DNA of 64,000 nucleotides, from NCBI RefSeq assembly GCF_024320785.1, contig NZ_JANDBC010000001.1, positions 1,122,001 to 1,186,000 of the forward strand, in the 5' to 3' direction. Under the pieces are notes generated by a model. That model saw only the letters and a list, made by a program, of their open reading frames with translations. It was not told the DNA's origin and did no database searches. The position numbers and the translations under genes are program-made. Positions 1 through 64,000 of the stretch are shown here, one piece after another (within the stretch, counting starts at the first letter, position 1; each line of letters starts with the position of its first letter). Source of the stretch: Gracilimonas sediminicola. GTDB lineage: Bacteria; Bacteroidota; Rhodothermia; Balneolales; Balneolaceae.

Positions 1-2834
1 TTTCCGTTAACCTTGCGGGAATGTATGTCTCTGATGACCCAACACAGCTCGACAAATGGCAGATTCCATCCGGACAAAGTGCCGTCACCACCATTTCTCC
101 GGGAGAGTTTCTGATCCTTTGGTTTGATAAGGAAACCGAACAAGGCGCCCTGCATGTGGACATGAAATTAAGCGCCGATGGTGAATCTGTGATCCTCTCC
201 GAGTCTGATGGAGAAACCCTTATCGACTCCGTTTCTTTTGGAGCGCAATCGACAGATATAGCCTGGGGAAGAACGCCTGACGGTAGCGGGACTTTCAAGT
301 TCCTGAACCCTACACCTGAAGCAAGTAATGACGGCAGTCAAATTTCCGAACAAGCCAAGAAACCGGTTTTTTCTTTGGAATCTGGGTTCTATTCAGGCTC
401 AGAAGTCATCGGCATTTCATCTGCTACTGAAAATGCGGAAATCCGATACGAAATTGGCGGATCGGCTCCCACACCCAACTCACCACTATATGAAAACCCT
501 ATAACCGTTGATTCATCTTCCGTGATTCGAGCCATAGCTTTTGCGCCGAGCTTTGCAGCAAGTGATATTGCGACCAACAGCTATTTCTTTGAAGACCCGC
601 ACACCATCCCGCTTGTTTCATTTGTGATGGAACCCGACAGTCTCTTCGATTATGACAAAGGAATGTATGTAATCGGAGATTCCTCAGAAGCCGGTGATGA
701 CTATCCGTGGTTTGGAGCCAACTTTTGGGAAGAATGGGAGTACCCGGTGCATATTGAATATATGAAGCCCGGTGGGTCGGTCGAATTTGAATTTGATGCA
801 GGGGCCAGTATCGGTGGCAACTTCAGCCGGGCTTTCCCTAAAAAATCATTCATCATCAATAACAATCCCGATTACGGGATCGATGAGCTGGAGTATGAGC
901 TTTTCCCCGAAAATGATTACAACACTTACGATGGATTTGGTCTGCGGGCCGGAGCCGAAGAACGATCTCGCTTGCTCAATGAAATGATGTACACCATCAA
1001 CAAACAATGGGGCCACAAAAACGCCATGCAGGCTTACAAACCGGTGGTATTATACATCAACGGCAAGTACTGGGGTATTTATAATTTACAGGAGCGCAAA
1101 AACGATGATTTCGTCGAATCCCGCTATGGATATGATGACATCGACATGATTAAGGATTATGATGAAGTGAAAGATGGCACCTATGATGCCTACCAGGAGC
1201 TGCTGGATATTTTTCAGGATGAATCTCTGACGGAAACTGAATTTTTCACCTTGGCGGATTCACTCATCGATTTGGAAAGCTTTACCGACCACTGGATTTA
1301 CCAGGTGTACAGTTCTCACGGCGATCCCAACAACTTACGATATTGGAGACCTCAGACTGTGGATGGAAAATGGCATTTTATTTCCCATGATTTTGACTGG
1401 TGGAGAAACCTGGACAATGAGCCCGGCACTTACATCCCGGTTTTTACTCAGTATTTGAAGAAAGATCCGGCAGGATTCTGGCTCATTGGCCGGATGATAC
1501 AAAACCCAACCTACCGGGAAATCTTCCTGAATCGCCTTGCTGATATGCTTAATACCGCCTTTAAGCCTGATTATATGATCAGCTTAATCGATTCCATAGA
1601 CACCGCCATCAACCCGGAAATACCGCGGGATATTGAACGCTGGGATGAAGGCTGGTATGACAACAGCGGTCCTACCGATTACAGCATGGAGTATTTTTAT
1701 TATGGATTGGAAGAAGAGGATTACGGCCTTACGGTTCCTTATGTGCTCGATTACCCGGACTTCATTTATGCTGAAATTCAGGATACCCTGCAAACCGACA
1801 CGGTACGGGTGCACCTTGCTCAGACTTCTGAAGGCAGCATACAACTCAATTCCATCACTCCGGATTTATCCAGTCAGGATTGGTCGGGAATTTATTTCGA
1901 AGGTACTTCCATCACCTTAGAGGTTATGCCGGAGCCCGGACTGGAACTGGAGCACTGGCTGGTTGATGGCGAGCAAGCCGGTCAGAACAACGTACTGACT
2001 GTTGAGCTTGGCACAACGCCCATAGAAATCGAAGCAGCCTTCCAGCCGGTTTTACAAGATGAAATCGTAATCAACGAGATTAATTACAACCCCAGTGATG
2101 ACTTTGATGCCGGTGACTGGATTGAACTGTACAACTATTCTGAAACCACCATCGACCTTTCAGGTTGGGTGTATAAGGATGAAGACGACGAGCACGAATT
2201 TGTAATACCAAACGGCACTTCTATTGCCTCAGGAGGTTATTTAGTGATCACCAATGATACGGCTGCTTTCAAACAGCTGCACCCAAATGCTGAATTCGTA
2301 AAAGGAGAAGCCGATTTCGGATTGAGCGGTTCAGGAGATCAGGTTCGGATTTTTAACCCGAATAATTCTTTAATCGACTTTGTGGAGTATAACGATGAAG
2401 AACCATGGTCATTAGAAGCTGACGGAAATGGAGCAACGCTGGCTTTAAAAGATTATGAGCTTGACAACTCATTGGCCGAAAGCTGGATGGCATCTGAAGA
2501 AACAGGCGGCACCCCTTCTGCTTCTAACGATGGAGTCATTAACAGCAGTGAAGAAGATGGGAATGCACCTAAAGCTTTTGCTTTACATCAAAATTATCCA
2601 AACCCGTTTAACCCAACCACTCGAATTTCTTTCTCATTGGCCAAGGCATCACCGGTGGAGATAAGCGTGTATAACATGCTTGGGCAGGAAGTTCATAAAT
2701 TTGTAAAAGAGCCCATGAAAAGCGGGGAGCACACCCTCACTTTTGATGCCCGCAACCTGCCGAGTGGTGTTTATATTTACCGGTTAACGGCAGGGAATTT
2801 CACCGAAACCAAGAAAATGATTTTATTGAAATAA
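1..2834 (+). CDS. CotH-kinase / lamin-tail secreted protein, T9SS cargo (5' partial)
   Basis: The reading frame is already open at base 3, and the codons before the first ATG at 21 (SVNLAG) continue a lamin-tail domain, so the true start lies left of the window. Order of parts: end of a lamin-tail domain (to about base 330), a chitobiase/hexosaminidase C-terminal-like beta module (about 370-600), a CotH kinase-like domain (about 600-1780, with the segments LRAGAEERSRLLNEMM and YINGKYWGIYNLQER), a bacterial beta repeat (about 1800-2050), a second lamin-tail domain (about 2060-2500), and a C-terminal type A T9SS sorting domain (about 2570-2834) containing NYPNPFNPTT. CotH proteins are atypical kinases in spore coats and in secreted bacterial proteins; here the protein is probably exported and fixed to the cell surface. 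Substrate unknown. Domain calls are by motif reading only. Confidence 0.88.
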   Translation, partial: SVNLAGMYVSDDPTQLDKWQIPSGQSAVTTISPGEFLILWFDKETEQGALHVDMKLSADGESVILSESDGETLIDSVSFGAQSTDIAWGRTPDGSGTFKFLNPTPEASNDGSQISEQAKKPVFSLESGFYSGSEVIGISSATENAEIRYEIGGSAPTPNSPLYENPITVDSSSVIRAIAFAPSFAASDIATNSYFFEDPHTIPLVSFVMEPDSLFDYDKGMYVIGDSSEAGDDYPWFGANFWEEWEYPVHIEYMKPGGSVEFEFDAGASIGGNFSRAFPKKSFIINNNPDYGIDELEYELFPENDYNTYDGFGLRAGAEERSRLLNEMMYTINKQWGHKNAMQAYKPVVLYINGKYWGIYNLQERKNDDFVESRYGYDDIDMIKDYDEVKDGTYDAYQELLDIFQDESLTETEFFTLADSLIDLESFTDHWIYQVYSSHGDPNNLRYWRPQTVDGKWHFISHDFDWWRNLDNEPGTYIPVFTQYLKKDPAGFWLIGRMIQNPTYREIFLNRLADMLNTAFKPDYMISLIDSIDTAINPEIPRDIERWDEGWYDNSGPTDYSMEYFYYGLEEEDYGLTVPYVLDYPDFIYAEIQDTLQTDTVRVHLAQTSEGSIQLNSITPDLSSQDWSGIYFEGTSITLEVMPEPGLELEHWLVDGEQAGQNNVLTVELGTTPIEIEAAFQPVLQDEIVINEINYNPSDDFDAGDWIELYNYSETTIDLSGWVYKDEDDEHEFVIPNGTSIASGGYLVITNDTAAFKQLHPNAEFVKGEADFGLSGSGDQVRIFNPNNSLIDFVEYNDEEPWSLEADGNGATLALKDYELDNSLAESWMASEETGGTPSASNDGVINSSEEDGNAPKAFALHQNYPNPFNPTTRISFSLAKASPVEISVYNMLGQEVHKFVKEPMKSGEHTLTFDARNLPSGVYIYRLTAGNFTETKKMILLK

Positions 2835-2849
2835 CTCACAAAAAAAGAA

Positions 2850-2872
2850 AGAGCGGACAGGCTGTCCGCTCT
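2850..2872. terminator. Hairpin terminator between the CotH gene and glyS
   Basis: A perfect 10-bp stem (agagcggaca / tgtccgctct) with a 3-nt loop lies between two convergent genes. An A-rich run just left of the stem becomes a T-tract on the minus strand, so it fits best as the glyS terminator; the run cgtttta to the right gives weaker support for termination on the plus strand. Confidence 0.75.
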
Positions 2873-2909
2873 ACGTTTTAGATTGAATAAGTCTGGCAGA
2901 TCTTAAACT

Positions 2910-4367
2910 CTACTCCGGTTTCCAGTCCTTCATGCCGTCCCGGATCACTTCTGCAAGTCTGGAAACAGGCACCCGATCCTGACTCATATCATCGCGGTAA
3001 CGGATGGTCACGGTATCTTCACCTTCTGATTCCACGCCGTCAAAATCTACGGTCACGCAGAATGGGGTTCCGGCTTCATCCTGTCGGCGATAGCGTTTCC
3101 CAATGGATCCTGACTCATCATAAAGCACCGAGAATTCCTCACGAAGATCTTCTTCAATCTTGTGCGCCAGATCCTGAAGCTTATCTTTCTTGATCAGCGG
3201 GAAAATACCCACCTGTGTTGGAGCAATGGTCGGATTAAGTTTGAGCACCGTTCGGGAATCGCCATCTACCTCTTCCTCACGATAGGCATCACAAAGCACC
3301 ATCAGCGTCAATCGATCCAGCCCAACGGAAGTCTCAATCACATAAGGAACAAAACGCTCCTGGTTTTTCTGATCGTAGTAATCCAGCTTCTTCCCGGAGT
3401 GCTCGGCGTGCTGAGTTAAATCAAAATCCGTTCGGTTGTGAATACCTTCCACTTCCTGCCAGCCGATGGGGTATTTATACTGAATATCAGCAGCAGCCCG
3501 CGCATAGTGAGCAAGTTTATCTTCAGGATGCGGAGCCGTCCTCAGGTTTTCTTCCCGAATTCCCATTTTCTTATGCCACTCCAGTCGCTTTTCCAGCCAC
3601 TTCTCATATTCCTCTTCATCGGTGCCCGGTTTCACGAAGTATTGCATTTCCATCTGCTCAAATTCACGCATACGGAAAACAAACTGTCGGGCCACAACCT
3701 CATTCCGGAACGCCTTCCCGGTTTGGGCAATACCAAACGGAATAGTGGTTCTGGAGGTATCCATTACGTTCTTATAGTTCACAAAAATACCCTGTGCCGT
3801 CTCCGGGCGAAGATAAACACCATCTTCTTCGGTTGAAGTGGAACCAAACTGCGTTTTAAACATCAGGTTGAACTGGCGCACTTCGGTCCAGTCAAAAGCC
3901 CCGGACTCTGGGGCCCGAATCTCGTTCTCCATGATGATTTCGTGCAGATCTTCCGTCAGGCTTTTTCGGGAACCGCAGGTATCCAGCTTTTCCTGGATAG
4001 CATTTGCTTCTTCGTGCTTATCATCTTTTCGCAGCTTCTCGATGTGCTGCTCAATCAACATATCAGCACGGTAACGTTTTTTGGACTGCTTGTCGTCGAT
4101 CATCGGATCGTTAAATCCGCCAACATGGCCACTGGCTTCCCATACTTTGGGATGCATAAAAATAGCTGCATCCACTCCCACGATATTGTCGTGGCGGCGT
4201 GTCATCTCTTTCCACCAGGCATTACGGATATTTCTTTTGAGTTCTACACCGAGGGGTCCGTAATCATACACGGCACTAAGTCCGCCATAAATTTCCGATG
4301 ATTGGAAGATGAAACCACGGGCTTTTGCCAGTGATACAATTTTATCGAGGTTGTCCAGATTCGACAT
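2910..4367 (-). CDS. glyS: Glycyl-tRNA synthetase (single-chain, class II)
   Basis: Charges tRNA-Gly with glycine in the cytoplasm. The 485-residue protein has the length of the dimeric bacterial/eukaryal-type enzyme rather than the alpha2-beta2 GlyQ/GlyS form. Motif 2 reads FRNEVVARQFVFRMREFEQM, and the anticodon-binding domain occupies roughly the last 110 residues (from PTIAPTQVGIFPL). I chose the ATG at 4365-4367 (MSNLDNLDKI) rather than an upstream codon at 4424 because homologues begin here and a promoter-like -7 box lies at 4404-4411, inside the longer reading. It is transcribed divergently from the nth-like gene. Confidence 0.95.
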   Translation of the reverse strand: MSNLDNLDKIVSLAKARGFIFQSSEIYGGLSAVYDYGPLGVELKRNIRNAWWKEMTRRHDNIVGVDAAIFMHPKVWEASGHVGGFNDPMIDDKQSKKRYRADMLIEQHIEKLRKDDKHEEANAIQEKLDTCGSRKSLTEDLHEIIMENEIRAPESGAFDWTEVRQFNLMFKTQFGSTSTEEDGVYLRPETAQGIFVNYKNVMDTSRTTIPFGIAQTGKAFRNEVVARQFVFRMREFEQMEMQYFVKPGTDEEEYEKWLEKRLEWHKKMGIREENLRTAPHPEDKLAHYARAAADIQYKYPIGWQEVEGIHNRTDFDLTQHAEHSGKKLDYYDQKNQERFVPYVIETSVGLDRLTLMVLCDAYREEEVDGDSRTVLKLNPTIAPTQVGIFPLIKKDKLQDLAHKIEEDLREEFSVLYDESGSIGKRYRRQDEAGTPFCVTVDFDGVESEGEDTVTIRYRDDMSQDRVPVSRLAEVIRDGMKDWKPE

Positions 4368-4403
4368 GTGGGTGTTTTTGCAATTCAAAAATCTTGTGAG
4401 CGC

Positions 4404-4411
4404 CAAAGATA
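4404..4411 (-). promoter_or_regulatory. Candidate -7 box (TATCTTTG) for glyS
   Basis: Minus-strand TATCTTTG matches the Bacteroidota -7 consensus TAnnTTTG exactly and sits 36 nt before the glyS start codon. No clear TTG-type -33 element is seen at the usual distance, so this is a partial match only. Confidence 0.4.
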
Positions 4412-4482
4412 AGCATATGATCATCGAATGTGGAATATTGAACCGGGAATTTTGAACGGTTCCTTCTCTGTAATGGATTATT

Positions 4483-4490
4483 TATGTTTG
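4483..4490 (+). promoter_or_regulatory. Candidate -7 box (TATGTTTG) for the nth-like gene
   Basis: TATGTTTG matches TAnnTTTG and lies 34 nt before the ATG at 4525. A TTTG at 4451-4454 is farther upstream (28-nt spacing) than the usual 19-23 nt, so the -33 element is doubtful. Confidence 0.35.
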
Positions 4491-4524
4491 AGGCGTTCAC
4501 ACAATCATCGAATTAAACCTATTC

Positions 4525-5235
4525 ATGTCCAATAAAGACGAACCGAAACTGCCCAAGCTTCCGAGAAAGTCAAAAAAGCAGAAAGAGCGAGCGGAAGAAA
4601 TTCTCCAGGAATTATACGTTCACTACCCAAATCCACACTGTGAGTTAAATCACCGGAATCCCTTTGAGCTGCTGATTGCCACCATCCTGAGTGCCCAGTG
4701 CACGGATGTTCGGGTCAATAAAACCACGCCGGCTTTGTTTGAAACCTACCCCACTCCGGAGCTTATGAAAGACGCCCCGCTTGAAGAATTGGAAGAACTG
4801 GTTCGTTCAACCGGTTTTTACCGGAACAAGGCAAAGTCCCTTAAAGAAACCTCGCAGATTTTAGTGGACGAGTTTGACGGTGAAGTTCCCCAAAACATGA
4901 AAGATCTACTGAAGCTAAGAGGGGCGGCGAGAAAAACAGCCAATGTAGTATTGGGAAATGCTTTTAATATCAATGCCGGTGTGGTGGTTGATACGCACGT
5001 GAAGCGAATCTCAAACCGGTTTGGCCTCACCAAAGAGAAAAAGAACACCAACAAAATTGAGAAAGATTTGATGGCTCTATTTCCGCGGGAGAACTGGACC
5101 GACCTTTCGCACCTGATGATCCACCACGGACGTAATGCATGTAAAGCCCGGATTTCGGAAGCACCGGATCACCCTCTGTGCAAAAAGTACGGCGTGAATT
5201 GTAAGTGCCGGAAGATGCGGACGGAAGAACATTGA
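4525..5235 (+). CDS. nth: Endonuclease III-like DNA glycosylase (variant)
   Basis: Belongs to the HhH-GPD superfamily that removes oxidised pyrimidines and cuts AP sites. The 236-residue protein keeps the catalytic lysine (Lys137 in the ARKTANVV segment) and the catalytic aspartate (Asp156 in VVDTHVKR). Two features are unusual: the helix-hairpin-helix turn, normally LPGVGRKTA, reads LRGAARKTA, and the four C-terminal cysteines (206, 219, 226, 228) are spaced 12, 6 and 1, not the classic 6, 2 and 5 of the 4Fe-4S loop. The N-terminus has a lysine-rich extension of about 20 residues. It probably still acts in base-excision repair, but DNA binding or cluster binding may differ. Confidence 0.87.
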   Translation: MSNKDEPKLPKLPRKSKKQKERAEEILQELYVHYPNPHCELNHRNPFELLIATILSAQCTDVRVNKTTPALFETYPTPELMKDAPLEELEELVRSTGFYRNKAKSLKETSQILVDEFDGEVPQNMKDLLKLRGAARKTANVVLGNAFNINAGVVVDTHVKRISNRFGLTKEKKNTNKIEKDLMALFPRENWTDLSHLMIHHGRNACKARISEAPDHPLCKKYGVNCKCRKMRTEEH

Positions 5236-5277
5236 ACAAGTAACATCCAACAATGAGCGCAGAAGTATTTTCTTTCT

Positions 5278-6525
5278 ATGGCAGATAAAATTTTTGATTC
5301 CTTCACCGATCCCATTCCACCGCTCAGGTATGAAATTCAGATCATCCCTGTAAAACAGAATGGCGAGACGTTCCTGTATTTTCAAGATCAGCTCGGGTAC
5401 GCGCAGTCAGATTTTGCCGTTCCTTATTCTGCCCAGTCTCTGTTTTCACTGTTTGATGGCAGCCGGAGCGTGGAAGATATCCTTGAGTTCAGTGACGATC
5501 AGATCACCCGGGAACAGGTACTGGAATATGTTCAGTTTTTGGATGAAAAAGCCTTGTTGCATTCTCCTCATTTTAAAGAACACGCCAGGGAAACGGAAAG
5601 AACCTACGAGGAGTCTGAAGTTCATCCATCCAACACCTATGGAATCTCCTATCCGGAAGACCCGGAAGAACTGAAGCACTTTCTGAATGAAGCCTTTGAG
5701 AAACTCCCCACTTTTGAACCTGTTGATTCTGCAAAAGCCCTTTATGCTCCTCATATTGATTACCGCGTTGGCCTGAACAGCTATGTAAAAGCTTTCTCGG
5801 CCATCAAAAACCTGAAACCCAAACGGGTGGTAGTTATAGCTACTTCCCATTACTCCGGGCTTCATCCTGAGCTGTATGAAGAGTATCCGTTCGTGATTTC
5901 AAATAAGGATTTTGAGTTGGTAAACGGCACGGTAGAAGCAGACCGGATGGCCATTCGGAAGATCGCGGATCAAGTCCGCGATGACGAGTTAGATTTTGGC
6001 ATCACCTTCCACGACAGGGCGCACCGCATTGAACACAGCATTGAGCTTCATCTGCTTTTATTAAATCACTTATGGGATCATGATTTTAAAATTATCCCGA
6101 TAGTTGTGGGCAGCCTGGAAGAGCTGTTCTACAAAGCGGATGGATTTCAGGGGAAACAGGTAGAGAAATTTTCCGGGTTGCTGAATGGACTTTTTGGAGA
6201 TGATGAAGATACCTTCTTTTGTATCAGTGGCGATTTAGCCCACATCGGCAAAAAATTCGGAGATGATAAACCGGCTAAAGAGTTGTTTGAAGAAATCCGC
6301 TCTTTTGATGAAGATTTCCTCGATTTTGGGGCTGAAGGAAATCCGGATAAAATTCTTGAGCTGATGAGCCAGAAATATGATCCCTATCGAACCTGTGGCT
6401 ACCCTCCTTTGTTTTCTTTTCTGAAAGCATTCCCAAACCTATCCGGCGAAATCCTCACCTATGATATCTGGGATGAGGAAGAACGGGAAAGTGGTGTGAG
6501 TTTTGGGTCTATTCTGTATTATTAA
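5278..6525 (+). CDS. MEMO1-family protein (AmmeMemoRadiSam system B-like) with N-terminal extension
   Basis: Residues about 150-415 are a MEMO domain: APHIDYRVG (His159), ATSHYSG (His191), SGDLAHIGKKFG and a late Cys in RTCGYPP are the positions that form the metal-binding pocket in this family, related to LigB-type dioxygenases. The first 110 residues form a separate module (FDGSRSVEDILEFSDDQITREQV) resembling small winged-helix PqqD-like folds. Its reaction is not established; in other bacteria MEMO genes often neighbour AMMECR1 and a radical-SAM gene, but neither is present here. It starts 42 nt after the nth-like gene, so the two may be co-transcribed. Its stop codon falls at the edge of an AT-rich hairpin. 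Confidence 0.85.
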   Translation: MADKIFDSFTDPIPPLRYEIQIIPVKQNGETFLYFQDQLGYAQSDFAVPYSAQSLFSLFDGSRSVEDILEFSDDQITREQVLEYVQFLDEKALLHSPHFKEHARETERTYEESEVHPSNTYGISYPEDPEELKHFLNEAFEKLPTFEPVDSAKALYAPHIDYRVGLNSYVKAFSAIKNLKPKRVVVIATSHYSGLHPELYEEYPFVISNKDFELVNGTVEADRMAIRKIADQVRDDELDFGITFHDRAHRIEHSIELHLLLLNHLWDHDFKIIPIVVGSLEELFYKADGFQGKQVEKFSGLLNGLFGDDEDTFFCISGDLAHIGKKFGDDKPAKELFEEIRSFDEDFLDFGAEGNPDKILELMSQKYDPYRTCGYPPLFSFLKAFPNLSGEILTYDIWDEEERESGVSFGSILYY

Positions 6526-6583
6526 TTCAAAATGAAAAATTTAAAATTCAAAATTGGTCTCAGCCAATTTTGAATTTTTCATT
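6523..6583. repeat. AT-rich hairpin filling the gap between two convergent genes
   Basis: The whole gap between the MEMO gene and gldC is a self-complementary AT-rich element. Its inner stem is a perfect 14-bp pair (aaattcaaaattgg / ccaattttgaattt) around a 6-nt loop, with an outer pairing aatgaaaa / ttttcatt after a bulge. The first 26 bases are identical to the left end of the S23 element (44616-44641). It contains the MEMO stop codon and touches the gldC stop codon, so it may act as a two-way terminator. Confidence 0.75.
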
Positions 6584-6911
6584 ATTCTTTTATCTCCATT
6601 TTCTCAGCAAAATAGTGGCAGAAGTCGCGCATATCGCCGGTAATCCGCTCATCATTTGTAGCTCGTTCTAAGGTATCAGCCATGGTAACCAGGGTTTGGT
6701 GGAAGAAAATTTTCATTTCATCCACCGTCATCTCTTTGGTCCACAAATCCAATTTTAATGTATCTTTGTTATGCGCATCCCAAAGTGACAAAAGCATAGC
6801 CCGGCACTGTGCCTTGTCTTTTCCCTTAAGGTCGGATGCATTCCAAATGATATCAGTAGGTACATTATCTTTATCCAGTTCAACGGTAATGTTGATTTCT
6901 TTCTTCTGCAT
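6582..6911 (-). CDS. gldC: Gliding-motility protein GldC homologue
   Basis: The 109-residue protein matches GldC throughout: an N-terminal beta segment (ITVELDKDNVP), LLSLWDAHNKDTLKLDLW, VDEMKIFFHQTLVTMADT and a C-terminal CHYFAEKMEI. GldC is a small soluble protein linked to gliding and T9SS in Bacteroidota; its exact role is unclear. No other gld or spr/por gene is in the window. Presence of GldC fits with the T9SS sorting domains on two proteins here. A TAGTTTTG box lies just upstream on the same strand. Confidence 0.85.
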   Translation of the reverse strand: MQKKEINITVELDKDNVPTDIIWNASDLKGKDKAQCRAMLLSLWDAHNKDTLKLDLWTKEMTVDEMKIFFHQTLVTMADTLERATNDERITGDMRDFCHYFAEKMEIKE

Positions 6912-6936
6912 GATTTCGGTCTTTTTAAATTCATCC

Positions 6937-6944
6937 CAAAACTA
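6937..6944 (-). promoter_or_regulatory. Candidate -7 box (TAGTTTTG) for gldC
   Basis: The minus-strand octamer matches TAnnTTTG and lies 25 nt before the gldC ATG. The nearest TTG upstream (6972-6974) is 27 nt away, longer than usual. Confidence 0.3.
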
Positions 6945-6996
6945 AGGGTTTCTGTATTTATTAACTCACTTCAATTTTGGGGGGAAATTTTAAATG

Positions 6997-7038
6997 TTGA
7001 ATGCTAAATGTTAAATGGGTCAAATCCCATTTAGCATT
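6997..7038. repeat. Short AT-rich inverted repeat
   Basis: Arms aatgctaaatg (7000-7010) and catttagcatt (7028-7038) are perfect complements. A competing stem, taaatggg / cccattta, lies inside. It sits upstream of gldC and is part of the repeat-filled gap 6912-7349, which holds no gene. Confidence 0.6.
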
Positions 7039-7088
7039 ACTTGAAGCCCTGAAGGACTTCGCTTGTGTGCGGGAATGCAATTAGGGAG

Positions 7089-7245
7089 ATGTCATTGCGA
7101 GGAATCTCAAAAAGCGAATCCAAGTTTGGGATGAATAACGACGCGGCAATCTCCTGGACACAATATCCCAAACTCTTCAGGGAGATCGCTGCGTCGAAAA
7201 AGTTCGGGTTCTGAATATGAGTTATGATGCTCCTCGCGATGACAG
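7089..7245. repeat. Imperfect palindromic intergenic repeat (about 157 bp)
   Basis: The outer ends gtcattgcgaggaatctc and, reversed, gtcatcgcgaggagcatc are near-complementary, and inner blocks repeat the pattern: gacgcggcaatctc pairs with gagatcgctgcgtcg, and aagtttgggat pairs with atcccaaactct. This nested structure resembles dispersed intergenic palindromes known from many bacterial genomes. No protein is encoded. It lies between gldC and the ABC-F gene. Confidence 0.7.
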
Positions 7246-7349
7246 TCCTGAATAGATAATTGGGAAAGGATTAATTTCATTCTGAACACAATTAATCCAT
7301 ATTTTCAGCCTCGCTGCATTTTTTCTTAACTCATGACATTCATCATACT

Positions 7350-9317
7350 TTGTTAGCACTCGAAAACATCACTTTACATCTGGGTGACCGCGAGCTTCTG
7401 GACGGCGTTAGTACGTTCATCAATCCCGGTGAACGCATTGGACTTGTAGGGCCTAATGGCGCCGGTAAGTCAACACTGCTCAAAATTATTATGGGTATTC
7501 AGGAGTGCGATGAAGGCAGTGTGGCCCTATCTAATGAAGAAAGCCTGGGTTACCTCCCACAGGATGGGGTGGATCCGGATTTTACGCTGACCGTAATTGA
7601 GGAAGTGGAATCTGCTTTTGCTGAATTATTTGAGCTGGAAATGAAAGTTAAAACGGTTCAGGAAAAGCTGGCCGAGGTTGATCATGACAGCAAAGAATAT
7701 GAGCAGCTTATGGAGCGATACGGCAAGCTGCAAACTGAGCTGGAGTCTTCCGGTCTGTATGGTCTCCGCGCCGAAGTCGAAAAAGTACTTATGGGACTTG
7801 GTTTCAGCGAAGAAGACTTTCACCGCAGTACATCTGAATTCAGCGGGGGCTGGCTGATGCGTATTGCCCTGGCTAAGTTGCTCCTTAAGAGACCAACCTA
7901 TTTGTTATTGGATGAGCCCACCAACCACCTGGACATTGAGTCGTTACAGTGGATGGAGAACTTTCTGAATTCCTATGAAGGCGCAGTTGTGGTGGTTTCT
8001 CACGACAAGGCTTTCTTGGACACCATCACCAACCGTACACTGGCATTACGTAGTGGTGAGATCAGCGACTATGCCGGCAACTATTCATTCTATGAAAAAA
8101 AGTGGGAAGAGGAAAAAGAGCTCCTGCTGAATGCCAAGAAGAATCAGGAAAAGAAAATCCAGCAGACCCAGGAATTTATAGACCGATTCCGATATAAAGC
8201 TTCGAAAGCCAGTCAGGTGCAAAGCCGGGTGAAGCAGCTTGAGAAAATGGATCGCATTGAACTGGAAGAGGAACAGAGTAAAGTTTCCTTCCGGTTTCCG
8301 GAACCTCCCCGAAGCGGACAAGTGGTTATCAAGCTCGAAAATCTTCACAAAAGTTATGATGATACTCAGGTCTTTGAAGGCATTGATTATGAAATTGAAC
8401 GCGGCGATAAAATTGCGGTGGTTGGACCAAACGGTGCCGGGAAATCAACATTAATCCGGATTCTTGCTGGAATGGAACCCCACCAAAAAGGAGAACGGAT
8501 TGAAGGGCATAACGTGACGGTAAACTATTTTGCCCAGCACCAGGCCGATGAGCTAAACCCTAAAAAGGATGCTTTAGAAACCCTGAAAGAAGCCGGATCC
8601 GATGCTAAAGAAAGTCGGCTGCGGACCATACTTGGCTGTTTTCTATTTCAGGGAGATGATGTTTTTAAAAAAGTGAAGGTTTTATCCGGTGGTGAGAAAA
8701 GCCGGCTGGCACTAGCCAAGATGCTGCTCTCCCCTGCCAACCTCTTGATTTTTGATGAGCCGACCAACCACCTGGATATGAGCAGCAAGAATATCCTGCA
8801 ACAGGCCATTCAACAGTATGAAGGAACCGTGGTTATTGTATCGCACGACAGGGATTTTCTTGATCCCATCGTTGATAAAGTGCTGGATGTTCAGCCGGGG
8901 TACATCAAAACGTATTTGGGGAACGTGTCTTACTATCTCACCCGAAAAAGAGAAGAGGCGGAGGCAGAATCAGAGAAACCTTCACCCCAAAAAGAAACCA
9001 AAGAAGACAACCAGCTTTCCCGAAAAGAGCAGCGCCGTATTGAAGCTGAACGCCGGAATGAACTCAATCGCCAAACCAAGCCCATCCGCAAGAAAGTGGA
9101 GGCACTGGAGAAAGAGATTGAGGAAAAGGAACTTAGAAAGGCGGAGATTGAAGAAGAGATGACCAAGCCGGACTTCTATGACGATGCCGAAAACGTAAAG
9201 AAATTCTCATTAGAATATGACCAACTCAAAGCCGACCTTACAGACCATTATTCGAAGTGGGAAGAATATCAGAGCCGCATTGAAGCAATCGAAGCTGAAA
9301 TGACGGTTGACAGTTGA
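7350..9317 (+). CDS. ABC-F family ATPase (YdiF/Uup-like)
   Basis: A soluble 655-residue protein with two tandem ATP-binding cassettes and no membrane segments. Walker A GPNGAGKS occurs at residues 34-41 and again near 360; signature motifs FSGGWLMRIALAK and LSGGEKSRLALAK are each followed by a Walker B ending DEPTNHLD, with the charged linker typical of ABC-F between them. Residues about 555-650 form a C-terminal coiled coil, as in Uup/YdiF, where it contacts nucleic acid. ABC-F proteins act on the ribosome in translation or antibiotic protection; the specific role here is unknown. The best start is a TTG at 7350, because the sequence aligns from MLALENITLHLG and no in-frame ATG is suitable. 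The next gene begins at its stop. Confidence 0.9.
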   Translation: MLALENITLHLGDRELLDGVSTFINPGERIGLVGPNGAGKSTLLKIIMGIQECDEGSVALSNEESLGYLPQDGVDPDFTLTVIEEVESAFAELFELEMKVKTVQEKLAEVDHDSKEYEQLMERYGKLQTELESSGLYGLRAEVEKVLMGLGFSEEDFHRSTSEFSGGWLMRIALAKLLLKRPTYLLLDEPTNHLDIESLQWMENFLNSYEGAVVVVSHDKAFLDTITNRTLALRSGEISDYAGNYSFYEKKWEEEKELLLNAKKNQEKKIQQTQEFIDRFRYKASKASQVQSRVKQLEKMDRIELEEEQSKVSFRFPEPPRSGQVVIKLENLHKSYDDTQVFEGIDYEIERGDKIAVVGPNGAGKSTLIRILAGMEPHQKGERIEGHNVTVNYFAQHQADELNPKKDALETLKEAGSDAKESRLRTILGCFLFQGDDVFKKVKVLSGGEKSRLALAKMLLSPANLLIFDEPTNHLDMSSKNILQQAIQQYEGTVVIVSHDRDFLDPIVDKVLDVQPGYIKTYLGNVSYYLTRKREEAEAESEKPSPQKETKEDNQLSRKEQRRIEAERRNELNRQTKPIRKKVEALEKEIEEKELRKAEIEEEMTKPDFYDDAENVKKFSLEYDQLKADLTDHYSKWEEYQSRIEAIEAEMTVDS

Positions 9318-9322
9318 AGATT

Positions 9323-9856
9323 ATGGGTAAACAAATCTACATAGCAGGAACTTTGTTATTGATGACAGCAATAATCGGTTGCTCATCTTCTGAGAATGTG
9401 GTTTCTGTGGCTGATGAAATGGTTCAGGCAGAAGCAAAGCCTGATGAGCGTATTTCATTGAACATCAACGAGGCCGTCTATTTTGATTTTTCCAAATACG
9501 ACACAACCTGGACCGGTGAACTGACCGTTTACACGCTGAATGCCGAGGGAGAGAAAGTGGTACAATCGGAATATGTTTCGGCTAACGACAGCTCCTGGAG
9601 CGACTTTGATCTGTTTGTTGATTTCCTGAAGCTCTACCAAATTCAGCCTCAAAACGAGATCGAAGGCTGGGTACCTGATTCCGGACAGCTGCCCCGCCGG
9701 GTGTACAGCTTCGAAGTTTTTGACGGTGACACCACCCGCTCCTACTCCTATCAGGACCCGGAAAAAGACATCCGGGATTACTGGCAGGTACAGAATCTCC
9801 TAACCTTCGTGACTTTCATTCAAAACGACCTTCAATGGGTTGAGAAAGAACCTTAA
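9323..9856 (+). CDS. Hypothetical lipoprotein
   Basis: The 177-residue protein has a lipoprotein signal (IYIAGTLLLMTAIIGC, Cys20 as the predicted lipidation site) followed by about 155 residues with no family I recognise. The sequence is acidic and rich in aromatic residues (WTGELTVYTL, SWSDFDLFVDFL), like a small beta-sheet domain. I chose the ATG at 9323 over a TTG at 9314 that would overlap the ABC-F stop. It lies 5 nt after the ABC-F stop codon, so it is probably co-transcribed, though the ABC-F protein is cytoplasmic and this one envelope-bound. Confidence 0.75.
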   Translation: MGKQIYIAGTLLLMTAIIGCSSSENVVSVADEMVQAEAKPDERISLNINEAVYFDFSKYDTTWTGELTVYTLNAEGEKVVQSEYVSANDSSWSDFDLFVDFLKLYQIQPQNEIEGWVPDSGQLPRRVYSFEVFDGDTTRSYSYQDPEKDIRDYWQVQNLLTFVTFIQNDLQWVEKEP

Positions 9857-9897
9857 CCGACAGGCAATCTCCTTAACACTCAAAAGCTTTTAAACTT

Positions 9898-9978
9898 AAC
9901 CCTTCCAGGGTTAAACCCCTTTGCCTGAGTCAGGATCATTGCCGTAACCCTGGAAGGGTTATTTGGTTATTCAGGCAA
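9898..9978. repeat. Nested inverted repeat with AACCCTTCCAGGGTTA arms
   Basis: Perfect 16-bp arms at 9898-9913 and 9945-9960 face each other across a 31-nt loop, and each arm is itself nearly palindromic. An additional pair, ttgcctga (9921-9928) and tcaggcaa (9971-9978), interleaves with it. It lies between two convergent genes and could terminate both, but its nested form also fits a dispersed repeat family. Confidence 0.65.
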
Positions 9979-10027
9979 CGCCAGTTATCCAATATTAATC
10001 GAACTCAGGTTTATAGGTTACAACCCA

Positions 10028-11143
10028 TCAGTTTTCAAAACCGTAGATTTCCGGCAGGTTAAACATGTCCCGGAAAGCAAACCAATACCCTGAATAAGAT
10101 TTGGCAGGAAATAAGCGCCCGCCTGCATTCGGGCCGGAAACGGCTTCACCGAACACATTCCACTTAGTGCCGCTCTGGTCCATCATTACCACGGGAAGCT
10201 CGCCCTGCACGGGTTCAAATTCCAGCACTTCGCCATTCAGCTCGGCTTGATAGGCAATAACAAAACTCAGTTTTGTACTCCCAACAATCACAAATTTCTC
10301 TCCCTCAAATTCATCATGAATAGTTGTTATATCCTCGCCAAAAGCGCTGTATTCATACACCCGCACATTTGAGTCCTGATCTAAGCTGTCTTCGGTAAAA
10401 ATGCCATGCACCCTGTCTTTGGCATCCAACCGCGTATCGGTTCTGTTCACGGTTGGGAAAAGAATCACCCCATCCATGTCTTCATATGTGCTGCCATAAG
10501 CGTATTTTTTGTAGTCTCTGCTGTAGCCGGTATTGGTATTTAAAACCCTTGATTCTGGAAACATCGACTTCCAGGTTTCCCAGGTCGTATCCAACACATT
10601 CAACGGATCAACGGTTGCGCCAAGATGTTCTCCGTGGATAGCCCTCAGTCTCATTTGTGACCATAACGAACCTGTTTTCCGATCATAGGCTATCAGATTG
10701 TTTCTGTAAATAAGTCCGGATGTGCCAAAATCGGGGCCTTCTTTGGGGCTCCATGCAATTCCGGTTGCCGTGAGTGGACAAAACGTAATCGTAACCTGAC
10801 TTTCATCGTTCACAACCTCATGCCAGTCCAATATTTGGTAGGGATAGGCAGTAGGTTCTCCATCCTTTATCAACCCGATTACGCGCCGGTTATCCGGGAT
10901 GAATGTGACTTCCGATGCAACCGAAAATTTCGGCTCTTCAATAGGGGGAATGCCGTCCTTCCCCGGGCCTCCATCAATGATTTCATGTTCAGCTACCAGC
11001 CACTCGCTTTCGGTTTGAAAACCAGATCGCGAATCCTCATCACTACTCACAGTTGTTTGATCGCAGGAGAGGACGGCGCATGACAAAACCAGCAATAACA
11101 CCTTGCCTGCATTGCCAAAAGTAAATAAGACCGGAGCTTTCAT
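10028..11143 (-). CDS. DUF3179-domain lipoprotein
   Basis: The 371-residue protein starts with a lipoprotein signal (LLLVLSCAVLSC, Cys27). The rest matches the DUF3179 family: VIGLIKDGEPTAYPYQIL, WHEVVNDESQVTITFCPLT, FGTSGLIYRNNLIAYDR and TGSLWSQM. DUF3179 proteins are envelope or extracellular proteins of unknown function found in bacteria and archaea; a conserved Cys in the TFCPLT segment is present. It is the downstream gene of a possible two-gene minus-strand unit with the VOC protein, but about 290 nt separate them, so it probably has its own promoter. Confidence 0.85.
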   Translation of the reverse strand: MKAPVLFTFGNAGKVLLLVLSCAVLSCDQTTVSSDEDSRSGFQTESEWLVAEHEIIDGGPGKDGIPPIEEPKFSVASEVTFIPDNRRVIGLIKDGEPTAYPYQILDWHEVVNDESQVTITFCPLTATGIAWSPKEGPDFGTSGLIYRNNLIAYDRKTGSLWSQMRLRAIHGEHLGATVDPLNVLDTTWETWKSMFPESRVLNTNTGYSRDYKKYAYGSTYEDMDGVILFPTVNRTDTRLDAKDRVHGIFTEDSLDQDSNVRVYEYSAFGEDITTIHDEFEGEKFVIVGSTKLSFVIAYQAELNGEVLEFEPVQGELPVVMMDQSGTKWNVFGEAVSGPNAGGRLFPAKSYSGYWFAFRDMFNLPEIYGFEN

Positions 11144-11429
11144 AGCGGAAATTGCCTGTGAAGAACGTTAATTAGAATTTTTTGACGCTTTCAGAAGCTA
11201 ATCTCTTACTTCAACCCATGCTTTGGGTTTGAACACTGAATATTCAACATTCAATATTCAATGTTGAAGTTATCCTGCGCAGGGAGGAATCCGGTTGCTT
11301 TAATAAATCTTACATTTATCAATCATCTGGAGCGAGAGTAAATACCCAACTTTGATTCAGCTAATGCTGCCATCTAATACTCACCTATTCAAAATTTATA
11401 ATTTTTCATTTTTAATTCCGCAAAGCGGA
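11144..11429. other. Intergenic region with hairpins, no gene
   Basis: This gap holds a hairpin at 11243-11268 (arms ttcaacatt / aatgttgaa), a GC-rich mini-hairpin at 11417-11430 next to the stop codon of the VOC gene, and at 11388-11415 an AT-rich stretch resembling the end of the S23-type repeats seen at 6523 and 44616. No convincing promoter box or open frame was found. Confidence 0.5.
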
Positions 11430-11855
11430 TTACTTAGCAAAAATCTGATCTTTATTTTGAAAGGCTTTGAATTCCAATGCATTTCCCGATGGGTCGAGAA
11501 AAAACATAGTGGCCTGCTCGCCCGGCTCACCTTTGAAACGGATGTAGGGCTCTATCACAAATTCGATATCCGCCGCTTTTAGCTTGTCAGCAAGCTCTTG
11601 CCACTCGTCCATTTCCAGAATCACCCCAAAGTGACGAACCGGAACTCCGTGTCCATCTACCGCATTCATCGCGGATTGCTTGGCTTCATCAGGACTTAGG
11701 TGAGCCACCACCTGATGTCCCCACATGTTGAAGTCGATCCAGCCGTCTGAGCTGCGGCCGGTTTCACATCCCAGCAGATCATGGTAGAACTTATAGGATT
11801 CTTCAAGATCTTTAACCGGAAATGCGAGATGGAAAGGATGCGTTGTGTTACTCAT
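11430..11855 (-). CDS. VOC-family (glyoxalase/bleomycin-resistance fold) protein
   Basis: The 141-residue protein has the paired beta-alpha-beta-beta-beta modules of the vicinal oxygen chelate superfamily: [23 protein letters not shown] near the N-terminus and [17 protein letters not shown] near the end. His8 (in FHLAF) and the late Glu (ALEFK) are typical metal ligands. Substrate unknown: the family includes dioxygenases, glyoxalases and resistance proteins. It is divergent from the hydrolase operon, with only 44 nt between start codons. Confidence 0.85.
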
Positions 11856-11899
11856 AATGTTGATTATCTTAAAAATTACACGCCAATAATACTACACTC

Positions 11900-12655
11900 A
11901 TGAAATCAAAGAAAATAGAATTTACCGGCAGTCTCGGGGATACACTTTCTGCCAAACTTGACCTCCCCGATAAGGAACAAAAAGGCACGGTCTTGTTTGC
12001 GCACTGCTTCACCTGCTCCAAGAACCTGAGAGTAATGAGTAATATCACCTCTATACTCGCCGAATTGGGGTTTGCCACTTTCCGGTTTGATTTTACCGGG
12101 CTCGGCGAAAGCGACGGGGACTTTGCTAACACCAATTTCTCGTCCAATGTAGATGATTTGGTAGCTGCCTATAAATATTTAGAAGCTGAAGGTAATGCAC
12201 CCACGATTTTAGCCGGACATTCACTGGGTGGAGCTGCTGTTTTGCAAGCGGCTCATCACATGGATTCTGTGAAAGCCGTAGCAACTATTGCAGCTCCGGC
12301 TCACCCTGCCCATGTTCGTGAAAATTTCAGTATGCACCTTGATGAGATTGAGGAAAAAGGAGAGGCTGAAGTTACCCTTGCCGGGCGGAAATTCACCATT
12401 AAGAAACAATTTCTGGATGACCTGAAAGAAGCCCGGATGTCGGATTTCATCAAAAAACTGGACCGGGCTTTGATGATCTTCCACTCGCCCCTCGACAATA
12501 CGGTAGGCATCGATAATGCCTCTATGATTTTTAATGCCGCAAAACATCCCAAAAGTTTTGTATCCTTGGACGAGGCCGGTCACCTGCTTTCCGACGATAA
12601 AGACAGCAAATATGTGGGTAGGGTATTGGCCACTTGGGCTGAAAAATACATCTAA
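11900..12655 (+). CDS. Alpha/beta hydrolase (OsmC-linked subfamily)
   Basis: A 251-residue alpha/beta hydrolase. The nucleophile elbow is GHSLGG, HCFTCSKN precedes the oxyanion region, RFDFTGLGESDG forms the second conserved turn, and the late His (EAGHLLS) completes the triad. This sequence type is usually the N-terminal half of a hydrolase-OsmC fusion; here the OsmC half is absent and the protein ends after the hydrolase fold. Substrate not predictable. First gene of an operon with the symporter-like gene (15 nt downstream) and an acyltransferase. Confidence 0.87.
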   Translation: MKSKKIEFTGSLGDTLSAKLDLPDKEQKGTVLFAHCFTCSKNLRVMSNITSILAELGFATFRFDFTGLGESDGDFANTNFSSNVDDLVAAYKYLEAEGNAPTILAGHSLGGAAVLQAAHHMDSVKAVATIAAPAHPAHVRENFSMHLDEIEEKGEAEVTLAGRKFTIKKQFLDDLKEARMSDFIKKLDRALMIFHSPLDNTVGIDNASMIFNAAKHPKSFVSLDEAGHLLSDDKDSKYVGRVLATWAEKYI

Positions 12656-12670
12656 CGTTAGTACAAAATT

Positions 12671-13597
12671 ATGAGCGAATCGATTGATGCCCTTCAGTTG
12701 AACCTGAACAGTGGCGGACTGCACATCATGAATGTGTCGCTGGCGATCATCATGTTTGGGGTAGCTCTGGAACTGACCGTTGAGGACTTCAAGAAAGTAG
12801 CCAAGAATCCAAAAGGCACTGTTATCGGTCTTTGCTCTCAGTTTTTTTTACTCCCTGCACTTACTTTCCTGTTGGTTGTTTTGATGGAGCCACACCCCAG
12901 TTTTGCATTGGGAATGATGATGGTTGCCGCTTGCCCGGGAGGAAATATATCCAACTTCTTCTCTCTTTTAGCGAAAGGTAATGCGGCCTTATCAGTAAGC
13001 ATGACAGCCTTTGCCACCTTGCTTTCCATTTTCATGACCCCCTTTAATTTTGCTTTCTGGGCCAGTTTATACGGCCCCACAAACGCCATCCTTACTGAAA
13101 TTCACCTCGACCTCTTTGAAGTATTTCGAATTATCATCCTGATTCTCGGGATACCGCTTATCCTGGGGATGACCCTGCGGCACTTCAAAGACGCCTTCTC
13201 CCAAAAAATATCCCCGTTTATTAAGAACTTCGGAATTATCTTTTTTGCCGGTTTTGTGATTGTGGCCTTCAGCATGAACTTCGAGCACTTTACGAGTTAC
13301 GTACATCTGGTTATCGCCCTGGTATTTTTTCACAATGCGGTTGCCCTGATGAGCGGTTACGGATTGGGGTATATCTTCAAGCTTCCGAAACCGGATCGTA
13401 AGTCCATTGCCATTGAAACCGGAATTCAAAATTCGGGCTTGGGTTTATTGCTGATTTTCAATTTCTTTGACGGGCTCGGCGGTATGGCTTTAGTGGCTGC
13501 ATGGTGGGGCATTTGGCATATTATTGCCGGTCTCAGTATCGGATGGTACTGGTCAATAGGAAAATCAACTTTACAACGCGTCTTTACTAATGCGTAA
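12671..13597 (+). CDS. Bile acid:sodium symporter-family transporter
   Basis: The 308-residue membrane protein has nine or ten hydrophobic segments and the BASS-family hallmark segments MMMVAACPGGNISNFFSLLA and IAIETGIQNSGLGLLL. Family members import organic acids (pantoate, pyruvate, bile acids and others) driven by sodium; the substrate here is unknown. It ends inside the start of the next gene (8-nt overlap), indicating translational coupling with the acyltransferase. Confidence 0.9.
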   Translation: MSESIDALQLNLNSGGLHIMNVSLAIIMFGVALELTVEDFKKVAKNPKGTVIGLCSQFFLLPALTFLLVVLMEPHPSFALGMMMVAACPGGNISNFFSLLAKGNAALSVSMTAFATLLSIFMTPFNFAFWASLYGPTNAILTEIHLDLFEVFRIIILILGIPLILGMTLRHFKDAFSQKISPFIKNFGIIFFAGFVIVAFSMNFEHFTSYVHLVIALVFFHNAVALMSGYGLGYIFKLPKPDRKSIAIETGIQNSGLGLLLIFNFFDGLGGMALVAAWWGIWHIIAGLSIGWYWSIGKSTLQRVFTNA

Positions 13598-14858
13598 AAA
13601 AAATTATTTGTGGTACCAGTTTTGGCGACATACTGTAGTAGGAAATGGATTACGCTTTTTTTATTCCACCGTTAAAACTTCCGGCAAGGAGCACCTCCCC
13701 AAAGACAAACCCATTCTCTATGTGCCTAATCATCAGAATTCATTCATGGATGCTCTGCATGTGGCAACTACCACCAAACCTGTAATTTACTTTCTTACCA
13801 GGGCGCAGGCCTTCAAACCGGATATTATCGGTAAGTTTTTGTGGTCCATCAATATGATGCCTGTTTACCGGGTGCGTGATGGATTGAAGTCGGTGCAAAA
13901 GAACAACGAGATTTTTGAGAAATGCATCCAATACCTCAAAAATAAAGATACCGTTCTGGTTTTTGCTGAAGCCAATCATAACCTGAAGCGAAGAATCAGG
14001 CCACTAAGTAAAGGATTTACCCGTATTGCTTTTGGTGCCGAAGAGAAACACAACTGGGAGCTGGATTTACAGATTGTTCCGGTTGGGGTGAATTACAGTG
14101 AACACCGTACCGGGGGAAATGCCGTACAAGTAAACTATGGGAAACCCATTCCGGTGAGCAACTTCAGGTCTCTGCTTGAAAAAGACGAAAAGGAAGCTGT
14201 AGAAACTATGAAGGAGCAGGTTTCAGATGCCATGAAGGAACTTGTGTTTCATGTGGAGGACTTAAATGAATATCCCGTACATAAGATTTTGTGGGATGAC
14301 CTGGAGCCCGATAACTTCAAAATTATTGATCCTGAAATTGCAAATCCAAGAATCCGAAAAACCCACGAGCACATCACTCCTGAACTTATAGAAAAAGCGA
14401 AGGAACTGACTAATATAGCCGATAAACACGATGTGGATCTTAATGAATTAGCCTGTGGAAAACAGTTTGGATTTAAAGATTTCGTCCTCGTTCCGTTTTA
14501 TCTGTTCAGCCTGTTGAACAATATCATCCCTTACCAACCCATTCGTTATTTGATCAGGAATGTAATCAGAGACAATGCTTTTGATTCATCCATAAAATTT
14601 CTGAGCAGCTTATTTTTACTGCCGATGTTTTATGTACTGGTTTCTCTGATTTTACTTTTTACCGGAGTTGATGGATATTTCATACTTGGATATCTGGCAT
14701 TAAGTGTACTTACTGCCACATTATTTATTAGGGCTAAGCAGCTTTTCAGTCCGCGTTCCGGCCGTAAATTGAGAAAGAAAAAGCCCGGTTTATATGATAA
14801 GCTACAATCTCACCTTCAATCATTTAAACAGCTTCGGGAGTCTATCCTGAATGAATGA
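13590..14858 (+). CDS. PlsC-type phospholipid acyltransferase, Gat1/Gat2-like
   Basis: A 422-residue acyltransferase of the lysophospholipid/glycerol-3-phosphate family. The catalytic block reads NHQNSFMD: His48 and Asp54 are five residues apart, one more than the usual HX4D of PlsC, as in the yeast Gat1/Gat2-like subgroup. The second block, FAEANHNLKRRIRPLSKGFTR, replaces the usual FPEG. The C-terminal third (about residues 290-385) has three or four membrane segments. It probably transfers a fatty acyl group to glycerol-3-phosphate or a lysolipid at the inner membrane. Its operon with a hydrolase and a symporter is unexplained. Confidence 0.85.
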   Translation: MRKKNYLWYQFWRHTVVGNGLRFFYSTVKTSGKEHLPKDKPILYVPNHQNSFMDALHVATTTKPVIYFLTRAQAFKPDIIGKFLWSINMMPVYRVRDGLKSVQKNNEIFEKCIQYLKNKDTVLVFAEANHNLKRRIRPLSKGFTRIAFGAEEKHNWELDLQIVPVGVNYSEHRTGGNAVQVNYGKPIPVSNFRSLLEKDEKEAVETMKEQVSDAMKELVFHVEDLNEYPVHKILWDDLEPDNFKIIDPEIANPRIRKTHEHITPELIEKAKELTNIADKHDVDLNELACGKQFGFKDFVLVPFYLFSLLNNIIPYQPIRYLIRNVIRDNAFDSSIKFLSSLFLLPMFYVLVSLILLFTGVDGYFILGYLALSVLTATLFIRAKQLFSPRSGRKLRKKKPGLYDKLQSHLQSFKQLRESILNE

Positions 14859-14912
14859 AGCTCTTGGATTTGATGTTTAATCAGCAAATCTGAAAACAAT
14901 CAAACATTCTAT

Positions 14913-15443
14913 ATGAAGCTCTTTTCTGTTATTTCTGCCTTCTTGCTAATGGTAACCGGATGCACAAAAAACATCGAAACGGAATCCACATCTACGCAGG
15001 CTCATTCCAAGTTAGTCGCTACGGTAATGCAGGTGGGGGAAAGTGATGTTAGCGGATCGGTAACGTTTTCTGAAGCCGAAAATGGAGTACAGGTCCGAGG
15101 TAGTTTCGAAGGACTTGAGCCCGGAAATCATGGTTTTCACATTCATGAGTACGGAGACTGTACAGCTGATGATGGAACCAGCGCCGGAGGACATTTTAAC
15201 CCGACCGAAAACCAGCACGGAGCTCCCTCTGATGCTGCAAGACACATGGGCGACCTCGGAAACATTGAAGCCAATGAAAACGGCGAGGCTACCGTAGATT
15301 ACACAGACCAAACCGTAACGCTGGATCAGATATTAGGACGAGGCATCATCATACATGCAGGAGAGGATGATCTCGAGTCTCAACCCACAGGAGCTGCCGG
15401 AAGTCGCGTTGCTTGTGGTGTGATAGGAGTTGCTCAGAAGTAG
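14913..15443 (+). CDS. sodC: Cu,Zn superoxide dismutase, lipoprotein
   Basis: Converts superoxide to oxygen and hydrogen peroxide in the envelope. The 176-residue protein has a lipoprotein signal (SAFLLMVTGC, Cys17). Metal ligands and conserved residues are present: the copper pair in FHIHEYGDC, the bridging His in GGHFNP, zinc ligands in HGAPSDAARHMGDLG, the late copper His in GRGIIIHAGEDDL, and the arginine and disulfide cysteine in AGSRVACGVIG. It stands alone and converges on ptsI with only 8 nt between stop codons. Confidence 0.94.
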   Translation: MKLFSVISAFLLMVTGCTKNIETESTSTQAHSKLVATVMQVGESDVSGSVTFSEAENGVQVRGSFEGLEPGNHGFHIHEYGDCTADDGTSAGGHFNPTENQHGAPSDAARHMGDLGNIEANENGEATVDYTDQTVTLDQILGRGIIIHAGEDDLESQPTGAAGSRVACGVIGVAQK

Positions 15444-15451
15444 GTAGGAAC

Positions 15452-17161
15452 TTAGTTCTTCCAGTCTTCAAAAAGATTTTCGAGCTCTTCGGAGGAAGCC
15501 AATGTCAGCGCAGATTTTGCAAATTGCTCAAACTCTGCTTTGGTTTTGGAGTGAAGGAGTTCACTGATTTCGGGTATCGACTCAGGCACCATGCTCAACT
15601 CCTGAATGCCCATACCGATAAGGCAGGCTGCGCCGATTTCATCACCGGCCAATTCGCCACATACGCTCACGTCAATGCCGGCTTTTTCCGCTCCCTTAAC
15701 CGTGTTACTGATCAAGTGCAGCACAGAGGGGTGGTAATGCTGAAATAGGTTGCAGATGCGCTCATTTCCGCGATCCACCGCCATCGTATATTGTGTGAGG
15801 TCGTTAGTACCCATGCTTAAAAAATCCACTTCTTTGGCAAAGTGATAAGCAGAAAGGGCAACACTCGGTACTTCCACCATCAACCCAAGCGGAATCGATT
15901 CACCTAACTCCACACCCTCCGTTTTCAGTTCTGTTATAACGGATTCAAGTTCATCCTTAATCTCAGCCACTTCATCGATCACAGATACCATGGGCACCAA
16001 AATCCGAATTCGCCCCGGATAATCAGCAGCAGTTCTAACAATTGCGTTAAGCTGATTATGCAGCAGTTCTTTTTCGTCCAGCAGCAGGCGTATGCCTCTC
16101 CATCCTAAAAACGGGTTCGCCTCTTTCACCGTCCGGCTGCTGGTTTTATCTCCGCCAATGTCGAACAACCGAATCGTAACCGACCCGGTGGATCCTTCTA
16201 ACACAGCCGAATAAAAAGCTCGTTGTTCTTCCATGCTTTTTCTTAACCGGTGGCCAAATAACAGGCTCTCCGTTCTCAGCAACCCAATACCCTGCGCGCC
16301 GTGTTCTTTTATCTTGGGAAGCTCGGCCTCGAATTCAATATTAGCTGTAATTTTCAGGGAAACGCCATCGGCCGTCTCAAAACTGTCGGGGCGCTTTTTC
16401 TTTTTCCTAGCAGCTTCTTCAGCTTTTTTACGATATCTGGATATGGTTTTACGCGACGGGTTTAAAATCAACGTTCCCTCAGCGGCATCCAGAACTAACA
16501 TCTTATCATTAAGCACTTCCTTGGTCGCTTTTTCGGCACTTACAATACAGGGAATTCCGAGCGACTTGGCGATAATAGCAGCATGAGAGGTTACCCCACC
16601 TTTCTCCATAACCAAGCCAATGGCACCGTCTTCATAATAAGAAACCAGGTCGGTTGGGCTGATTTCACGCGCCACGATAAGTGACCCTTTCTTTACCGAT
16701 TTCTTTTTCTTTTGATCACAAACCAGATCGATAAACCGGTCACGAATGTCCTCAAGATCCACAATGCGCTGTCGAAACAATTCGGATCCACTTTCTTTCA
16801 GTCGTTCAATAAACTGGCAGTAGGTTTGATAGATGGCGAAATCAACACTAAGGAGCTTTTCTTCTATGATTTCAAAAACGCTCCTCTCAATTTCGGCATC
16901 CAGAATAATTTGCTTCTGCGTATCAATTATTTCTACAGAGCCGGCATCATTCAGTTCATCGGCCATCAGCTGAAGCTCGGCAATAAGGCTCTCTTTTGCT
17001 TTCAAAAATCGATTTTTATGCTTCTTTACCGCCGATTTATTAATCGATGTCGGGGCAACCGTCTTGGATTCGGAGCTCAATAAAACAGCTTTACCGATAG
17101 CCACACCGGAGCCAACACTTCGGCCTTTTAATGTAATTTCATCGGTGTTTGTGGCTTCCAT
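15452..17161 (-). CDS. ptsI: PTS enzyme I (phosphoenolpyruvate-protein phosphotransferase)
   Basis: Takes phosphate from phosphoenolpyruvate and passes it to HPr. The 569-residue protein has the usual length. The phospho-accepting histidine is His193 in GGVTSHAAI; the PEP-binding TIM barrel has GIGLLRTE, LFDIGGDKT and the C-terminal GTNDLTQYTMAVDR and CGELAGD. It is 18 nt downstream of ptsH in the same operon. No sugar-specific EII permease is present in the window, while an amino-acid permease at 33238-35343 carries an EIIA-like domain. Confidence 0.95.
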   Translation of the reverse strand: MEATNTDEITLKGRSVGSGVAIGKAVLLSSESKTVAPTSINKSAVKKHKNRFLKAKESLIAELQLMADELNDAGSVEIIDTQKQIILDAEIERSVFEIIEEKLLSVDFAIYQTYCQFIERLKESGSELFRQRIVDLEDIRDRFIDLVCDQKKKKSVKKGSLIVAREISPTDLVSYYEDGAIGLVMEKGGVTSHAAIIAKSLGIPCIVSAEKATKEVLNDKMLVLDAAEGTLILNPSRKTISRYRKKAEEAARKKKKRPDSFETADGVSLKITANIEFEAELPKIKEHGAQGIGLLRTESLLFGHRLRKSMEEQRAFYSAVLEGSTGSVTIRLFDIGGDKTSSRTVKEANPFLGWRGIRLLLDEKELLHNQLNAIVRTAADYPGRIRILVPMVSVIDEVAEIKDELESVITELKTEGVELGESIPLGLMVEVPSVALSAYHFAKEVDFLSMGTNDLTQYTMAVDRGNERICNLFQHYHPSVLHLISNTVKGAEKAGIDVSVCGELAGDEIGAACLIGMGIQELSMVPESIPEISELLHSKTKAEFEQFAKSALTLASSEELENLFEDWKN

Positions 17162-17179
17162 AGTATATGTATCAGACTG

Positions 17180-17452
17180 TTATTCGTCTTCCATTCCAAA
17201 TTTATTCTCTACCAGATCTACAATGGCTTCCATGGCCTCTTCTTCATCCGGCCCTTCAACCTCCAGCTCTAATTCTGCACCGGATTCAGCAGCCAGCGTC
17301 ATAACTCCCAATATACTTTTCCCATTAACCCGATATCCATAGCTGTGTATGAAAAAATCGGACTTAAATTTACTGGCAAGTTTAACCAGCTGCGCCGATG
17401 GACGTGCGTGTAAACCTGCTGAATTTATTATGGTTACTTTCTTTTTGATCAT
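17180..17452 (-). CDS. ptsH: PTS phosphocarrier protein HPr
   Basis: A 90-residue HPr. His15 in the GLHARPS motif is the phosphocarrier site; Ser46 in GKSILGVM is the position phosphorylated by HPr kinase in many bacteria, so kinase control is possible. The tail is strongly acidic (GPDEEEAMEA, FGMEDE). It heads the ptsH-ptsI operon and has a well-matched Bacteroidota-type promoter upstream. Confidence 0.95.
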   Translation of the reverse strand: MIKKKVTIINSAGLHARPSAQLVKLASKFKSDFFIHSYGYRVNGKSILGVMTLAAESGAELELEVEGPDEEEAMEAIVDLVENKFGMEDE

Positions 17453-17553
17453 GGAGATAAAATAGTTGCTTAAAATGGAAATAAAATCTGCAAGATGCCA
17501 AGTTTGAACCTAAAATATAGAACCTTCATTCTCAAAACAGCCCCTATTTATAA

Positions 17554-17585
17554 CAAATTTAAAAACCGATTAATCTTTCACCCAA
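17554..17585 (-). promoter_or_regulatory. Promoter for ptsH-ptsI
   Basis: On the minus strand a TTG (plus-strand 17583-17585) and TAAATTTG (17554-17561) are separated by exactly 21 nt, the best fit in the window to the Bacteroidota pattern TTG-N19-23-TAnnTTTG. It would give a 5' leader of about 95 nt for ptsH. Confidence 0.55.
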
Positions 17586-17623
17586 TGTTTCTTAAATTCA
17601 GCCAAAACAAATAAACCATATAT

Positions 17624-17911
17624 ATGTCTGTAACTGAAAAAGATGTTCGATACATGGCCGACCTGGCCCGACTCCAACTTTCCGGGGAAGAAGTAAAATC
17701 CTTTGCTCAGGATATGAATAAAATTCTGGATTATATGGATCGCCTGGATGAACTGGATACCTCTGATGTTGAGCCGCTGGAGCATGTGATTGACCTGGAT
17801 AGCCGCCTTCGAAAAGACAAAGCCGAAGCTCCTCTTTCGCATGATGACGCACTCAAAAACGCTCCCGATGCCGACAGCGACTACTTCCGTGTTCCTAAAG
17901 TGATTGAATAA
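17624..17911 (+). CDS. gatC: Asp/Glu-tRNA amidotransferase subunit C
   Basis: The 95-residue GatC stabilises the GatA/GatB complex that converts Glu-tRNA-Gln or Asp-tRNA-Asn to the amidated form. Sequence landmarks are VRYMADLARLQLSGEE, MNKILDYMDRLDELDTSDVEPLEH and a C-terminal DYFRVPKVIE. gatA and gatB are not adjacent. It is the first gene of a plus-strand unit that continues into yfhO and the glycan genes. Confidence 0.93.
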   Translation: MSVTEKDVRYMADLARLQLSGEEVKSFAQDMNKILDYMDRLDELDTSDVEPLEHVIDLDSRLRKDKAEAPLSHDDALKNAPDADSDYFRVPKVIE

Positions 17912-17921
17912 CCCCTCTTTT

Positions 17922-20393
17922 ATGACAGACCCCAAAAACCCCTCCCAACAGGATTTCTTTGCCAAGCTTCCGGAGAGTCGCCAGCATATTATTGCGCTGG
18001 TCATTCTGTTCCTGATTCCATTTGTGCTGTTCACAGCTACAACTATAGGTGGCAAAGAATTTAAAAGACACGACATTACCCAGTGGAGAGCCGGTGCGGA
18101 GTCTGTAATTGAATACCGCGAAACCTATGATAAGGAGCCGCTATGGGTCAACAACATGTTTGGCGGCATGCCTTCTTTTGTAGTATCTACTAAAGATGCG
18201 GTGCCTTATTTAGATCGTATTGCAAGTTTATTTTCTAATATTTACCCGGCTTTTCAGTACTGGGTGCTCCTTTCCGGCACCTATTTCCTTTTAGTGATGA
18301 TGGGCTTCAGGACTTTGACGTCTTTATTTGGCAGCCTGATGTACGGCTTAACCACCTATTTCCCAATTATTATTGTAGCGGGACATACTTCTAAATTTGA
18401 AGCCCTGGCCTTTGCTCCCTGGATGATTGCCGGCTATTGGCTGCTTACACGAAAGGAAAAGAAACTACCGGGTCTCCTTCTTTTCTCAGTTGCGGTTACA
18501 CTTGAGCTACGGTCTGCCCATCCTCAAGTAACATATTACTTTGCTTATCTGTTAGGATCACTTTGGGTTTTCGATACATGGAAGGCTTACAAGGAAAATC
18601 AGCTAAAAGAATGGGGGATTACAACCTTGTTCCTGGTTGTGGGCGGTGTTGTAGGGTTACTGGGCCATGCCCAAAAATTACTCGCACTTCAAGAATATGC
18701 CGAATACAGTATTCGCGGAGGCTCAGCCCTTGATAATTCAACCGGCCTCACCTCCAGCTATGCCTTTGCCTGGTCGCAGGGAATTCGGGAAACCTGGACA
18801 CTGATCATGCCCAATATTTTTGGCGGGGCCTCACCGGAATACTGGGGACCCAAATCTGTTACTTCCGGTCCTCACTATTTTGGGGCACTCAGTTTGCCGT
18901 TCGTAATTCTTGCATTAACGAAGCGGCGCAGTAAAACCATGTATGCCTTTTTTGCTGCCGGGACGCTCGGCATCCTTTTCTCATGGGGCGGAAATTTCAG
19001 ATTGCTGAATGAGTTTGCTTTCGACTACATCCCCTATTTCGACAAGTTCAGAGCACCGGAAACCTGGCTGACTTTAGTTGCCTTTTGCTATTCGGTAGTG
19101 GCCGTGTATGGGCTCGAATGGTTTGCGGATTTTGTGAGCTCCAAGAAGAATGAATTCAAAAAGCTATATGTGCCGCTCGGTATAACAGGAGGGGTTTTAG
19201 TTGTGCTCTTTATTATGGTGAGTTCAATGGATTTCACTCGCCCGGGCGAAGTCTCAAATATTGCCAATCAAATTGCACGGCAGAACCAGGTAAGTGTAGA
19301 TAACCCCCAGGTTCAGCGACGAGCTCAGAGTTATGTAAACACCCAGCTTGTTCCCGAACGGGAAGAAAAAGCCAACAGCGACTTGCTGAGGCTGGCCATT
19401 ATTTTGGTTGTAGCTACGGGCCTATTGTACCTGACAACCTCAGGCAAAATTCCTGTAAGCGTCAGTCTGATGGGCTTCACCATCATTCTTGCCGTTGACA
19501 TGATGAGTGTTGATAAACGCTACATCCCCGAAAATACAATTGTAGCCGGAAATGTAAGTCCGGAGAAAACCCTAGAATCCCAGCGCCGTGATATCGACAC
19601 CTTTATAGAAGAGCGGGTATCGGCAAATACCGAATATCCATACCGGGTTCTACCCATTCTGGACAATCCATACAGCAATGCCACGCCCGCATACTTCTAC
19701 CCAATGATTGGTGGGTACACCGGAGCCAAGCTGAGTGTGATTCAGGATGTGATGTACGGTCAGGGACCTCTGAACCTTCAGAATCAGAACTTCAACCCAC
19801 AGCTGCTCGACCTCTTCAATGTAAAGTATGTCACCTATGTCCAGGGGTTGCCTTTTGATGGTTACCAACCTGTTTTTGAAAGCCAGAATGGTGTGGTTTA
19901 CGAGAATCAAAACGTACTGCCCAAAGCATTTTTTGTGGATTCCGTTATTACGGTCCAGGATCCAAACACAACCTTCGAATACTTGATGCCGGGTCAAATC
20001 GATTTCTCTGAAACGGCCATTGTGGAAACCTCGGAAGCGCTCACTTCTTCGCAAGACACAACATCTGAGGTAGAAGTCACAACCTATACCGGTCCGGAGA
20101 TGACGATAGATATATCAAGATCAGCACCCGGTTTTCTTGTACTCAGTGAGGTTTATTATCCCGCAGGCTGGACGGCTACATTAAATGGAGAAGAAATTCC
20201 AATTTATAAAACGAATTATTTCCTTCGCGGAATGGATATTCCGGCAGGAAATCACACGCTGGAGTTAAACTTCATTCCCCGCTCCTACGAAATCGGTGTT
20301 ATGCTTGCCTGGATTTCTGTAATCATACAGGCACTGATAGCAGCTTTTTGGATATTCACATGGTTCAAAGCCCGCAATTCAAGTGGCTCGTAA
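17922..20393 (+). CDS. YfhO-family multispanning membrane protein
   Basis: An 823-residue membrane protein with roughly a dozen hydrophobic segments in the first 550 residues, a large soluble stretch rich in beta structure (about 560-790), and a final membrane segment. It matches the bacterial YfhO family, which is related to GT-C glycosyltransferases and is implicated in glycosylating lipoteichoic acid in Gram-positive bacteria; function in this group is unproven. The C-terminal WTATLNGEEIPIYKTNYFLRG and VLSEVYYPAGW are family signatures. I chose the ATG at 17922 over a TTG at 17904 that overlaps gatC. Its end overlaps the next glycosyltransferase by 11 nt. Confidence 0.83.
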   Translation: MTDPKNPSQQDFFAKLPESRQHIIALVILFLIPFVLFTATTIGGKEFKRHDITQWRAGAESVIEYRETYDKEPLWVNNMFGGMPSFVVSTKDAVPYLDRIASLFSNIYPAFQYWVLLSGTYFLLVMMGFRTLTSLFGSLMYGLTTYFPIIIVAGHTSKFEALAFAPWMIAGYWLLTRKEKKLPGLLLFSVAVTLELRSAHPQVTYYFAYLLGSLWVFDTWKAYKENQLKEWGITTLFLVVGGVVGLLGHAQKLLALQEYAEYSIRGGSALDNSTGLTSSYAFAWSQGIRETWTLIMPNIFGGASPEYWGPKSVTSGPHYFGALSLPFVILALTKRRSKTMYAFFAAGTLGILFSWGGNFRLLNEFAFDYIPYFDKFRAPETWLTLVAFCYSVVAVYGLEWFADFVSSKKNEFKKLYVPLGITGGVLVVLFIMVSSMDFTRPGEVSNIANQIARQNQVSVDNPQVQRRAQSYVNTQLVPEREEKANSDLLRLAIILVVATGLLYLTTSGKIPVSVSLMGFTIILAVDMMSVDKRYIPENTIVAGNVSPEKTLESQRRDIDTFIEERVSANTEYPYRVLPILDNPYSNATPAYFYPMIGGYTGAKLSVIQDVMYGQGPLNLQNQNFNPQLLDLFNVKYVTYVQGLPFDGYQPVFESQNGVVYENQNVLPKAFFVDSVITVQDPNTTFEYLMPGQIDFSETAIVETSEALTSSQDTTSEVEVTTYTGPEMTIDISRSAPGFLVLSEVYYPAGWTATLNGEEIPIYKTNYFLRGMDIPAGNHTLELNFIPRSYEIGVMLAWISVIIQALIAAFWIFTWFKARNSSGS

Positions 20394-21687
20394 AAAAATC
20401 CTTATCGTATCTTACTATTGGTATCCATTCGCAGATGTAGGTACCTACAGGATTTCTCGTTTTGCTAAGTATTTGGCGAAATCAGGTTGGGACATTGTAG
20501 TTCTCACCTCAAAAAAAGCTGCGGCCGGAATGAAAGGAGAGCCGGATGATCCTGTACTTGAGAACATCAAAGTTTACCGGGCAAACATAATTGAACCCGT
20601 GAGTCTTTTGAAGGGTAAAAAGGGGGGAAGTGCTAAAACCAGCAACCCATCTATTTTTTATCAAAAAGATGCCGGTTTAATTTCCCGCTTAGCTGTATGG
20701 GCTCGGCTAAATCTTATGATTCCGGATGCCAAGTTTACCTGGAAATGGTTTGCTGTACCCCTTGGCAAAAAAGTGATTGAACAGGAAAAGCCGGATGTGA
20801 TTTTATCAACATCTCCCCCTCCAACTACCAGCCTTATTGCCAGGAAACTGGCTGAGTGGAGCGGACTTCCCTGGCATGCTGATTTCCGGGACCCATGGAC
20901 TAATATCTATTACTATGATGACAATCCACCAAGTGCATGGGCTCAAAAAAGGAATAAAAAACTGGAGGCTTCTGTCCTAAAAAAAGCTGACCGGTTAACC
21001 GTAGTTAATCATGGGTTCTTTCCAAGCTACCATCTTGAGGATAAGCTGACTAAAATCCCCAATGGCTTTGATCCGGATCATGTTCTGAATAAAAAAGAAG
21101 TACCTCAAAAAAATGATTCCGTTTTTCATATACGGTACTTCGGGAGTATGAAAGTCAACCAATACCCTAAAGCCTTCATTAAGGCTTTGCAAACCCTGTC
21201 CGATGAGCGCCCGGGAATAGCCGAAAATATCCATTTTGATTTCTATGGGAATATTGACCCGGATATTAAAGAGGACATTAAGTCAGCTTCCGATATCATC
21301 GAAACAAGTTTTACACGATACATCCCCCATGATGAGATGATGAAGAAAGTGAACTCGTCTGATTTACTTTTGCTTCTTATAGGAAGAACCAAGAACAGTA
21401 AGTTTGGTCTATCAACAAAAGTATTTGAGTATATGACTTCAGGGAAACCCGTCTTGGGTATTGGCCCCGTTGATGGCGCTGCAGCAGAATTAGTTGCCGA
21501 TACTAATATCGGGAAGTTCTTTTCTCATGAAGATCACAAAGGTGTTATCAACTTTATTCTGCAGACTTACGAAGCCAAACAAAAAGGCGAAACGCTTTTT
21601 GAACCTTCTGAAAAGGCCATACAACAGTATAACTTTAGTTATCTTACCAACAAGCTTGAGAACATTTTGGATGAATTAATTGCCTGA
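20383..21687 (+). CDS. Glycosyltransferase, GT4-like
   Basis: The 434-residue protein is built like a GT-B fold transferase: an N-terminal segment (YYWYPFADVGTYRISRFAKYL), a middle hinge (DPWTNIYYY, LTKIPNGFDP) and a C-terminal nucleotide-sugar half (GLSTKVFEYMTSGKPVLGIGP) with the conserved Glu. It probably transfers a sugar from a nucleotide donor during surface-polysaccharide assembly. The GTG start at 20383 lies inside the end of yfhO (11-nt overlap), and the sulfotransferase starts 3 nt after its stop, so the three are one operon. Confidence 0.85.
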   Translation: MARKKILIVSYYWYPFADVGTYRISRFAKYLAKSGWDIVVLTSKKAAAGMKGEPDDPVLENIKVYRANIIEPVSLLKGKKGGSAKTSNPSIFYQKDAGLISRLAVWARLNLMIPDAKFTWKWFAVPLGKKVIEQEKPDVILSTSPPPTTSLIARKLAEWSGLPWHADFRDPWTNIYYYDDNPPSAWAQKRNKKLEASVLKKADRLTVVNHGFFPSYHLEDKLTKIPNGFDPDHVLNKKEVPQKNDSVFHIRYFGSMKVNQYPKAFIKALQTLSDERPGIAENIHFDFYGNIDPDIKEDIKSASDIIETSFTRYIPHDEMMKKVNSSDLLLLLIGRTKNSKFGLSTKVFEYMTSGKPVLGIGPVDGAAAELVADTNIGKFFSHEDHKGVINFILQTYEAKQKGETLFEPSEKAIQQYNFSYLTNKLENILDELIA

Positions 21688-21690
21688 GCT

Positions 21691-22704
21691 ATGCCGGAAG
21701 ATTTCAAAAAATTGAACGAAAAACGAACCGGAAAGTATCATAAACCGGCTGAAGAGGAATCTTTCCTTGAAGGGTTAAATAATACCCTCGAAGAAAAGGA
21801 AAAAAAAGAGTACATAAACACGGACATTAACCATCCTCTGATTTTTGTAATCGGGCTTCCCCGCTCCGGCACTACCTTGGTGACTCAGACTTTGGCACAC
21901 GGACTTGATGTTTCTTATATCAATAACATTGCTGCACGCTTTTGGTCGGCTCCCCTTCATGGGTTAAAACTGTCCGATTCTTTACTTGACGGAAAAGATA
22001 GCCCTCGCTTCCAATCCGATTATGCAACCACCCATAAGCTTAACGACATCCACGAGTTTGGATACTTCTGGAGAAAATGGCTAAAGAAAGACAGTTTTGA
22101 GCATATGATTAATGCTCAGGATTATGAGTCAGAAATAGATTGGAATGGGTTAAAAAAAGTGCTGGGCAATTTAACTTCCTTCAGAAATAAAGCATTTATT
22201 TTTAAAAACATCTTTGGGGCTTTTCACATTTCAAAGCTTAACCAGGTTTTGGGAAAAACGCTTTGGATATATATTGAAAGAGATATTTTAGATGTTGCTG
22301 TATCAAACCTGAATGCCCGAAAGAAATTTTATAATGATCCAAATACTTGGTGGAGTACGGTTCCCCCTGAGTATCCCAAGCTGAAGAGCCTGGATACCTT
22401 TCCACAAATTGCCGGTCAGCTACATTACCTGAAAAAGTTTTACCGAAGTGAGATGAATAACCTTATTGCTGAGGGAAAGGGACTTCATATTACTTATGAC
22501 GAACTATGTAAGAACCCTTCTTCTTTTCTAAAAGTAGTGCAAGATAGAGTTGAGGATCTGTATGATTACAAGATCTCACTGAATCATGAGCTTCCAGCTT
22601 CTTTCTCTCCTAATAAGCACGATGATGATAAGGACCTGAAAAAAGAATTTGAAAAGCATTTAACTGAATTTCATAAAAATGACCCAATCCCAGAACTCAG
22701 CTAA
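21691..22704 (+). CDS. Sulfotransferase-family protein
   Basis: The 337-residue protein carries the PAPS-binding 5'-phosphosulfate loop GLPRSGTT at residues 55-62 after a beta strand (LIFVI), and a plausible 3'-phosphate segment (YIERDILDVAVSNLNAR). These proteins move sulfate from PAPS to a hydroxyl or amine. Within this cluster the substrate is probably a sugar of the surface glycan. The N-terminal 45 residues are charged and not part of the fold. It overlaps wbqC-like by 26 nt. Confidence 0.82.
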   Translation: MPEDFKKLNEKRTGKYHKPAEEESFLEGLNNTLEEKEKKEYINTDINHPLIFVIGLPRSGTTLVTQTLAHGLDVSYINNIAARFWSAPLHGLKLSDSLLDGKDSPRFQSDYATTHKLNDIHEFGYFWRKWLKKDSFEHMINAQDYESEIDWNGLKKVLGNLTSFRNKAFIFKNIFGAFHISKLNQVLGKTLWIYIERDILDVAVSNLNARKKFYNDPNTWWSTVPPEYPKLKSLDTFPQIAGQLHYLKKFYRSEMNNLIAEGKGLHITYDELCKNPSSFLKVVQDRVEDLYDYKISLNHELPASFSPNKHDDDKDLKKEFEKHLTEFHKNDPIPELS

Positions 22705-23395
22705 AGTAGTTGGAATCCATCAACCAAACTTTTTACCGTGGCTCGGCTTTTTTGATAAAATTGCTAAATCGGATGTGTTTGTTCTGATTGATAATGTGCA
22801 ATTTGTGAAAGGCCACATCTGTAACCGCAATAAAATAAAGAACAATCAATCCGAAGCCGTTTGGATTACAGTTCCGGTAAGTAATAAAAAAGGTACGGAT
22901 GTAAACTTCAATGAGCTGCCCATTGCGTATGAACAAAATTGGGGAACCAGCATCATAAATCAAATCAGGGGAAGTTATGGAGGGGCCCCCTATTTTGACC
23001 GGTATATGGAAAAGCTATCCCATTATTTTACTGAAAAAGAATACCATTCATTGGGTGATTTAAACATAGCGCTGATTAAGTTTTGTTGTGATGAGTTGGC
23101 AATCACCACTGAACTTATTACTGCCTCACAAATCGATGAAGAATTTGGGACGAATAATGATCTAAATATTGGTATATGTGAGTATTTTGAGGCAGATACC
23201 TACTTGTCTGGTCAGGGAGCAAAAAAATATAATGACGAAGAACAGTTCGAAAAAGCAGGCATTCAACTAAAGTATCAGCAATTTGACCACCCGGAGTATA
23301 AACAACTTTTTAAGGGCTTTATTCCAAATCTGTCGGTTATTGACCTTCTTTTAAATGAAGGACCGGATGCCGGAAGATTTTTTGAACACCGTTAG
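22679..23395 (+). CDS. WbqC-like protein
   Basis: The 238-residue protein matches the WbqC family, found in O-antigen and polysaccharide clusters: GIHQPNFLPWLGFFDKI, VFVLIDNVQFVKGH, NRNKIK and WITVPV near the N-terminus, and LSVIDLLLNEGP near the C-terminus. The reaction is unknown, although some members are suspected amino-sugar modifying enzymes. The start overlaps the sulfotransferase by 26 nt. The stop shares the 4-nt sequence TTAG with the oppositely oriented PIG-L gene. Confidence 0.85.
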   Translation: MTQSQNSAKVVGIHQPNFLPWLGFFDKIAKSDVFVLIDNVQFVKGHICNRNKIKNNQSEAVWITVPVSNKKGTDVNFNELPIAYEQNWGTSIINQIRGSYGGAPYFDRYMEKLSHYFTEKEYHSLGDLNIALIKFCCDELAITTELITASQIDEEFGTNNDLNIGICEYFEADTYLSGQGAKKYNDEEQFEKAGIQLKYQQFDHPEYKQLFKGFIPNLSVIDLLLNEGPDAGRFFEHR

Positions 23396-24036
23396 ATCTT
23401 ATAACGAACTACTTCAAAAGCTTCGGCAAAGTCTTCTTTCACCTGCACGCCCCTGACTCTGGCCAGTCCTTCGATAAAGTCGCGTGTGAAGTAATTTCGC
23501 TTTTTTATCAGCTGAGATTCGTACACCGACATCATCTCCCATTTTTTGTCCATATGCGCTTTGCTTAAGGTAACAAAAGCCTGGGTGGAGAAGTCAACAT
23601 GGTTCCAGGGCAGCTCATATCCCCAGATACTGCACTCTTTAAAAGCACGCAACCCTTCGTTAAATACCACCTGATGATCCTGATGTACGTCATTACCGGA
23701 TGGCAGCAACACCAAATCGGGTTGAATCTCATTTCTGAGCCGCACCATTTCTTCCAATACTTCCTGCCTGAAATAGGAAAGTTTTCTAACCTCATATTCA
23801 TAAATAAAATACTGGTCTTCAGGTACTCCAAGGATATCCATGGATGCTATAAACTCTTTCCTCAGGATATCCGGATCAGAGCCTTCCGGAACCGATGCCC
23901 GGGCGGTCGAAAAAGCGGCTACATAAATTTCAATTCCCTCTTCATGAAATCTGGCAAGCGTACCCCCGCATCCTAACTCGGCATCATCTGTATGAGGAGC
24001 CAAAACCAATACTTTTTTAATTCCGGTAAATGACAT
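23392..24036 (-). CDS. PIG-L/LmbE-family deacetylase
   Basis: The 214-residue protein is a zinc-dependent N-acetyl-sugar deacetylase of the LmbE/PIG-L type. The metal-binding motif reads APHTDDAELGCGG (usual form AHPDDE: His, catalytic Asp and ligand Asp kept, Pro and Glu replaced) and the second His is in DVHQDHQVV. Likely target: GlcNAc-type residues in a glycan or its precursor. It is a single gene between plus-strand wbqC and wecB, sharing 4 nt with the former. Confidence 0.86.
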   Translation of the reverse strand: MSFTGIKKVLVLAPHTDDAELGCGGTLARFHEEGIEIYVAAFSTARASVPEGSDPDILRKEFIASMDILGVPEDQYFIYEYEVRKLSYFRQEVLEEMVRLRNEIQPDLVLLPSGNDVHQDHQVVFNEGLRAFKECSIWGYELPWNHVDFSTQAFVTLSKAHMDKKWEMMSVYESQLIKKRNYFTRDFIEGLARVRGVQVKEDFAEAFEVVRYKI

Positions 24037-24176
24037 TTTCTAAGACTTTTGGATGTTTGACATTAAGGATACTGAATTTAAGTATGAATTATTACCAAGA
24101 TTTAGGCAGGTTTTCTTACAAAGAAAAAAGAGTTACTGTATCTTACCCAGCGATTTAAATCTAAAAAATACAGCTC

Positions 24177-25241
24177 GTGAAAACCATATTAACAGTTGTT
24201 GGTGCAAGGCCTCAATTTATCAAAGCAGCAGTAGTTTCAAAAGCTTTGGCTGAAAAAGGGATTAAAGAAGAAATCGTCCATACCGGTCAACATTACGACC
24301 ATGAAATGAGTAGCATATTCTGGGAAGAGCTCGACCTTCCGGCTCCAACCGTAAACCTTGAAGTAGGGTCCGGACATCATGGTGCACAAACCGGGATTAT
24401 GCTTCAAAAAATTGAACAATATATTCTTGAGTCCGACCAAGCTCCTGAAGCCCTTCTTGTTTATGGTGATACGAACTCTACTTTAGCAGGAGCATTAGTG
24501 GCTTCAAAACTGCATATCCCTGTGATTCACATCGAGGCAGGTTTGCGAAGCTTTAATCGTGAAATGCCTGAGGAAACAAACCGGGTTTTAACCGACCACA
24601 TGTCAACACTTTTATTTTGCTCATCTAAAGAGGGGGTTACACAGTTAGCTAAGGAAGGCATTAAGAAAAATGTTTTTGATGTTGGAGATGTTATGTATGA
24701 TGCATTGCTTACTTTTTCCAAAATAGCTGAGGAGAAAGTGAATTTTTCAGATATCATCCCATATGCCCCTAATAATTTCTACCTGGCCACCGTGCACCGT
24801 CCGGCAAACACTGACTCTGAAAATAACCTACGCTCCATTCTGCAAGCATTTTCTGAACTTAAAGCACCAGTAGTTTGGCCGGTTCACCCCCGAAATAAAA
24901 AGAAATTAAGCATGATTCAGGTACCTGAAAACCTGCATTTGATCGAGCCTGTTTCCTATTTCAAAATGATGACTTTATTGAAGAACTGCACGAAGGTGAT
25001 TACGGATTCCGGTGGACTCCAAAAAGAAGCTTACTGGATGAAGAAGCCATGCATTACCATCCGGGAGGAAACGGAATGGACAGAGACTTTGGATGGATAC
25101 TGGAACCAAATTACAGGAGCTAACACAGACAAAATACTCTCCGCTATAGATACAAACCCAACCTCCGACTGGAAACCATTATATGGAACGGGAGAAGCAG
25201 CTAAAAAAATTGCCGCCCATATTAAAGATTACTTCAGCTAA
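24177..25241 (+). CDS. wecB: UDP-N-acetylglucosamine 2-epimerase (non-hydrolysing)
   Basis: Interconverts UDP-GlcNAc and UDP-ManNAc. The 354-residue protein has VVGARPQFIKAA at the start, the catalytic-region motifs HTGQHYD, VYGDTNSTLAGAL and HIEAGLRSFNREMPEE, and DSGGLQKEAYW near the end. A GTG at 24177 is the start, because the conserved protein begins there. No wecC-like dehydrogenase is nearby, so the product could be ManNAc itself. The stop overlaps the opposing GT4 gene by 4 nt (CTAA). Confidence 0.93.
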   Translation: MKTILTVVGARPQFIKAAVVSKALAEKGIKEEIVHTGQHYDHEMSSIFWEELDLPAPTVNLEVGSGHHGAQTGIMLQKIEQYILESDQAPEALLVYGDTNSTLAGALVASKLHIPVIHIEAGLRSFNREMPEETNRVLTDHMSTLLFCSSKEGVTQLAKEGIKKNVFDVGDVMYDALLTFSKIAEEKVNFSDIIPYAPNNFYLATVHRPANTDSENNLRSILQAFSELKAPVVWPVHPRNKKKLSMIQVPENLHLIEPVSYFKMMTLLKNCTKVITDSGGLQKEAYWMKKPCITIREETEWTETLDGYWNQITGANTDKILSAIDTNPTSDWKPLYGTGEAAKKIAAHIKDYFS

Positions 25242-26431
25242 TTTGAGGCCAGGCTTTTATAATAACTGAGCAGAGGCTCTACTGTGGCCTCCCAGTTAAA
25301 CTCTTTTTCAACAGCCCGCCTTCCGTTTTCAGCCAATATTTTGGCTTCATCAGGATTCGACAATAAGTAATTGATTTGTTTAGCCAGATCCCGGTCATTT
25401 TCAGATTCGAAAATTTTCCCGGCATCGTGCTCGGTGACCATACGCTCAAGTGAGGTACAGTTGGAAGATATAACGGGTAACTCCTCTGACATATAGTAAC
25501 CCAGCTTATGTGGAATAGATGCATCGGTTTGAACGGACCGAACATGAGGAATCAACCCAACCGTTGCACTTTTCACATAGCTTCGGATATTTGACTGGTC
25601 TTGCCACCCTTCGAATATTACAAAATCCCTTAATGCATGTTCATCGGTTAAAGCTTCAAGCTCAGAACGATTTCGTCCGTCCCCAACTAAGAGTAGCAGA
25701 GCGTCAGGGTGCTCATCTTTAACAAACTTCATAGCACGGACAGCTGTTTCCAACCCCCGGTGCAGATCAAACCCGCCGGAATACAGCAAAATCTTTCTGT
25801 TCTCATACTTTGTGATAATATCTTGCTTGATTGGAAATTCCCGAAATGCCTGGATATTAGGGGTATTGGGAATTACAAGGACTTTATGCTCGCCAAATCC
25901 CATCCCTGTATATCGGTCTTTCATTTCAGCTATAACTGAAATGATACGATCCGATTTTTTAAGCCACTTCTTTTCAAGCTTCTTCCACCTCTCTAAAGAA
26001 ATTAACCACTTGCCCGGGGGGCGTGTACTCCAGGCATACTGCGATAAGGCTTCCACATAATTCTCATGCAGATCCGCAACTAATGGGACTTTAAACTTGT
26101 CCTTAATCATGATCCCTGCTTTCACCAGATATAAATCATGGGCGTGAACAGCGTCAAAAGGTTTCCTTGCATAAGCTTTTTTTGCATACCGATAGAACAG
26201 GTGGGAGTATATATCAAAAAAGCCGACAGCACCCCGCAGTTTTTTTATGATTTTGTTCGATAATTTAAAACGATGAACCCTAACCCCATTCACCATTTCA
26301 ATTTCAGGTCTGTCGTCCTCTGCAAGCGAAAGAACTGTAACCTCTAAACCATTCTTAACAAGTGATTCCGCTTCATTCTCAACTCTCTGATCCGGAGGAT
26401 AGGCATGATCCAATAACATTAGTATATGCAT
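25238..26431 (-). CDS. Glycosyltransferase, GT4 family
   Basis: A 397-residue GT-B glycosyltransferase. The N-terminal half starts LLDHAYPPDQRVENEAESLVKNG; the C-terminal half has YSGGFDLHRGLETAVRAM, VGDGRNRSELEAL and the donor-binding stretch IPHKLGYYMSEELPVISS. It is the last gene of a minus-strand operon (methyltransferase, sulfotransferase, FemAB/GNAT-like, deacetylase, GT4). Donor and acceptor are unknown. Confidence 0.88.
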   Translation of the reverse strand: MHILMLLDHAYPPDQRVENEAESLVKNGLEVTVLSLAEDDRPEIEMVNGVRVHRFKLSNKIIKKLRGAVGFFDIYSHLFYRYAKKAYARKPFDAVHAHDLYLVKAGIMIKDKFKVPLVADLHENYVEALSQYAWSTRPPGKWLISLERWKKLEKKWLKKSDRIISVIAEMKDRYTGMGFGEHKVLVIPNTPNIQAFREFPIKQDIITKYENRKILLYSGGFDLHRGLETAVRAMKFVKDEHPDALLLLVGDGRNRSELEALTDEHALRDFVIFEGWQDQSNIRSYVKSATVGLIPHVRSVQTDASIPHKLGYYMSEELPVISSNCTSLERMVTEHDAGKIFESENDRDLAKQINYLLSNPDEAKILAENGRRAVEKEFNWEATVEPLLSYYKSLASN

Positions 26432-26432
26432 A

Positions 26433-27803
26433 TTACAGTGATAAAAATTTCTTAAACAAGGTTAGTTTTTCCGGTTCAATCAATTCGTGATTATGCCATA
26501 AAAGTACAAACTCCCCTCCGAGCCGGTTTAATTGATTATGGTAAAACACAATCTTTTGACCGGCCTCCTTTACAGTGTGTCCCATATACTTATTAGCCAA
26601 TAAACTGGCTTCCATTACAATGAGAGGATGCAGTTTAATAGCCAATGATTTTTTTGATTCCCAATCGAATGCTCTGAAAGGAAATGCCACACCAGCCCTG
26701 TATCCTGTCCTGTCTGCATAGCCAAGAGTATAATCATGTTTAATACCGGTTTTTTGTAAAATACGAGGCGTATGCCTCCAATCCCACCGTAAATAATGCT
26801 TTCTGCTGGTTTCTACAGGAGTATTAATTCCAAGTGATTTACATACCTTTTGAAGTTTTTGAACTTCTTTTCGTAGCAGATCAGGATTATGCCTGGTTTT
26901 GTAGGAAGGGTGCAATCCAATTTCATGTCCTGCCGTGTGTACTTGCTTTAAAATATCGGATATAGCAGGGTGTTCGATATCGTAGATCGCATCATATTCA
27001 CTTTTCGGCTTACCCGATATAAAGAAGAATGTACTTTTTAAATCATGTTTTTCCAGTAACCGGACAATCTCATTAAAATTATTGTAGGGGTCTACTCGAT
27101 AGTTTCCATCTTTTACTTTTTTGTACAGCTGATATCTCTTTTTTGCCTTTTTGGGCTTTTTTCGCACCAGCACATCACCAGCCAGCCTTTTTATTAATCG
27201 GATTTTGGAATAATTGAGGTATTCAAATGGCTGATCTACATCATGAGAAATATGTTTTAAATAAGCAGGTAATTTCTTTCCCGGCTTTAATTCTTCATCT
27301 CCAAATAGGTGCCCGGCCAATACTGTAAACCACTCCTGAATAATGGGACGATCAATCAGGTTTTTTTTAGCTATGAATGAAGTAGAACCAATTCGGCGCT
27401 GATGTGTATCCTTTTCTGCAAAATGAATATCAGCATATCCGCTCATTAGAAAAAAAGCCATTCCGATAACATCAACGGGTAACGTTCTTATACCGGAGTC
27501 ATTAGTCCTTTGCTTATTGGCAAACCATCCGGGTAGTTTGTCAAGAGATGCATTGTCATAACCCGTTTGATAGGCTTCTACTTCGGGTAATAATTTATGA
27601 TCCTTTTTATAAATCTGATCAAAGAAAACGTCTGGTATAAGGATCTGTTTTTCTTCAAAAGTAATAGAATAGCCGTCTGCTTCATCCAGTATTTCCAGCG
27701 CATAGTCCAGTTTCAGAAAATCCCTTATCATTACATCAAAAACGAACTGCTTTTCTGAAATGCAATCAGGGCTTGAAGTTATCTTAACAATATGATCCGT
27801 CAT
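26433..27803 (-). CDS. Polysaccharide deacetylase-like protein with N-terminal DUF7033-like domain
   Basis: The 456-residue protein has an N-terminal domain of about 150 residues (DYALEILDEADGYSITFEEKQ) typical of DUF7033, then a NodB-like deacetylase domain. Its metal-binding elements are visible: HDVDQPFEY (first Asp pair) and GHEIGLHPSY (HxxxH-like pair); the region STFFFISG is a strand of the barrel. It probably removes acetyl groups from sugars during or after glycan assembly. No signal peptide is visible, so it may act in the cytoplasm. It overlaps the preceding gene by 4 nt and is 1 nt from the following one. Confidence 0.83.
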   Translation of the reverse strand: MTDHIVKITSSPDCISEKQFVFDVMIRDFLKLDYALEILDEADGYSITFEEKQILIPDVFFDQIYKKDHKLLPEVEAYQTGYDNASLDKLPGWFANKQRTNDSGIRTLPVDVIGMAFFLMSGYADIHFAEKDTHQRRIGSTSFIAKKNLIDRPIIQEWFTVLAGHLFGDEELKPGKKLPAYLKHISHDVDQPFEYLNYSKIRLIKRLAGDVLVRKKPKKAKKRYQLYKKVKDGNYRVDPYNNFNEIVRLLEKHDLKSTFFFISGKPKSEYDAIYDIEHPAISDILKQVHTAGHEIGLHPSYKTRHNPDLLRKEVQKLQKVCKSLGINTPVETSRKHYLRWDWRHTPRILQKTGIKHDYTLGYADRTGYRAGVAFPFRAFDWESKKSLAIKLHPLIVMEASLLANKYMGHTVKEAGQKIVFYHNQLNRLGGEFVLLWHNHELIEPEKLTLFKKFLSL

Positions 27804-28738
27804 TCCTTAATTCTCTTTAGCAGCTTCTTTCCATAATAAAAGGGAGCAAACCTCTTACTGACTGCCTGGATATTATGAAAGTAAACTTGCTTAGCTCCAA
27901 AAGAACTAAAATATCGCTCGATAGATTTAATGCTTGAGCCTTCAAAATCAAAAGCATTTTCTCTGTTGTTTGCTTCTTTTATGCCGTTCCAGAGCACCAA
28001 AGATACTGCACCGGGAATTTCAGAATCTGGGTCAAATCCCCCCGCCAGATAGTATGTTGCATCATCATCATGAATAAACAGTTGAGCAGCATGGAGTTTT
28101 CCTTCAGAATCTTTGGCCCCGAAGATACTTGCCCTTTCTCTCGCAGACGCTTGCTTAACCAATTCTGTAATTAACTCTTTTGAATACGATGGTTTTAAAC
28201 CTTGCCGGTCAAAAGTTTTGACAACCATATCATATAACTCTCCTGCTTTGATGTTTTTGCTCACTTCAAGCTCTTCTTCGGCCCGGCGAATATCTCTTCT
28301 GACAGAGCTTTTCAATCTCTTCCAGGTTTTGTCGGTATCAAATGGATACTCGAACCTGAATGTAGTTAACGAGTGCTGGGTAAACCCATTCCAAATAAAG
28401 GGCAGATAATTGACTATGTCTTCGCTTAGGTTATATGTCAGTTTATCAAAGTGAGGAAGGTTCTCGATAAGCTTTTCGAGCATGGACCGTTCCGTACTGT
28501 GAACCGTTTCAGTTTTAGGGCTTGTTTGCTTTATCCACGGCCCTAATTTCTGTGTCAAAACAGGCATCTGTACGAATGTAAAGCCTTTCTCTTTTCTTTT
28601 CACTACCGGCCAGCGCGCATAAATTTCCCCGCCTTTCTCAATACGAATATCTTCCCACTGGTTAGGTGCTACAATATCTAACCACCAGGGTTGCATAAAT
28701 ATATTTCCGGGCAACTCATGAGGAGTCATTTCAGTCAT
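27800..28738 (-). CDS. FemAB/GNAT-like acyltransferase
   Basis: The 312-residue protein has the two-lobed GNAT fold of the FemAB/BioF2-like group: TFRFEYPFDTDKTWKRLKSSVRRDIRRAEE in the first lobe, and AQLFIHDDDATYYLAGGFDPDSE with FDFEGSSIKSIERYFSSFGA in the second. Such proteins attach an acyl or aminoacyl group to an amino sugar. Start overlaps the sulfotransferase end by 8 nt and its end overlaps the deacetylase start by 4 nt. An N-acyl transfer to a deacetylated sugar made by its neighbours would make sense, but this is inference. Confidence 0.8.
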   Translation of the reverse strand: MTEMTPHELPGNIFMQPWWLDIVAPNQWEDIRIEKGGEIYARWPVVKRKEKGFTFVQMPVLTQKLGPWIKQTSPKTETVHSTERSMLEKLIENLPHFDKLTYNLSEDIVNYLPFIWNGFTQHSLTTFRFEYPFDTDKTWKRLKSSVRRDIRRAEEELEVSKNIKAGELYDMVVKTFDRQGLKPSYSKELITELVKQASARERASIFGAKDSEGKLHAAQLFIHDDDATYYLAGGFDPDSEIPGAVSLVLWNGIKEANNRENAFDFEGSSIKSIERYFSSFGAKQVYFHNIQAVSKRFAPFYYGKKLLKRIKE

Positions 28739-29642
28739 TCCAGATTTTTTCTAATTCTTCTGCCAATTCATCTTCTGGTACTTTAGAATATGGAAAAGAT
28801 AAAGGTATAAGCTCATCTAATTTTTGAACATAATCATTTAGATGAAACTGTTGGGCAACCTTTTTAACCAATTCCCGGGGATTTTCACAAATGTCTTTAT
28901 ATGATATATTCATGAACGATGCCCCAACTGCTGCTAAGTCTCTTTGAATGATAGATTCTATTTCATTGATTTGCCAAACCACTTTTTCAGTTTCAGGAAG
29001 TTTGTTTTTTTCAATCCATCCCGGCGGTTTAACACTCCACCACTGTTCTGATCTAATTCCATTTGAACCTCGTGCTTTTATAATCGAATAAGCGGTTGCC
29101 ACCTTATCTCTTGTTATCCACAAAAAGATAGAATTAGGGAAAAGCTTAGCTAATGCCTTAATTCTCAGAGAATGGACTGTATTCTTAGAAACAAAAAGCC
29201 TGTTCGGATAGCCGATCGCTTGTATCATCTTTTTGAATTCTTTAGCATCTTTTTCCTCTAAATCATCAGCATCTGTGTATGGATGCTCTTTTGGAAAGTA
29301 CTGGTAAAAAAGCGGACCTCCTTCATGAGGGCCGTTGGCTGATTGGGTATATCCATATGCTGATTCAAAGGAGGGGGGAATCAATTTTTTGGAATAAATC
29401 AAACGTTCTGCCATCCTCGTTATTAATGCTATCCTATATCTTTTTACAACCCGGTTGCTAAGGTAAGAAGTCTTAAAAGCTGTGCAAAAAAGTTGATAAG
29501 CTAATGTAGTCCCCGACCTCGGCACCCCGATGATCCAAATCGGCTTTGCATCATGGTTATAGTTCAATGATTTTCTGAAATATCTTTCAAGCGGCTTCAG
29601 TGCCAAACTTTGTAAGGATATAAAAAATTGACTGAGCTTCAT
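28731..29642 (-). CDS. Sulfotransferase-family protein
   Basis: A second PAPS-dependent sulfotransferase (303 residues). The 5'-phosphosulfate loop is GVPRSGTT at residues 39-46, and WITRDKVATAYSIIKARG supplies the 3'-phosphate-binding Arg and Ser. It shares the general plan of the one at 21691-22704 but is clearly different in sequence, so the two may sulfate different positions. It begins 4 nt after the methyltransferase stop. Confidence 0.85.
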   Translation of the reverse strand: MKLSQFFISLQSLALKPLERYFRKSLNYNHDAKPIWIIGVPRSGTTLAYQLFCTAFKTSYLSNRVVKRYRIALITRMAERLIYSKKLIPPSFESAYGYTQSANGPHEGGPLFYQYFPKEHPYTDADDLEEKDAKEFKKMIQAIGYPNRLFVSKNTVHSLRIKALAKLFPNSIFLWITRDKVATAYSIIKARGSNGIRSEQWWSVKPPGWIEKNKLPETEKVVWQINEIESIIQRDLAAVGASFMNISYKDICENPRELVKKVAQQFHLNDYVQKLDELIPLSFPYSKVPEDELAEELEKIWND

Positions 29643-29646
29643 CGGT

Positions 29647-30264
29647 TTAACTTAATGAGGCAGCAAAAAAATGATGGTTTCTATATCTGTATGAATGGTC
29701 TATAGTATACCCGATATCTGAAAATATCTGTTTAATACTATCAGTTGTTATATGGTTAATACCTAATTCCCAGTGATGATTTTTTGTATGTATGTAATTG
29801 CGCTTTCGCCCAATATGAATAGTTTTTCTACCTAACTTTGGTAAATAATACTCTGCAAAAAAGTAAGTTTTATGCGCATGAGGAATACTAAAAAAAAGCT
29901 TATCCACTTTATTCTCAGCCAACTCTTTCCAAACTTTTTTGGCGCTTTCAAATGGAATATGTTCAAATATTTCGAAGGCTAAATACACGTCAGCCTCCGG
30001 CAATTCGTCCTCGATAATATTAGCCTGAATATCAGGATTCTTATTCTCATCAATATCCAGAGTGGTTACCTGGTATCCTTTTCTTCGCAAATAGCTGGAT
30101 GTTAATCCGCTTCCCACTCCAATCTCTATAATTTTAGCATCTTTTGACAAGCCGCTTTTGTTTAATATCAGGTTGAGCTGATGCCAGTAAAGTGTCCAGT
30201 GCCCTCTGTTTTCAAGCTTATAAATCCATTCATGGGAAAATGTAATTTCAGAAGAATTTTTCAT
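29647..30264 (-). CDS. Class I SAM-dependent methyltransferase
   Basis: The 205-residue protein has the SAM-binding motif IIEIGVGSGLTSSYLRRKG, then TTLDIDENKNPD for the adenosine acidic loop, and AFEIFEHIPFESAKK as post-II motif. It resembles small methyltransferases of polysaccharide clusters that cap or decorate sugars; the acceptor is unknown. It heads the minus-strand glycan operon and is divergent from the flippase, separated by about 124 nt of AT-rich sequence without a convincing promoter. Confidence 0.85.
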   Translation of the reverse strand: MKNSSEITFSHEWIYKLENRGHWTLYWHQLNLILNKSGLSKDAKIIEIGVGSGLTSSYLRRKGYQVTTLDIDENKNPDIQANIIEDELPEADVYLAFEIFEHIPFESAKKVWKELAENKVDKLFFSIPHAHKTYFFAEYYLPKLGRKTIHIGRKRNYIHTKNHHWELGINHITTDSIKQIFSDIGYTIDHSYRYRNHHFFAASLS

Positions 30265-30388
30265 TAACTTTATTAATCAGGATTTCAGAATGGATTTATT
30301 ATCGGTAGCTTCACACCACTAAAATAGAAAAACACAGATAAAATAAAGCCTTAATTAATCTGTATATAATTAATCAGTTTAAGTCAGT

Positions 30389-31870
30389 TTGGGAATAATA
30401 ATAAAACAAAGCTTACGCAATGCAATAATATCCTATATCGGGATTATTATAGGCTTTGTCACCACCATTCAGCTTTATCCGCATATTCTTGAGGCTGACC
30501 AATTCGGGCTTACCAGGATTTTAATTGCCATTTCTACTATAAGTGTTCAAATCATCACTTTTGGTATTCCAAATTCTGTAATAAAGTTTTTCCCAGCACT
30601 CTCAAAAAAAACAGATAACCCGTCAGGAATATTTTGGGCCTTTTTAATTCCGCCTGCCATCGGGTTTTTAGCCTACTCATTAATCCTCATCTTTTTCAGA
30701 GATTTTGTTATCAGCTTTTATGACTCGGGATCAGGCTTGCTCGAAGAATACTACCTGTACATCATTCCACTCGTATTATTCACGGTATCCTTCAGTGTTT
30801 TAAATTCCTTCGTAAAGGCCCAATTCAACACTGTTTTTGCCTCTTTTTTGCAAGACATTTTCCTTAGAGTGATGATGATCCTCGATTTAGTTCTATTCTA
30901 TTTCGATTTCATTACGTTTGATACTTTTATGCTGATATTTATTGGGAGCTATGCGTTGCTCTACCTGCTTCTTTTTGGCTATGCATTAAAGGAAAAGCTA
31001 CTGAATTTTAAGCCGGTGCTGCAAATATTTGACAAAGACACCAGGGAAAAGATACGCAGTTACAGTTTTTACTCCTTTTTTAGTGGTTTAACCATGTTGT
31101 TGATTGGCAATATTGACCTGATCATGGTTGGTACCTTTAATGGCCTTGAGCAAACAGGAATTTACGCTATCGCACTCTATGTTGGTTCGGTTATTACAGT
31201 ACCAAAAAAATCAATTACTAAGATTTCATTTCCTGTAATCGCAGCAGCTTTTCAAAGGAATGATATACAGAATGTAAAAGAGGTATATAAACAAACCTCG
31301 CTAAACCAATTCCTGACGGGTCTTATCATTTATATAGGCGTAATCGCCAATATTGATAATTTATACGAGATGCTACCCAAAGAGTATGTAGATGGCAGCA
31401 TTGTTATCATCATAATAGGCTTGGGTAATCTTCTGGAAATGGTAACCGGTGCCAATGGACAAATAATAATCGCCTCAAAATACTTTCGGTTCGATTTTTA
31501 CTCATCCTGGATACTCGTAATTCTCGCCATTACACTCAATGCTGTTTTGATTCCGATGTTTGGATTACAAGGCGCTGCATTAGCCACGGCTGCTTCCATT
31601 TTTACCTATAATATTATTAAGGTGATTTTTGTCTGGGTGAAATTCAAAATGCAACCATTTACATGGAATTTATTGGGATTGCTTGCAACAGGAATAGCCA
31701 TTCTCCTCCTCTCCTATTTAGTGCCTCAATTCGAAAACATATATGTTGATATTGCCATCAGGTCCATATGTATGGCGGCTGTCTATTTTGCCGCTGTTTG
31801 GATTTTCAAGCTTTCTGATGAAGTGAATAACTTCATATCAGAGCAACTAAAGAGAGTGCTTAAGAACTGA
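30389..31870 (+). CDS. Wzx-like oligosaccharide flippase
   Basis: The 493-residue membrane protein has about twelve to fourteen hydrophobic helices with the polysaccharide-synthase/flippase family beginning (SLRNAIISYIGIIIGFVTTIQLYPHIL). It probably flips lipid-linked glycan units across the inner membrane. It is the only clear transport step of the cluster; no Wzy polymerase or priming glycosyltransferase was identified. A TTG at 30389 gives the first residues MGIIIKQS and aligns well; no in-frame ATG is near. The sequence around it is visibly AT-rich. Confidence 0.85.
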   Translation: MGIIIKQSLRNAIISYIGIIIGFVTTIQLYPHILEADQFGLTRILIAISTISVQIITFGIPNSVIKFFPALSKKTDNPSGIFWAFLIPPAIGFLAYSLILIFFRDFVISFYDSGSGLLEEYYLYIIPLVLFTVSFSVLNSFVKAQFNTVFASFLQDIFLRVMMILDLVLFYFDFITFDTFMLIFIGSYALLYLLLFGYALKEKLLNFKPVLQIFDKDTREKIRSYSFYSFFSGLTMLLIGNIDLIMVGTFNGLEQTGIYAIALYVGSVITVPKKSITKISFPVIAAAFQRNDIQNVKEVYKQTSLNQFLTGLIIYIGVIANIDNLYEMLPKEYVDGSIVIIIIGLGNLLEMVTGANGQIIIASKYFRFDFYSSWILVILAITLNAVLIPMFGLQGAALATAASIFTYNIIKVIFVWVKFKMQPFTWNLLGLLATGIAILLLSYLVPQFENIYVDIAIRSICMAAVYFAAVWIFKLSDEVNNFISEQLKRVLKN

Positions 31871-31960
31871 TTTGACTCTCCTTCAGCTCAAAGCAATTCA
31901 CCTTTGGGAACCTTATCTTTAGTGCCAATTAGCACAAGTAATTATCATCTGATTTAACCC

Positions 31961-33229
31961 ATGCCCAAACCCAAATACACTACCCACCTTGGAATGGTGG
32001 ACATCCTTCCTGACGAATCCCCTAAATGGAGAGCTCTCGAACAGATTATTCACGAGGAAGCCGCTAAATTTAATTTCGAAGAAATTCGCACTCCCATCAT
32101 GGAGCAAACCGAGTTGATTGTGCGGGGCGTGGGACAATTGACGGATATTGTATCTAAAGAGATTTTTGCTTTCGAAAAGGGGGACAGTCATTATGTGTTG
32201 CGGCCTGAGCTGACCGCTCCCGTGGTACGTGCATTTGTGGAACATCATATGCAGCAGCGTGGCGGTTCTCAGAAGCTTTACTACATCGGACCGATGTTCC
32301 GGGCAGAGAAACCTCAGAAAGGGCGGCAAAGACAATTTCATCAGTTTGGGCTGGAGATACTGGGCAGCGACGATCCTATCGCTGATGTTGAGTGCATCGC
32401 TTTTATGATGCGTATCTATCAGCGTATCGGCATTAAGAATTTTGACCTGAAGCTCAATTCTGTGGGTGACCCGGAAAGCCGGGAAGCATACAAAGAGGCT
32501 TTGCGGGCATATCTTAAACCAAATCTGGATGAGATGAGCGAGCTATCTCAAAAACGATTTGAGAAAAACCCGATGCGAATACTCGACTCTAAGGAAGAGG
32601 AGGATCAGCCGTTCATCGAACAAGCTCCGGTGATACAGGATTACCTGAATGAGGAATCAAAAGAGCATTTTGAAAAGGTTAAAAGCTACCTGGACGACCT
32701 CGGCATTGCCTATTCCCTCGATCCACATCTTGTCCGCGGCATGGATTACTATACCCGAACTGCTTTTGAGTTAACCAGCTCGGATCTGGGTTCCCAGGAT
32801 GCTTTAGCCGGCGGTGGTCGTTACGACCTGCTGGTTGAAGAGGTTGGCGGCCCTTCTACCCCTGCTGTTGGGTTTGCCGCCGGCATGGAGCGGCTGATGA
32901 TTGCCTGCGAAGAACTGGGTATTGAGCTTGCCGAGGAGAAGTCTGTAGATGTTTATTTCGTAACACTTGGTGATGCTGCACGAAAATGGGCACTCACCCA
33001 TCTTCCCAAAACCAGGGAAGCCGGACTTTCAGCCACCATGGATTACATGAGTCGTTCCATGAAAGCGCAGATGAAAGATGCGAATCGTGAAAATGCCCTT
33101 TATACCCTTATTATTGGGGATAATGAATTGAATGAAGGCAAGTTCACCCTCCGCAATATGAAAGAAAGCGAAGAAATGCCCCTCAGTTTTGATGAGATCA
33201 TTGAAAAGTTGACAAAGAAACTGCTCTAA
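31961..33229 (+). CDS. hisS: Histidyl-tRNA synthetase
   Basis: A 422-residue class II synthetase. Conserved segments: TPIMEQTELIVRGVG near the start, YYIGPMFRAEKPQKGRQRQFHQFGLEILG (motif 2 region), LVRGMDYYTRTAFE and the AGGGRYDLLVEEVGG motif; the C-terminal anticodon-binding domain begins about residue 330. It charges tRNA-His in the cytoplasm. It lies downstream of the flippase but separated by 90 nt, and converges on the permease with only 8 nt between stops, without a visible terminator. Confidence 0.96.
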   Translation: MPKPKYTTHLGMVDILPDESPKWRALEQIIHEEAAKFNFEEIRTPIMEQTELIVRGVGQLTDIVSKEIFAFEKGDSHYVLRPELTAPVVRAFVEHHMQQRGGSQKLYYIGPMFRAEKPQKGRQRQFHQFGLEILGSDDPIADVECIAFMMRIYQRIGIKNFDLKLNSVGDPESREAYKEALRAYLKPNLDEMSELSQKRFEKNPMRILDSKEEEDQPFIEQAPVIQDYLNEESKEHFEKVKSYLDDLGIAYSLDPHLVRGMDYYTRTAFELTSSDLGSQDALAGGGRYDLLVEEVGGPSTPAVGFAAGMERLMIACEELGIELAEEKSVDVYFVTLGDAARKWALTHLPKTREAGLSATMDYMSRSMKAQMKDANRENALYTLIIGDNELNEGKFTLRNMKESEEMPLSFDEIIEKLTKKLL

Positions 33230-33237
33230 GATTCGTT

Positions 33238-35343
33238 TTACTTAAGCAGTTTTTTCAACTCTTTGATGTCTTCAATCTCTCCGATAATGGAAAGCTCATC
33301 TCCTTCCTGAAGTACGGTGATACCATGCGGGATTTTGATCTGGTCTTTCCTTCGGATAATGGTAATCAGGCTTTGTCCCGGCAACGACACATCTTTAATC
33401 ATTTTCCCGATAAACTCATCAGTTTTATCCTCCGGATTCAGGATGAGTCGGATAAAGCGCTCGTCACGCAGCAGAATTTCTTTCAGTTCTGCTTCATTTT
33501 CTGCATTCACCCACCGGTCAAGGAAGTTCTTTGTGCCTACCATTTCAGCAACATGAGCCAGAATTCTCAAATGCTGACCGGAATTTTCATCAGAGCTGAT
33601 AAAGAATAACAGGCAGTTTAGTTTTTCTGCCCCTGCTTTTTTGGAGTCCAGATTCTTAAGTTTATCTACTTCCAGCCCTTCCTTCACCCGTACCAACACC
33701 ATCTCCGGCTCCACCTTTTCTTTCATCCGGGCATGATTAAGAGCCACCCCTTTAGCAATAGGGATAATTCGGTCTTCTTCCAACTGAGAAAGCATGTCGT
33801 ACAGTTCATTGGGGTTTTTACCCAGTTGTTCGGCAAATTCCTCACTGGTAGCCGTCAGAATTTCATCGTAACTGGTGGATCCTGAGAACTCCAGTACCCT
33901 GGCCCTTGAGATCATTTCTTCATAAGGGTCTTCCTGGCGAAGGCCTTTTTCTCTCAAAATAGTTCTCATTTCGTGCTCCAACCCCTGATCTTTATTTTCC
34001 CCCAACCGGGCATGAACATGGAAAATAGCACCTTGACGATCTACCTTGTCAGCTGCATAATACTTGAACCAGATTACACCAAACACACTCACTACAAGAG
34101 TAAATAGAATGGAAAGCCCACCCATTTCAAAAATCAGGATAATCGACAATATGATCCCGGCAATCTGAATCCATGGGTAGAAAGGTGAATTGAAACCAGG
34201 GTCGTATTCCTCAATTTTACTTTCCCGCATCACAATAACGGCAAGATTCAGCAGGCCAAATAACAACAACTGAAATGCACTGGCTAACTTGGCCACTTCT
34301 GCCACATTAAAAGCAACAAGGAAGAAAATCATCATCAACACGGTTGCTACTACCGACCATAGAGGCGTTCCAAGCTTACTTAGTTTGGCGAAACGTTCAT
34401 TAATCAGCTTATCCCGTGCCATCGCCATTGGGTAGCGAGAAGCCGACATAATACCCGCGTTACCTGTTGAGGCAAAAGCAGCAACTGCTGCAATCACTAC
34501 CAAAATCAGTCCGGTGGGTTCCGGCAGCCAGTCTAAAAATACTTCTCCTGCAGTAGCTACCGGTGTTAAATCCTCACGGAACGCTTCCGGTTCAAGCAGC
34601 GCTACCATGATATAAACGCCAATCACATATACAAAAACCGCCGTTGCTATCGCAAGGAACATCCCCAGGGGAATATTCCGGTCCGGGTTTTTCACCTCTT
34701 CGGCTATACTGGCTACTTTGGTAAGTCCCGCATAAGAAACAAAAACCATTCCCACCGTGGCAAAGAAGCCATAATATCCATCAATAAAGAAAGGAGTGAA
34801 TTGCTCCCTGGTAATCTTAACGATATCCATATTAAACACAGCAAACACACCCTGAATAATATAGAACGCCATTATGGAAACCAATGCAGCAACCAGAACT
34901 TTTTGCAAGAATGTAGTCTCTTTGGCTCCCACTACATTTAAAATCCCGAAAACAATTGTCAGGATGATCGCTACAGGAACTATAGGCACTTCATAAAAGA
35001 TGGAGATGTAGGCTCCCATCCCGATTAAGGCAAACGCACTTTTTAGCACCAGTGCAAGCCACGAACCATAGCCCCCTATGGTGCCAATCATAGGTCCGAG
35101 ACTTCTATCAATGATGTAGTAGGTTCCCCCGGCTCTGGGCATGGCAGTAGCCAATTCAGCCACACTAAACATGGTGGGCAATACAATCAACCCGGAAACA
35201 AAATAAGCGAGAAATACGGATGGGCCTGTTTCTGCAGCAGCCAGACCCGGCAATAGAAAAAACCCCGAGCTAAACATAGCCCCTGTTGCAATCGCATATA
35301 CGTCTGAGAGGCCTAATTCTTTAGCTAATTTTTCGTGCTTCAT
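33238..35343 (-). CDS. Amino-acid permease fused to PTS EIIA-like and RCK_C domains
   Basis: The 701-residue protein has an APC-type permease of about twelve helices (residues about 10-430; start GLSDVYAIATGAMFSSGFF). After a linker (430-485), residues about 485-630 look like a fructose/mannitol-type EIIA domain with a histidine in the active-site position (GVALNHAR, His537) and the internal LLFFISSDENSGQHLRILAHVAE. Residues about 635-701 form a TrkA-C/RCK_C ligand-binding domain (VSLPGQSLITIIRRKD). Permease activity could respond to phosphorylation by HPr (encoded at 17180-17452) or to a small ligand; this is inference. Substrate unknown. Confidence 0.85.
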   Translation of the reverse strand: MKHEKLAKELGLSDVYAIATGAMFSSGFFLLPGLAAAETGPSVFLAYFVSGLIVLPTMFSVAELATAMPRAGGTYYIIDRSLGPMIGTIGGYGSWLALVLKSAFALIGMGAYISIFYEVPIVPVAIILTIVFGILNVVGAKETTFLQKVLVAALVSIMAFYIIQGVFAVFNMDIVKITREQFTPFFIDGYYGFFATVGMVFVSYAGLTKVASIAEEVKNPDRNIPLGMFLAIATAVFVYVIGVYIMVALLEPEAFREDLTPVATAGEVFLDWLPEPTGLILVVIAAVAAFASTGNAGIMSASRYPMAMARDKLINERFAKLSKLGTPLWSVVATVLMMIFFLVAFNVAEVAKLASAFQLLLFGLLNLAVIVMRESKIEEYDPGFNSPFYPWIQIAGIILSIILIFEMGGLSILFTLVVSVFGVIWFKYYAADKVDRQGAIFHVHARLGENKDQGLEHEMRTILREKGLRQEDPYEEMISRARVLEFSGSTSYDEILTATSEEFAEQLGKNPNELYDMLSQLEEDRIIPIAKGVALNHARMKEKVEPEMVLVRVKEGLEVDKLKNLDSKKAGAEKLNCLLFFISSDENSGQHLRILAHVAEMVGTKNFLDRWVNAENEAELKEILLRDERFIRLILNPEDKTDEFIGKMIKDVSLPGQSLITIIRRKDQIKIPHGITVLQEGDELSIIGEIEDIKELKKLLK

Positions 35344-35420
35344 ATATTAATAGAGTAAGTACAGTTTTTTTATAGCGTTTATTTAATGACGTGTTACTTA
35401 AAATCCCGATGTCTTCAGGT

Positions 35421-35663
35421 TTATTCTAAAACCTCTTTCCCGTTAGTATTCGGATCAGCCTGATTATGATATGACTTCCAAATTCGAGCGCCCATTCTGA
35501 TTCCATATCCTATCAACATTAAACCGATAAGTCCCTGAATTTTTATGCTTAGTACCGGGTGTAAGTTTAAGATCTCAATGATAGCGAATTCTAAAAGCGT
35601 AGCAATACCTAAGATGGCGATCAGCCAAATGAATTCTTTCAGAATCTTGGATCTTTTGCTCAT
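35421..35663 (-). CDS. Small two-helix membrane protein, unknown function
   Basis: The 80-residue protein from the ATG at 35661-35663 (MSKRSKILKEF) has two hydrophobic helices (IWLIAILGIATLLEFAIIEIL and GLIGLMLIGYGIRMGA) and a polar C-terminal tail. I preferred this start to an upstream codon at 35726, because the upstream 21 residues read as an unlikely addition. I recognise no family. It lies between the permease and the antiporter. Confidence 0.5.
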   Translation of the reverse strand: MSKRSKILKEFIWLIAILGIATLLEFAIIEILNLHPVLSIKIQGLIGLMLIGYGIRMGARIWKSYHNQADPNTNGKEVLE

Positions 35664-35875
35664 AGTTTTGAATTTATATCCGTCTGTATAATAATACAAC
35701 CATACTAAAATTCCATGCCGTTCCACAAGTTTTGAAAAGCTTTGCCTTCCGTTTCAGTGGTGATTTGGATTTCTCCAACTTTGCCTGACTTTCTTTATCT
35801 TTTGGGTTCTGAACTTTTATGTATTCAAATCTATTGCAACAAACCGTAGTCACATGCTGATACGGTTTTTTTATT

Positions 35876-37726
35876 ATGGCAGAACACATTCTTATAGGAA
35901 TTGCGAGTATTTTCGTTTTTGGTGTCGGCGCCCAATGGCTGGGATGGCGGCTAAAACTTCCTGCCATTTTGCTTCTATTAATTTCCGGTATTTTGGCCGG
36001 CCCTGTTTTTGGCTTGGTGAACCCGGATCAGTTAATGGGAGACCTGCTCACCCCTTTCATATCCGTTTCGGTAGCTATTATCCTTTTTGAGGGAGGACTG
36101 AGCCTTCGCTTTTCGGAGCTTAAGAATGTAGGCGGGGTGATTGGCAACCTAGTTAGTATCGGGGCTTTACTTACCTGGGTGCTCACTTCCGTTTTTGGCT
36201 ACTACCTGTTTGGCTTTGGCTGGGAGCTCGCGGTTTTGCTTGGGGCTATTTTAGTGGTAACCGGACCCACGGTGATTATCCCTCTGCTTCGGCAAGTCCG
36301 CCCGGCAGGTCAGGTAGGTTCTATACTTAAGTGGGAAGGTATTGTAATTGACCCCATTGGAGCCATGCTTGCCGTTCTGGTTTTTGAAGTAATTTTGGCC
36401 AGTGGATTTTCAGAGGCTACTTCCCTTGCCGTGATGAGTATTTTCAAGACTATCTTTTTTGGCTCCTTACTTGGGCTTGGAGGTGCTGCTTTAATTTATT
36501 TCCCGCTTAAGAAGCATTTATTACCTGATTATCTCCAGAATCCAATCAGTTTGATGGTGGTTGTACTGGTTTTTACGATTTCAAACTTTGTGCAACACGA
36601 GTCGGGTTTATGGGCAACCACGTTGATGGGAGTCGTGCTGGCTAACCAGAAGTCGGCCCGTATTCATCACATCATTGAGTTCAAAGAGAATATACGGCTG
36701 CTGTTGCTTTCTGCCCTGTTTATCCTGCTTGCAGCAAGAGTAGAACTTTCAAGTCTGCTGGATAGTCTTAGCCTGAACATGCTCGCTTTCTTGGGGGCTT
36801 TGATTTTCATCATTCGTCCGGCCGCTGTGTACCTGTCAACCATGTTCTCATCCCTCAACTGGAAAGAAAAATTATTCCTTTGCTGGATGGCACCGCGCGG
36901 GGTAGTTGCAGCCTCCATTTCTTCCATCTTTGCCATATCGCTGATGCAGAATGGGTATCCGGAAGCAAATCAACTGGTTTCCATTGTCTTCATTATCATA
37001 ATCAGCACCGTAGCTATTTACGGGCTTTCGGCCTCTTGGGTGGCGCGTAAGTTAGGCGTCGCTAAGCCGGTTCCCCGGGGCTTTTTGATTATCGGAGCAC
37101 ATGAGTGGGCCATCGATATTGCGGAGGCCATACAGGACAAAGGAATTAAAGTAATGGTAGCTGACTCAAACTGGAAGAACATCAGCAATGCTAAATCACG
37201 AGGATTGGACACCTATTACGGTAATGTACTTTCTGAATTTGCGCTGGATTACATCAACCTTGATGGATTGGGTAAACTTTTGTCTTTCACCCCTAATGAT
37301 GAGGTCAATGCATTAACGGCGCTTCGATTCGCTGAAGTTTTTGGACGTTCGCATGTATATCAGCTTTCACCAAACTCTAAAAGAGGCAATGAGCAGAACG
37401 ATGTAACTACCCACCTCACCGGGCGAACGCTCTTTGATAAAGACATGAACTTTGATCATATAACCGACCTTTATGAAGAGGGAAAAATCGTAAAATCTAC
37501 CTTGCTGACGGAAACCTTCACCTTCCAGAACTTCAAAGAAACCTATGGGGATGAGGCTGTTGCTTTATTCCTGGCTACAAAAGACGGAACTGTTCAACCT
37601 TTTGTGATAGACAACCCTCCGGTGCCACAAGATGGCGACACACTGATTTCTTTGGCAAATCCAGAAGCTGACTTGGACAAGAAGCCCGCCAAAACAACTG
37701 AAGAAGAACAAGCTGAATCAAATTAA
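35876..37726 (+). CDS. CPA1-type sodium/proton antiporter with RCK_N domain
   Basis: The 616-residue protein has about twelve hydrophobic helices (residues 1-395; ISGILAGPVFGLVNP and VVTGPTVIIPLLRQVRP are family motifs), then a TrkA-N/RCK_N nucleotide-binding domain (about 400-520, GFLIIGAHEWAIDIAEAIQDKG), where the usual GxGxxG reads GAHEWA. Its likely role is sodium or potassium export and pH/salt balance, in line with a saline habitat. The final 20 residues are acidic and disordered. lysA starts 9 nt downstream. Confidence 0.87.
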   Translation: MAEHILIGIASIFVFGVGAQWLGWRLKLPAILLLLISGILAGPVFGLVNPDQLMGDLLTPFISVSVAIILFEGGLSLRFSELKNVGGVIGNLVSIGALLTWVLTSVFGYYLFGFGWELAVLLGAILVVTGPTVIIPLLRQVRPAGQVGSILKWEGIVIDPIGAMLAVLVFEVILASGFSEATSLAVMSIFKTIFFGSLLGLGGAALIYFPLKKHLLPDYLQNPISLMVVVLVFTISNFVQHESGLWATTLMGVVLANQKSARIHHIIEFKENIRLLLLSALFILLAARVELSSLLDSLSLNMLAFLGALIFIIRPAAVYLSTMFSSLNWKEKLFLCWMAPRGVVAASISSIFAISLMQNGYPEANQLVSIVFIIIISTVAIYGLSASWVARKLGVAKPVPRGFLIIGAHEWAIDIAEAIQDKGIKVMVADSNWKNISNAKSRGLDTYYGNVLSEFALDYINLDGLGKLLSFTPNDEVNALTALRFAEVFGRSHVYQLSPNSKRGNEQNDVTTHLTGRTLFDKDMNFDHITDLYEEGKIVKSTLLTETFTFQNFKETYGDEAVALFLATKDGTVQPFVIDNPPVPQDGDTLISLANPEADLDKKPAKTTEEEQAESN

Positions 37727-37734
37727 ACTCACTT

Positions 37735-38895
37735 ATGTATCCTAACAATGTGATTTCTGCGCTGCAGGAATTTAAAACCCCCTACTTTTTCTACGATCTT
37801 GATGTGCTTCGAAATACTCTTGAACAAGTTAAGAAACACGCCATTTCAAAGGGATTTCATGTCCATTTTGCGCTAAAGGCGAATAACCAAACACGCATCC
37901 TTAAAGTAATTAAAGAAGCAGGCCTGGGGGCCGACTGTGTAAGCGGCGGAGAAGTACAGCGGGCTATAGATTCCGGTTTTTCTCCGGATGAAATTGCCTT
38001 TGCCGGAGTTGGCAAGAGTGATGAAGAAATCGAGCTTGGATTGAAACACGACATTTTTTGCTTTAACTGTGAATCTACCCAGGAACTGGATGTGCTGAAT
38101 GAACTGGCCGGTCAGCACGGGAACAAGGCACGGGTGGCCTTGCGGCTCAACCCCAATGTGGAAGCCGACACTCATAAATACATCACCACCGGGTTGAATG
38201 AAAATAAATTCGGAATTAATGAGTCGGATCTGGATACCGTTCTGGACAAATTTCCGGACCTGGAAAACCTGGAGCTGATTGGCATTCACTTTCACATCGG
38301 TTCACAAATAGAAAAATTTACTCCTTTTGAGGAGCTGTGCTCCAAAGCCAATGCATTGAACAGCTACATTGAAGACAAAGGTTTTAAGCTGACCGTGATT
38401 AATGTGGGCGGTGGATTTGGCATCAATTATGATCACCCCAACGACCATTCTGTACCTGACTTTGAGCGTTTCTTCGGTCTGTTTGAAGAAAACATCAAGC
38501 TTAAAAACCATCAGAGCTTACACTTCGAATTGGGGCGTTCAGTAGCCGGACAGTGCGGAAGTCTGATCACGCGGGTTCTCTATACAAAAGAAGGAAAGGC
38601 CAAGAACTTTGCCATCGTTGATGCGGGGATGACAGAACTTATTCGCCCGGCTCTTTACCAGGCCAAACACCGCATTGATGTACTCACCAGCGATAAAGGT
38701 GAAAAAACCTATGATGTGGTCGGCCCTATTTGCGAAAGCTCCGATACTTTTCGTAAGGATGTTTCTATACCGGAAGTGCAGCGCGGGGATTTAATTGCCA
38801 TACGCAGTGCCGGTGCTTATGGAGAAGTGATGCGAAGTGCCTATAACCTTCGGGAGGCAAACCCTTCTGTATACTCAGATGATTTAAATACCTAA
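37735..38895 (+). CDS. lysA: Diaminopimelate decarboxylase
   Basis: Makes lysine from meso-diaminopimelate using PLP. The 386-residue fold-type III enzyme has the PLP lysine in HFALKANN (Lys48), ADCVSGGEVQRA, IHFHIGSQIEKF, NVGGGFGINY and the late active-site CESSDTF (Cys) with SAGAYGEVM. It is slightly shorter than the common 410-420 residues. It converges on the MazF-like toxin, with a 12-nt overlap at the 3' end. lysC (41033-42394) is on the same pathway but not adjacent. Confidence 0.93.
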   Translation: MYPNNVISALQEFKTPYFFYDLDVLRNTLEQVKKHAISKGFHVHFALKANNQTRILKVIKEAGLGADCVSGGEVQRAIDSGFSPDEIAFAGVGKSDEEIELGLKHDIFCFNCESTQELDVLNELAGQHGNKARVALRLNPNVEADTHKYITTGLNENKFGINESDLDTVLDKFPDLENLELIGIHFHIGSQIEKFTPFEELCSKANALNSYIEDKGFKLTVINVGGGFGINYDHPNDHSVPDFERFFGLFEENIKLKNHQSLHFELGRSVAGQCGSLITRVLYTKEGKAKNFAIVDAGMTELIRPALYQAKHRIDVLTSDKGEKTYDVVGPICESSDTFRKDVSIPEVQRGDLIAIRSAGAYGEVMRSAYNLREANPSVYSDDLNT

Positions 38896-39219
38896 AAACT
38901 TCTGCAGCTTTAGCTTCAATGCCGCCTGATCATTTCCCGTTAGCTCCGCAATCTTTTTGATGGCAAGCGTTTTATCTATTGTAGCGAACTTCATTCTTGT
39001 CATGGATGGTTTTGGCAGCCCACTTTCTTCCCATTCCTGAATAATATAGTCACCTATTTTTGACCTGGCTTTAAGATTGCTCGTAACAAACATCACCACT
39101 AAATCGGGACCTGAGTTATATTCATTTGGAGAAATAACAAGAGCCGGCCTCTTCTTTGTTGCGTTTAGGTTCGTGAATGGAAATGGAAGAAGTACGATAT
39201 CCCATCTTCTAAAGGTCAT
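38884..39219 (-). CDS. mazF: MazF/PemK-type toxin
   Basis: The 111-residue protein from the ATG at 39217-39219 (MTFRRWDIVLLPFPFTN) matches the MazF/PemK fold: RPALVISPNEYNS, VVMFVTSN and PSMTRMKFATIDK contain the usual conserved strand and Thr/Ser positions. It probably is an mRNA-cleaving endoribonuclease. The start lies inside the antitoxin end (11-nt overlap). A start at 39240 adds MTKMRCI and would overlap more, so I prefer the shorter one. Its last 12 bases overlap lysA in the opposite direction. Confidence 0.8.
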   Translation of the reverse strand: MTFRRWDIVLLPFPFTNLNATKKRPALVISPNEYNSGPDLVVMFVTSNLKARSKIGDYIIQEWEESGLPKPSMTRMKFATIDKTLAIKKIAELTGNDQAALKLKLQKFLGI

Positions 39220-39442
39220 TATACACCTCATCTTCGTCATTGTCCCATTCAGAAAATGAGGGTTCGCTGACTTTCATGATCTGCGCTATATCGCCCTCTT
39301 CTTCTAATCGCTTCATGGCATCATCAACATATTCATCAATGAGTTCGCTTACTAATCCGCTCATGGATTTTCCTTCCAGTGAAGCAATGGCTTTTAGCTT
39401 TTTTCTTTTCTCATCCGGAATTCGAATACTCATTACACTCAT
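39209..39442 (-). CDS. Ribbon-helix-helix antitoxin
   Basis: The 77-residue protein has a CopG/Arc-type N-terminal domain (MSIRIPDEKRKKLKAIASLEGKSMSGLVSELIDEYV) that would dimerise and bind DNA, then an acidic C-terminal tail (EEEGDIAQIMKV, DNDEDEVYNDL) likely to wrap around and neutralise the MazF-like toxin. It heads the two-gene operon. The half-sites at 39457-39480 fit an autoregulatory operator. The GTG/ATG choice (39442 or 39433) is not settled. Confidence 0.8.
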   Translation of the reverse strand: MSVMSIRIPDEKRKKLKAIASLEGKSMSGLVSELIDEYVDDAMKRLEEEGDIAQIMKVSEPSFSEWDNDEDEVYNDL

Positions 39443-39456
39443 GGCTTCCCCTTTTT

Positions 39457-39480
39457 GTAGTATAACCTACATGAAGGTAG
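39457..39480. promoter_or_regulatory. Candidate antitoxin operator with three alternating half-sites
   Basis: Upstream of the antitoxin start the sequence reads GTAG (39457-39460), CTAC (39467-39470), GTAG (39477-39480), each 10 bp from the next, forming two adjoining inverted pairs with 6-bp spacers. Ribbon-helix-helix dimers typically bind 10-bp-spaced half-sites, so this is a good candidate for autoregulation. Its distance to the antitoxin ATG (15-38 nt) would overlap the promoter. Confidence 0.45.
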
Positions 39481-39493
39481 TTTATTTTCTGAA

Positions 39494-40717
39494 TTAACCC
39501 AACTTCCCCGCTATATAACCGGTAGTCCATGCAGCCTGAAAGTTGAAACCGCCTGTTACGCCATCGATATCCAGCACTTCACCTGCAAAATAAAGATCCG
39601 GTGATTTTCGGCTCTCCATGGTTTTCATATCTACATCCGTCAAACTTATACCACCACAGGTTACAAACTCTTCCTTAAAAGTAGTTTTCCCTTTAACCTG
39701 ATACACATCGTTAGTGAGCAAGTGTACCAACCGGTTGATGTTCTTTTTGCCCATGTTTTGCCAGATCATATCATCACCTAAATTAAGTTTGCCCAGCAGG
39801 AATTCCCAAAGCCTGCCCGGCAGCTCAAATGGATTTACATTTGAAATTTTCTTTTTGGGGTGATTGTCTTCGACTTCTTTCAAAATACTCCGCACTTCCT
39901 GCTCCGGCCTTTCCCCTGTCCAGTTGACCAGGATCTTGAACTCGTAGTCCATTTCGTGGAAATCTCGTGCTCCAAAAGCCGATAACTTCAGGACAGCCGG
40001 CCCGCTCATCCCCCAATGCGTAATGAGTAATGGACCGCTGCTGCTCAGGTTAGAACCCATAATTTTTATAGCAACCGGCTCCGCCACAACCCCCATTAAC
40101 TCCTTAATCGGTTCATCCGGCATGTTAAAGGTAAACAGAGAAGGAACCGGCTCTTCGATGTCATGGCCCAGTTCACGCAGCCAATCAAACCCTTTGGATC
40201 GAGGACTGCCTCCGGTTGCCACAATTACTTTATCAGCTGATGTTCGGCCACCTCGATGAAATCCCAACTCATATCCATTTTCGGTTTTACTGATGCTCTT
40301 AATATTCGACTTGGTTTTGATTCCTATTCCTAACTTTTGCGTTTCCTCCATCAGGCAATTAATGATGGTTTGGGAATCGTCGGTGACCGGAAACATGCGG
40401 CCGTCCGATTCAGTTTTAAGCTCAACACCCCGGTTTTCGAACCATTCCACCGTGTTGGTTGGGGACCACATCCCGAAGGCTTTTTTAAGTGGCCGCTCTC
40501 CTCTCGGATAAAACTTCACCAATTCCCGAATATCAAAACAATGGTGGGTTACATTACATCTTCCGCCTCCGGAAATTCGCACCTTGGCGAGCAGTTTATC
40601 CGTTTTTTCATAAATAGTAACTTTAGCTTCAGGATGATGGCGCTTTGCGGAAATGGCACTGAAAAAGCCGGCCGCTCCCCCGCCTATAACCGCAACTTGT
40701 AGATTCTCTTCACTCAT
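39494..40717 (-). CDS. HI0933-type NAD(P)/FAD-dependent oxidoreductase
   Basis: A 407-residue flavoprotein of the YhiN/HI0933 family: FAD-binding AVIGGGAAGFFSAISAKRHHP at the N-terminus, then VRISGGGRCNVTH, VIVATGGSPRSKGFDWL and FAGEVLDIDGVTGGFNFQ at the end. The biochemical role is not established. I took the ATG at 40715-40717 (MSEENLQVAV) over one at 40741, because family members start near it and because a -7-like box abuts it. It is followed downstream by the antitoxin operon, 50 nt away. Confidence 0.88.
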   Translation of the reverse strand: MSEENLQVAVIGGGAAGFFSAISAKRHHPEAKVTIYEKTDKLLAKVRISGGGRCNVTHHCFDIRELVKFYPRGERPLKKAFGMWSPTNTVEWFENRGVELKTESDGRMFPVTDDSQTIINCLMEETQKLGIGIKTKSNIKSISKTENGYELGFHRGGRTSADKVIVATGGSPRSKGFDWLRELGHDIEEPVPSLFTFNMPDEPIKELMGVVAEPVAIKIMGSNLSSSGPLLITHWGMSGPAVLKLSAFGARDFHEMDYEFKILVNWTGERPEQEVRSILKEVEDNHPKKKISNVNPFELPGRLWEFLLGKLNLGDDMIWQNMGKKNINRLVHLLTNDVYQVKGKTTFKEEFVTCGGISLTDVDMKTMESRKSPDLYFAGEVLDIDGVTGGFNFQAAWTTGYIAGKLG

Positions 40718-40721
40718 GCCA

Positions 40722-40729
40722 CAAAGATA
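40722..40729 (-). promoter_or_regulatory. TATCTTTG box abutting the HI0933-type start codon
   Basis: The minus-strand octamer matches TAnnTTTG and ends 4 nt before the chosen ATG. If active, transcription would start at or beside the ATG, giving a leaderless mRNA. No -33 TTG was found at 19-23 nt. Confidence 0.35.
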
Positions 40730-40786
40730 CCGTTTCTTCACACGAGTATCTTATCTGCCTCAAAATCTCTAAAACACCAATTAATT

Positions 40787-40887
40787 GAACACGGATAAAG
40801 GGGATAGGGCAGATGATCGCAGAAAAGTAGTTCAATTATTTCATATTACTTCTGCGAAAATCCGCAAGATCTTCCTCATCCGTGTTC
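40787..40887. repeat. Imperfect inverted repeat, intergenic (about 100 bp)
   Basis: The outer arms gaacacggat (40787-40796) and atccgtgttc (40878-40887) pair perfectly, and inner blocks (gcagaaaagta against the complement of tacttctgcg) continue imperfectly. It lies in the gap 40718-41032 upstream of lysC; the rest of this gap has no gene or clear promoter. It is likely a dispersed palindrome. Confidence 0.65.
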
Positions 40888-41032
40888 TATTCGGAACTTT
40901 ATTTTAGCAACCTTCTCTCATTTCCTGCTTTAGAGATTTTGTGGCAAACACCCGGAACATAATTCCGGATTTGACATGGAATAGGCTGGGAATCCTCTTA
41001 TTTTTACCCCCTCATTTACAACAAGCCTATTT

Positions 41033-42394
41033 ATGCAGATTAACGTACTTAAATTTGGCGGCACTTCCATGGCCGACCACAAAACCTGGAAACAGGTATT
41101 AGAGATCATCAACAAATATGAATTTCCGGTGGTAGTTGTTTCCGCCACTGCGCGAACAACCCGGCGGTTGGTAGAAGCCGGTGAACTTGCCGCCCGTGGA
41201 AAGTTGAAAGAAGCACTGGAGATTTCTGATAGCATAAAAGAGCGGCATAATCAGATTGTTGAAGATTTCCTGAAAGAGAATCCTCACGAGAAAAATAAGC
41301 TGATCAAAGACAGCTGCCGGAAGAACACGGAAGCTAAAATCAGCAAGCTGAATAAACTGCTTACCTATACGGAGCGGCAGAGCACCCTTTCACCGCAAAT
41401 GAAAGATGCGATTGCCGGGATGGGTGAACAAATTTCATCGTACCTGCTGGCTCAATGTGGACTTGCCCTAAATATGATGACGCAACATATCGAGGCTCGA
41501 AAAATCATCAAAACAGACGCTGAGTATGGAAAGGCCAATCCCAACCTGTTGGAAATAAATCAGCGTTGTGGTTCGCTGGAAACTGTTCTTGAAAACGGAT
41601 TTATCCCCATCATCGGTGGTTTTTATGGCGAATCGCCAAAGAAAACCATTACCACTCTCGGGTTTGAGGGATCGGACTACACCGCCAGCCTGATTGGAGG
41701 CGCGGTTAATGCCGAAACCATCGAAATCTGGACCGATGTGAGTGGGATTTACACCAGCGATCCCCGGTTCATACCGGAAGCAAAACCCCTGGACGAAATG
41801 AGCTATTTTGATGCCACGGAAATGGCCTATTTTGGAGCAAAAGTACTACACCCATCTACTTTAAAACCGGCGCAGGAGCGGAACATCCCCGTGTTTGTGA
41901 AAAACATGTTTGAACCTGAAGCCGCCGGGACTAAGATCATTCGAGAATCTCATCACGAGCTGGATGTGCTGGCTATGTCGTTTAAGCGAGATATAGCTAC
42001 ACTTACCATCAGCGCATATGAAACGGTAATGGGCTACTCTTTTCTCACTAAAGTCTTTTCTGTTTTGGAAAAGCACCGGCTGGCCGTTGATGCCGTTAAT
42101 ACCACCGAAGCTTCTGTTACCATCGCCCTTTCCGACTCTGCTTTACTGGATACTCTGTCCAAAGAGTTTATAGAAGTTGGGAATGTAAGCCTGACAAAAG
42201 ACAAGGGCCTGTTAACCCTGATTGGATGCTCTGTAAATTCTGCCCAAAAGCTGACTGAACATATTTTTGGCGCGCTTGGAGACATTCCCCTTGACCTGAT
42301 TTCATTCAGCAAGGAAAAACGAATTCTCAACCTGGTTCTAAATAATGAAGAGCTGATCGAGGTTGCTAAGCGAATACATAAAAAGCTGTTCTAA
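41033..42394 (+). CDS. lysC: Aspartate kinase (LysC-type)
   Basis: Phosphorylates aspartate at the start of the lysine/threonine/methionine pathway. The 453-residue monofunctional enzyme has KFGGTSMAD at the start (ATP/Asp site), EGSDYTASLIGGAVNAETIEIWTDVSG in the kinase core, and paired ACT-like regulatory domains from about residue 310 (ISAYETVMGYSFLTKVFSVLEKH). Length and layout resemble the E. coli lysine-sensitive aspartokinase III. It shares its stop with the opposing CNNM gene (CTAA). Confidence 0.94.
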   Translation: MQINVLKFGGTSMADHKTWKQVLEIINKYEFPVVVVSATARTTRRLVEAGELAARGKLKEALEISDSIKERHNQIVEDFLKENPHEKNKLIKDSCRKNTEAKISKLNKLLTYTERQSTLSPQMKDAIAGMGEQISSYLLAQCGLALNMMTQHIEARKIIKTDAEYGKANPNLLEINQRCGSLETVLENGFIPIIGGFYGESPKKTITTLGFEGSDYTASLIGGAVNAETIEIWTDVSGIYTSDPRFIPEAKPLDEMSYFDATEMAYFGAKVLHPSTLKPAQERNIPVFVKNMFEPEAAGTKIIRESHHELDVLAMSFKRDIATLTISAYETVMGYSFLTKVFSVLEKHRLAVDAVNTTEASVTIALSDSALLDTLSKEFIEVGNVSLTKDKGLLTLIGCSVNSAQKLTEHIFGALGDIPLDLISFSKEKRILNLVLNNEELIEVAKRIHKKLF

Positions 42395-43467
42395 GCTTTC
42401 TCGCTCTGTTGTTTTAGCTTTTCCGGAAGAACGATACCGAGACGTTTAGCCCGTTCTCTCCATTTTTGGCGAGCCAGCTTCTGCATGTCTTCGATGGCAT
42501 CAATCTCATCTACTATTTCCATACCCAGCAAGGTTTCTACCACATCCTCCATGGTCACCACACCCGACAGCCCACCATACTCGTCAACCACCACTGCAAT
42601 GTGTTCCTGCTTCTCGAGAAGGCGTTCAAAAAGGGTTTTCAGGGAAATGGTTTCCGGCACAATCAGCACCTCCCGTTTTATTTCTTTCAGCTTTTTATCC
42701 CCGTTCTCTTCCGAAAGATTATAATACAGATCGTTCTTCAACACATAGCCGGTGATGTCCTCATCATCTTCCCCAAAAACAGGCATCCGGGATACTCGCA
42801 GCTCGTCTTTTTTATCCAGAATTTCTTTAATGGTTTGATCTTCCTGAAATTTCACCACTACTATACGCGGCGTCATAATATCCTTGACTCGCAGCGACCG
42901 AAACCGAATCAGGTTTTTAAAGATATTCGATTCACCTTCTTCAAAAACGCCTTCTTCAAATCCTACGTCCGCCATTGCGCTAAATTCTTCGCGACTTACC
43001 GTGGGTTGTTTTTCTTCACTGGAAAGTATTTTTGTGATTCCCTGTGACAGCAACACCAAGGGGTAAGTAATATAGATGAGTACATTAGTAACACGTGCTG
43101 CAAAACCGGACAACTTTTTCCAGTAGGTAGCCCCAAGGGTTTTGGGGATGATTTCAGAGAACACCAAAATCAGGAGGGTGAGTATAGCCGAGGTAATACT
43201 AACGTAGGCGTTCCCAAATACCACCTGTGCCTGGGCTCCTACTCCGGCAGCACCCACGGTGTGCGCTATGGTGTTAAGGCTTAATATCGCAGAAAGCGGG
43301 CGATCGATATCCTGCTTTAAATCGCGCAGTATCTTTCCACTTTTGGCATCTTCCCGCTCCAGCACGGCCACAAATGATGGCGTAATGGAAAGTAGTACGG
43401 CTTCCAGAATGGAGCACAAAAAGGAGACTCCAATAGCCAGTATCAAATAAAAAATCAGTAATCCCAT
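42391..43467 (-). CDS. CNNM/CorC-type membrane protein with CBS pair
   Basis: The 358-residue protein has an N-terminal CNNM transmembrane domain (about residues 1-150, four helices) and a tandem CBS domain (about 190-325, including MTPRIVVVKF and VDEYGGLSGVVTMEDVVETLLG). The usual C-terminal CorC_HlyC domain is missing: it stops about 35 residues after the CBS pair with a basic helix. Family members transport or regulate Mg2+; GldE-like relatives are also known in Bacteroidota. Not co-transcribed with neighbours on the same strand in an obvious way. Confidence 0.85.
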   Translation of the reverse strand: MGLLIFYLILAIGVSFLCSILEAVLLSITPSFVAVLEREDAKSGKILRDLKQDIDRPLSAILSLNTIAHTVGAAGVGAQAQVVFGNAYVSITSAILTLLILVFSEIIPKTLGATYWKKLSGFAARVTNVLIYITYPLVLLSQGITKILSSEEKQPTVSREEFSAMADVGFEEGVFEEGESNIFKNLIRFRSLRVKDIMTPRIVVVKFQEDQTIKEILDKKDELRVSRMPVFGEDDEDITGYVLKNDLYYNLSEENGDKKLKEIKREVLIVPETISLKTLFERLLEKQEHIAVVVDEYGGLSGVVTMEDVVETLLGMEIVDEIDAIEDMQKLARQKWRERAKRLGIVLPEKLKQQSEKA

Positions 43468-43512
43468 GCGTAAAGTATAATTAAATCAGGCTTTGATTGA
43501 GAAGTGTTGTTA

Positions 43513-44535
43513 TTAGTATTCTTGCTTACAGTTTTCCCGGAGCATCGTTAGTACATGCTGGAAATCTTTAGGTAACTCTGAATCAAAACTTACCATTTCG
43601 CCGGTTGCAGGATGTTCAAATCCCAGGGTTTTGGCATGAAGAGCTTGCCGGCCAAGTCCGGTGATCAGATTATGAAACATGGATTTTCGGGAACCGGTAT
43701 TTGGCCCGTACCGAACTGAGGTTCCGCCATAGGTCGGATCCCCAAATACATGATGACCTAAATGCGCAAAGTGCACCCTGATTTGATGTGTACGTCCTGT
43801 TTCCAGCTTCACTTCAACCAGGCTCAGGTAGTCAAAATATTCAAGTACTTTGTAATGGGTAACGGCTGATTTGCCCTGTCCTTCCGGCTTCACGGTCATC
43901 AGCTTCCGGTCGCGTTTGGATCGGCCAATATCACCTTCGATGGTGCCTTCTTCTTCCGGGGTTCCCCAGACGATAGCCCAGTAGGTTCGTTCCACATCTT
44001 TCTCCTGAAACAAACCGCTGAGTTTAGCCAACGTCTCATCGTTCTTGGCAACAACCAACAATCCACTGGTGTCTTTATCCAGTCGATGAACGATGCCCGG
44101 ACGCAGGTTCTCATCCTCATCATCACCGGCCAGCTCATCCACATGATACATCAGGCCGTTGACCATAGTACCCGACCAGTTTCCATATGCGGGGTGCACC
44201 ACCATTCCGGCTTCTTTGTTCACGATGATAATCTCATCATCCTCATAAACAATATTAAGATCCATTTTCTCAGGCTTGGCTTCCGGAGGAGGGGGCTGTG
44301 GCAGCTCGATGAAAATTTCATCTCCGGGCTGCATGATGTACGAGGGTTTTTCCTTATTCCCATTCACTTCCACATAGCCATCTTTGATAGCTTCCTGTAC
44401 TTTTGTCCGTGAAGCATTTTCCACAAAGGAGGTAATATATTTATCCAGACGGATATCAGTATGCTGACCGTCCGGGACGGTGTGTTCGTATATTGTACTC
44501 TGTCGGTCTTTGCCTGCTTTCTTTTCCATAGCCAA
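43513..44535 (-). CDS. rluD: RluA-family pseudouridine synthase (RluD-like)
   Basis: Converts uridines to pseudouridine in large-subunit rRNA. The 340-residue protein has an S4 RNA-binding domain (DKYITSFVENASRTKVQEAI, about 28-90) and the RluA catalytic domain with the active Asp153 in HRLDKDTSGLLVV, plus GRTHQIRVHFAHLGH and GDPTYGG. The LSU site (1911/1915/1917 for RluD) is inference from the family. It starts 24 nt upstream of nothing recognisable; the start could be the ATG at codon 3. Confidence 0.9.
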   Translation of the reverse strand: MAMEKKAGKDRQSTIYEHTVPDGQHTDIRLDKYITSFVENASRTKVQEAIKDGYVEVNGNKEKPSYIMQPGDEIFIELPQPPPPEAKPEKMDLNIVYEDDEIIIVNKEAGMVVHPAYGNWSGTMVNGLMYHVDELAGDDEDENLRPGIVHRLDKDTSGLLVVAKNDETLAKLSGLFQEKDVERTYWAIVWGTPEEEGTIEGDIGRSKRDRKLMTVKPEGQGKSAVTHYKVLEYFDYLSLVEVKLETGRTHQIRVHFAHLGHHVFGDPTYGGTSVRYGPNTGSRKSMFHNLITGLGRQALHAKTLGFEHPATGEMVSFDSELPKDFQHVLTMLRENCKQEY

Positions 44536-44615
44536 AAGGTAAGCACTTTTAAGCTTTGTTTTATCCGGGAAGATTTTTTGTAAGGAATTGGCTTGGTATC
44601 GCTCTAACTCATTGG

Positions 44616-45043
44616 TAATTCAAAATGAAAAATTTAAAATTTAAAATATGAGTGCCGTAAAAGAGAATGTAATTCAAACTAAGAGCTTCCAGTTCTCACT
44701 ACAAATTATCGAGTTGTTTCGGAAGTTACAGGCTGAACGAGAGTATATTATATCTAAACAGTTAATCAGATCCGGAACCAGTATTGGGGCTAATGTAGAA
44801 GAAGCTATTGCAGGACAGTCGAAAAAGGATTTTTTATCAAAATTATCTATTTCTTTAAAAGAAGCTCGCGAAACTCATTATTGGCTGAGGTTATTAAAAG
44901 AAAGTGAACTAACTAATCTTAATGTCGATGCTTATCTTGATGCCTCTTTTGAATTAATCAGTATCTTGTCCGCAATCGTGAAAACAACGAGACAAAAGCT
45001 TCAATAATTTTTCATTTTGAATTTTAAATTTTGAATTCCATAT
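44616..45043. mobile_element. S23/four-helix-bundle element with AT-rich inverted-repeat ends
   Basis: A short unit made of one small ORF (44648-45007) enclosed by AT-rich arms. The left arm (from 44616) contains ATTCAAAATGAAAAATT at 44618-44634, and the right arm contains its exact complement at 45006-45022 (17 bp perfect). The first 26 bases are identical to the left of the ORF-less hairpin at 6523-6583. This layout resembles intervening sequences of 23S rRNA genes, which enclose an S23 ORF in a long stem, but here it is free-standing between rluD and recN. No target-site duplication was seen; mobility is inference. Confidence 0.6.
44648..45007 (+). CDS. Four-helix-bundle protein, S23 (23S rRNA intervening-sequence) family
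   Basis: The 119-residue protein matches the S23/IVP family throughout: ENVIQTKSFQFSLQIIELFRKL, EYIISKQLIRSGTSIGANVEEAIAG, QSKKDFLSKLSISLKEARETHYWLRLL and LISILSAIVKTTRQKL. The fold is an all-helical bundle related to the Avd-like accessory proteins of diversity-generating retroelements; no reverse transcriptase is nearby. Function unknown. It lies inside inverted-repeat ends next to recN and is transcribed in the same direction. Confidence 0.88.
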   Translation: MSAVKENVIQTKSFQFSLQIIELFRKLQAEREYIISKQLIRSGTSIGANVEEAIAGQSKKDFLSKLSISLKEARETHYWLRLLKESELTNLNVDAYLDASFELISILSAIVKTTRQKLQ

Positions 45044-46748
45044 GATTAAATCACTATACATAAAAGATTTTGCGCTCATTGATGAGTTGGAGGTCGATTT
45101 TGAGGAAGGGCTGAATATTTTGACCGGACAGACGGGTGCCGGGAAGTCGATTATTATTGGAGCATTGAATATGATTCTGGGTGAACGGGCCGACACCGAT
45201 GTGATCCGCCAGGGAAAAGACAAAGCCATTTCAGAAGCAACTATTCGTGTTGGTGAAGATGCTGATTTAAAAGCCCTGCTTGAAGAAAACGAGGTTGAAT
45301 TCAGTGAATACCTCATACTGCGCCGTGAAATTCGGAATACAGGAAGCCGTGCTTTTATTAATGATACTCCGGTTAACATAAGCGTACTGAAAGCAGCTGG
45401 AGATTTACTGGTCGATTTACACGGACAGCACGATCATCAACTTCTGCTCAAAGAAGAAAATCATCAGGGAGTAATTGATGGTTTTGGTGAAGTGGAGCCC
45501 ATTCTTAAAGAGTACAAGGCTGAGTACAAGAAAATGACCGAGCTGCAAAAAGAGCTACGGTCACTTCAAAAAAGAGAAAACGAGCTTCAGGAAAAAACAG
45601 AACTGTACCGGTTCCAGGTTCAGGAACTGGAAGAAGCACGGCTTGGGGAAATAGACCTGGAACAGCTGGAGTCGGAGATGAATCTGCTGGATAATGCAGA
45701 AGTGCTTGATCAGAAGGCAGCTGCTATATCCGAGATGGCAGATGCTGATGACGGCAACATCGTACAGCTGTTGAATTTTCTGAAGCTGAACCTGGAAGAC
45801 CTTGCCCGCATTGAACCGGAATTCGAGAACTACCTGAAAGAAATAAATGCAGCCCGTGTAAGTGTAAATGAAGCCATTGCTTTTGCTGAACGGTACCGCA
45901 ACAGTATTGAGTTCAACCCAAAGAGACTGGAAGAGCTCCGCCGGCGACAGTCGGAACTGAACCGCCTTCAGAAAAAATATCAGCGGGATTTACCGCAGCT
46001 CATCAGCTACCTGCATGAAATTCAGCGTGAGCTTTCCATTGCTGATAACTTCGACCTTGAAATCGAGAAGCTTGAAAATCAAATTCAAATGCAGGCGAAG
46101 GAGCTAAAAGACAAGGCCGTTCTGCTCCACCAAACCCGGCTTAAGATTGGAGAAGAGCTTGCTGTTCAGATTCAGCAGGAGCTGGCCAAAGTGGGAATTC
46201 CTCATTCCAAACTGGATGTACGGGTAGATTGGCTGTTATCCGACAATGGCTGGATTGAGGTGGAAGGCAAACAGATAGAGTGTAACGAAACCGGCTGCGA
46301 TGATGTTCGCATGTTCATATCCACTAATAAAGGCGAGGAACCTAAGCCACTGGCCAAAATTGCTTCGGGCGGCGAGATCAGTCGGGTAATGCTGGCGTTG
46401 AAGTCTATTCTGGCAAAAGAGCAAAGCCTGCCGGTTATGATATTTGATGAAATTGATACCGGAATCAGCGGGGAGATCTCTGAAAAAGTGGGAGCTTCCA
46501 TGCGTAAGTTATCGGAGCACTGCCAGATTATTGCGATCACGCACCAGCCTCAAATTGCAAGTCAGGCCCACAAACACTACAAAGTAGCTAAAGCTGAAGA
46601 GGGCGAACGAACCGTTTCGAAAATCATTCCGCTTTCAGATGAAGAGCATATCCATGAAATAGCCAGCTTAATGAGCGGTTCCCAAATTTCAGAATCGGCC
46701 CTTAACAGCGCCCGTGAACTTATAGAGAAGAATACCTTTAAAAATTGA
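45042..46748 (+). CDS. recN: DNA repair protein RecN
   Basis: An SMC-like ATPase used in double-strand-break repair. The 568-residue protein has Walker A GQTGAGKS at residues 29-36, a long central coiled coil (about 150-370, with several EL-rich heptads), the signature LAKIASGGEISRVMLALKSIL and Walker B VMIFDEIDTGISGE near the C-terminus. Length is normal. The ATG at 45042 lies 2-3 nt after the AT-rich right arm of the S23 element, so its ribosome-binding region is part of that repeat. Confidence 0.95.
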   Translation: MIKSLYIKDFALIDELEVDFEEGLNILTGQTGAGKSIIIGALNMILGERADTDVIRQGKDKAISEATIRVGEDADLKALLEENEVEFSEYLILRREIRNTGSRAFINDTPVNISVLKAAGDLLVDLHGQHDHQLLLKEENHQGVIDGFGEVEPILKEYKAEYKKMTELQKELRSLQKRENELQEKTELYRFQVQELEEARLGEIDLEQLESEMNLLDNAEVLDQKAAAISEMADADDGNIVQLLNFLKLNLEDLARIEPEFENYLKEINAARVSVNEAIAFAERYRNSIEFNPKRLEELRRRQSELNRLQKKYQRDLPQLISYLHEIQRELSIADNFDLEIEKLENQIQMQAKELKDKAVLLHQTRLKIGEELAVQIQQELAKVGIPHSKLDVRVDWLLSDNGWIEVEGKQIECNETGCDDVRMFISTNKGEEPKPLAKIASGGEISRVMLALKSILAKEQSLPVMIFDEIDTGISGEISEKVGASMRKLSEHCQIIAITHQPQIASQAHKHYKVAKAEEGERTVSKIIPLSDEEHIHEIASLMSGSQISESALNSARELIEKNTFKN

Positions 46749-46773
46749 CAGGAGGTTTTAGGGGCAAGGTATT

Positions 46774-46811
46774 AGGTGTTAGGTTTTAGCCGATTCTAAA
46801 ACCTAACACCT
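46774..46811. terminator. Two-way hairpin terminator after recN
   Basis: Perfect 16-bp arms aggtgttaggttttag (46774-46789) and ctaaaacctaacacct (46796-46811) enclose a 6-nt loop between the convergent recN and cytochrome-like genes. The sequence is AT-moderate and has no strong T-tract; it may also be a member of a repeat family. Confidence 0.6.
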
Positions 46812-46823
46812 TGAAATTAACAC

Positions 46824-47492
46824 CTATTTGATTAGCGTCATTTTCTCGGAACCCAGCAGATATCGTTCGTTAGCGGTGATGGCCACAAGTTGATAAAAGT
46901 AGATCCCCGATGGCTGATTGCCAAAACTCACCGGAACCGAGGTCTCACCCGCTGAAGCATTTCCTGCAATCTCCTCAACCAAAGCACCATGAGCTGTATA
47001 TATTTTCAGCTGATATGAAACCGCTTCGGGTACACGAAAGGTAATATTTGTGGTCGGATTAAATGGATTTGGATAATTTCCTTTTAGCTCGAAACCCTCC
47101 GGTAATTCGGCAATTACTTCATTTGACGTTGGAACTTCGTTGGCTCCTTCGTCAATCCATTGCCTTATAAGACTGATTTGCTCATCACTCAGTGCACCAC
47201 CCTGGGGCATTCGTGAGCCAAACTGAGGATTCGGTTCAATTTTATCTACTAAAGGACTACCATTTGCATTTCCCGGCAATACATGTTTACCGTCATAACG
47301 GCTAGCCGGACTTGTACTGGCAATCACGGCATCATAAGAGCTGGAATTAAAGCTGTTTTGCCCTGAACTATGGCAACTGTTACAACTGGCGTTGAAAATC
47401 GGTTGTATCTCGTCCTCATAATCAACCTGCGCATATACGTCCATGCCGGTAATACCTAAACATAGAAAAACAGAAAGTATAAATCGTTTCAT
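46824..47492 (-). CDS. Cytochrome c-like protein with T9SS sorting domain
   Basis: The 222-residue protein has a signal peptide (FILSVFLCLGITGMDVYA, cleavage before QVD), a heme-binding CNSCH at residues 37-41, a plausible axial-ligand loop (SRMPQGGALSDEQISLIRQWIDEGA) as in small cytochrome c-type domains, and a C-terminal type A T9SS domain with NYPNPFNPTT (about residue 140 onward). It would carry one heme and be exported to the surface. I used the ATG at 47490-47492 rather than a GTG two codons earlier. Redox partner unknown. Confidence 0.82.
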   Translation of the reverse strand: MKRFILSVFLCLGITGMDVYAQVDYEDEIQPIFNASCNSCHSSGQNSFNSSSYDAVIASTSPASRYDGKHVLPGNANGSPLVDKIEPNPQFGSRMPQGGALSDEQISLIRQWIDEGANEVPTSNEVIAELPEGFELKGNYPNPFNPTTNITFRVPEAVSYQLKIYTAHGALVEEIAGNASAGETSVPVSFGNQPSGIYFYQLVAITANERYLLGSEKMTLIK

Positions 47493-47611
47493 AAGCACCT
47501 CTCAAATTGGGTTTGTGAACTAAGGTTATAAAAATTCGTTTAATATCAAACTATTAATTTGACAAGACTAACTTTTTAATTAGTCATAAAAACGAACACC
47601 TCATTTCTCTT

Positions 47612-50458
47612 TTAAGACAAGCTACGATGGATAAGTTCCGCCGGATGGTAAGATTTAATATTTACCCCGTCTTTAATTTGATGACGGCAAGAGAAGCCCG
47701 GGGCACAAACTAAAGGATCTTTTTGCTTTTGCAGAGTCGGGAATAAAACCAACCCACCAATTTCCTGAGATACATCATAATGATCCTTTTCATACCCAAA
47801 ACTGCCAGCCATCCCACAGCAACCTGTCTCCAGTACATCCACAGTAAAGCCGACAGCCGATAAAGCTTCAACAGTTGGGTCATTTCCGACAAGAGCTTTT
47901 GCGTGGCAATGCCCGTGAAGGGTTACGGTTTGGTTCTGGGCTTTTGGAGACAATCGCGACTTATTCCGAGCCACAAACTCCTCAAAGAGGTGTGATTGAC
48001 CGGCCAGTTTTTCAGCCAGGGGTAGTTGTTCATCCGAACAAAGCTCCAGGAATTCATCCCGAACGGTCAATATTTCAGAAGGCTCCAGTCCTACCACCGG
48101 TATGCCGGCTTCCACATATTCTGTAAACTCTTCCAGTACTTCCCCGCAAATGGATTTAGCTTCATCAAGAAAACCTTTGGATAGCTGCGGGCGGCCGGTT
48201 TCCATCGCTTTCGGGATAAGCACCTCATATCCCATATGCTCCAACACGCTCACAGCTGACTTACCAATTTCAGGATCATTGTAATTTGTGAATACATCCA
48301 CAAACAGCACTACTTTCTCGTCACTTTTCACTGCTCCATTCCGGCGATGCTTTTTAAACCACCCCCGAAACGTTTGATTGGCGAATTTGGGGAGGTCACG
48401 CCGGGAATCAATCCCGAATACTCCTTCCAACACTTTTTTGCCTATTGCTGAACCCGCCACTTTATTGGCAATTTTTGGGGTGATAGAAGCCAGTGGAAAA
48501 ACCTTGGCAGCATCCGCAAAGAAGCGCTCTTTCAATGTTGATCCATTTTTTTGATGCCAGCCGTTCATGAACTCGGTCTTCATTTTGGCCATATCCACAT
48601 TGGCAGGGCACTCACTTTTGCACGCCTTGCAGCTCAGGCATAAATCCAGAGCTTCCTTCAGTTCCTCTGATTCATATCCCGCAGGATTTTCTCCCGCAAA
48701 AACCTGTCGAAATACATTTGCCCTTCCCCGGGTTGAATCTTTTTCGTCTTTGGTTGCCTGATAGGAAGGACACATCGTTCCGCCACTCTCGGCCAGCTTG
48801 CGGCATACACCGGCACCATTACAAAGCTCCATGGCGCTGCCGAAATCACCTTCTTTACGCCAGGAAAGTACCGTTTCCGGCTCGGGTTTTTGGTAGGAAG
48901 GCGAGAACCGCAAATCCTGATCAATAGGTTTGGGCTTTACGATTTTACCGGGATTAAAAATGTACTCCGGGTCCCAGATTTCTTTTACCTGCCTGAGAAC
49001 CGGCAGCATTTCTCTGCCCAAAATCTTTTCGATATATGGAGCTCTCACTCGTCCGTCTCCATGTTCTCCAGATAAAGAACCATTGTATTTCTTCACCAGG
49101 TCGGCTATTTCATCTGCCATGGTTTTCATGGTATTCAGCCCGGTTTCGGTAGTGATATCAATTTGGGGGCGTAAATGCAATTCCCCAACCGAAGCATGCG
49201 CATAGAACACGCACTTTGTGTTATGCTTATCCAAAATGGTCCGAAATTCTTTTACGTATTCCGGCAAATCCTGAACACGAACGGCGGTGTCTTCACAAAA
49301 TGACGGAGAACGTCCATCTGATCCCAGGCCCATCAACAACCCAAGGCCGGCCCTTCTCAGCTCCCATACCCTTTTCATTTTATCTTCTTCCGGAATGATT
49401 GGATAGGCATATCCCAAAGATTTTTCACTCAGCTTAGCCGAAACTTGCTCAGCCTTCTTTTGGAGCTCCTCAGGATCATTACCTTCAAACTGAGTGATGA
49501 GGATATAGTTGGGTTCACCCTCCAAAAAGAACCTGTTCTTGCGCTGTTCAATATTGCCTTTGGTGGCATTCAAAATGATATGATCTACCAGTTCGACAGC
49601 TGCCGGATCAAAATTTACAATCTCAACGGCCGCACGCATCGCCTCTTCCAGCGTTTCGAACTGTGGAACGACCACAAGCTTGTGCTGATCCAATGTACTC
49701 AGGTTCAGTCTGGCAGAAACCGTCATAGCCAGGGTCCCCTCACTTCCACAAAGTAATTCACAGAGGTTGAATTTTCGGCCGTTGGGATCAAACGGCTGCA
49801 TCTCACAAAGTTTATCCAGAGCGTAACCGGTGTTTCGGCGAATGATTTCCGGATGGGGATAACTGTTTTGAATCAGCTCACGGTTTCGCTCTATCAGCCT
49901 GAGCATAGAACGGTAAATATGCCCTTCTAAGTTTTCGAGTTTCTTTTTCTCCTCGAGCTCTTCGGATGTCAGCGGTTTAAAAATAGCCGTCGAGCCGTCA
50001 CTCAATACAGCTTCAATTTCGAGAGTATGCTCGCGCGTGGTTTTGTACTTGATGGAATAGGAACCCGAGGAGTTGTTTCCAATCATCCCGCCAATCATAC
50101 AGCGGTTGGTTGTAGCTGTGTCGGGCCCGAAAAGAAGTTGATGTTTCGCCGCTTCCCGGTTTAGCGTATCGCGGATAACACCCGGCTGTACATGAGCTAT
50201 ATGTTGCTCGCCATCAAGCGTAAGAATTTGATTCATATAGCGAGATACGTCCATGATGACACCGCCACCGGTAGTCTGCCCGGCCAGGCTGGTTCCCGCA
50301 CTTCTGGCTGTAATTGTGAACTTATCTTCGTTGGCTTTTTTTACCAATCGCCGGATATCCTCGCCGGATTTGGGAAAAGAAACTCCTTCCGGAAATTCCT
50401 GATACATGGAAGCATCCTGTGCATACAGCTGGCGGGTAAGGTTGTCGCGTTGAATCAA
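47612..50458 (-). CDS. FAD- and Fe-S-binding dehydrogenase, YdiJ-like (candidate D-2-hydroxyglutarate dehydrogenase)
   Basis: The 948-residue protein is a GlcD-GlcF-type fusion. The N-terminal FAD-binding PCMH domain has TARSAGTSLAGQTTGGGVIMDVSRYM and NTGYALDKL, FAD-oxidase C-terminal segment follows (SLSGEHGDGRVRAPYIEK), then two [4Fe-4S] clusters near residues 540-610 (CNGAGVCRKL...CPSY and CLSCKACKSECP), and the CCG cysteine domain at the end (HGHCHAKALVGN, GCCGMAG). Family members oxidise D-2-hydroxy acids; E. coli YdiJ acts on D-2-hydroxyglutarate. The start is a TTG at 50458; no in-frame ATG precedes it. Proximity to lhgO strengthens the substrate guess. Confidence 0.85.
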   Translation of the reverse strand: MIQRDNLTRQLYAQDASMYQEFPEGVSFPKSGEDIRRLVKKANEDKFTITARSAGTSLAGQTTGGGVIMDVSRYMNQILTLDGEQHIAHVQPGVIRDTLNREAAKHQLLFGPDTATTNRCMIGGMIGNNSSGSYSIKYKTTREHTLEIEAVLSDGSTAIFKPLTSEELEEKKKLENLEGHIYRSMLRLIERNRELIQNSYPHPEIIRRNTGYALDKLCEMQPFDPNGRKFNLCELLCGSEGTLAMTVSARLNLSTLDQHKLVVVPQFETLEEAMRAAVEIVNFDPAAVELVDHIILNATKGNIEQRKNRFFLEGEPNYILITQFEGNDPEELQKKAEQVSAKLSEKSLGYAYPIIPEEDKMKRVWELRRAGLGLLMGLGSDGRSPSFCEDTAVRVQDLPEYVKEFRTILDKHNTKCVFYAHASVGELHLRPQIDITTETGLNTMKTMADEIADLVKKYNGSLSGEHGDGRVRAPYIEKILGREMLPVLRQVKEIWDPEYIFNPGKIVKPKPIDQDLRFSPSYQKPEPETVLSWRKEGDFGSAMELCNGAGVCRKLAESGGTMCPSYQATKDEKDSTRGRANVFRQVFAGENPAGYESEELKEALDLCLSCKACKSECPANVDMAKMKTEFMNGWHQKNGSTLKERFFADAAKVFPLASITPKIANKVAGSAIGKKVLEGVFGIDSRRDLPKFANQTFRGWFKKHRRNGAVKSDEKVVLFVDVFTNYNDPEIGKSAVSVLEHMGYEVLIPKAMETGRPQLSKGFLDEAKSICGEVLEEFTEYVEAGIPVVGLEPSEILTVRDEFLELCSDEQLPLAEKLAGQSHLFEEFVARNKSRLSPKAQNQTVTLHGHCHAKALVGNDPTVEALSAVGFTVDVLETGCCGMAGSFGYEKDHYDVSQEIGGLVLFPTLQKQKDPLVCAPGFSCRHQIKDGVNIKSYHPAELIHRSLS

Positions 50459-50521
50459 AAAAACTCCTGCTTTGTTAGGGCAGAAGTTTGAGGTTAATTC
50501 AGGATAATATCAATACTAACT

Positions 50522-51121
50522 TCAGTAAACTTTAATGATCTCTCCTGTCCGGATTCCCTCTACGCTTTTCACATAAGCATTAACCACTTTATCCATTGTA
50601 ACCGGATTATGTCCGGGAAAATAACTCCCTAATTCAGCTGCCGAATCTTCCACTAAGCCCGGACTAACAACGTTCAATCTGACTCCCCTTTTCATTTCGG
50701 CGGCTGCTGATATACCAAATGAGTTAACAGCTCCATTTACCAATCCCAAGCCAACGGACCCTTTGATAGGATCTTCTGAAAGAATTCCAGTTGTTAGCGT
50801 AAAAGAACCATTGTCATTTATATACTCCCTACCTGCTAACACCACGTTTACCTGTCCCATCATTTTACTTTTGATGCCTACATAAAAATCCTCTTCTTCC
50901 AACTCAGAAAACGGTTTCATGGTAGCACTTCCTGCAGCAACTATTACGGCGTCAACTTTGCCAACCCGTTTATACATTTTCTCAATCGACTCATAGGAAG
51001 TCATATCCATCTGGATATCTCCAGAGCTTGAACCCACTTTTATAATTTCATGCCTTTTTTCTAATTCTGCCGTCACCTTGGCCCCAATAGTTCCGGTTGC
51101 TCCAACTATTACAATCTTCAT
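50522..51121 (-). CDS. Short-chain dehydrogenase-like protein
   Basis: The 199-residue Rossmann-fold protein has the cofactor motif GATGTIG (residues 7-13), then VDAVIVAAGSATMKPF and a C-terminal VRLNVVSPGLVED. The expected catalytic YxxxK is missing: the equivalent stretch reads GLGLVNGAV. The same absence is usual in this subfamily of short SDR-like proteins, so it may not be a classical dehydrogenase. It lies between the YdiJ-like gene and lhgO on the same strand, but both gaps (about 60 and 350 nt) argue against a single operon. Confidence 0.75.
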   Translation of the reverse strand: MKIVIVGATGTIGAKVTAELEKRHEIIKVGSSSGDIQMDMTSYESIEKMYKRVGKVDAVIVAAGSATMKPFSELEEEDFYVGIKSKMMGQVNVVLAGREYINDNGSFTLTTGILSEDPIKGSVGLGLVNGAVNSFGISAAAEMKRGVRLNVVSPGLVEDSAAELGSYFPGHNPVTMDKVVNAYVKSVEGIRTGEIIKVY

Positions 51122-51466
51122 ATCTATTCCTCTGTTTTGATTTCACACAAAACTACTTCCGTTCTGGGCAAACCTCTAATTGATAGGGTTTATGAATGCC
51201 ATAGGAATCTAATCGGTATATATAGGCTTTAACCATTCTTTTAAATCCGGGACAGTATCTTGGGGGGCTTTCAATTACAACTAATTTTCAGTTATCCACC
51301 TTGAAATTTCTTCAAGAAATCCGTCAACAAATTGTTTATCCAGCATCGGATACTCTGAAACATCACCAGTGTTTGCTGCCTGGAAAAGGTGGTTGGCACC
51401 GGCGAGCCTCGTGGTACTAAGTGAGTAGTAAATTAAAATTTCCAAGATTTCAAATTCACACAGCGG
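51122..51466. other. Intergenic region with a gene remnant
   Basis: Between the SDR-like gene and lhgO. Apart from the fragment of a hydrolase on the minus strand (51281-51449), the sequence has no open gene. It holds no promoter that fits well. Confidence 0.4.
51281..51449 (-). pseudogene. Remnant C-terminus of an alpha/beta hydrolase
   Basis: Minus-strand translation from just after an in-frame stop at 51450-51452 to a TAG at 51281-51283 reads ...TTRLAGANHLFQAANTGDVSEY, then PMLDKQFVDGFLEEISRWI near the end. This matches the C-terminal part of esterase-type alpha/beta hydrolases, including the catalytic histidine motif (NHLFQ). The upstream bulk of the gene is gone. It is probably what is left after a deletion; no start codon or catalytic serine is present. 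Confidence 0.6.
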
Positions 51467-52681
51467 TCAGGCTGATTGCTGGAAGGTGAAGTTAGCTTCC
51501 ACCCTTTTAACGATTTCATCACCTATGGCAAGACCGGCTGTAGCGGCCGGACTCGGAGCATTAAGCACATGAATTTGGCGATCAACTACTTCAAAGTAGA
51601 AGTCGTCCAGGATTTCTCCGTTCGGTTGAAGTGCCATAGCCCGGATTCCTGCCGGGGATACTTTAAGGTGTTCTTCCCGTACGTCCGGGATTAATTTTTG
51701 CAGTCCTTTTACAAAGGCCTTCTTGGAAAAAGACCGTTTGTATTCATCCAGTCCCATTCGCCAGTGTTCTTTGGCCATTTTCCAGAAGCCGGGGAAGTTG
51801 AAGGTTTCGGTTGTTTCCTTCAGGTTGAAGGAAAGCTTTTTATACCCTTCCCTCTTAAAGGCGAAAACCGCATTGGGCCCGCATTCAATTCCCCCAAGAG
51901 CCATTCGCGTAAAGTGCACCCCCAGAAACGGGAACTCAGGGTTTGGAAGCGGGTAAATCAAATCATTTACAAGATATTCGGCTTCGGGTTTGAGCTCGTA
52001 ATACTCTCCCTTAAACGGCACAATTTTAACCGGGGAATGAATGCCTGCGAAGCGAGCCACATGGTCAGAATACAGCCCTGCACAATTGATTAAGAACCGG
52101 GTGCTGATTTTGTCTCCACCAGCTTCGATTACAACTTCATCCCCTTTATTCGAAATGTTCGAAACGGCACTATTGAACCTGACTTCGCCATTTCCTTCTT
52201 CCAAAAGCCCCATCAGCTTGCGGCACATGCCGGCGTAATCTACAATACCGGAGCACGGCACATGGATAGCTGCAACTCCCTGAACATAGGGCTCCAGCTC
52301 GTTCAGTCGGTCTGCATCAATAAGCTCGATGCCTTCGATTTCATTCTGAAGTCCGCGCTCATAAATCTCTTTAAGTTTGGGTACTTCACTCTCATCAGCA
52401 GCAACAATTACCTTGCCGCATATTTCTATGGCCACGCCATGCTTTTTGCAGAAGTCAACCAGCTGATGACGACCATCCACGCAGTTCTTAGCTTTATAAC
52501 TGCCGGGCTTGTAGTAAATACCCGAATGGATAACCCCGGAGTTTTTTCCTGTTTGGTGAGCCGCTACTTTATTCTCTTTCTCTACAACGAGAATACGCGC
52601 TTCAGGATATTTCAGGGATAATTTATAAGCCGTGGAGAGCCCTACAATTCCGGCTCCAACAATAGTAAAATCGTACATCAT
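51467..52681 (-). CDS. lhgO: L-2-hydroxyglutarate oxidase (LhgO-like)
   Basis: An FAD-dependent enzyme that oxidises L-2-hydroxyglutarate to 2-oxoglutarate. The protein (about 404 residues) has the FAD motif FTIVGAGIVGLSTAYKLS, HQTGKNSGVIHSGIYYKPGS, PFKGEYYELKPE and PAGIRAMALQ, with the GLAIGDEIVKRV C-terminal segment. The start is ATG at 52681 or 52678; the longer reading from 52723 cannot be right because it runs through the SusD terminator hairpin. A TATCTTTG box lies 5 nt upstream. It is 30 nt downstream of that terminator. Confidence 0.88.
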   Translation of the reverse strand: MMYDFTIVGAGIVGLSTAYKLSLKYPEARILVVEKENKVAAHQTGKNSGVIHSGIYYKPGSYKAKNCVDGRHQLVDFCKKHGVAIEICGKVIVAADESEVPKLKEIYERGLQNEIEGIELIDADRLNELEPYVQGVAAIHVPCSGIVDYAGMCRKLMGLLEEGNGEVRFNSAVSNISNKGDEVVIEAGGDKISTRFLINCAGLYSDHVARFAGIHSPVKIVPFKGEYYELKPEAEYLVNDLIYPLPNPEFPFLGVHFTRMALGGIECGPNAVFAFKREGYKKLSFNLKETTETFNFPGFWKMAKEHWRMGLDEYKRSFSKKAFVKGLQKLIPDVREEHLKVSPAGIRAMALQPNGEILDDFYFEVVDRQIHVLNAPSPAATAGLAIGDEIVKRVEANFTFQQSA

Positions 52682-52686
52682 AGAGC

Positions 52687-52694
52687 CAAAGATA
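52687..52694 (-). promoter_or_regulatory. TATCTTTG box abutting the lhgO start codon
   Basis: The octamer matches TAnnTTTG and ends 5 nt before the ATG, so transcription would begin at or near the start codon. The nearest -33-like triplet (52721-52723) is 26 nt away, longer than usual. Confidence 0.35.
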
Positions 52695-52710
52695 AAGTTT
52701 ATACATAAAA

Positions 52711-52740
52711 AAAGAGCCCTCAAATTTTTGAGGGCTCTTT
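52711..52740 (-). terminator. Rho-independent terminator of the SusCD operon
   Basis: Arms aaagagccctcaaa / tttgagggctcttt form a strong GC-containing stem, followed on the minus strand by TTTTTTTATG. It lies 27 nt after the SusD stop codon and just before lhgO. Confidence 0.88.
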
Positions 52741-52766
52741 AAGCCTTAAATCAACCACTTTTGAAC

Positions 52767-54119
52767 TTAAAGTTCAGATTGTGGCCGTGCTATGTATTCG
52801 TAAATCTGACCTCCATCCAATGGCAGATCATCCAGACGATCATATCTTATGGCATCTATCCAGCGATGGCCGCCTTCAAACCATAGTGAGTATCGTCGCT
52901 CAAACAGAATTTGATCGATGATATCAGACTGGTTGGCACTTAAGAAGTCACCCAGTCCCCAGGTGTTTCGAACTACGTTGATAGCGTCAACGGCATCAAC
53001 TAAGTCGGTTCCCGAGTTGCGTTGTGCGAGTGCTTCTGCGTAAATCAGAATCAGCTCCTCATTTCTGAAGAACGGAAATGAATCTCCGGTTCCTGAAAAA
53101 CGATTATCCTGGTAAGGTGACCCCAAACCCTGAAGGGTTAAGGTATCATTTCTGACAAAGATTTTATTGTCGATGCGCATATCACCTGCTTCTGCATCAT
53201 CAACCAGTGATGGATGTGCCATTGGCAACTGAACAGAAGTTGTGTTTGGCACGTAATAGAATGGGTTGAAAATGTCTGGTGGATCACCATAAACATGGTA
53301 CCCGCCTTTATTCATTACATCTGCACCTGTAGCTAACTCAAAGAAAGGAGCAGCATCTTCAACAGCTGTTACTGCTGCATCCCAATCTTCCGCATAAATT
53401 GCTGCTCTGGCTGCAATAGCACGGTTCAGGTTCACAAAATCAGCCGGTGTATTGAATTCATCAAAACCATCCGTCAGTACAAAGGCAAAGCTTGAGCCTG
53501 CTGCATTCAGATCAGTTTGAGCTTCATCCAGAAGATTTCTGATTTCCTGCAGAGCTGCGTCATAATCCAGGAAAGGACCTAAGTCGCCCACATTGTCTAC
53601 ATCAATGCGTATACCGTTGGTGTATTGAACATTGAGGGGAATCAGGTAACTGTAAGCCTGCAGCGTTTTAGCTACTCCCAAATATCCATTGCGCTCCTGA
53701 TCGGTAATCGCATTGGAATTATTGGCAGACTGAATCAGAACATTACCCTGTCTTATAGCCTGATACGGAGTCGTGTATGTTCCGCCTGAGCCAAAGAACG
53801 TTGGATCTTCTTCTGCGTTAGCATCAGCACCTACGCCTACCCACTGATTAACAAATCGGGGATCTGAGGCAAAGAGCGGATAAATTTCGCGCCCAAAGGT
53901 ACTCATGATGTTATTCGCCCCGGTGGTTGCCCGGTGGCGTTCTGTTAATCCGGTTACAAGGTTTTGAAGCTGTGCTTTGGAAGCATCAGACAAAACCCCT
54001 TCAATAGATGGATTATTAGGATCGCTTATTTCATTCGGGTCCAGGAAATCACAGGCCGAAATCCCTGCTGAAAGCAGTACGATTAACAATAGTTTGTTTA
54101 AATATTTCATTGTGTTCAT
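52767..54119 (-). CDS. SusD/RagB-family outer-membrane lipoprotein
   Basis: The 450-residue lipoprotein (Cys23 in LLSAGISACDFLDPNE) has the SusD layout: an N-terminal helical region with TPR-like repeats (about 60-260: GVAKTLQAYSYLIPLN, NLNRAIAARAAIYAEDWDAA) and a C-terminal part with LILIYAEALAQRNSG and ILFERRYSLWFEGGHRWIDAIRY. It would bind a substrate at the outer surface and cap the SusC channel. The substrate cannot be predicted; no glycoside hydrolase or peptidase is nearby. Confidence 0.92.
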   Translation of the reverse strand: MNTMKYLNKLLLIVLLSAGISACDFLDPNEISDPNNPSIEGVLSDASKAQLQNLVTGLTERHRATTGANNIMSTFGREIYPLFASDPRFVNQWVGVGADANAEEDPTFFGSGGTYTTPYQAIRQGNVLIQSANNSNAITDQERNGYLGVAKTLQAYSYLIPLNVQYTNGIRIDVDNVGDLGPFLDYDAALQEIRNLLDEAQTDLNAAGSSFAFVLTDGFDEFNTPADFVNLNRAIAARAAIYAEDWDAAVTAVEDAAPFFELATGADVMNKGGYHVYGDPPDIFNPFYYVPNTTSVQLPMAHPSLVDDAEAGDMRIDNKIFVRNDTLTLQGLGSPYQDNRFSGTGDSFPFFRNEELILIYAEALAQRNSGTDLVDAVDAINVVRNTWGLGDFLSANQSDIIDQILFERRYSLWFEGGHRWIDAIRYDRLDDLPLDGGQIYEYIARPQSEL

Positions 54120-54128
54120 TCCTATAAA

Positions 54129-57122
54129 TTAAAAGTCAATATTTACGTGGAACATCACCTGTCTGGAAGTAGGGAAAGGAGTTACTTCCACAGAGTTGTT
54201 GATGGCCTGAGTACCAAATACGGAGGTTTCCGGATCATAACTTGGGTAATCAGAAAACAGCAATACGTTATTTGCTGATGCACCAATCTTAATATTGCTC
54301 ACGCTGTTACCAAAAATATTAGTAAGCGTTTCGGTAGGCACGGTGTAGTACAATCCAATCTCACGTAGTTTCACATAAGACGCATCATATACATATGCTC
54401 CGGAACCGCCATTAATTACACGATCAGCTCCTTTTGGAAGGGTTGATCCCTCTACGCTGTCGTTCCAGTCAGGAGATGTACCTCCCGCATCGGTAAGCAG
54501 CTGGGAGAGGTTGATATTGTCTCCGCCGCTTTTCCAGTGCCACAGGAAGCTGAAATCGAAGTTTTTATAAATGTTGAATTCATTTGAGAATGACATTTCG
54601 AAATCAGGCTGTCCGTCACCGTAAACAGTATACAATGAAGGATCACTAACTGCAGGAAGACCTACAATAGTAGATGGTGAGAATCCTTCCTGAATCAGGT
54701 AGTTACTCAAACTGGTTCCGAAACCACCGGTTGTATATCCATCAATAGACAGATCTGTGATTTCTGACTCATTTTTCCAGAAAAGTACTGTTGAGAACCA
54801 ATTCAGGTTTGGATTGCGAACCGGGTTCAGGTTCAGCGTAAATTCCATTCCTTTGTTTACCAGGTCAGCTGCATTAGTTGCAATCACAGAAATACCGGAA
54901 GATGTTGGTACCTGCTCATCCAAAATCAGATCCGCTACTTTTTTGTTGTAATAAGTAGCTTCAAGAGAAATTCGGTTATCAAGCATGGCTACATCAACAC
55001 CAAACTCAAGCTCCTGGGCGCTTTCAGGCTTCAGGTTGGGGTCAATACTACGCCCACCAACTGAAGTGGCTAATAACCCGCCGATGTTTCCTGAGTTCAG
55101 AGAACTGTAGGTTACACCAAAGTTGGGAAGACCACCCGTCTCGCCATAAGCTATACGCGGCTTCAACTGGTTAAGGAAGTCGCCTTCAATGATGTCGAAG
55201 TTCAGCAGGTTAACCGCTAAAGATGCCTTCGGATAGAAGTAGTATTCATCCTGATCAGCATTCAATGAGGAACGGTCAAAACGACCACCAACGGTAGCAA
55301 TGATTTTGTCATCCCAGTTAATCTCTTCCTGTCCAAACCAGCTAAGGTCAACAACCTCAACTTCTGTTTGGTTGATTACCGACTGGATAGTAGCATTTGC
55401 GATACCGGTTTGTCCGGCAACCAGACCCTGGCCTCGAACTACATTACGTTCCTGGAACTGATCGAATCGGGAAAAACCGAGCTGAGTGTTCAACTGGATA
55501 TTCGAAGATACCGTTGTTGCATAGCTTAACACAGCCTGCACATTGGAGTTGAAGTTATCTTCGATGGTGTGAACCACATCTCCTGGGTTGGCATTACTCT
55601 GCTGATTTTGCAGGTAAGTAGGCATCCAAACCATACTCTTAAAGGTCAAGTAGTCAACACCACCGTCCACGGAAAGAGAAAGAATATTTGAACCGCTCTT
55701 AAACAGGTCAGCATTTACCTGAAGTCCCTGAATCAACCGTTGTACCGTTTGGTCATTCACCGCATTGTTAACGATCGACAACATATTATCACTAAAGTAT
55801 GGGTTGTTAGGATAATCGCCCTGATCGTTCGGGAATAACTGTGCATACGTTGGGGTGTAGGAAAGCGCATAACCAATGGAACCACCCGTACCGTTCTGGT
55901 TTCCGGTGAAACCACGCTGGTTTTCGCTAAATGTATAACTGGTGCGACTCGCTACCCTCAGGTTCTCGCTGATGCGGTGATCGAGATTCAATCGAATGGA
56001 GTTTCTGTCGAAACCGGTGTTTTCGATGATCCCGTCTTCGCTTCGGGTTGTACCTGTAATGTAAAAGCTGGTAGCACTGTTACCGCCTGACACACCCACA
56101 TTTGTTTGGGTAATCAAGCCTGTGTTTCCATATAACTCTTCTTCATAATCATAAATACGACCGGCATTAGCTGCGGCATTATATGCAGCAATTTCAGCAG
56201 CAGTATTACCACCAAAAATGGAGGTATAGGTCGTAATTTTATCGGGATTCCATTCAGCAACACCTACAAGGTTAAGGGCACTGTTAAATCCAACATCCTG
56301 AGAAACTGAAACCTGAGTATCTCCGGCCTGCCCTTTTTTGGTGGTGATAATGATCACACCAGCATTCGCCCGCTGGCCGTAAATAGCCGCAGCAGAAGGC
56401 CCCTTAAGCACCTCGATACTTTCCACGTCTTCCGGGTTAATATCAGAAAGGCGGTTAGCTGAGTTATCTTCCTGGGTACTGTTGGCACCTGTTGTCAGAT
56501 ATCGGGAGTTAGAAATGGCATCGTTGTTCACGTACACACCATCAATAATATAGAGTGGCTGAGAAGAACCGGCTCCCAGTGTACTTACTCCACGCATCTG
56601 TACGTTAATACCACCGCCCGGTGCTCCACTTTGTGAACGAATAGATACCCCCGGAATCTTCCCTTTAAAGGCTCCATCCAGTGTTTGAGGTTGTGTTCGT
56701 TCAACTAAATCTGCAGCATCTACCTTGGTAATGGCATTCGCAAGGTTCTCTCTTTTGATCGAACTTGCCAAACCTGTTACTACCAATTCTTCAAGGTTCG
56801 CAACATCCGAACGCATTTCAACATCAAGCGTTACTTCCTCTCCGTTGGAACCTGATACATCAAGGTTCTGGGTTACATACCCAATAGATGAGAACCGTAA
56901 GCTGGTTTCGCCTGCCGGTAACTCAAGGGAATACCGACCATTAATATTGGTTGAAGTACCTGTATTGGTGTTGGCATCAAAAATAGTAACACCGACCAAT
57001 GCTTCTCCGGTTGAGGCATCTGTTACCGTACCGGATACTGTATACTGTGCTATTGCAACCTGTGCACAAAAAAATGTGACAGCAAGAACAGCCAGAAATC
57101 TTACATAGTAGCTATTTCTCAT
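54129..57122 (-). CDS. SusC/RagA-family TonB-dependent outer-membrane transporter
   Basis: The 997-residue protein has a signal peptide (VRFLAVLAVTFFCAQVAIA), a carboxypeptidase-regulatory-like beta-sandwich (about 27-105: YTVSGTVTDASTGEALVGVTIFD), a TonB plug (GKIPGVSIRSQSGAPGGG, VESIEVLKGPSAAAIYGQRANAGVIIITTKKG) and a beta-barrel ending in an aromatic residue (HVNIDF). It imports a ligand through the outer membrane using TonB. It is upstream of SusD in the same operon (9 nt apart). Confidence 0.94.
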   Translation of the reverse strand: MRNSYYVRFLAVLAVTFFCAQVAIAQYTVSGTVTDASTGEALVGVTIFDANTNTGTSTNINGRYSLELPAGETSLRFSSIGYVTQNLDVSGSNGEEVTLDVEMRSDVANLEELVVTGLASSIKRENLANAITKVDAADLVERTQPQTLDGAFKGKIPGVSIRSQSGAPGGGINVQMRGVSTLGAGSSQPLYIIDGVYVNNDAISNSRYLTTGANSTQEDNSANRLSDINPEDVESIEVLKGPSAAAIYGQRANAGVIIITTKKGQAGDTQVSVSQDVGFNSALNLVGVAEWNPDKITTYTSIFGGNTAAEIAAYNAAANAGRIYDYEEELYGNTGLITQTNVGVSGGNSATSFYITGTTRSEDGIIENTGFDRNSIRLNLDHRISENLRVASRTSYTFSENQRGFTGNQNGTGGSIGYALSYTPTYAQLFPNDQGDYPNNPYFSDNMLSIVNNAVNDQTVQRLIQGLQVNADLFKSGSNILSLSVDGGVDYLTFKSMVWMPTYLQNQQSNANPGDVVHTIEDNFNSNVQAVLSYATTVSSNIQLNTQLGFSRFDQFQERNVVRGQGLVAGQTGIANATIQSVINQTEVEVVDLSWFGQEEINWDDKIIATVGGRFDRSSLNADQDEYYFYPKASLAVNLLNFDIIEGDFLNQLKPRIAYGETGGLPNFGVTYSSLNSGNIGGLLATSVGGRSIDPNLKPESAQELEFGVDVAMLDNRISLEATYYNKKVADLILDEQVPTSSGISVIATNAADLVNKGMEFTLNLNPVRNPNLNWFSTVLFWKNESEITDLSIDGYTTGGFGTSLSNYLIQEGFSPSTIVGLPAVSDPSLYTVYGDGQPDFEMSFSNEFNIYKNFDFSFLWHWKSGGDNINLSQLLTDAGGTSPDWNDSVEGSTLPKGADRVINGGSGAYVYDASYVKLREIGLYYTVPTETLTNIFGNSVSNIKIGASANNVLLFSDYPSYDPETSVFGTQAINNSVEVTPFPTSRQVMFHVNIDF

Positions 57123-57507
57123 AGTGTTCTGGTTTTTATTTATGTTTTATTTAATGACCACAATAAGGAAACGTAAAGCTATTTCCTGTAGATCATGTCC
57201 TTTGGCTAATTTTATTAATAATACCTGAAGTGTGTTAGACCTCACTTCCGAAGCAACTAAAATAACATAATTAAAATTAATTGCACCTCCATTTCACTTT
57301 TTGTTCAATAAAAAAAACGCTTACGCATACTCATTTAAGTTTTAAACACCTTGCCAGCCTCACCTGATTAAAAATCATTGCCCATGTTATTATAACTCAA
57401 CTGTGGCCTTAATAATATGTGCCTGTTTCAAAGTGCTGCTTCGGTTCAATATTTAAAGAACTAAATCGTATCTTGTATTGTTGATGCCAAAAATCAAAAA
57501 CATATAT
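57123..57507. other. Divergent control region between SusC and the thioredoxin gene
   Basis: About 385 nt with AT-rich stretches and no ORF. I found no promoter fitting both parts of the TTG-N19-23-TAnnTTTG pattern in either direction; several partial matches exist. No riboswitch or repeat was recognised. Confidence 0.4.
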
Positions 57508-58038
57508 ATGAAATCTACCTTTTTACCTGCTCTGCTTATTGTAATTTTAACGATTTTATCCTGCACCGATTCAACCCGACAAAATCCCCGCGACCTGTCA
57601 GAAGCAAATCAAAAGATTGATGAAGCTATCTGGAATGCCAGCTTCCAGGATCTTGAAGGCAACGAAGTAACAGTAGCAGACCTTAAAGGAAAAGTAGTTC
57701 TTATTGATTTTTGGGAGACCTGGTGCGGCCCCTGTCTGCAGGTTTTTCCGGCAATGGATTCCCTTCAGAATGAATACCCCGACGACTTTGTTGTGGTTGC
57801 CGTAAACCTGAACGATTCAGATACTCTTGAAGACGTCCAGAATTTCAAAGAGAACAATGATTATGATTTCAAATATGTGCTGGACGTCAACAATGTTGGA
57901 GATGAAGTCATAACCCTGGGTATCCCCTTTAAAGTATTTGTTGACCCGCAGGGATATTTGATAAAAGCTGAACTCGGATTAAGCGGCAGCGACTATCAGG
58001 ACACAAAAGAAATTATAGAACAGAACAAAACATCATAA
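57508..58038 (+). CDS. TlpA-like thioredoxin-fold lipoprotein
   Basis: The 176-residue protein from the ATG at 57508 has a lipoprotein signal ([11 protein letters not shown], Cys19) and a thioredoxin-like domain with the redox motif WCGPC (in [11 protein letters not shown]), [12 protein letters not shown] and the cis-proline IPFKVFVDP. It probably reduces or exchanges disulfides in the envelope. An in-frame TTG/ATG 24-30 nt earlier would add MLMPKIKNIY, which would mask the signal; I prefer the shorter. ahcY follows 5 nt after its stop. Confidence 0.86.
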
Positions 58039-58043
58039 ATAAC

Positions 58044-59360
58044 ATGCCACAAGTTAAAGAAGAAGAAAAGTTAGCCTATAAAGTTAAAGACATTTCGCAG
58101 GCTCGTTATGGCCGGCAGGAAATTGAACTGGCCGAGGCAGAAATGCCCGGACTCATGGCCATCCGTGAAGAATATAAAGATGAGCAGCCACTGAAAGGTG
58201 CCCGTATTGCAGGCTGCCTTCACATGACCATCCAAACCGCCGTGCTGATTGAAACACTGATTGAGCTTGGCGCTGAAGTCACCTGGTCATCTTGTAATAT
58301 CTATTCCACTCAGGATCACGCAGCTGCAGCCATTGCTGAAGCCGGAATTCCGGTTTATGCCTGGAAAGGAATGACCGAGGAAGAATTTGACTGGTGTATT
58401 GAACAAACCATCTTTTTCCCGGACGGCCAGCCATTGAATATGATTTTAGATGATGGCGGTGACCTCACCAATATGGTGCTGGATAAATATCCGGAACTGG
58501 TGGATGGTATTAACGGGATTTCTGAAGAAACAACAACCGGTGTGCTTCGCCTGATTGAGCGGGAACGCAATGGCACCCTGCCTATCCCGGCTATTAATGT
58601 AAACGACTCGGTTACCAAGTCGAAGTTTGATAACAAGTACGGTTGTAAAGAATCAGCTGCCGATGCCATCCGACGTGCCACTGATGTGATGATGGCCGGA
58701 AAGGTAGCTGTTGTTGCCGGTTACGGTGATGTCGGAAAAGGAACCGCTGCCTCTCTTCAAGGCGCCGGAGCCCGGGTTATTGTAACAGAGATTGACCCTA
58801 TTTGTGCGCTACAGGCCGCAATGGACGGTTTTGAAGTGAAGAAGATGGACGATGCCGTTGAAGAAGGCGACATCTTCGTTACTGCAACCGGTAACAAAGA
58901 CATCATCAAAGACCGCCACTTCCTGAATATGAAAGACAAAGCCATTGTAGGAAACATCGGTCACTTTGATAATGAGATTGATGTTGCCTGGCTGAAGAAA
59001 AACGCCGAGGAAGAAAACATCAAACCACAGGTAGATGTGTTTACGGTGAATGAAACCGGTCGGCAGGTTATTCTGCTATCGCAGGGTCGCCTGATGAACC
59101 TTGGAAATGCAACGGGTCACCCATCCTTTGTGATGAGTAACAGTTTCACCAACCAAACTCTGGCACAGATTGCCCTCTGGAATCGTCCGGAAGAATTTGA
59201 GGTTGGCGTTCATGTGCTGCCAAAATCACTGGATGAGAAAGTAGCCCGACTGCACTTGTCCAAAATTGGCGTAGAACTTGAAGCACTGACGGAAGAGCAA
59301 GCCGAATACATCGGTGTTCCTATTAAAGGACCTTATAAGTCAGATCAGTATCGTTATTAA
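58044..59360 (+). CDS. ahcY: S-adenosylhomocysteine hydrolase
   Basis: Splits S-adenosylhomocysteine into adenosine and homocysteine, relieving inhibition of methyltransferases. The 438-residue protein has [35 protein letters not shown]-like active-site segment ([18 protein letters not shown]), the NAD motif [30 protein letters not shown] and the C-terminal KSDQYRY. Length matches the bacterial form. It is the second gene of an operon with the TlpA-like lipoprotein, an odd pairing. Confidence 0.96.
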
Positions 59361-59384
59361 AAACGACCCAATTTGACAGAAACT

Positions 59385-59418
59385 AAAAGCCCGCATTATT
59401 CAGTTAATGCGGGCTTTT
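59385..59418. terminator. Hairpin terminator shared by ahcY and the STAS gene
   Basis: Arms aaaagcccgcatta / taatgcgggctttt with loop tTcag between convergent genes; a T-run (ctttttt) follows on the plus strand and an A-run gives the T-tract on the minus strand, so it can end both transcripts. Confidence 0.88.
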
Positions 59419-59422
59419 TTGT

Positions 59423-59779
59423 TTAGTCTTCTTTTCCTTTTTCGTGGAAGTATTCAGCGGCTTCGTCAAGTGTGCGGAAATGGTTAAACACCTTCACAAG
59501 CTGAGTTACCATCAAAAGACTTTCAATTTTCTTGTCGGCCTGGCAGATTACCAACTCGCCGCCGGCATTTTTCATGGTGGTGAGTCCGCCTATCAAAATC
59601 CCCAACCCGGAGGAGTTAATAAACTTCACCTTCCCCAAGTCCACAATAATTTCTTTCTTATCCTTCTCAATCAGTTCATGAAGCTTTTCCCGAAATTGTT
59701 CCGCATCGGGTCCGCCCATCAAATTCCCCTTAAAAGTAATTACCACACAATTGTACCGTTCCGAAATATCGTATTTCAT
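59423..59779 (-). CDS. STAS-domain protein (anti-sigma factor antagonist-like)
   Basis: The 118-residue STAS protein has the phosphorylatable segment KFINSSGLGILIGG (Ser56/Ser57; the preceding residue is Asn where SpoIIAA has Asp), and an N-terminal beta strand CVVITFKGNL. Family members are switched by serine kinases/phosphatases of the RsbW type and control sigma factors or other enzymes. No partner kinase is in the window. It is divergent from the multi-GAF histidine kinase, with 258 nt between them. Confidence 0.85.
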   Translation of the reverse strand: MKYDISERYNCVVITFKGNLMGGPDAEQFREKLHELIEKDKKEIIVDLGKVKFINSSGLGILIGGLTTMKNAGGELVICQADKKIESLLMVTQLVKVFNHFRTLDEAAEYFHEKGKED

Positions 59780-60037
59780 AATCTTGATGCTTGGTTTGAA
59801 ATGAAACTAAACAAAGCAAAAAGTGGCATAAAAATCCACTTATCAATATTAATCTTCCGGTTTTGATATCAGAAATTTTCTATTAGCTTATTCAAGCTAC
59901 TGTTTTGGGTGCAAATAATCGGAAGTGTTTGTTCGTGGTTATAACCAATATCGTTCTTTAGCAATGGGTATTTTTTGGGGACCATAAATGTGTTGTCGTC
60001 CCCTTAACCATCAGCGGTGATTATAATCGGAGGCAAT

Positions 60038-63000
60038 ATGGGGAAAGAGGTTACTTCAGAGTTGTTACAGCAACGGGAGGCTGAATTAGCTGTAATCAAC
60101 AATGTTCAAAAAGCTCTTCTTGAACAAAAAGATATGCAACACATCTATGAGATGGTTGGGGAGCATATCAGAGACTTGTTTGATGCACAGGTTGCAGTTA
60201 TCTCAACTTTTAATTTGGAGACCGGAACCGAACATTTTCATTATGCTTTTGAAGATGGAGAACGCCATGATCTCAAACCCCGTCCTATCGATAAACTCCG
60301 CCAGCGGTTAATAGATACTCAGGAGTTGATTTGCATCAATGAAAATGCAGATGATGTTTGGACTGAATTGACGGGTGAAGAACCTTCAGTAGCTCCCGGA
60401 ACAAAACTGACCAAATCTGCTCTGTGGGTACCTATGGTTTCCGGTAAAACCACCTTTGGGTATTTAAGCCTTCAGAATGTTGACCGTGAGCATGCCTTCA
60501 GTGATGATGACATCCAATTATTAAGTACTCTTGCAAACAGTCTGGGAATTGCCCTGGAAAGTGCCCGGCTCTTTAATGAAACCGAGCAGCGAAATGCCGA
60601 GCTGGCGGTAATCAACAGTGTACAGCAGGGACTTGTAGCCGAAATGGACCTGCAAGGAATTTATGACTTGGTTGGAGATAAAATCCGTGACCTTTTTGAT
60701 TCTCAGGTTACCGTTATCGCTGAATTTGATACCGATAGTAAACTGGAGCACTTCCATTATGTGTTCGAAGATGGAAAGCGGTTCTACCCTGATTCCCGGA
60801 AATATGATGGTGTAAGAGAAGCTCTCATTTCTACAAAAGAACTGATTCACATTAATGAAAATGCCTCTGAACGCATCAAAGAATACGGAGCCAGCGGGGA
60901 GGCCGCACCCGGCACTAAGTTTCCCAAATCTATGGTGTATGTACCTTTGATTTTAGGTGACGCCGTCCGTGGTTATGTGAGTTTACAAAATCTGGATCGG
61001 GAATTTGCCTTCAACGATTCGGATGTTCGCCTGCTAAGCACCCTGGCCAACAGCATGAGTGTAGCCCTGGAAAACGCCCGGCTCTTCAACGAAACCGAAC
61101 AACGTAATGCTGAGCTGGCAGTTATCAACAGCGTGCAGCAGGGCCTTGTAGCTGAAATGGATATGCAGGGCATTTATGATTTGGTGGGCGAAAAAGTTCG
61201 GGTGTTGTTTGATGCCCAGGGCGTTATCATCGGCACCTTTAATCATGAAACCGAACAAGAACATTTCCAATACGCCTTTGAGAATGGGGAACGTGTTGAA
61301 CCGGCTCCCCGCCCGTATGATAAGATTCGCAGACGACTGATTAGCACTCAGAAGTTGATCCATATTGCCGAAAATGCCAAGGAAGCGTACACCACTATCA
61401 CCGGGGAAGCTCCCAGAGCTGTTCCGGGTACAACATTCCCTAAGTCCATGCTCTATGTACCGCTTAAAGTCGGTAATAGCGTCCGGGGTTATGTTAGCCT
61501 TCAAAATATCGACAAAGAACACGCATTCAGTGAATCGGATGTACGTCTGCTAAGTACCCTTGCCAACAGCATGAGTGTGGCTCTGGAAAACGCCCGCCTC
61601 TTCAACGAAACCGAGCAACGAAATGCAGAATTAGCTGTAATTAACAGCGTGCAACAGGGCTTAGTTGCGGAAATGGATATGCAGGGCATTTACGATTTGG
61701 TAGGCAATCGAATACACGAACTCTTTGATGCTCAGGTTACCGGTATCGTAACTTTTAATCATGAGGCTAAAACAGAAGATTGGAAATATGCTTTTGAGGA
61801 TGGGGCCCGAATGTACCCGAAGGTCAGGGCATATGACAAGATCAGAGAGAAGATTATTAAAGAGAAAACCATTCTGAATATCGAAGAAAATGCCGCTGAA
61901 ATTCTCTCGGAAATAAAAGGTGAGATCATAAAGCCGGTGCCGGGTACCCGACTGGCTAAATCAGCACTATATGTTCCTATGATTGTATCGGACGAAGTTC
62001 GGGGATACCTCACTTTGCAAAACAACGACCGGGAACATGCATTCAGCGATTCGGATGTACGGCTGCTAAGTACCCTTGCCAACAGTATGAGTGTAGCCCT
62101 GGAAAATGCACGTCTTTTTAACGAAACCGAACAGCGAAATGCAGAGCTTGCCGTTATAAATAGTGTACAACAGGGCCTTGTGGCTGAAATGGACATGCAA
62201 GGTATCTATGATTTAGTGGGTTCCCGAATTAGAGATCTTTTTGATGCCCAGGTAACCGGTGTGGTTACTTTTAATCACGAAGTGAAGAAAGAACTATTTA
62301 AGTATGTATTTGAAGACGGGGAAAGGCTTTACCCAAAATCAAGATTATACGACAGGCTTAGAGCTAAAATTATTGAAGATAAATCGACGCTGCTGATTAA
62401 TGAGAATGCAGCAGCTGAAATGGCAAGGATAAATAAGAAACCATTCAAGCCTGTACCCGGAACAAGATTGGCAAAGTCTGCAGTATATGTACCAATGATT
62501 GTGGGTGATACCGTTCGCGGGTATGTGACCCTTCAAAACCTGGACCGGGAGAATGCTTTCTCTTCTTCCGACGTAAGTTTACTTACCACCCTGGTTAACA
62601 GTATGACGGTGGCCCTCGAAAATGCCCGCCTTTTTAATGAAACCAACCGCCTGCTGGCTGAAACCGAACAGCGTAATGCCGAGCTGGCCGTAATCAACAG
62701 TGTGCAGGAAGGTCTGGTGCGGGAAATGGACATGCAGGCCATTTACAGCCTGGTTGGCAACCGTATCTGCGAGGTTCTGAATACCCAAACAATGCTCATC
62801 CGTACTTTCGACCATGACAAAGAAATTGAGACCTGGGAGTACGCCGTTGAAAATGGGGAACGTCTTTATCTTGAACCACGGCCATTTATCTGGGCAAATA
62901 AACACCTCATCAAAACCAAAGAAGCATTACTTATTAATGAAGATTATGTAGAAACGGCCAAAAAATACGGAGACACCGATCATGGTGTTAGTAAGGGATT

Positions 63001-64000
63001 GCCTCCCAAGGCAGCCATCTTTGTACCAATGATCGTGGGCGATAAAGTAATGGGCTCCATCAGTCTTCAGAATGTAGAAAAGGAGCACGCGTTTACGGAA
63101 TCAGATGTTCGGCTGCTTACCACCCTCACCAACAGTATGAGTGTAGCGCTTGAAAATGCCCGATTGTTTAACGAAACCACCCGGCTATTGGGGGAAACCG
63201 AGCAGCGAGCCGCCGAACTTCAAACCGTGAACAGTATCAGTAAGGCGATTGTATCGCAGTTGGAAGTGGATGCACTTTTTAAACTGGTTGGGGAAAAGAT
63301 GCGGGAAACTTTTAAAGCAGATATTGTTTACCTGGCTATTCACGATAAGAAATCAGACCTGCTTCATTTTCCATATTACTATGGAGATAAATCAGAATCG
63401 CGGCCTTTTGGGAATGGAATCACCGAAAAAATCATCACCAGTAAAGAGCCACTGCTGGTGAACCACGACCTCGATGAAACTTATGATAAAATTAAGGCTG
63501 AGAAGAAAGGGGAAATGGTGGAGTCTTACCTTGGAGTTCCCATCCTGGCCGGTAAAAAATCACTGGGGGTAATCAGCGTTCAAAGTAAGGAACAGGAAAA
63601 CCGATTCAGTGAAACTGACCTTCGTTTGCTCTCCACTATTGCAGCCAACGTGGGTATTGCCATTCAAAATGCTGAGGCCTATCAAAAACTGCAGTCGGCA
63701 TTAAATGAACTGCGAGCGGCCCAGGAGCAATTGGTTCAGCAGGAAAAACTGGCTTCGCTTGGGCAACTCACCGCCGGTATCGCTCATGAAATCAAAAACC
63801 CGCTGAATTTTGTGAATAATTTTTCGGAGTTAAGTGTGGAGTTGATTGAAGAGACGAAGGAGGAGCTGTCAGCTCTCAGTGATCAGCTTTCAGCTGAGGA
63901 TAAAGGGCGTATTCTGGGGGCTCATGAAATACTGAAAGACATTGACATGAATCTCCGTAAAATTCACGAACATGGCTCACGGGCCGACTCCATCGTTAAA
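60038..64000 (+). CDS. Multi-GAF sensor histidine kinase (3' partial)
   Basis: A single open frame of 1321 codons runs from the ATG at 60038 (SD-like GGAGG just before) to the right edge without a stop. Seven tandem GAF-type modules are joined by short coiled linkers; the AEL(A/Q) landmarks lie at residues 15, 187, 358, 530, 702, 881 and 1059, spaced 171-179. Shared segments include YAFEDGER, NENA, KSALYVPM and VALENARLFNETEQRNAELAVIN. After the seventh module comes a coiled coil (AAQEQLVQQEKLASLGQL) and the dimerisation/phosphorylation site AGIAHEIKNPLNF with His1250. The ATPase domain lies beyond the window. Likely a cytoplasmic two-component sensor; ligands unknown. No membrane segments are visible. 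Confidence 0.9.
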   Translation, partial: MGKEVTSELLQQREAELAVINNVQKALLEQKDMQHIYEMVGEHIRDLFDAQVAVISTFNLETGTEHFHYAFEDGERHDLKPRPIDKLRQRLIDTQELICINENADDVWTELTGEEPSVAPGTKLTKSALWVPMVSGKTTFGYLSLQNVDREHAFSDDDIQLLSTLANSLGIALESARLFNETEQRNAELAVINSVQQGLVAEMDLQGIYDLVGDKIRDLFDSQVTVIAEFDTDSKLEHFHYVFEDGKRFYPDSRKYDGVREALISTKELIHINENASERIKEYGASGEAAPGTKFPKSMVYVPLILGDAVRGYVSLQNLDREFAFNDSDVRLLSTLANSMSVALENARLFNETEQRNAELAVINSVQQGLVAEMDMQGIYDLVGEKVRVLFDAQGVIIGTFNHETEQEHFQYAFENGERVEPAPRPYDKIRRRLISTQKLIHIAENAKEAYTTITGEAPRAVPGTTFPKSMLYVPLKVGNSVRGYVSLQNIDKEHAFSESDVRLLSTLANSMSVALENARLFNETEQRNAELAVINSVQQGLVAEMDMQGIYDLVGNRIHELFDAQVTGIVTFNHEAKTEDWKYAFEDGARMYPKVRAYDKIREKIIKEKTILNIEENAAEILSEIKGEIIKPVPGTRLAKSALYVPMIVSDEVRGYLTLQNNDREHAFSDSDVRLLSTLANSMSVALENARLFNETEQRNAELAVINSVQQGLVAEMDMQGIYDLVGSRIRDLFDAQVTGVVTFNHEVKKELFKYVFEDGERLYPKSRLYDRLRAKIIEDKSTLLINENAAAEMARINKKPFKPVPGTRLAKSAVYVPMIVGDTVRGYVTLQNLDRENAFSSSDVSLLTTLVNSMTVALENARLFNETNRLLAETEQRNAELAVINSVQEGLVREMDMQAIYSLVGNRICEVLNTQTMLIRTFDHDKEIETWEYAVENGERLYLEPRPFIWANKHLIKTKEALLINEDYVETAKKYGDTDHGVSKGLPPKAAIFVPMIVGDKVMGSISLQNVEKEHAFTESDVRLLTTLTNSMSVALENARLFNETTRLLGETEQRAAELQTVNSISKAIVSQLEVDALFKLVGEKMRETFKADIVYLAIHDKKSDLLHFPYYYGDKSESRPFGNGITEKIITSKEPLLVNHDLDETYDKIKAEKKGEMVESYLGVPILAGKKSLGVISVQSKEQENRFSETDLRLLSTIAANVGIAIQNAEAYQKLQSALNELRAAQEQLVQQEKLASLGQLTAGIAHEIKNPLNFVNNFSELSVELIEETKEELSALSDQLSAEDKGRILGAHEILKDIDMNLRKIHEHGSRADSIVK
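60593..63211 (+). repeat. Tandem GAF-module repeats, near-identical at DNA level
   Basis: Within the kinase gene, units of about 516 nt repeat. The 20-mer ctgctaagtacccttgccaa occurs at 61547-61566 and again at 62063-62082, exactly 516 nt apart; the corresponding unit at 61031 differs at only two bases. This points to recent internal duplication or gene conversion. Unit 6 carries an insertion of about 7 codons (a second leucine-rich LLAETEQ linker), making 179 residues. Confidence 0.85.

Follow-up and report, generated by a model that had tools for sequence, protein, structure and literature searches.

Domain layout of the permease protein

On the minus strand of the window (the whole stretch of 64,000 nucleotides that was analysed) lies an open reading frame without internal stop, encoding an APC permease followed by a linker, a PTS EIIA domain and an RCK_C domain, see Table 1. 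The first-pass annotation had proposed this fusion without naming a strand, and it is borne out: all Pfam domains score over their cut-offs. The genes of enzyme I (EI) and HPr are found in the same window, and a Na+/H+ exchanger gene is the divergent neighbour of the permease gene.

Table 1. Features of the window, by position, and related fusions at other loci
Feature	Position	Strand	Basis
ptsI, enzyme I (EI), 569 aa, GGVTSHAA active-site motif	15452..17161	-	Pfam PEP-utilizers_C, PEP-utilizers, PEP-utilisers_N
ptsH, HPr, 90 aa	17180..17452	-	Pfam PTS-HPr, E 1.4e-31
APC permease-EIIA-RCK_C protein gene, 701 aa	33238..35343	-	open reading frame, Pfam
TrkA_C (RCK_C) domain, residues 642-700	33244..33420	-	Pfam, structure matches
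EIIA_2 (EIIA-Ntr-type) domain, residues 471-626	33466..33933	-	Pfam, fold, Foldseek
His591 codon, aligned with second His of EIIA_2 proteins	33571..33573	-	alignments
His537 codon, aligned with PtsN phospho-His	33733..33735	-	sequence and profile alignments
Linker, residues 436-470	33934..34038	-	conservation in alignment
APC permease domain, residues 1-435	34039..35343	-	AA_permease_2, match to GkApcT 6f34
Divergent neighbour, Na+/H+ exchanger with TrkA_N domain	35876..37726	+	Pfam, neighbour counts
Na+/H+ exchanger-TrkA_N-EIIA, both His kept, no detectable EI/HPr	L193:1162-3474, L194:1168-3447, L195:2513-4828, L196:2959-5286		

The AA_permease_2 profile matches residues 10-405 (E 8e-41), and the structure nearest to the permease model is GkApcT (6f34; Z 43.2, rmsd 2.1, 417 aligned residues, 24% identity). 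Both the profile and the LeuT-type APC fold place this part among the amino acid permeases of the APC superfamily. The AlphaFold model of the full protein has a pLDDT of 84, and a separate model of residues 468-701 a mean pLDDT of 89. Further along the chain, PTS_EIIA_2 matches residues 491-625 (E 3e-12, 47.2 bits against a cut-off of 27) and TrkA_C scores 44.5 bits (E 1.4e-11). Profile and fold agree for the RCK_C part too, which matches TrkA (3jxo) and the c-di-AMP-bound RCK_C structures 5f29 and 4ys2. The linker is as conserved as the permease, with R446, G448, L455, E458 and K466 invariant in an alignment of 52 rows.

A contig scan with the single protein gave no match, while a scan with an alignment gave 80 loci. 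The architecture is present in Balneolaceae (Gracilimonas, Fodinibius, Rhodohalobacter), Cyclobacterium and Rhodothermota, and also in records labelled Gemmatimonadota, SAR324, Planctomycetota, Calditrichota, Chlorobiota, Lentisphaerales and Acidobacteriota; many of the records that bear it are metagenome-assembled genomes. The domain order is retained over several phyla. A chance or frame artefact is ruled out, as 137 sequences share the architecture. Sister APC permeases bear other regulatory modules, either TrkA_N-TrkA_C or universal stress protein domains (L075:3218-5251, L123:9076-11154, L066, L067, L068, L070, L072).

Histidines of the EIIA domain

A profile of the C-terminal module was built from 47 sequences, the window protein and 46 relatives. 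PtsN structures rank first against it (4gqx with E 8e-14, 3urr and 2a0j; also 1a6j). The motif GVALNHAR starts at residue 532, so its histidine is residue 537. In all four PtsN structures the column of this histidine is that of the phospho-His motif G[IV]AIPH, and the column of His591 is that of the second histidine; the first-pass annotation had thus put His537 correctly in the active-site position.

The fold leads to the same family. The model of residues 468-701 is closest to PtsN (2a0j: Z 18.4, rmsd 2.1, 144 aligned residues; 1a6j: Z 17.8), EIIA-Mtl scores below it at Z 13, and Foldseek matches the domain with E 2.9e-9. At Z 11-14, the cytoplasmic domains of Band 3, AE2 and BTR1 are matched too. 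A profile score over the cut-off, the EIIA fold and an active-site histidine at the aligned position together identify a PTS EIIA_2 domain. In the clade of the window protein the proline preceding the histidine is usually asparagine, and the segment REK..STG ahead of the histidine in PtsN is not kept; the canonical GxALPHxR is found in most distant members, in other phyla.

Among 137 full-length sequences the His537 column holds H in 113, Y in 18, F in 3, N in 2 and D in 1, and the His591 column H in 132 and D in 5. The loss of His537 to Tyr, Phe, Asn or Asp, seen in 24 of these 137, weakens a reading of the domain as a phosphate acceptor. In a FastTree tree of the permease domain the presence of the histidine changes four times, at least three of them on well supported branches, and in three genomes (G046, G065, G175) the copy without it is the sole copy found.

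The clade of the window protein, 35 rows once near-copies were removed, is more uniform. His537 is invariant (35/35), one of only 13 invariant columns among the 156 of the EIIA domain, and R552, H591 and R593 are likewise invariant across these diverse members. The positions around it vary, both 532-536 and 538, with N536 changing to K, Q or H. A fixed histidine among drifting neighbours is the pattern that selection for it would leave. In general, the EIIA domain is the most variable part of the protein in this clade: mean column entropy is 1.73 bits, compared to 1.25 for RCK_C and 0.73 for the permease, where 40% of the core columns are invariant.

A sister subfamily in the same family carries GVYFNFVR or similar, and in some genomes its gene forms a tandem with one that has the histidine. 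The paralogue in the genome of the window belongs to this subfamily and has Asp at position 591; for these two reasons it was rejected as a second phosphorylatable copy. Tandem permease copies occur at L076:3992-8277, L085:2821-7097 and L089:2716-7130, and at L076 and L085 one copy keeps the histidine and the other has Phe.

Phosphotransferase genes, neighbours and exchanger fusions

The genome has the general PTS proteins. HPr contains AGLHARPS, with its histidine, and KSILGVMTLA, a possible serine site of HPr kinase; one HPr kinase and one diadenylate cyclase are encoded. There are three EIIA_2 domains, those of a free PtsN (GLAIPHAK), of the window protein and of its 693-aa paralogue, so PtsN and the two permeases are the sole EIIA_2 acceptors that the genome offers. 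The earlier remark that the window holds ptsH and ptsI and no sugar EII is true, and it extends genome-wide for the families searched: neither PTS_EIIC (PF02378) nor PTS_IIB (PF02302), the two EII families covered, was found. A sugar EII complex of the searched families is thereby ruled out.

EI, HPr and a terminal EIIA without EIIB or EIIC of these families make up a PTS-Ntr-like regulatory PTS. It differs from the proteobacterial PTS-Ntr in its hallmarks: by Pfam, EI carries EI domains only and not the GAF domain of EI-Ntr, and the free ptsN is flanked by genes for a penicillin-binding-type and a membrane protein, not by rpoN. The free PtsN (L001:1468-1956) weakly matches the Pfam family of the Band 3 cytoplasmic domain, at E 3.8e-7 and below the cut-off.

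Every one of the 48 sampled genomes with the full-length permease has EI, a share that falls to 162 of 248 in the remainder (Fisher p 1e-8). When genera are counted instead, 22 of 22 with the permease have EI, and 95 of 139 overall do (p 1e-4). Both the 48 and the 22 are hand counts, and relatedness was not removed beyond the counting by genus, so the co-occurrence is supportive rather than conclusive. EI is also found in most permease-less genomes of these families, a point against the regulatory reading. In 21 of 30 Balneolaceae genomes, by hand count, one contig bears both EI and the permease, some 11 to 23 kb apart, and two genomes of another family (G085, G242) show the same arrangement.

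The TrkA_N-bearing exchanger beside the permease is conserved in Balneolaceae. Of the 86 relatives that could be assessed, 36 have a Na+/H+ antiporter gene (CPA1, CPA2 or NhaA type) no more than 4 kb from the permease gene, a trait with 15 changes on the tree. With only three PF00999 genes in the 3.57 Mb of the own genome, such a neighbour would be expected by chance in about 1% of cases (NhaA not counted). This adjacency is largely shared Balneolaceae synteny, yet it spans more than one antiporter family and more than one lineage.

Na+/H+ exchangers can bear the EIIA domain themselves. Exchanger-TrkA_N-EIIA-TrkA_C proteins are encoded at L063, L064, L103 and L205, exchanger-TrkA_N-EIIA proteins at L193-L197, L200-L202 and L204, and by Pfam an exchanger-USP-EIIA protein with the histidine replaced at L061. 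In one family (f12) EI and HPr are absent from 7 of 7 sampled genomes, and the four of its genomes that have an antiporter-EIIA fusion keep both histidines, at 40-68% domain identity. One more genome (G058) is without EI and HPr and keeps the histidine, which a single assembly gap could account for. On antiporters at least, selection can thus maintain the EIIA histidines where a PTS is lacking; there the pair may do something other than accept phosphate, and a phosphate reading of the window protein has to be held with corresponding caution. An 825-aa Na+/H+ exchanger adjoins the permease at L061:6533-9010, L084:2255-4732, L087:128-2605 and L093:2244-4721; in those at L061 and L084 the EIIA active site is replaced by GVVLYDAHT, which puts Asp at the histidine position.

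In E. coli, PtsN acts on the K+ proteins TrkA and YcgO (PMC13104625). The antiporter neighbourhood agrees with this, which shifts the likely role of the permease beyond amino-acid uptake alone; neighbourhood and exchanger fusions suggest a part in the balance of ions and solutes, where PtsN is known to act.

Possible function and relation to known systems

The best explanation, in which we have middling confidence, is that a regulatory PTS phosphorylates the EIIA domain on the permease, in the manner of LacS. We infer this phosphorylation, its effect and direction, the RCK_C ligand and the substrate from the arrangement described above. In this view a regulatory cassette is covalently joined to an APC-superfamily secondary transporter, and phosphate would pass from PEP through EI and HPr to His537 of the EIIA-Ntr-type domain. 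In a genome where a search for EIIB and EIIC of these types found neither, the phosphate would remain on EIIA as a signal, and with no recognisable sugar EIIB/EIIC the domain on the permease could only be a regulatory acceptor. By analogy with HPr(His~P) acting on LacS, the phosphorylation state, set by a high or low PEP:pyruvate ratio, would alter transport. RCK_C would be a second input, probably for a nucleotide, and/or a dimerisation unit, with c-di-AMP as a candidate ligand because the genome has a diadenylate cyclase.

The regulatory PTS suggested in the first-pass annotation is partly supported, by the fusion, the aligned histidine and a PTS for which no recognisable sugar EIIB/EIIC was found; the target, which it suggested could be the permease domain, should instead read as the EIIA domain acting on the permease. 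Its link from PEP to amino-acid uptake is not established, as the neighbourhood and the sister fusions point at least equally to Na+/H+/K+ and osmotic balance. Within that balance the likely role would be to couple solute or ion-linked uptake to the energy state.

The main rival is a phosphate-independent sensor. Here the EIIA-fold domain would be a sensing or coupling module that responds through its histidine pair to pH, a ligand or a partner, as in Band 3/SLC4, and the PTS would be coincidental by lineage. We regard this as possible but not probable. The exchanger-TrkA_N-EIIA proteins that keep both histidines in the four f12 genomes without EI and HPr fit it. So do the persistence of the His-lost subfamilies as intact, conserved proteins, the resemblance of the model to Band 3, AE2 and BTR1, the weak Band_3_cyto match of the genome's own PtsN and the clustering of the permease genes with Na+/H+ antiporters. 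It accounts less well for a histidine that is invariant in its own clade although the surroundings drift, and for the presence of EI in every tested genome with the permease.

An EIIA domain that is decaying, or that is only a structural spacer and regulates nothing, is quite unlikely. Such a fate would agree with its conservation in the clade, the lowest of all parts of the protein, and with the losses in the other subfamily, where the same-genome paralogue lacks His591 and its sister has lost the His537 position as well; however, the invariance of His537, His591, Arg552 and Arg593 across 35 members and a domain order kept over several phyla argue against decay. Most improbable is that the phosphorylated EIIA has its main effect in trans, on the neighbouring antiporter or TrkA-type RCK proteins, while the permease is no more than a membrane anchor or sensor, an idea that the frequent antiporter neighbours and the binding of free PtsN to TrkA and YcgO in E. 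coli (PMC13104625) would suit, but not the strongly conserved permease core, which is as expected of a working transporter.

If the relay to His537 is real, a regulatory PTS would be wired straight into a non-sugar carrier. This would explain the purpose of the general PTS proteins in bacteria without an evident sugar PTS, and it would place the link of EIIA-Ntr to ion transport, which is still debated, within a single covalent chain. Speculatively, and we think this rather unlikely as a whole, the EIIA module with or without RCK_C would be a portable transport controller with two inputs, PEP via the phospho-His and a nucleotide via RCK_C, setting ion and solute balance by energy state on APC permeases and Na+/H+ exchangers in many phyla; where EI and HPr were lost, the same histidines would serve phosphate-independent sensing, bridging PTS EIIA and the EIIA-like domains of SLC4. 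Nature provides variants with the histidine kept, lost, or kept without EI or HPr, which make the job of the domain directly testable.

EIIA-regulated carriers such as LacS and the control of ion transport by EIIA-Ntr are already known kinds of system. LacS of Streptococcus thermophilus is likewise a secondary transporter with a C-terminal EIIA domain, which is phosphorylated by HPr(His~P), and this modulates transport (PMC10703360). However, LacS is defined by a C-terminal IIA-Glc-type domain (EIIA_1) on a GPH-family carrier, whereas the window protein has EIIA_2 (Ntr/fructose) on an APC carrier, an RCK_C after the EIIA, and a genome in which no sugar EIIB/EIIC was found. With PTS-Ntr it shares the EIIA family, the closest fold (PtsN) and a regulatory PTS without EIIB/EIIC. 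The PtsN of that system targets the ion transport proteins TrkA, YcgO and KdpD (PMC13104625), while here the EIIA is covalently joined to a transporter with its own RCK_C, in a genome that also has a free PtsN.

SLC4 exchangers (Band 3, AE2, BTR1) also use an EIIA-like fold as the regulatory domain of a transporter, but their cytoplasmic domain is N-terminal and sits on a different transporter fold. This domain works without phosphate, and we know of no phospho-His relay in SLC4 exchangers.

The literature searched, which is partial in coverage, gave no paper describing a fusion of EIIA to an amino acid permease or antiporter; such a gap does not prove the architecture undescribed. The combination of an EIIA-Ntr-type domain and RCK_C on an APC carrier is real and widespread, and apparently an undescribed variant of EIIA-regulated transporters.

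Among carriers of the APC superfamily, KimA has a C-terminal regulatory domain (PMC10284832). KimA and CpaA are both controlled by c-di-AMP through a cytosolic domain, which in KimA is neither EIIA nor RCK_C. The RCK_C part of the window protein matches the c-di-AMP-bound antiporter structure 5f29 well, and c-di-AMP binding by the window protein is putative. GkApcT and other APC amino acid transporters have the same permease fold without the cytosolic EIIA-RCK_C cassette. In the permease family alignment of the window protein Lys101 is invariant and Lys209 nearly so; in a pairwise alignment Lys101 falls close to AdiC Asn101 and may for that reason matter for the substrate.
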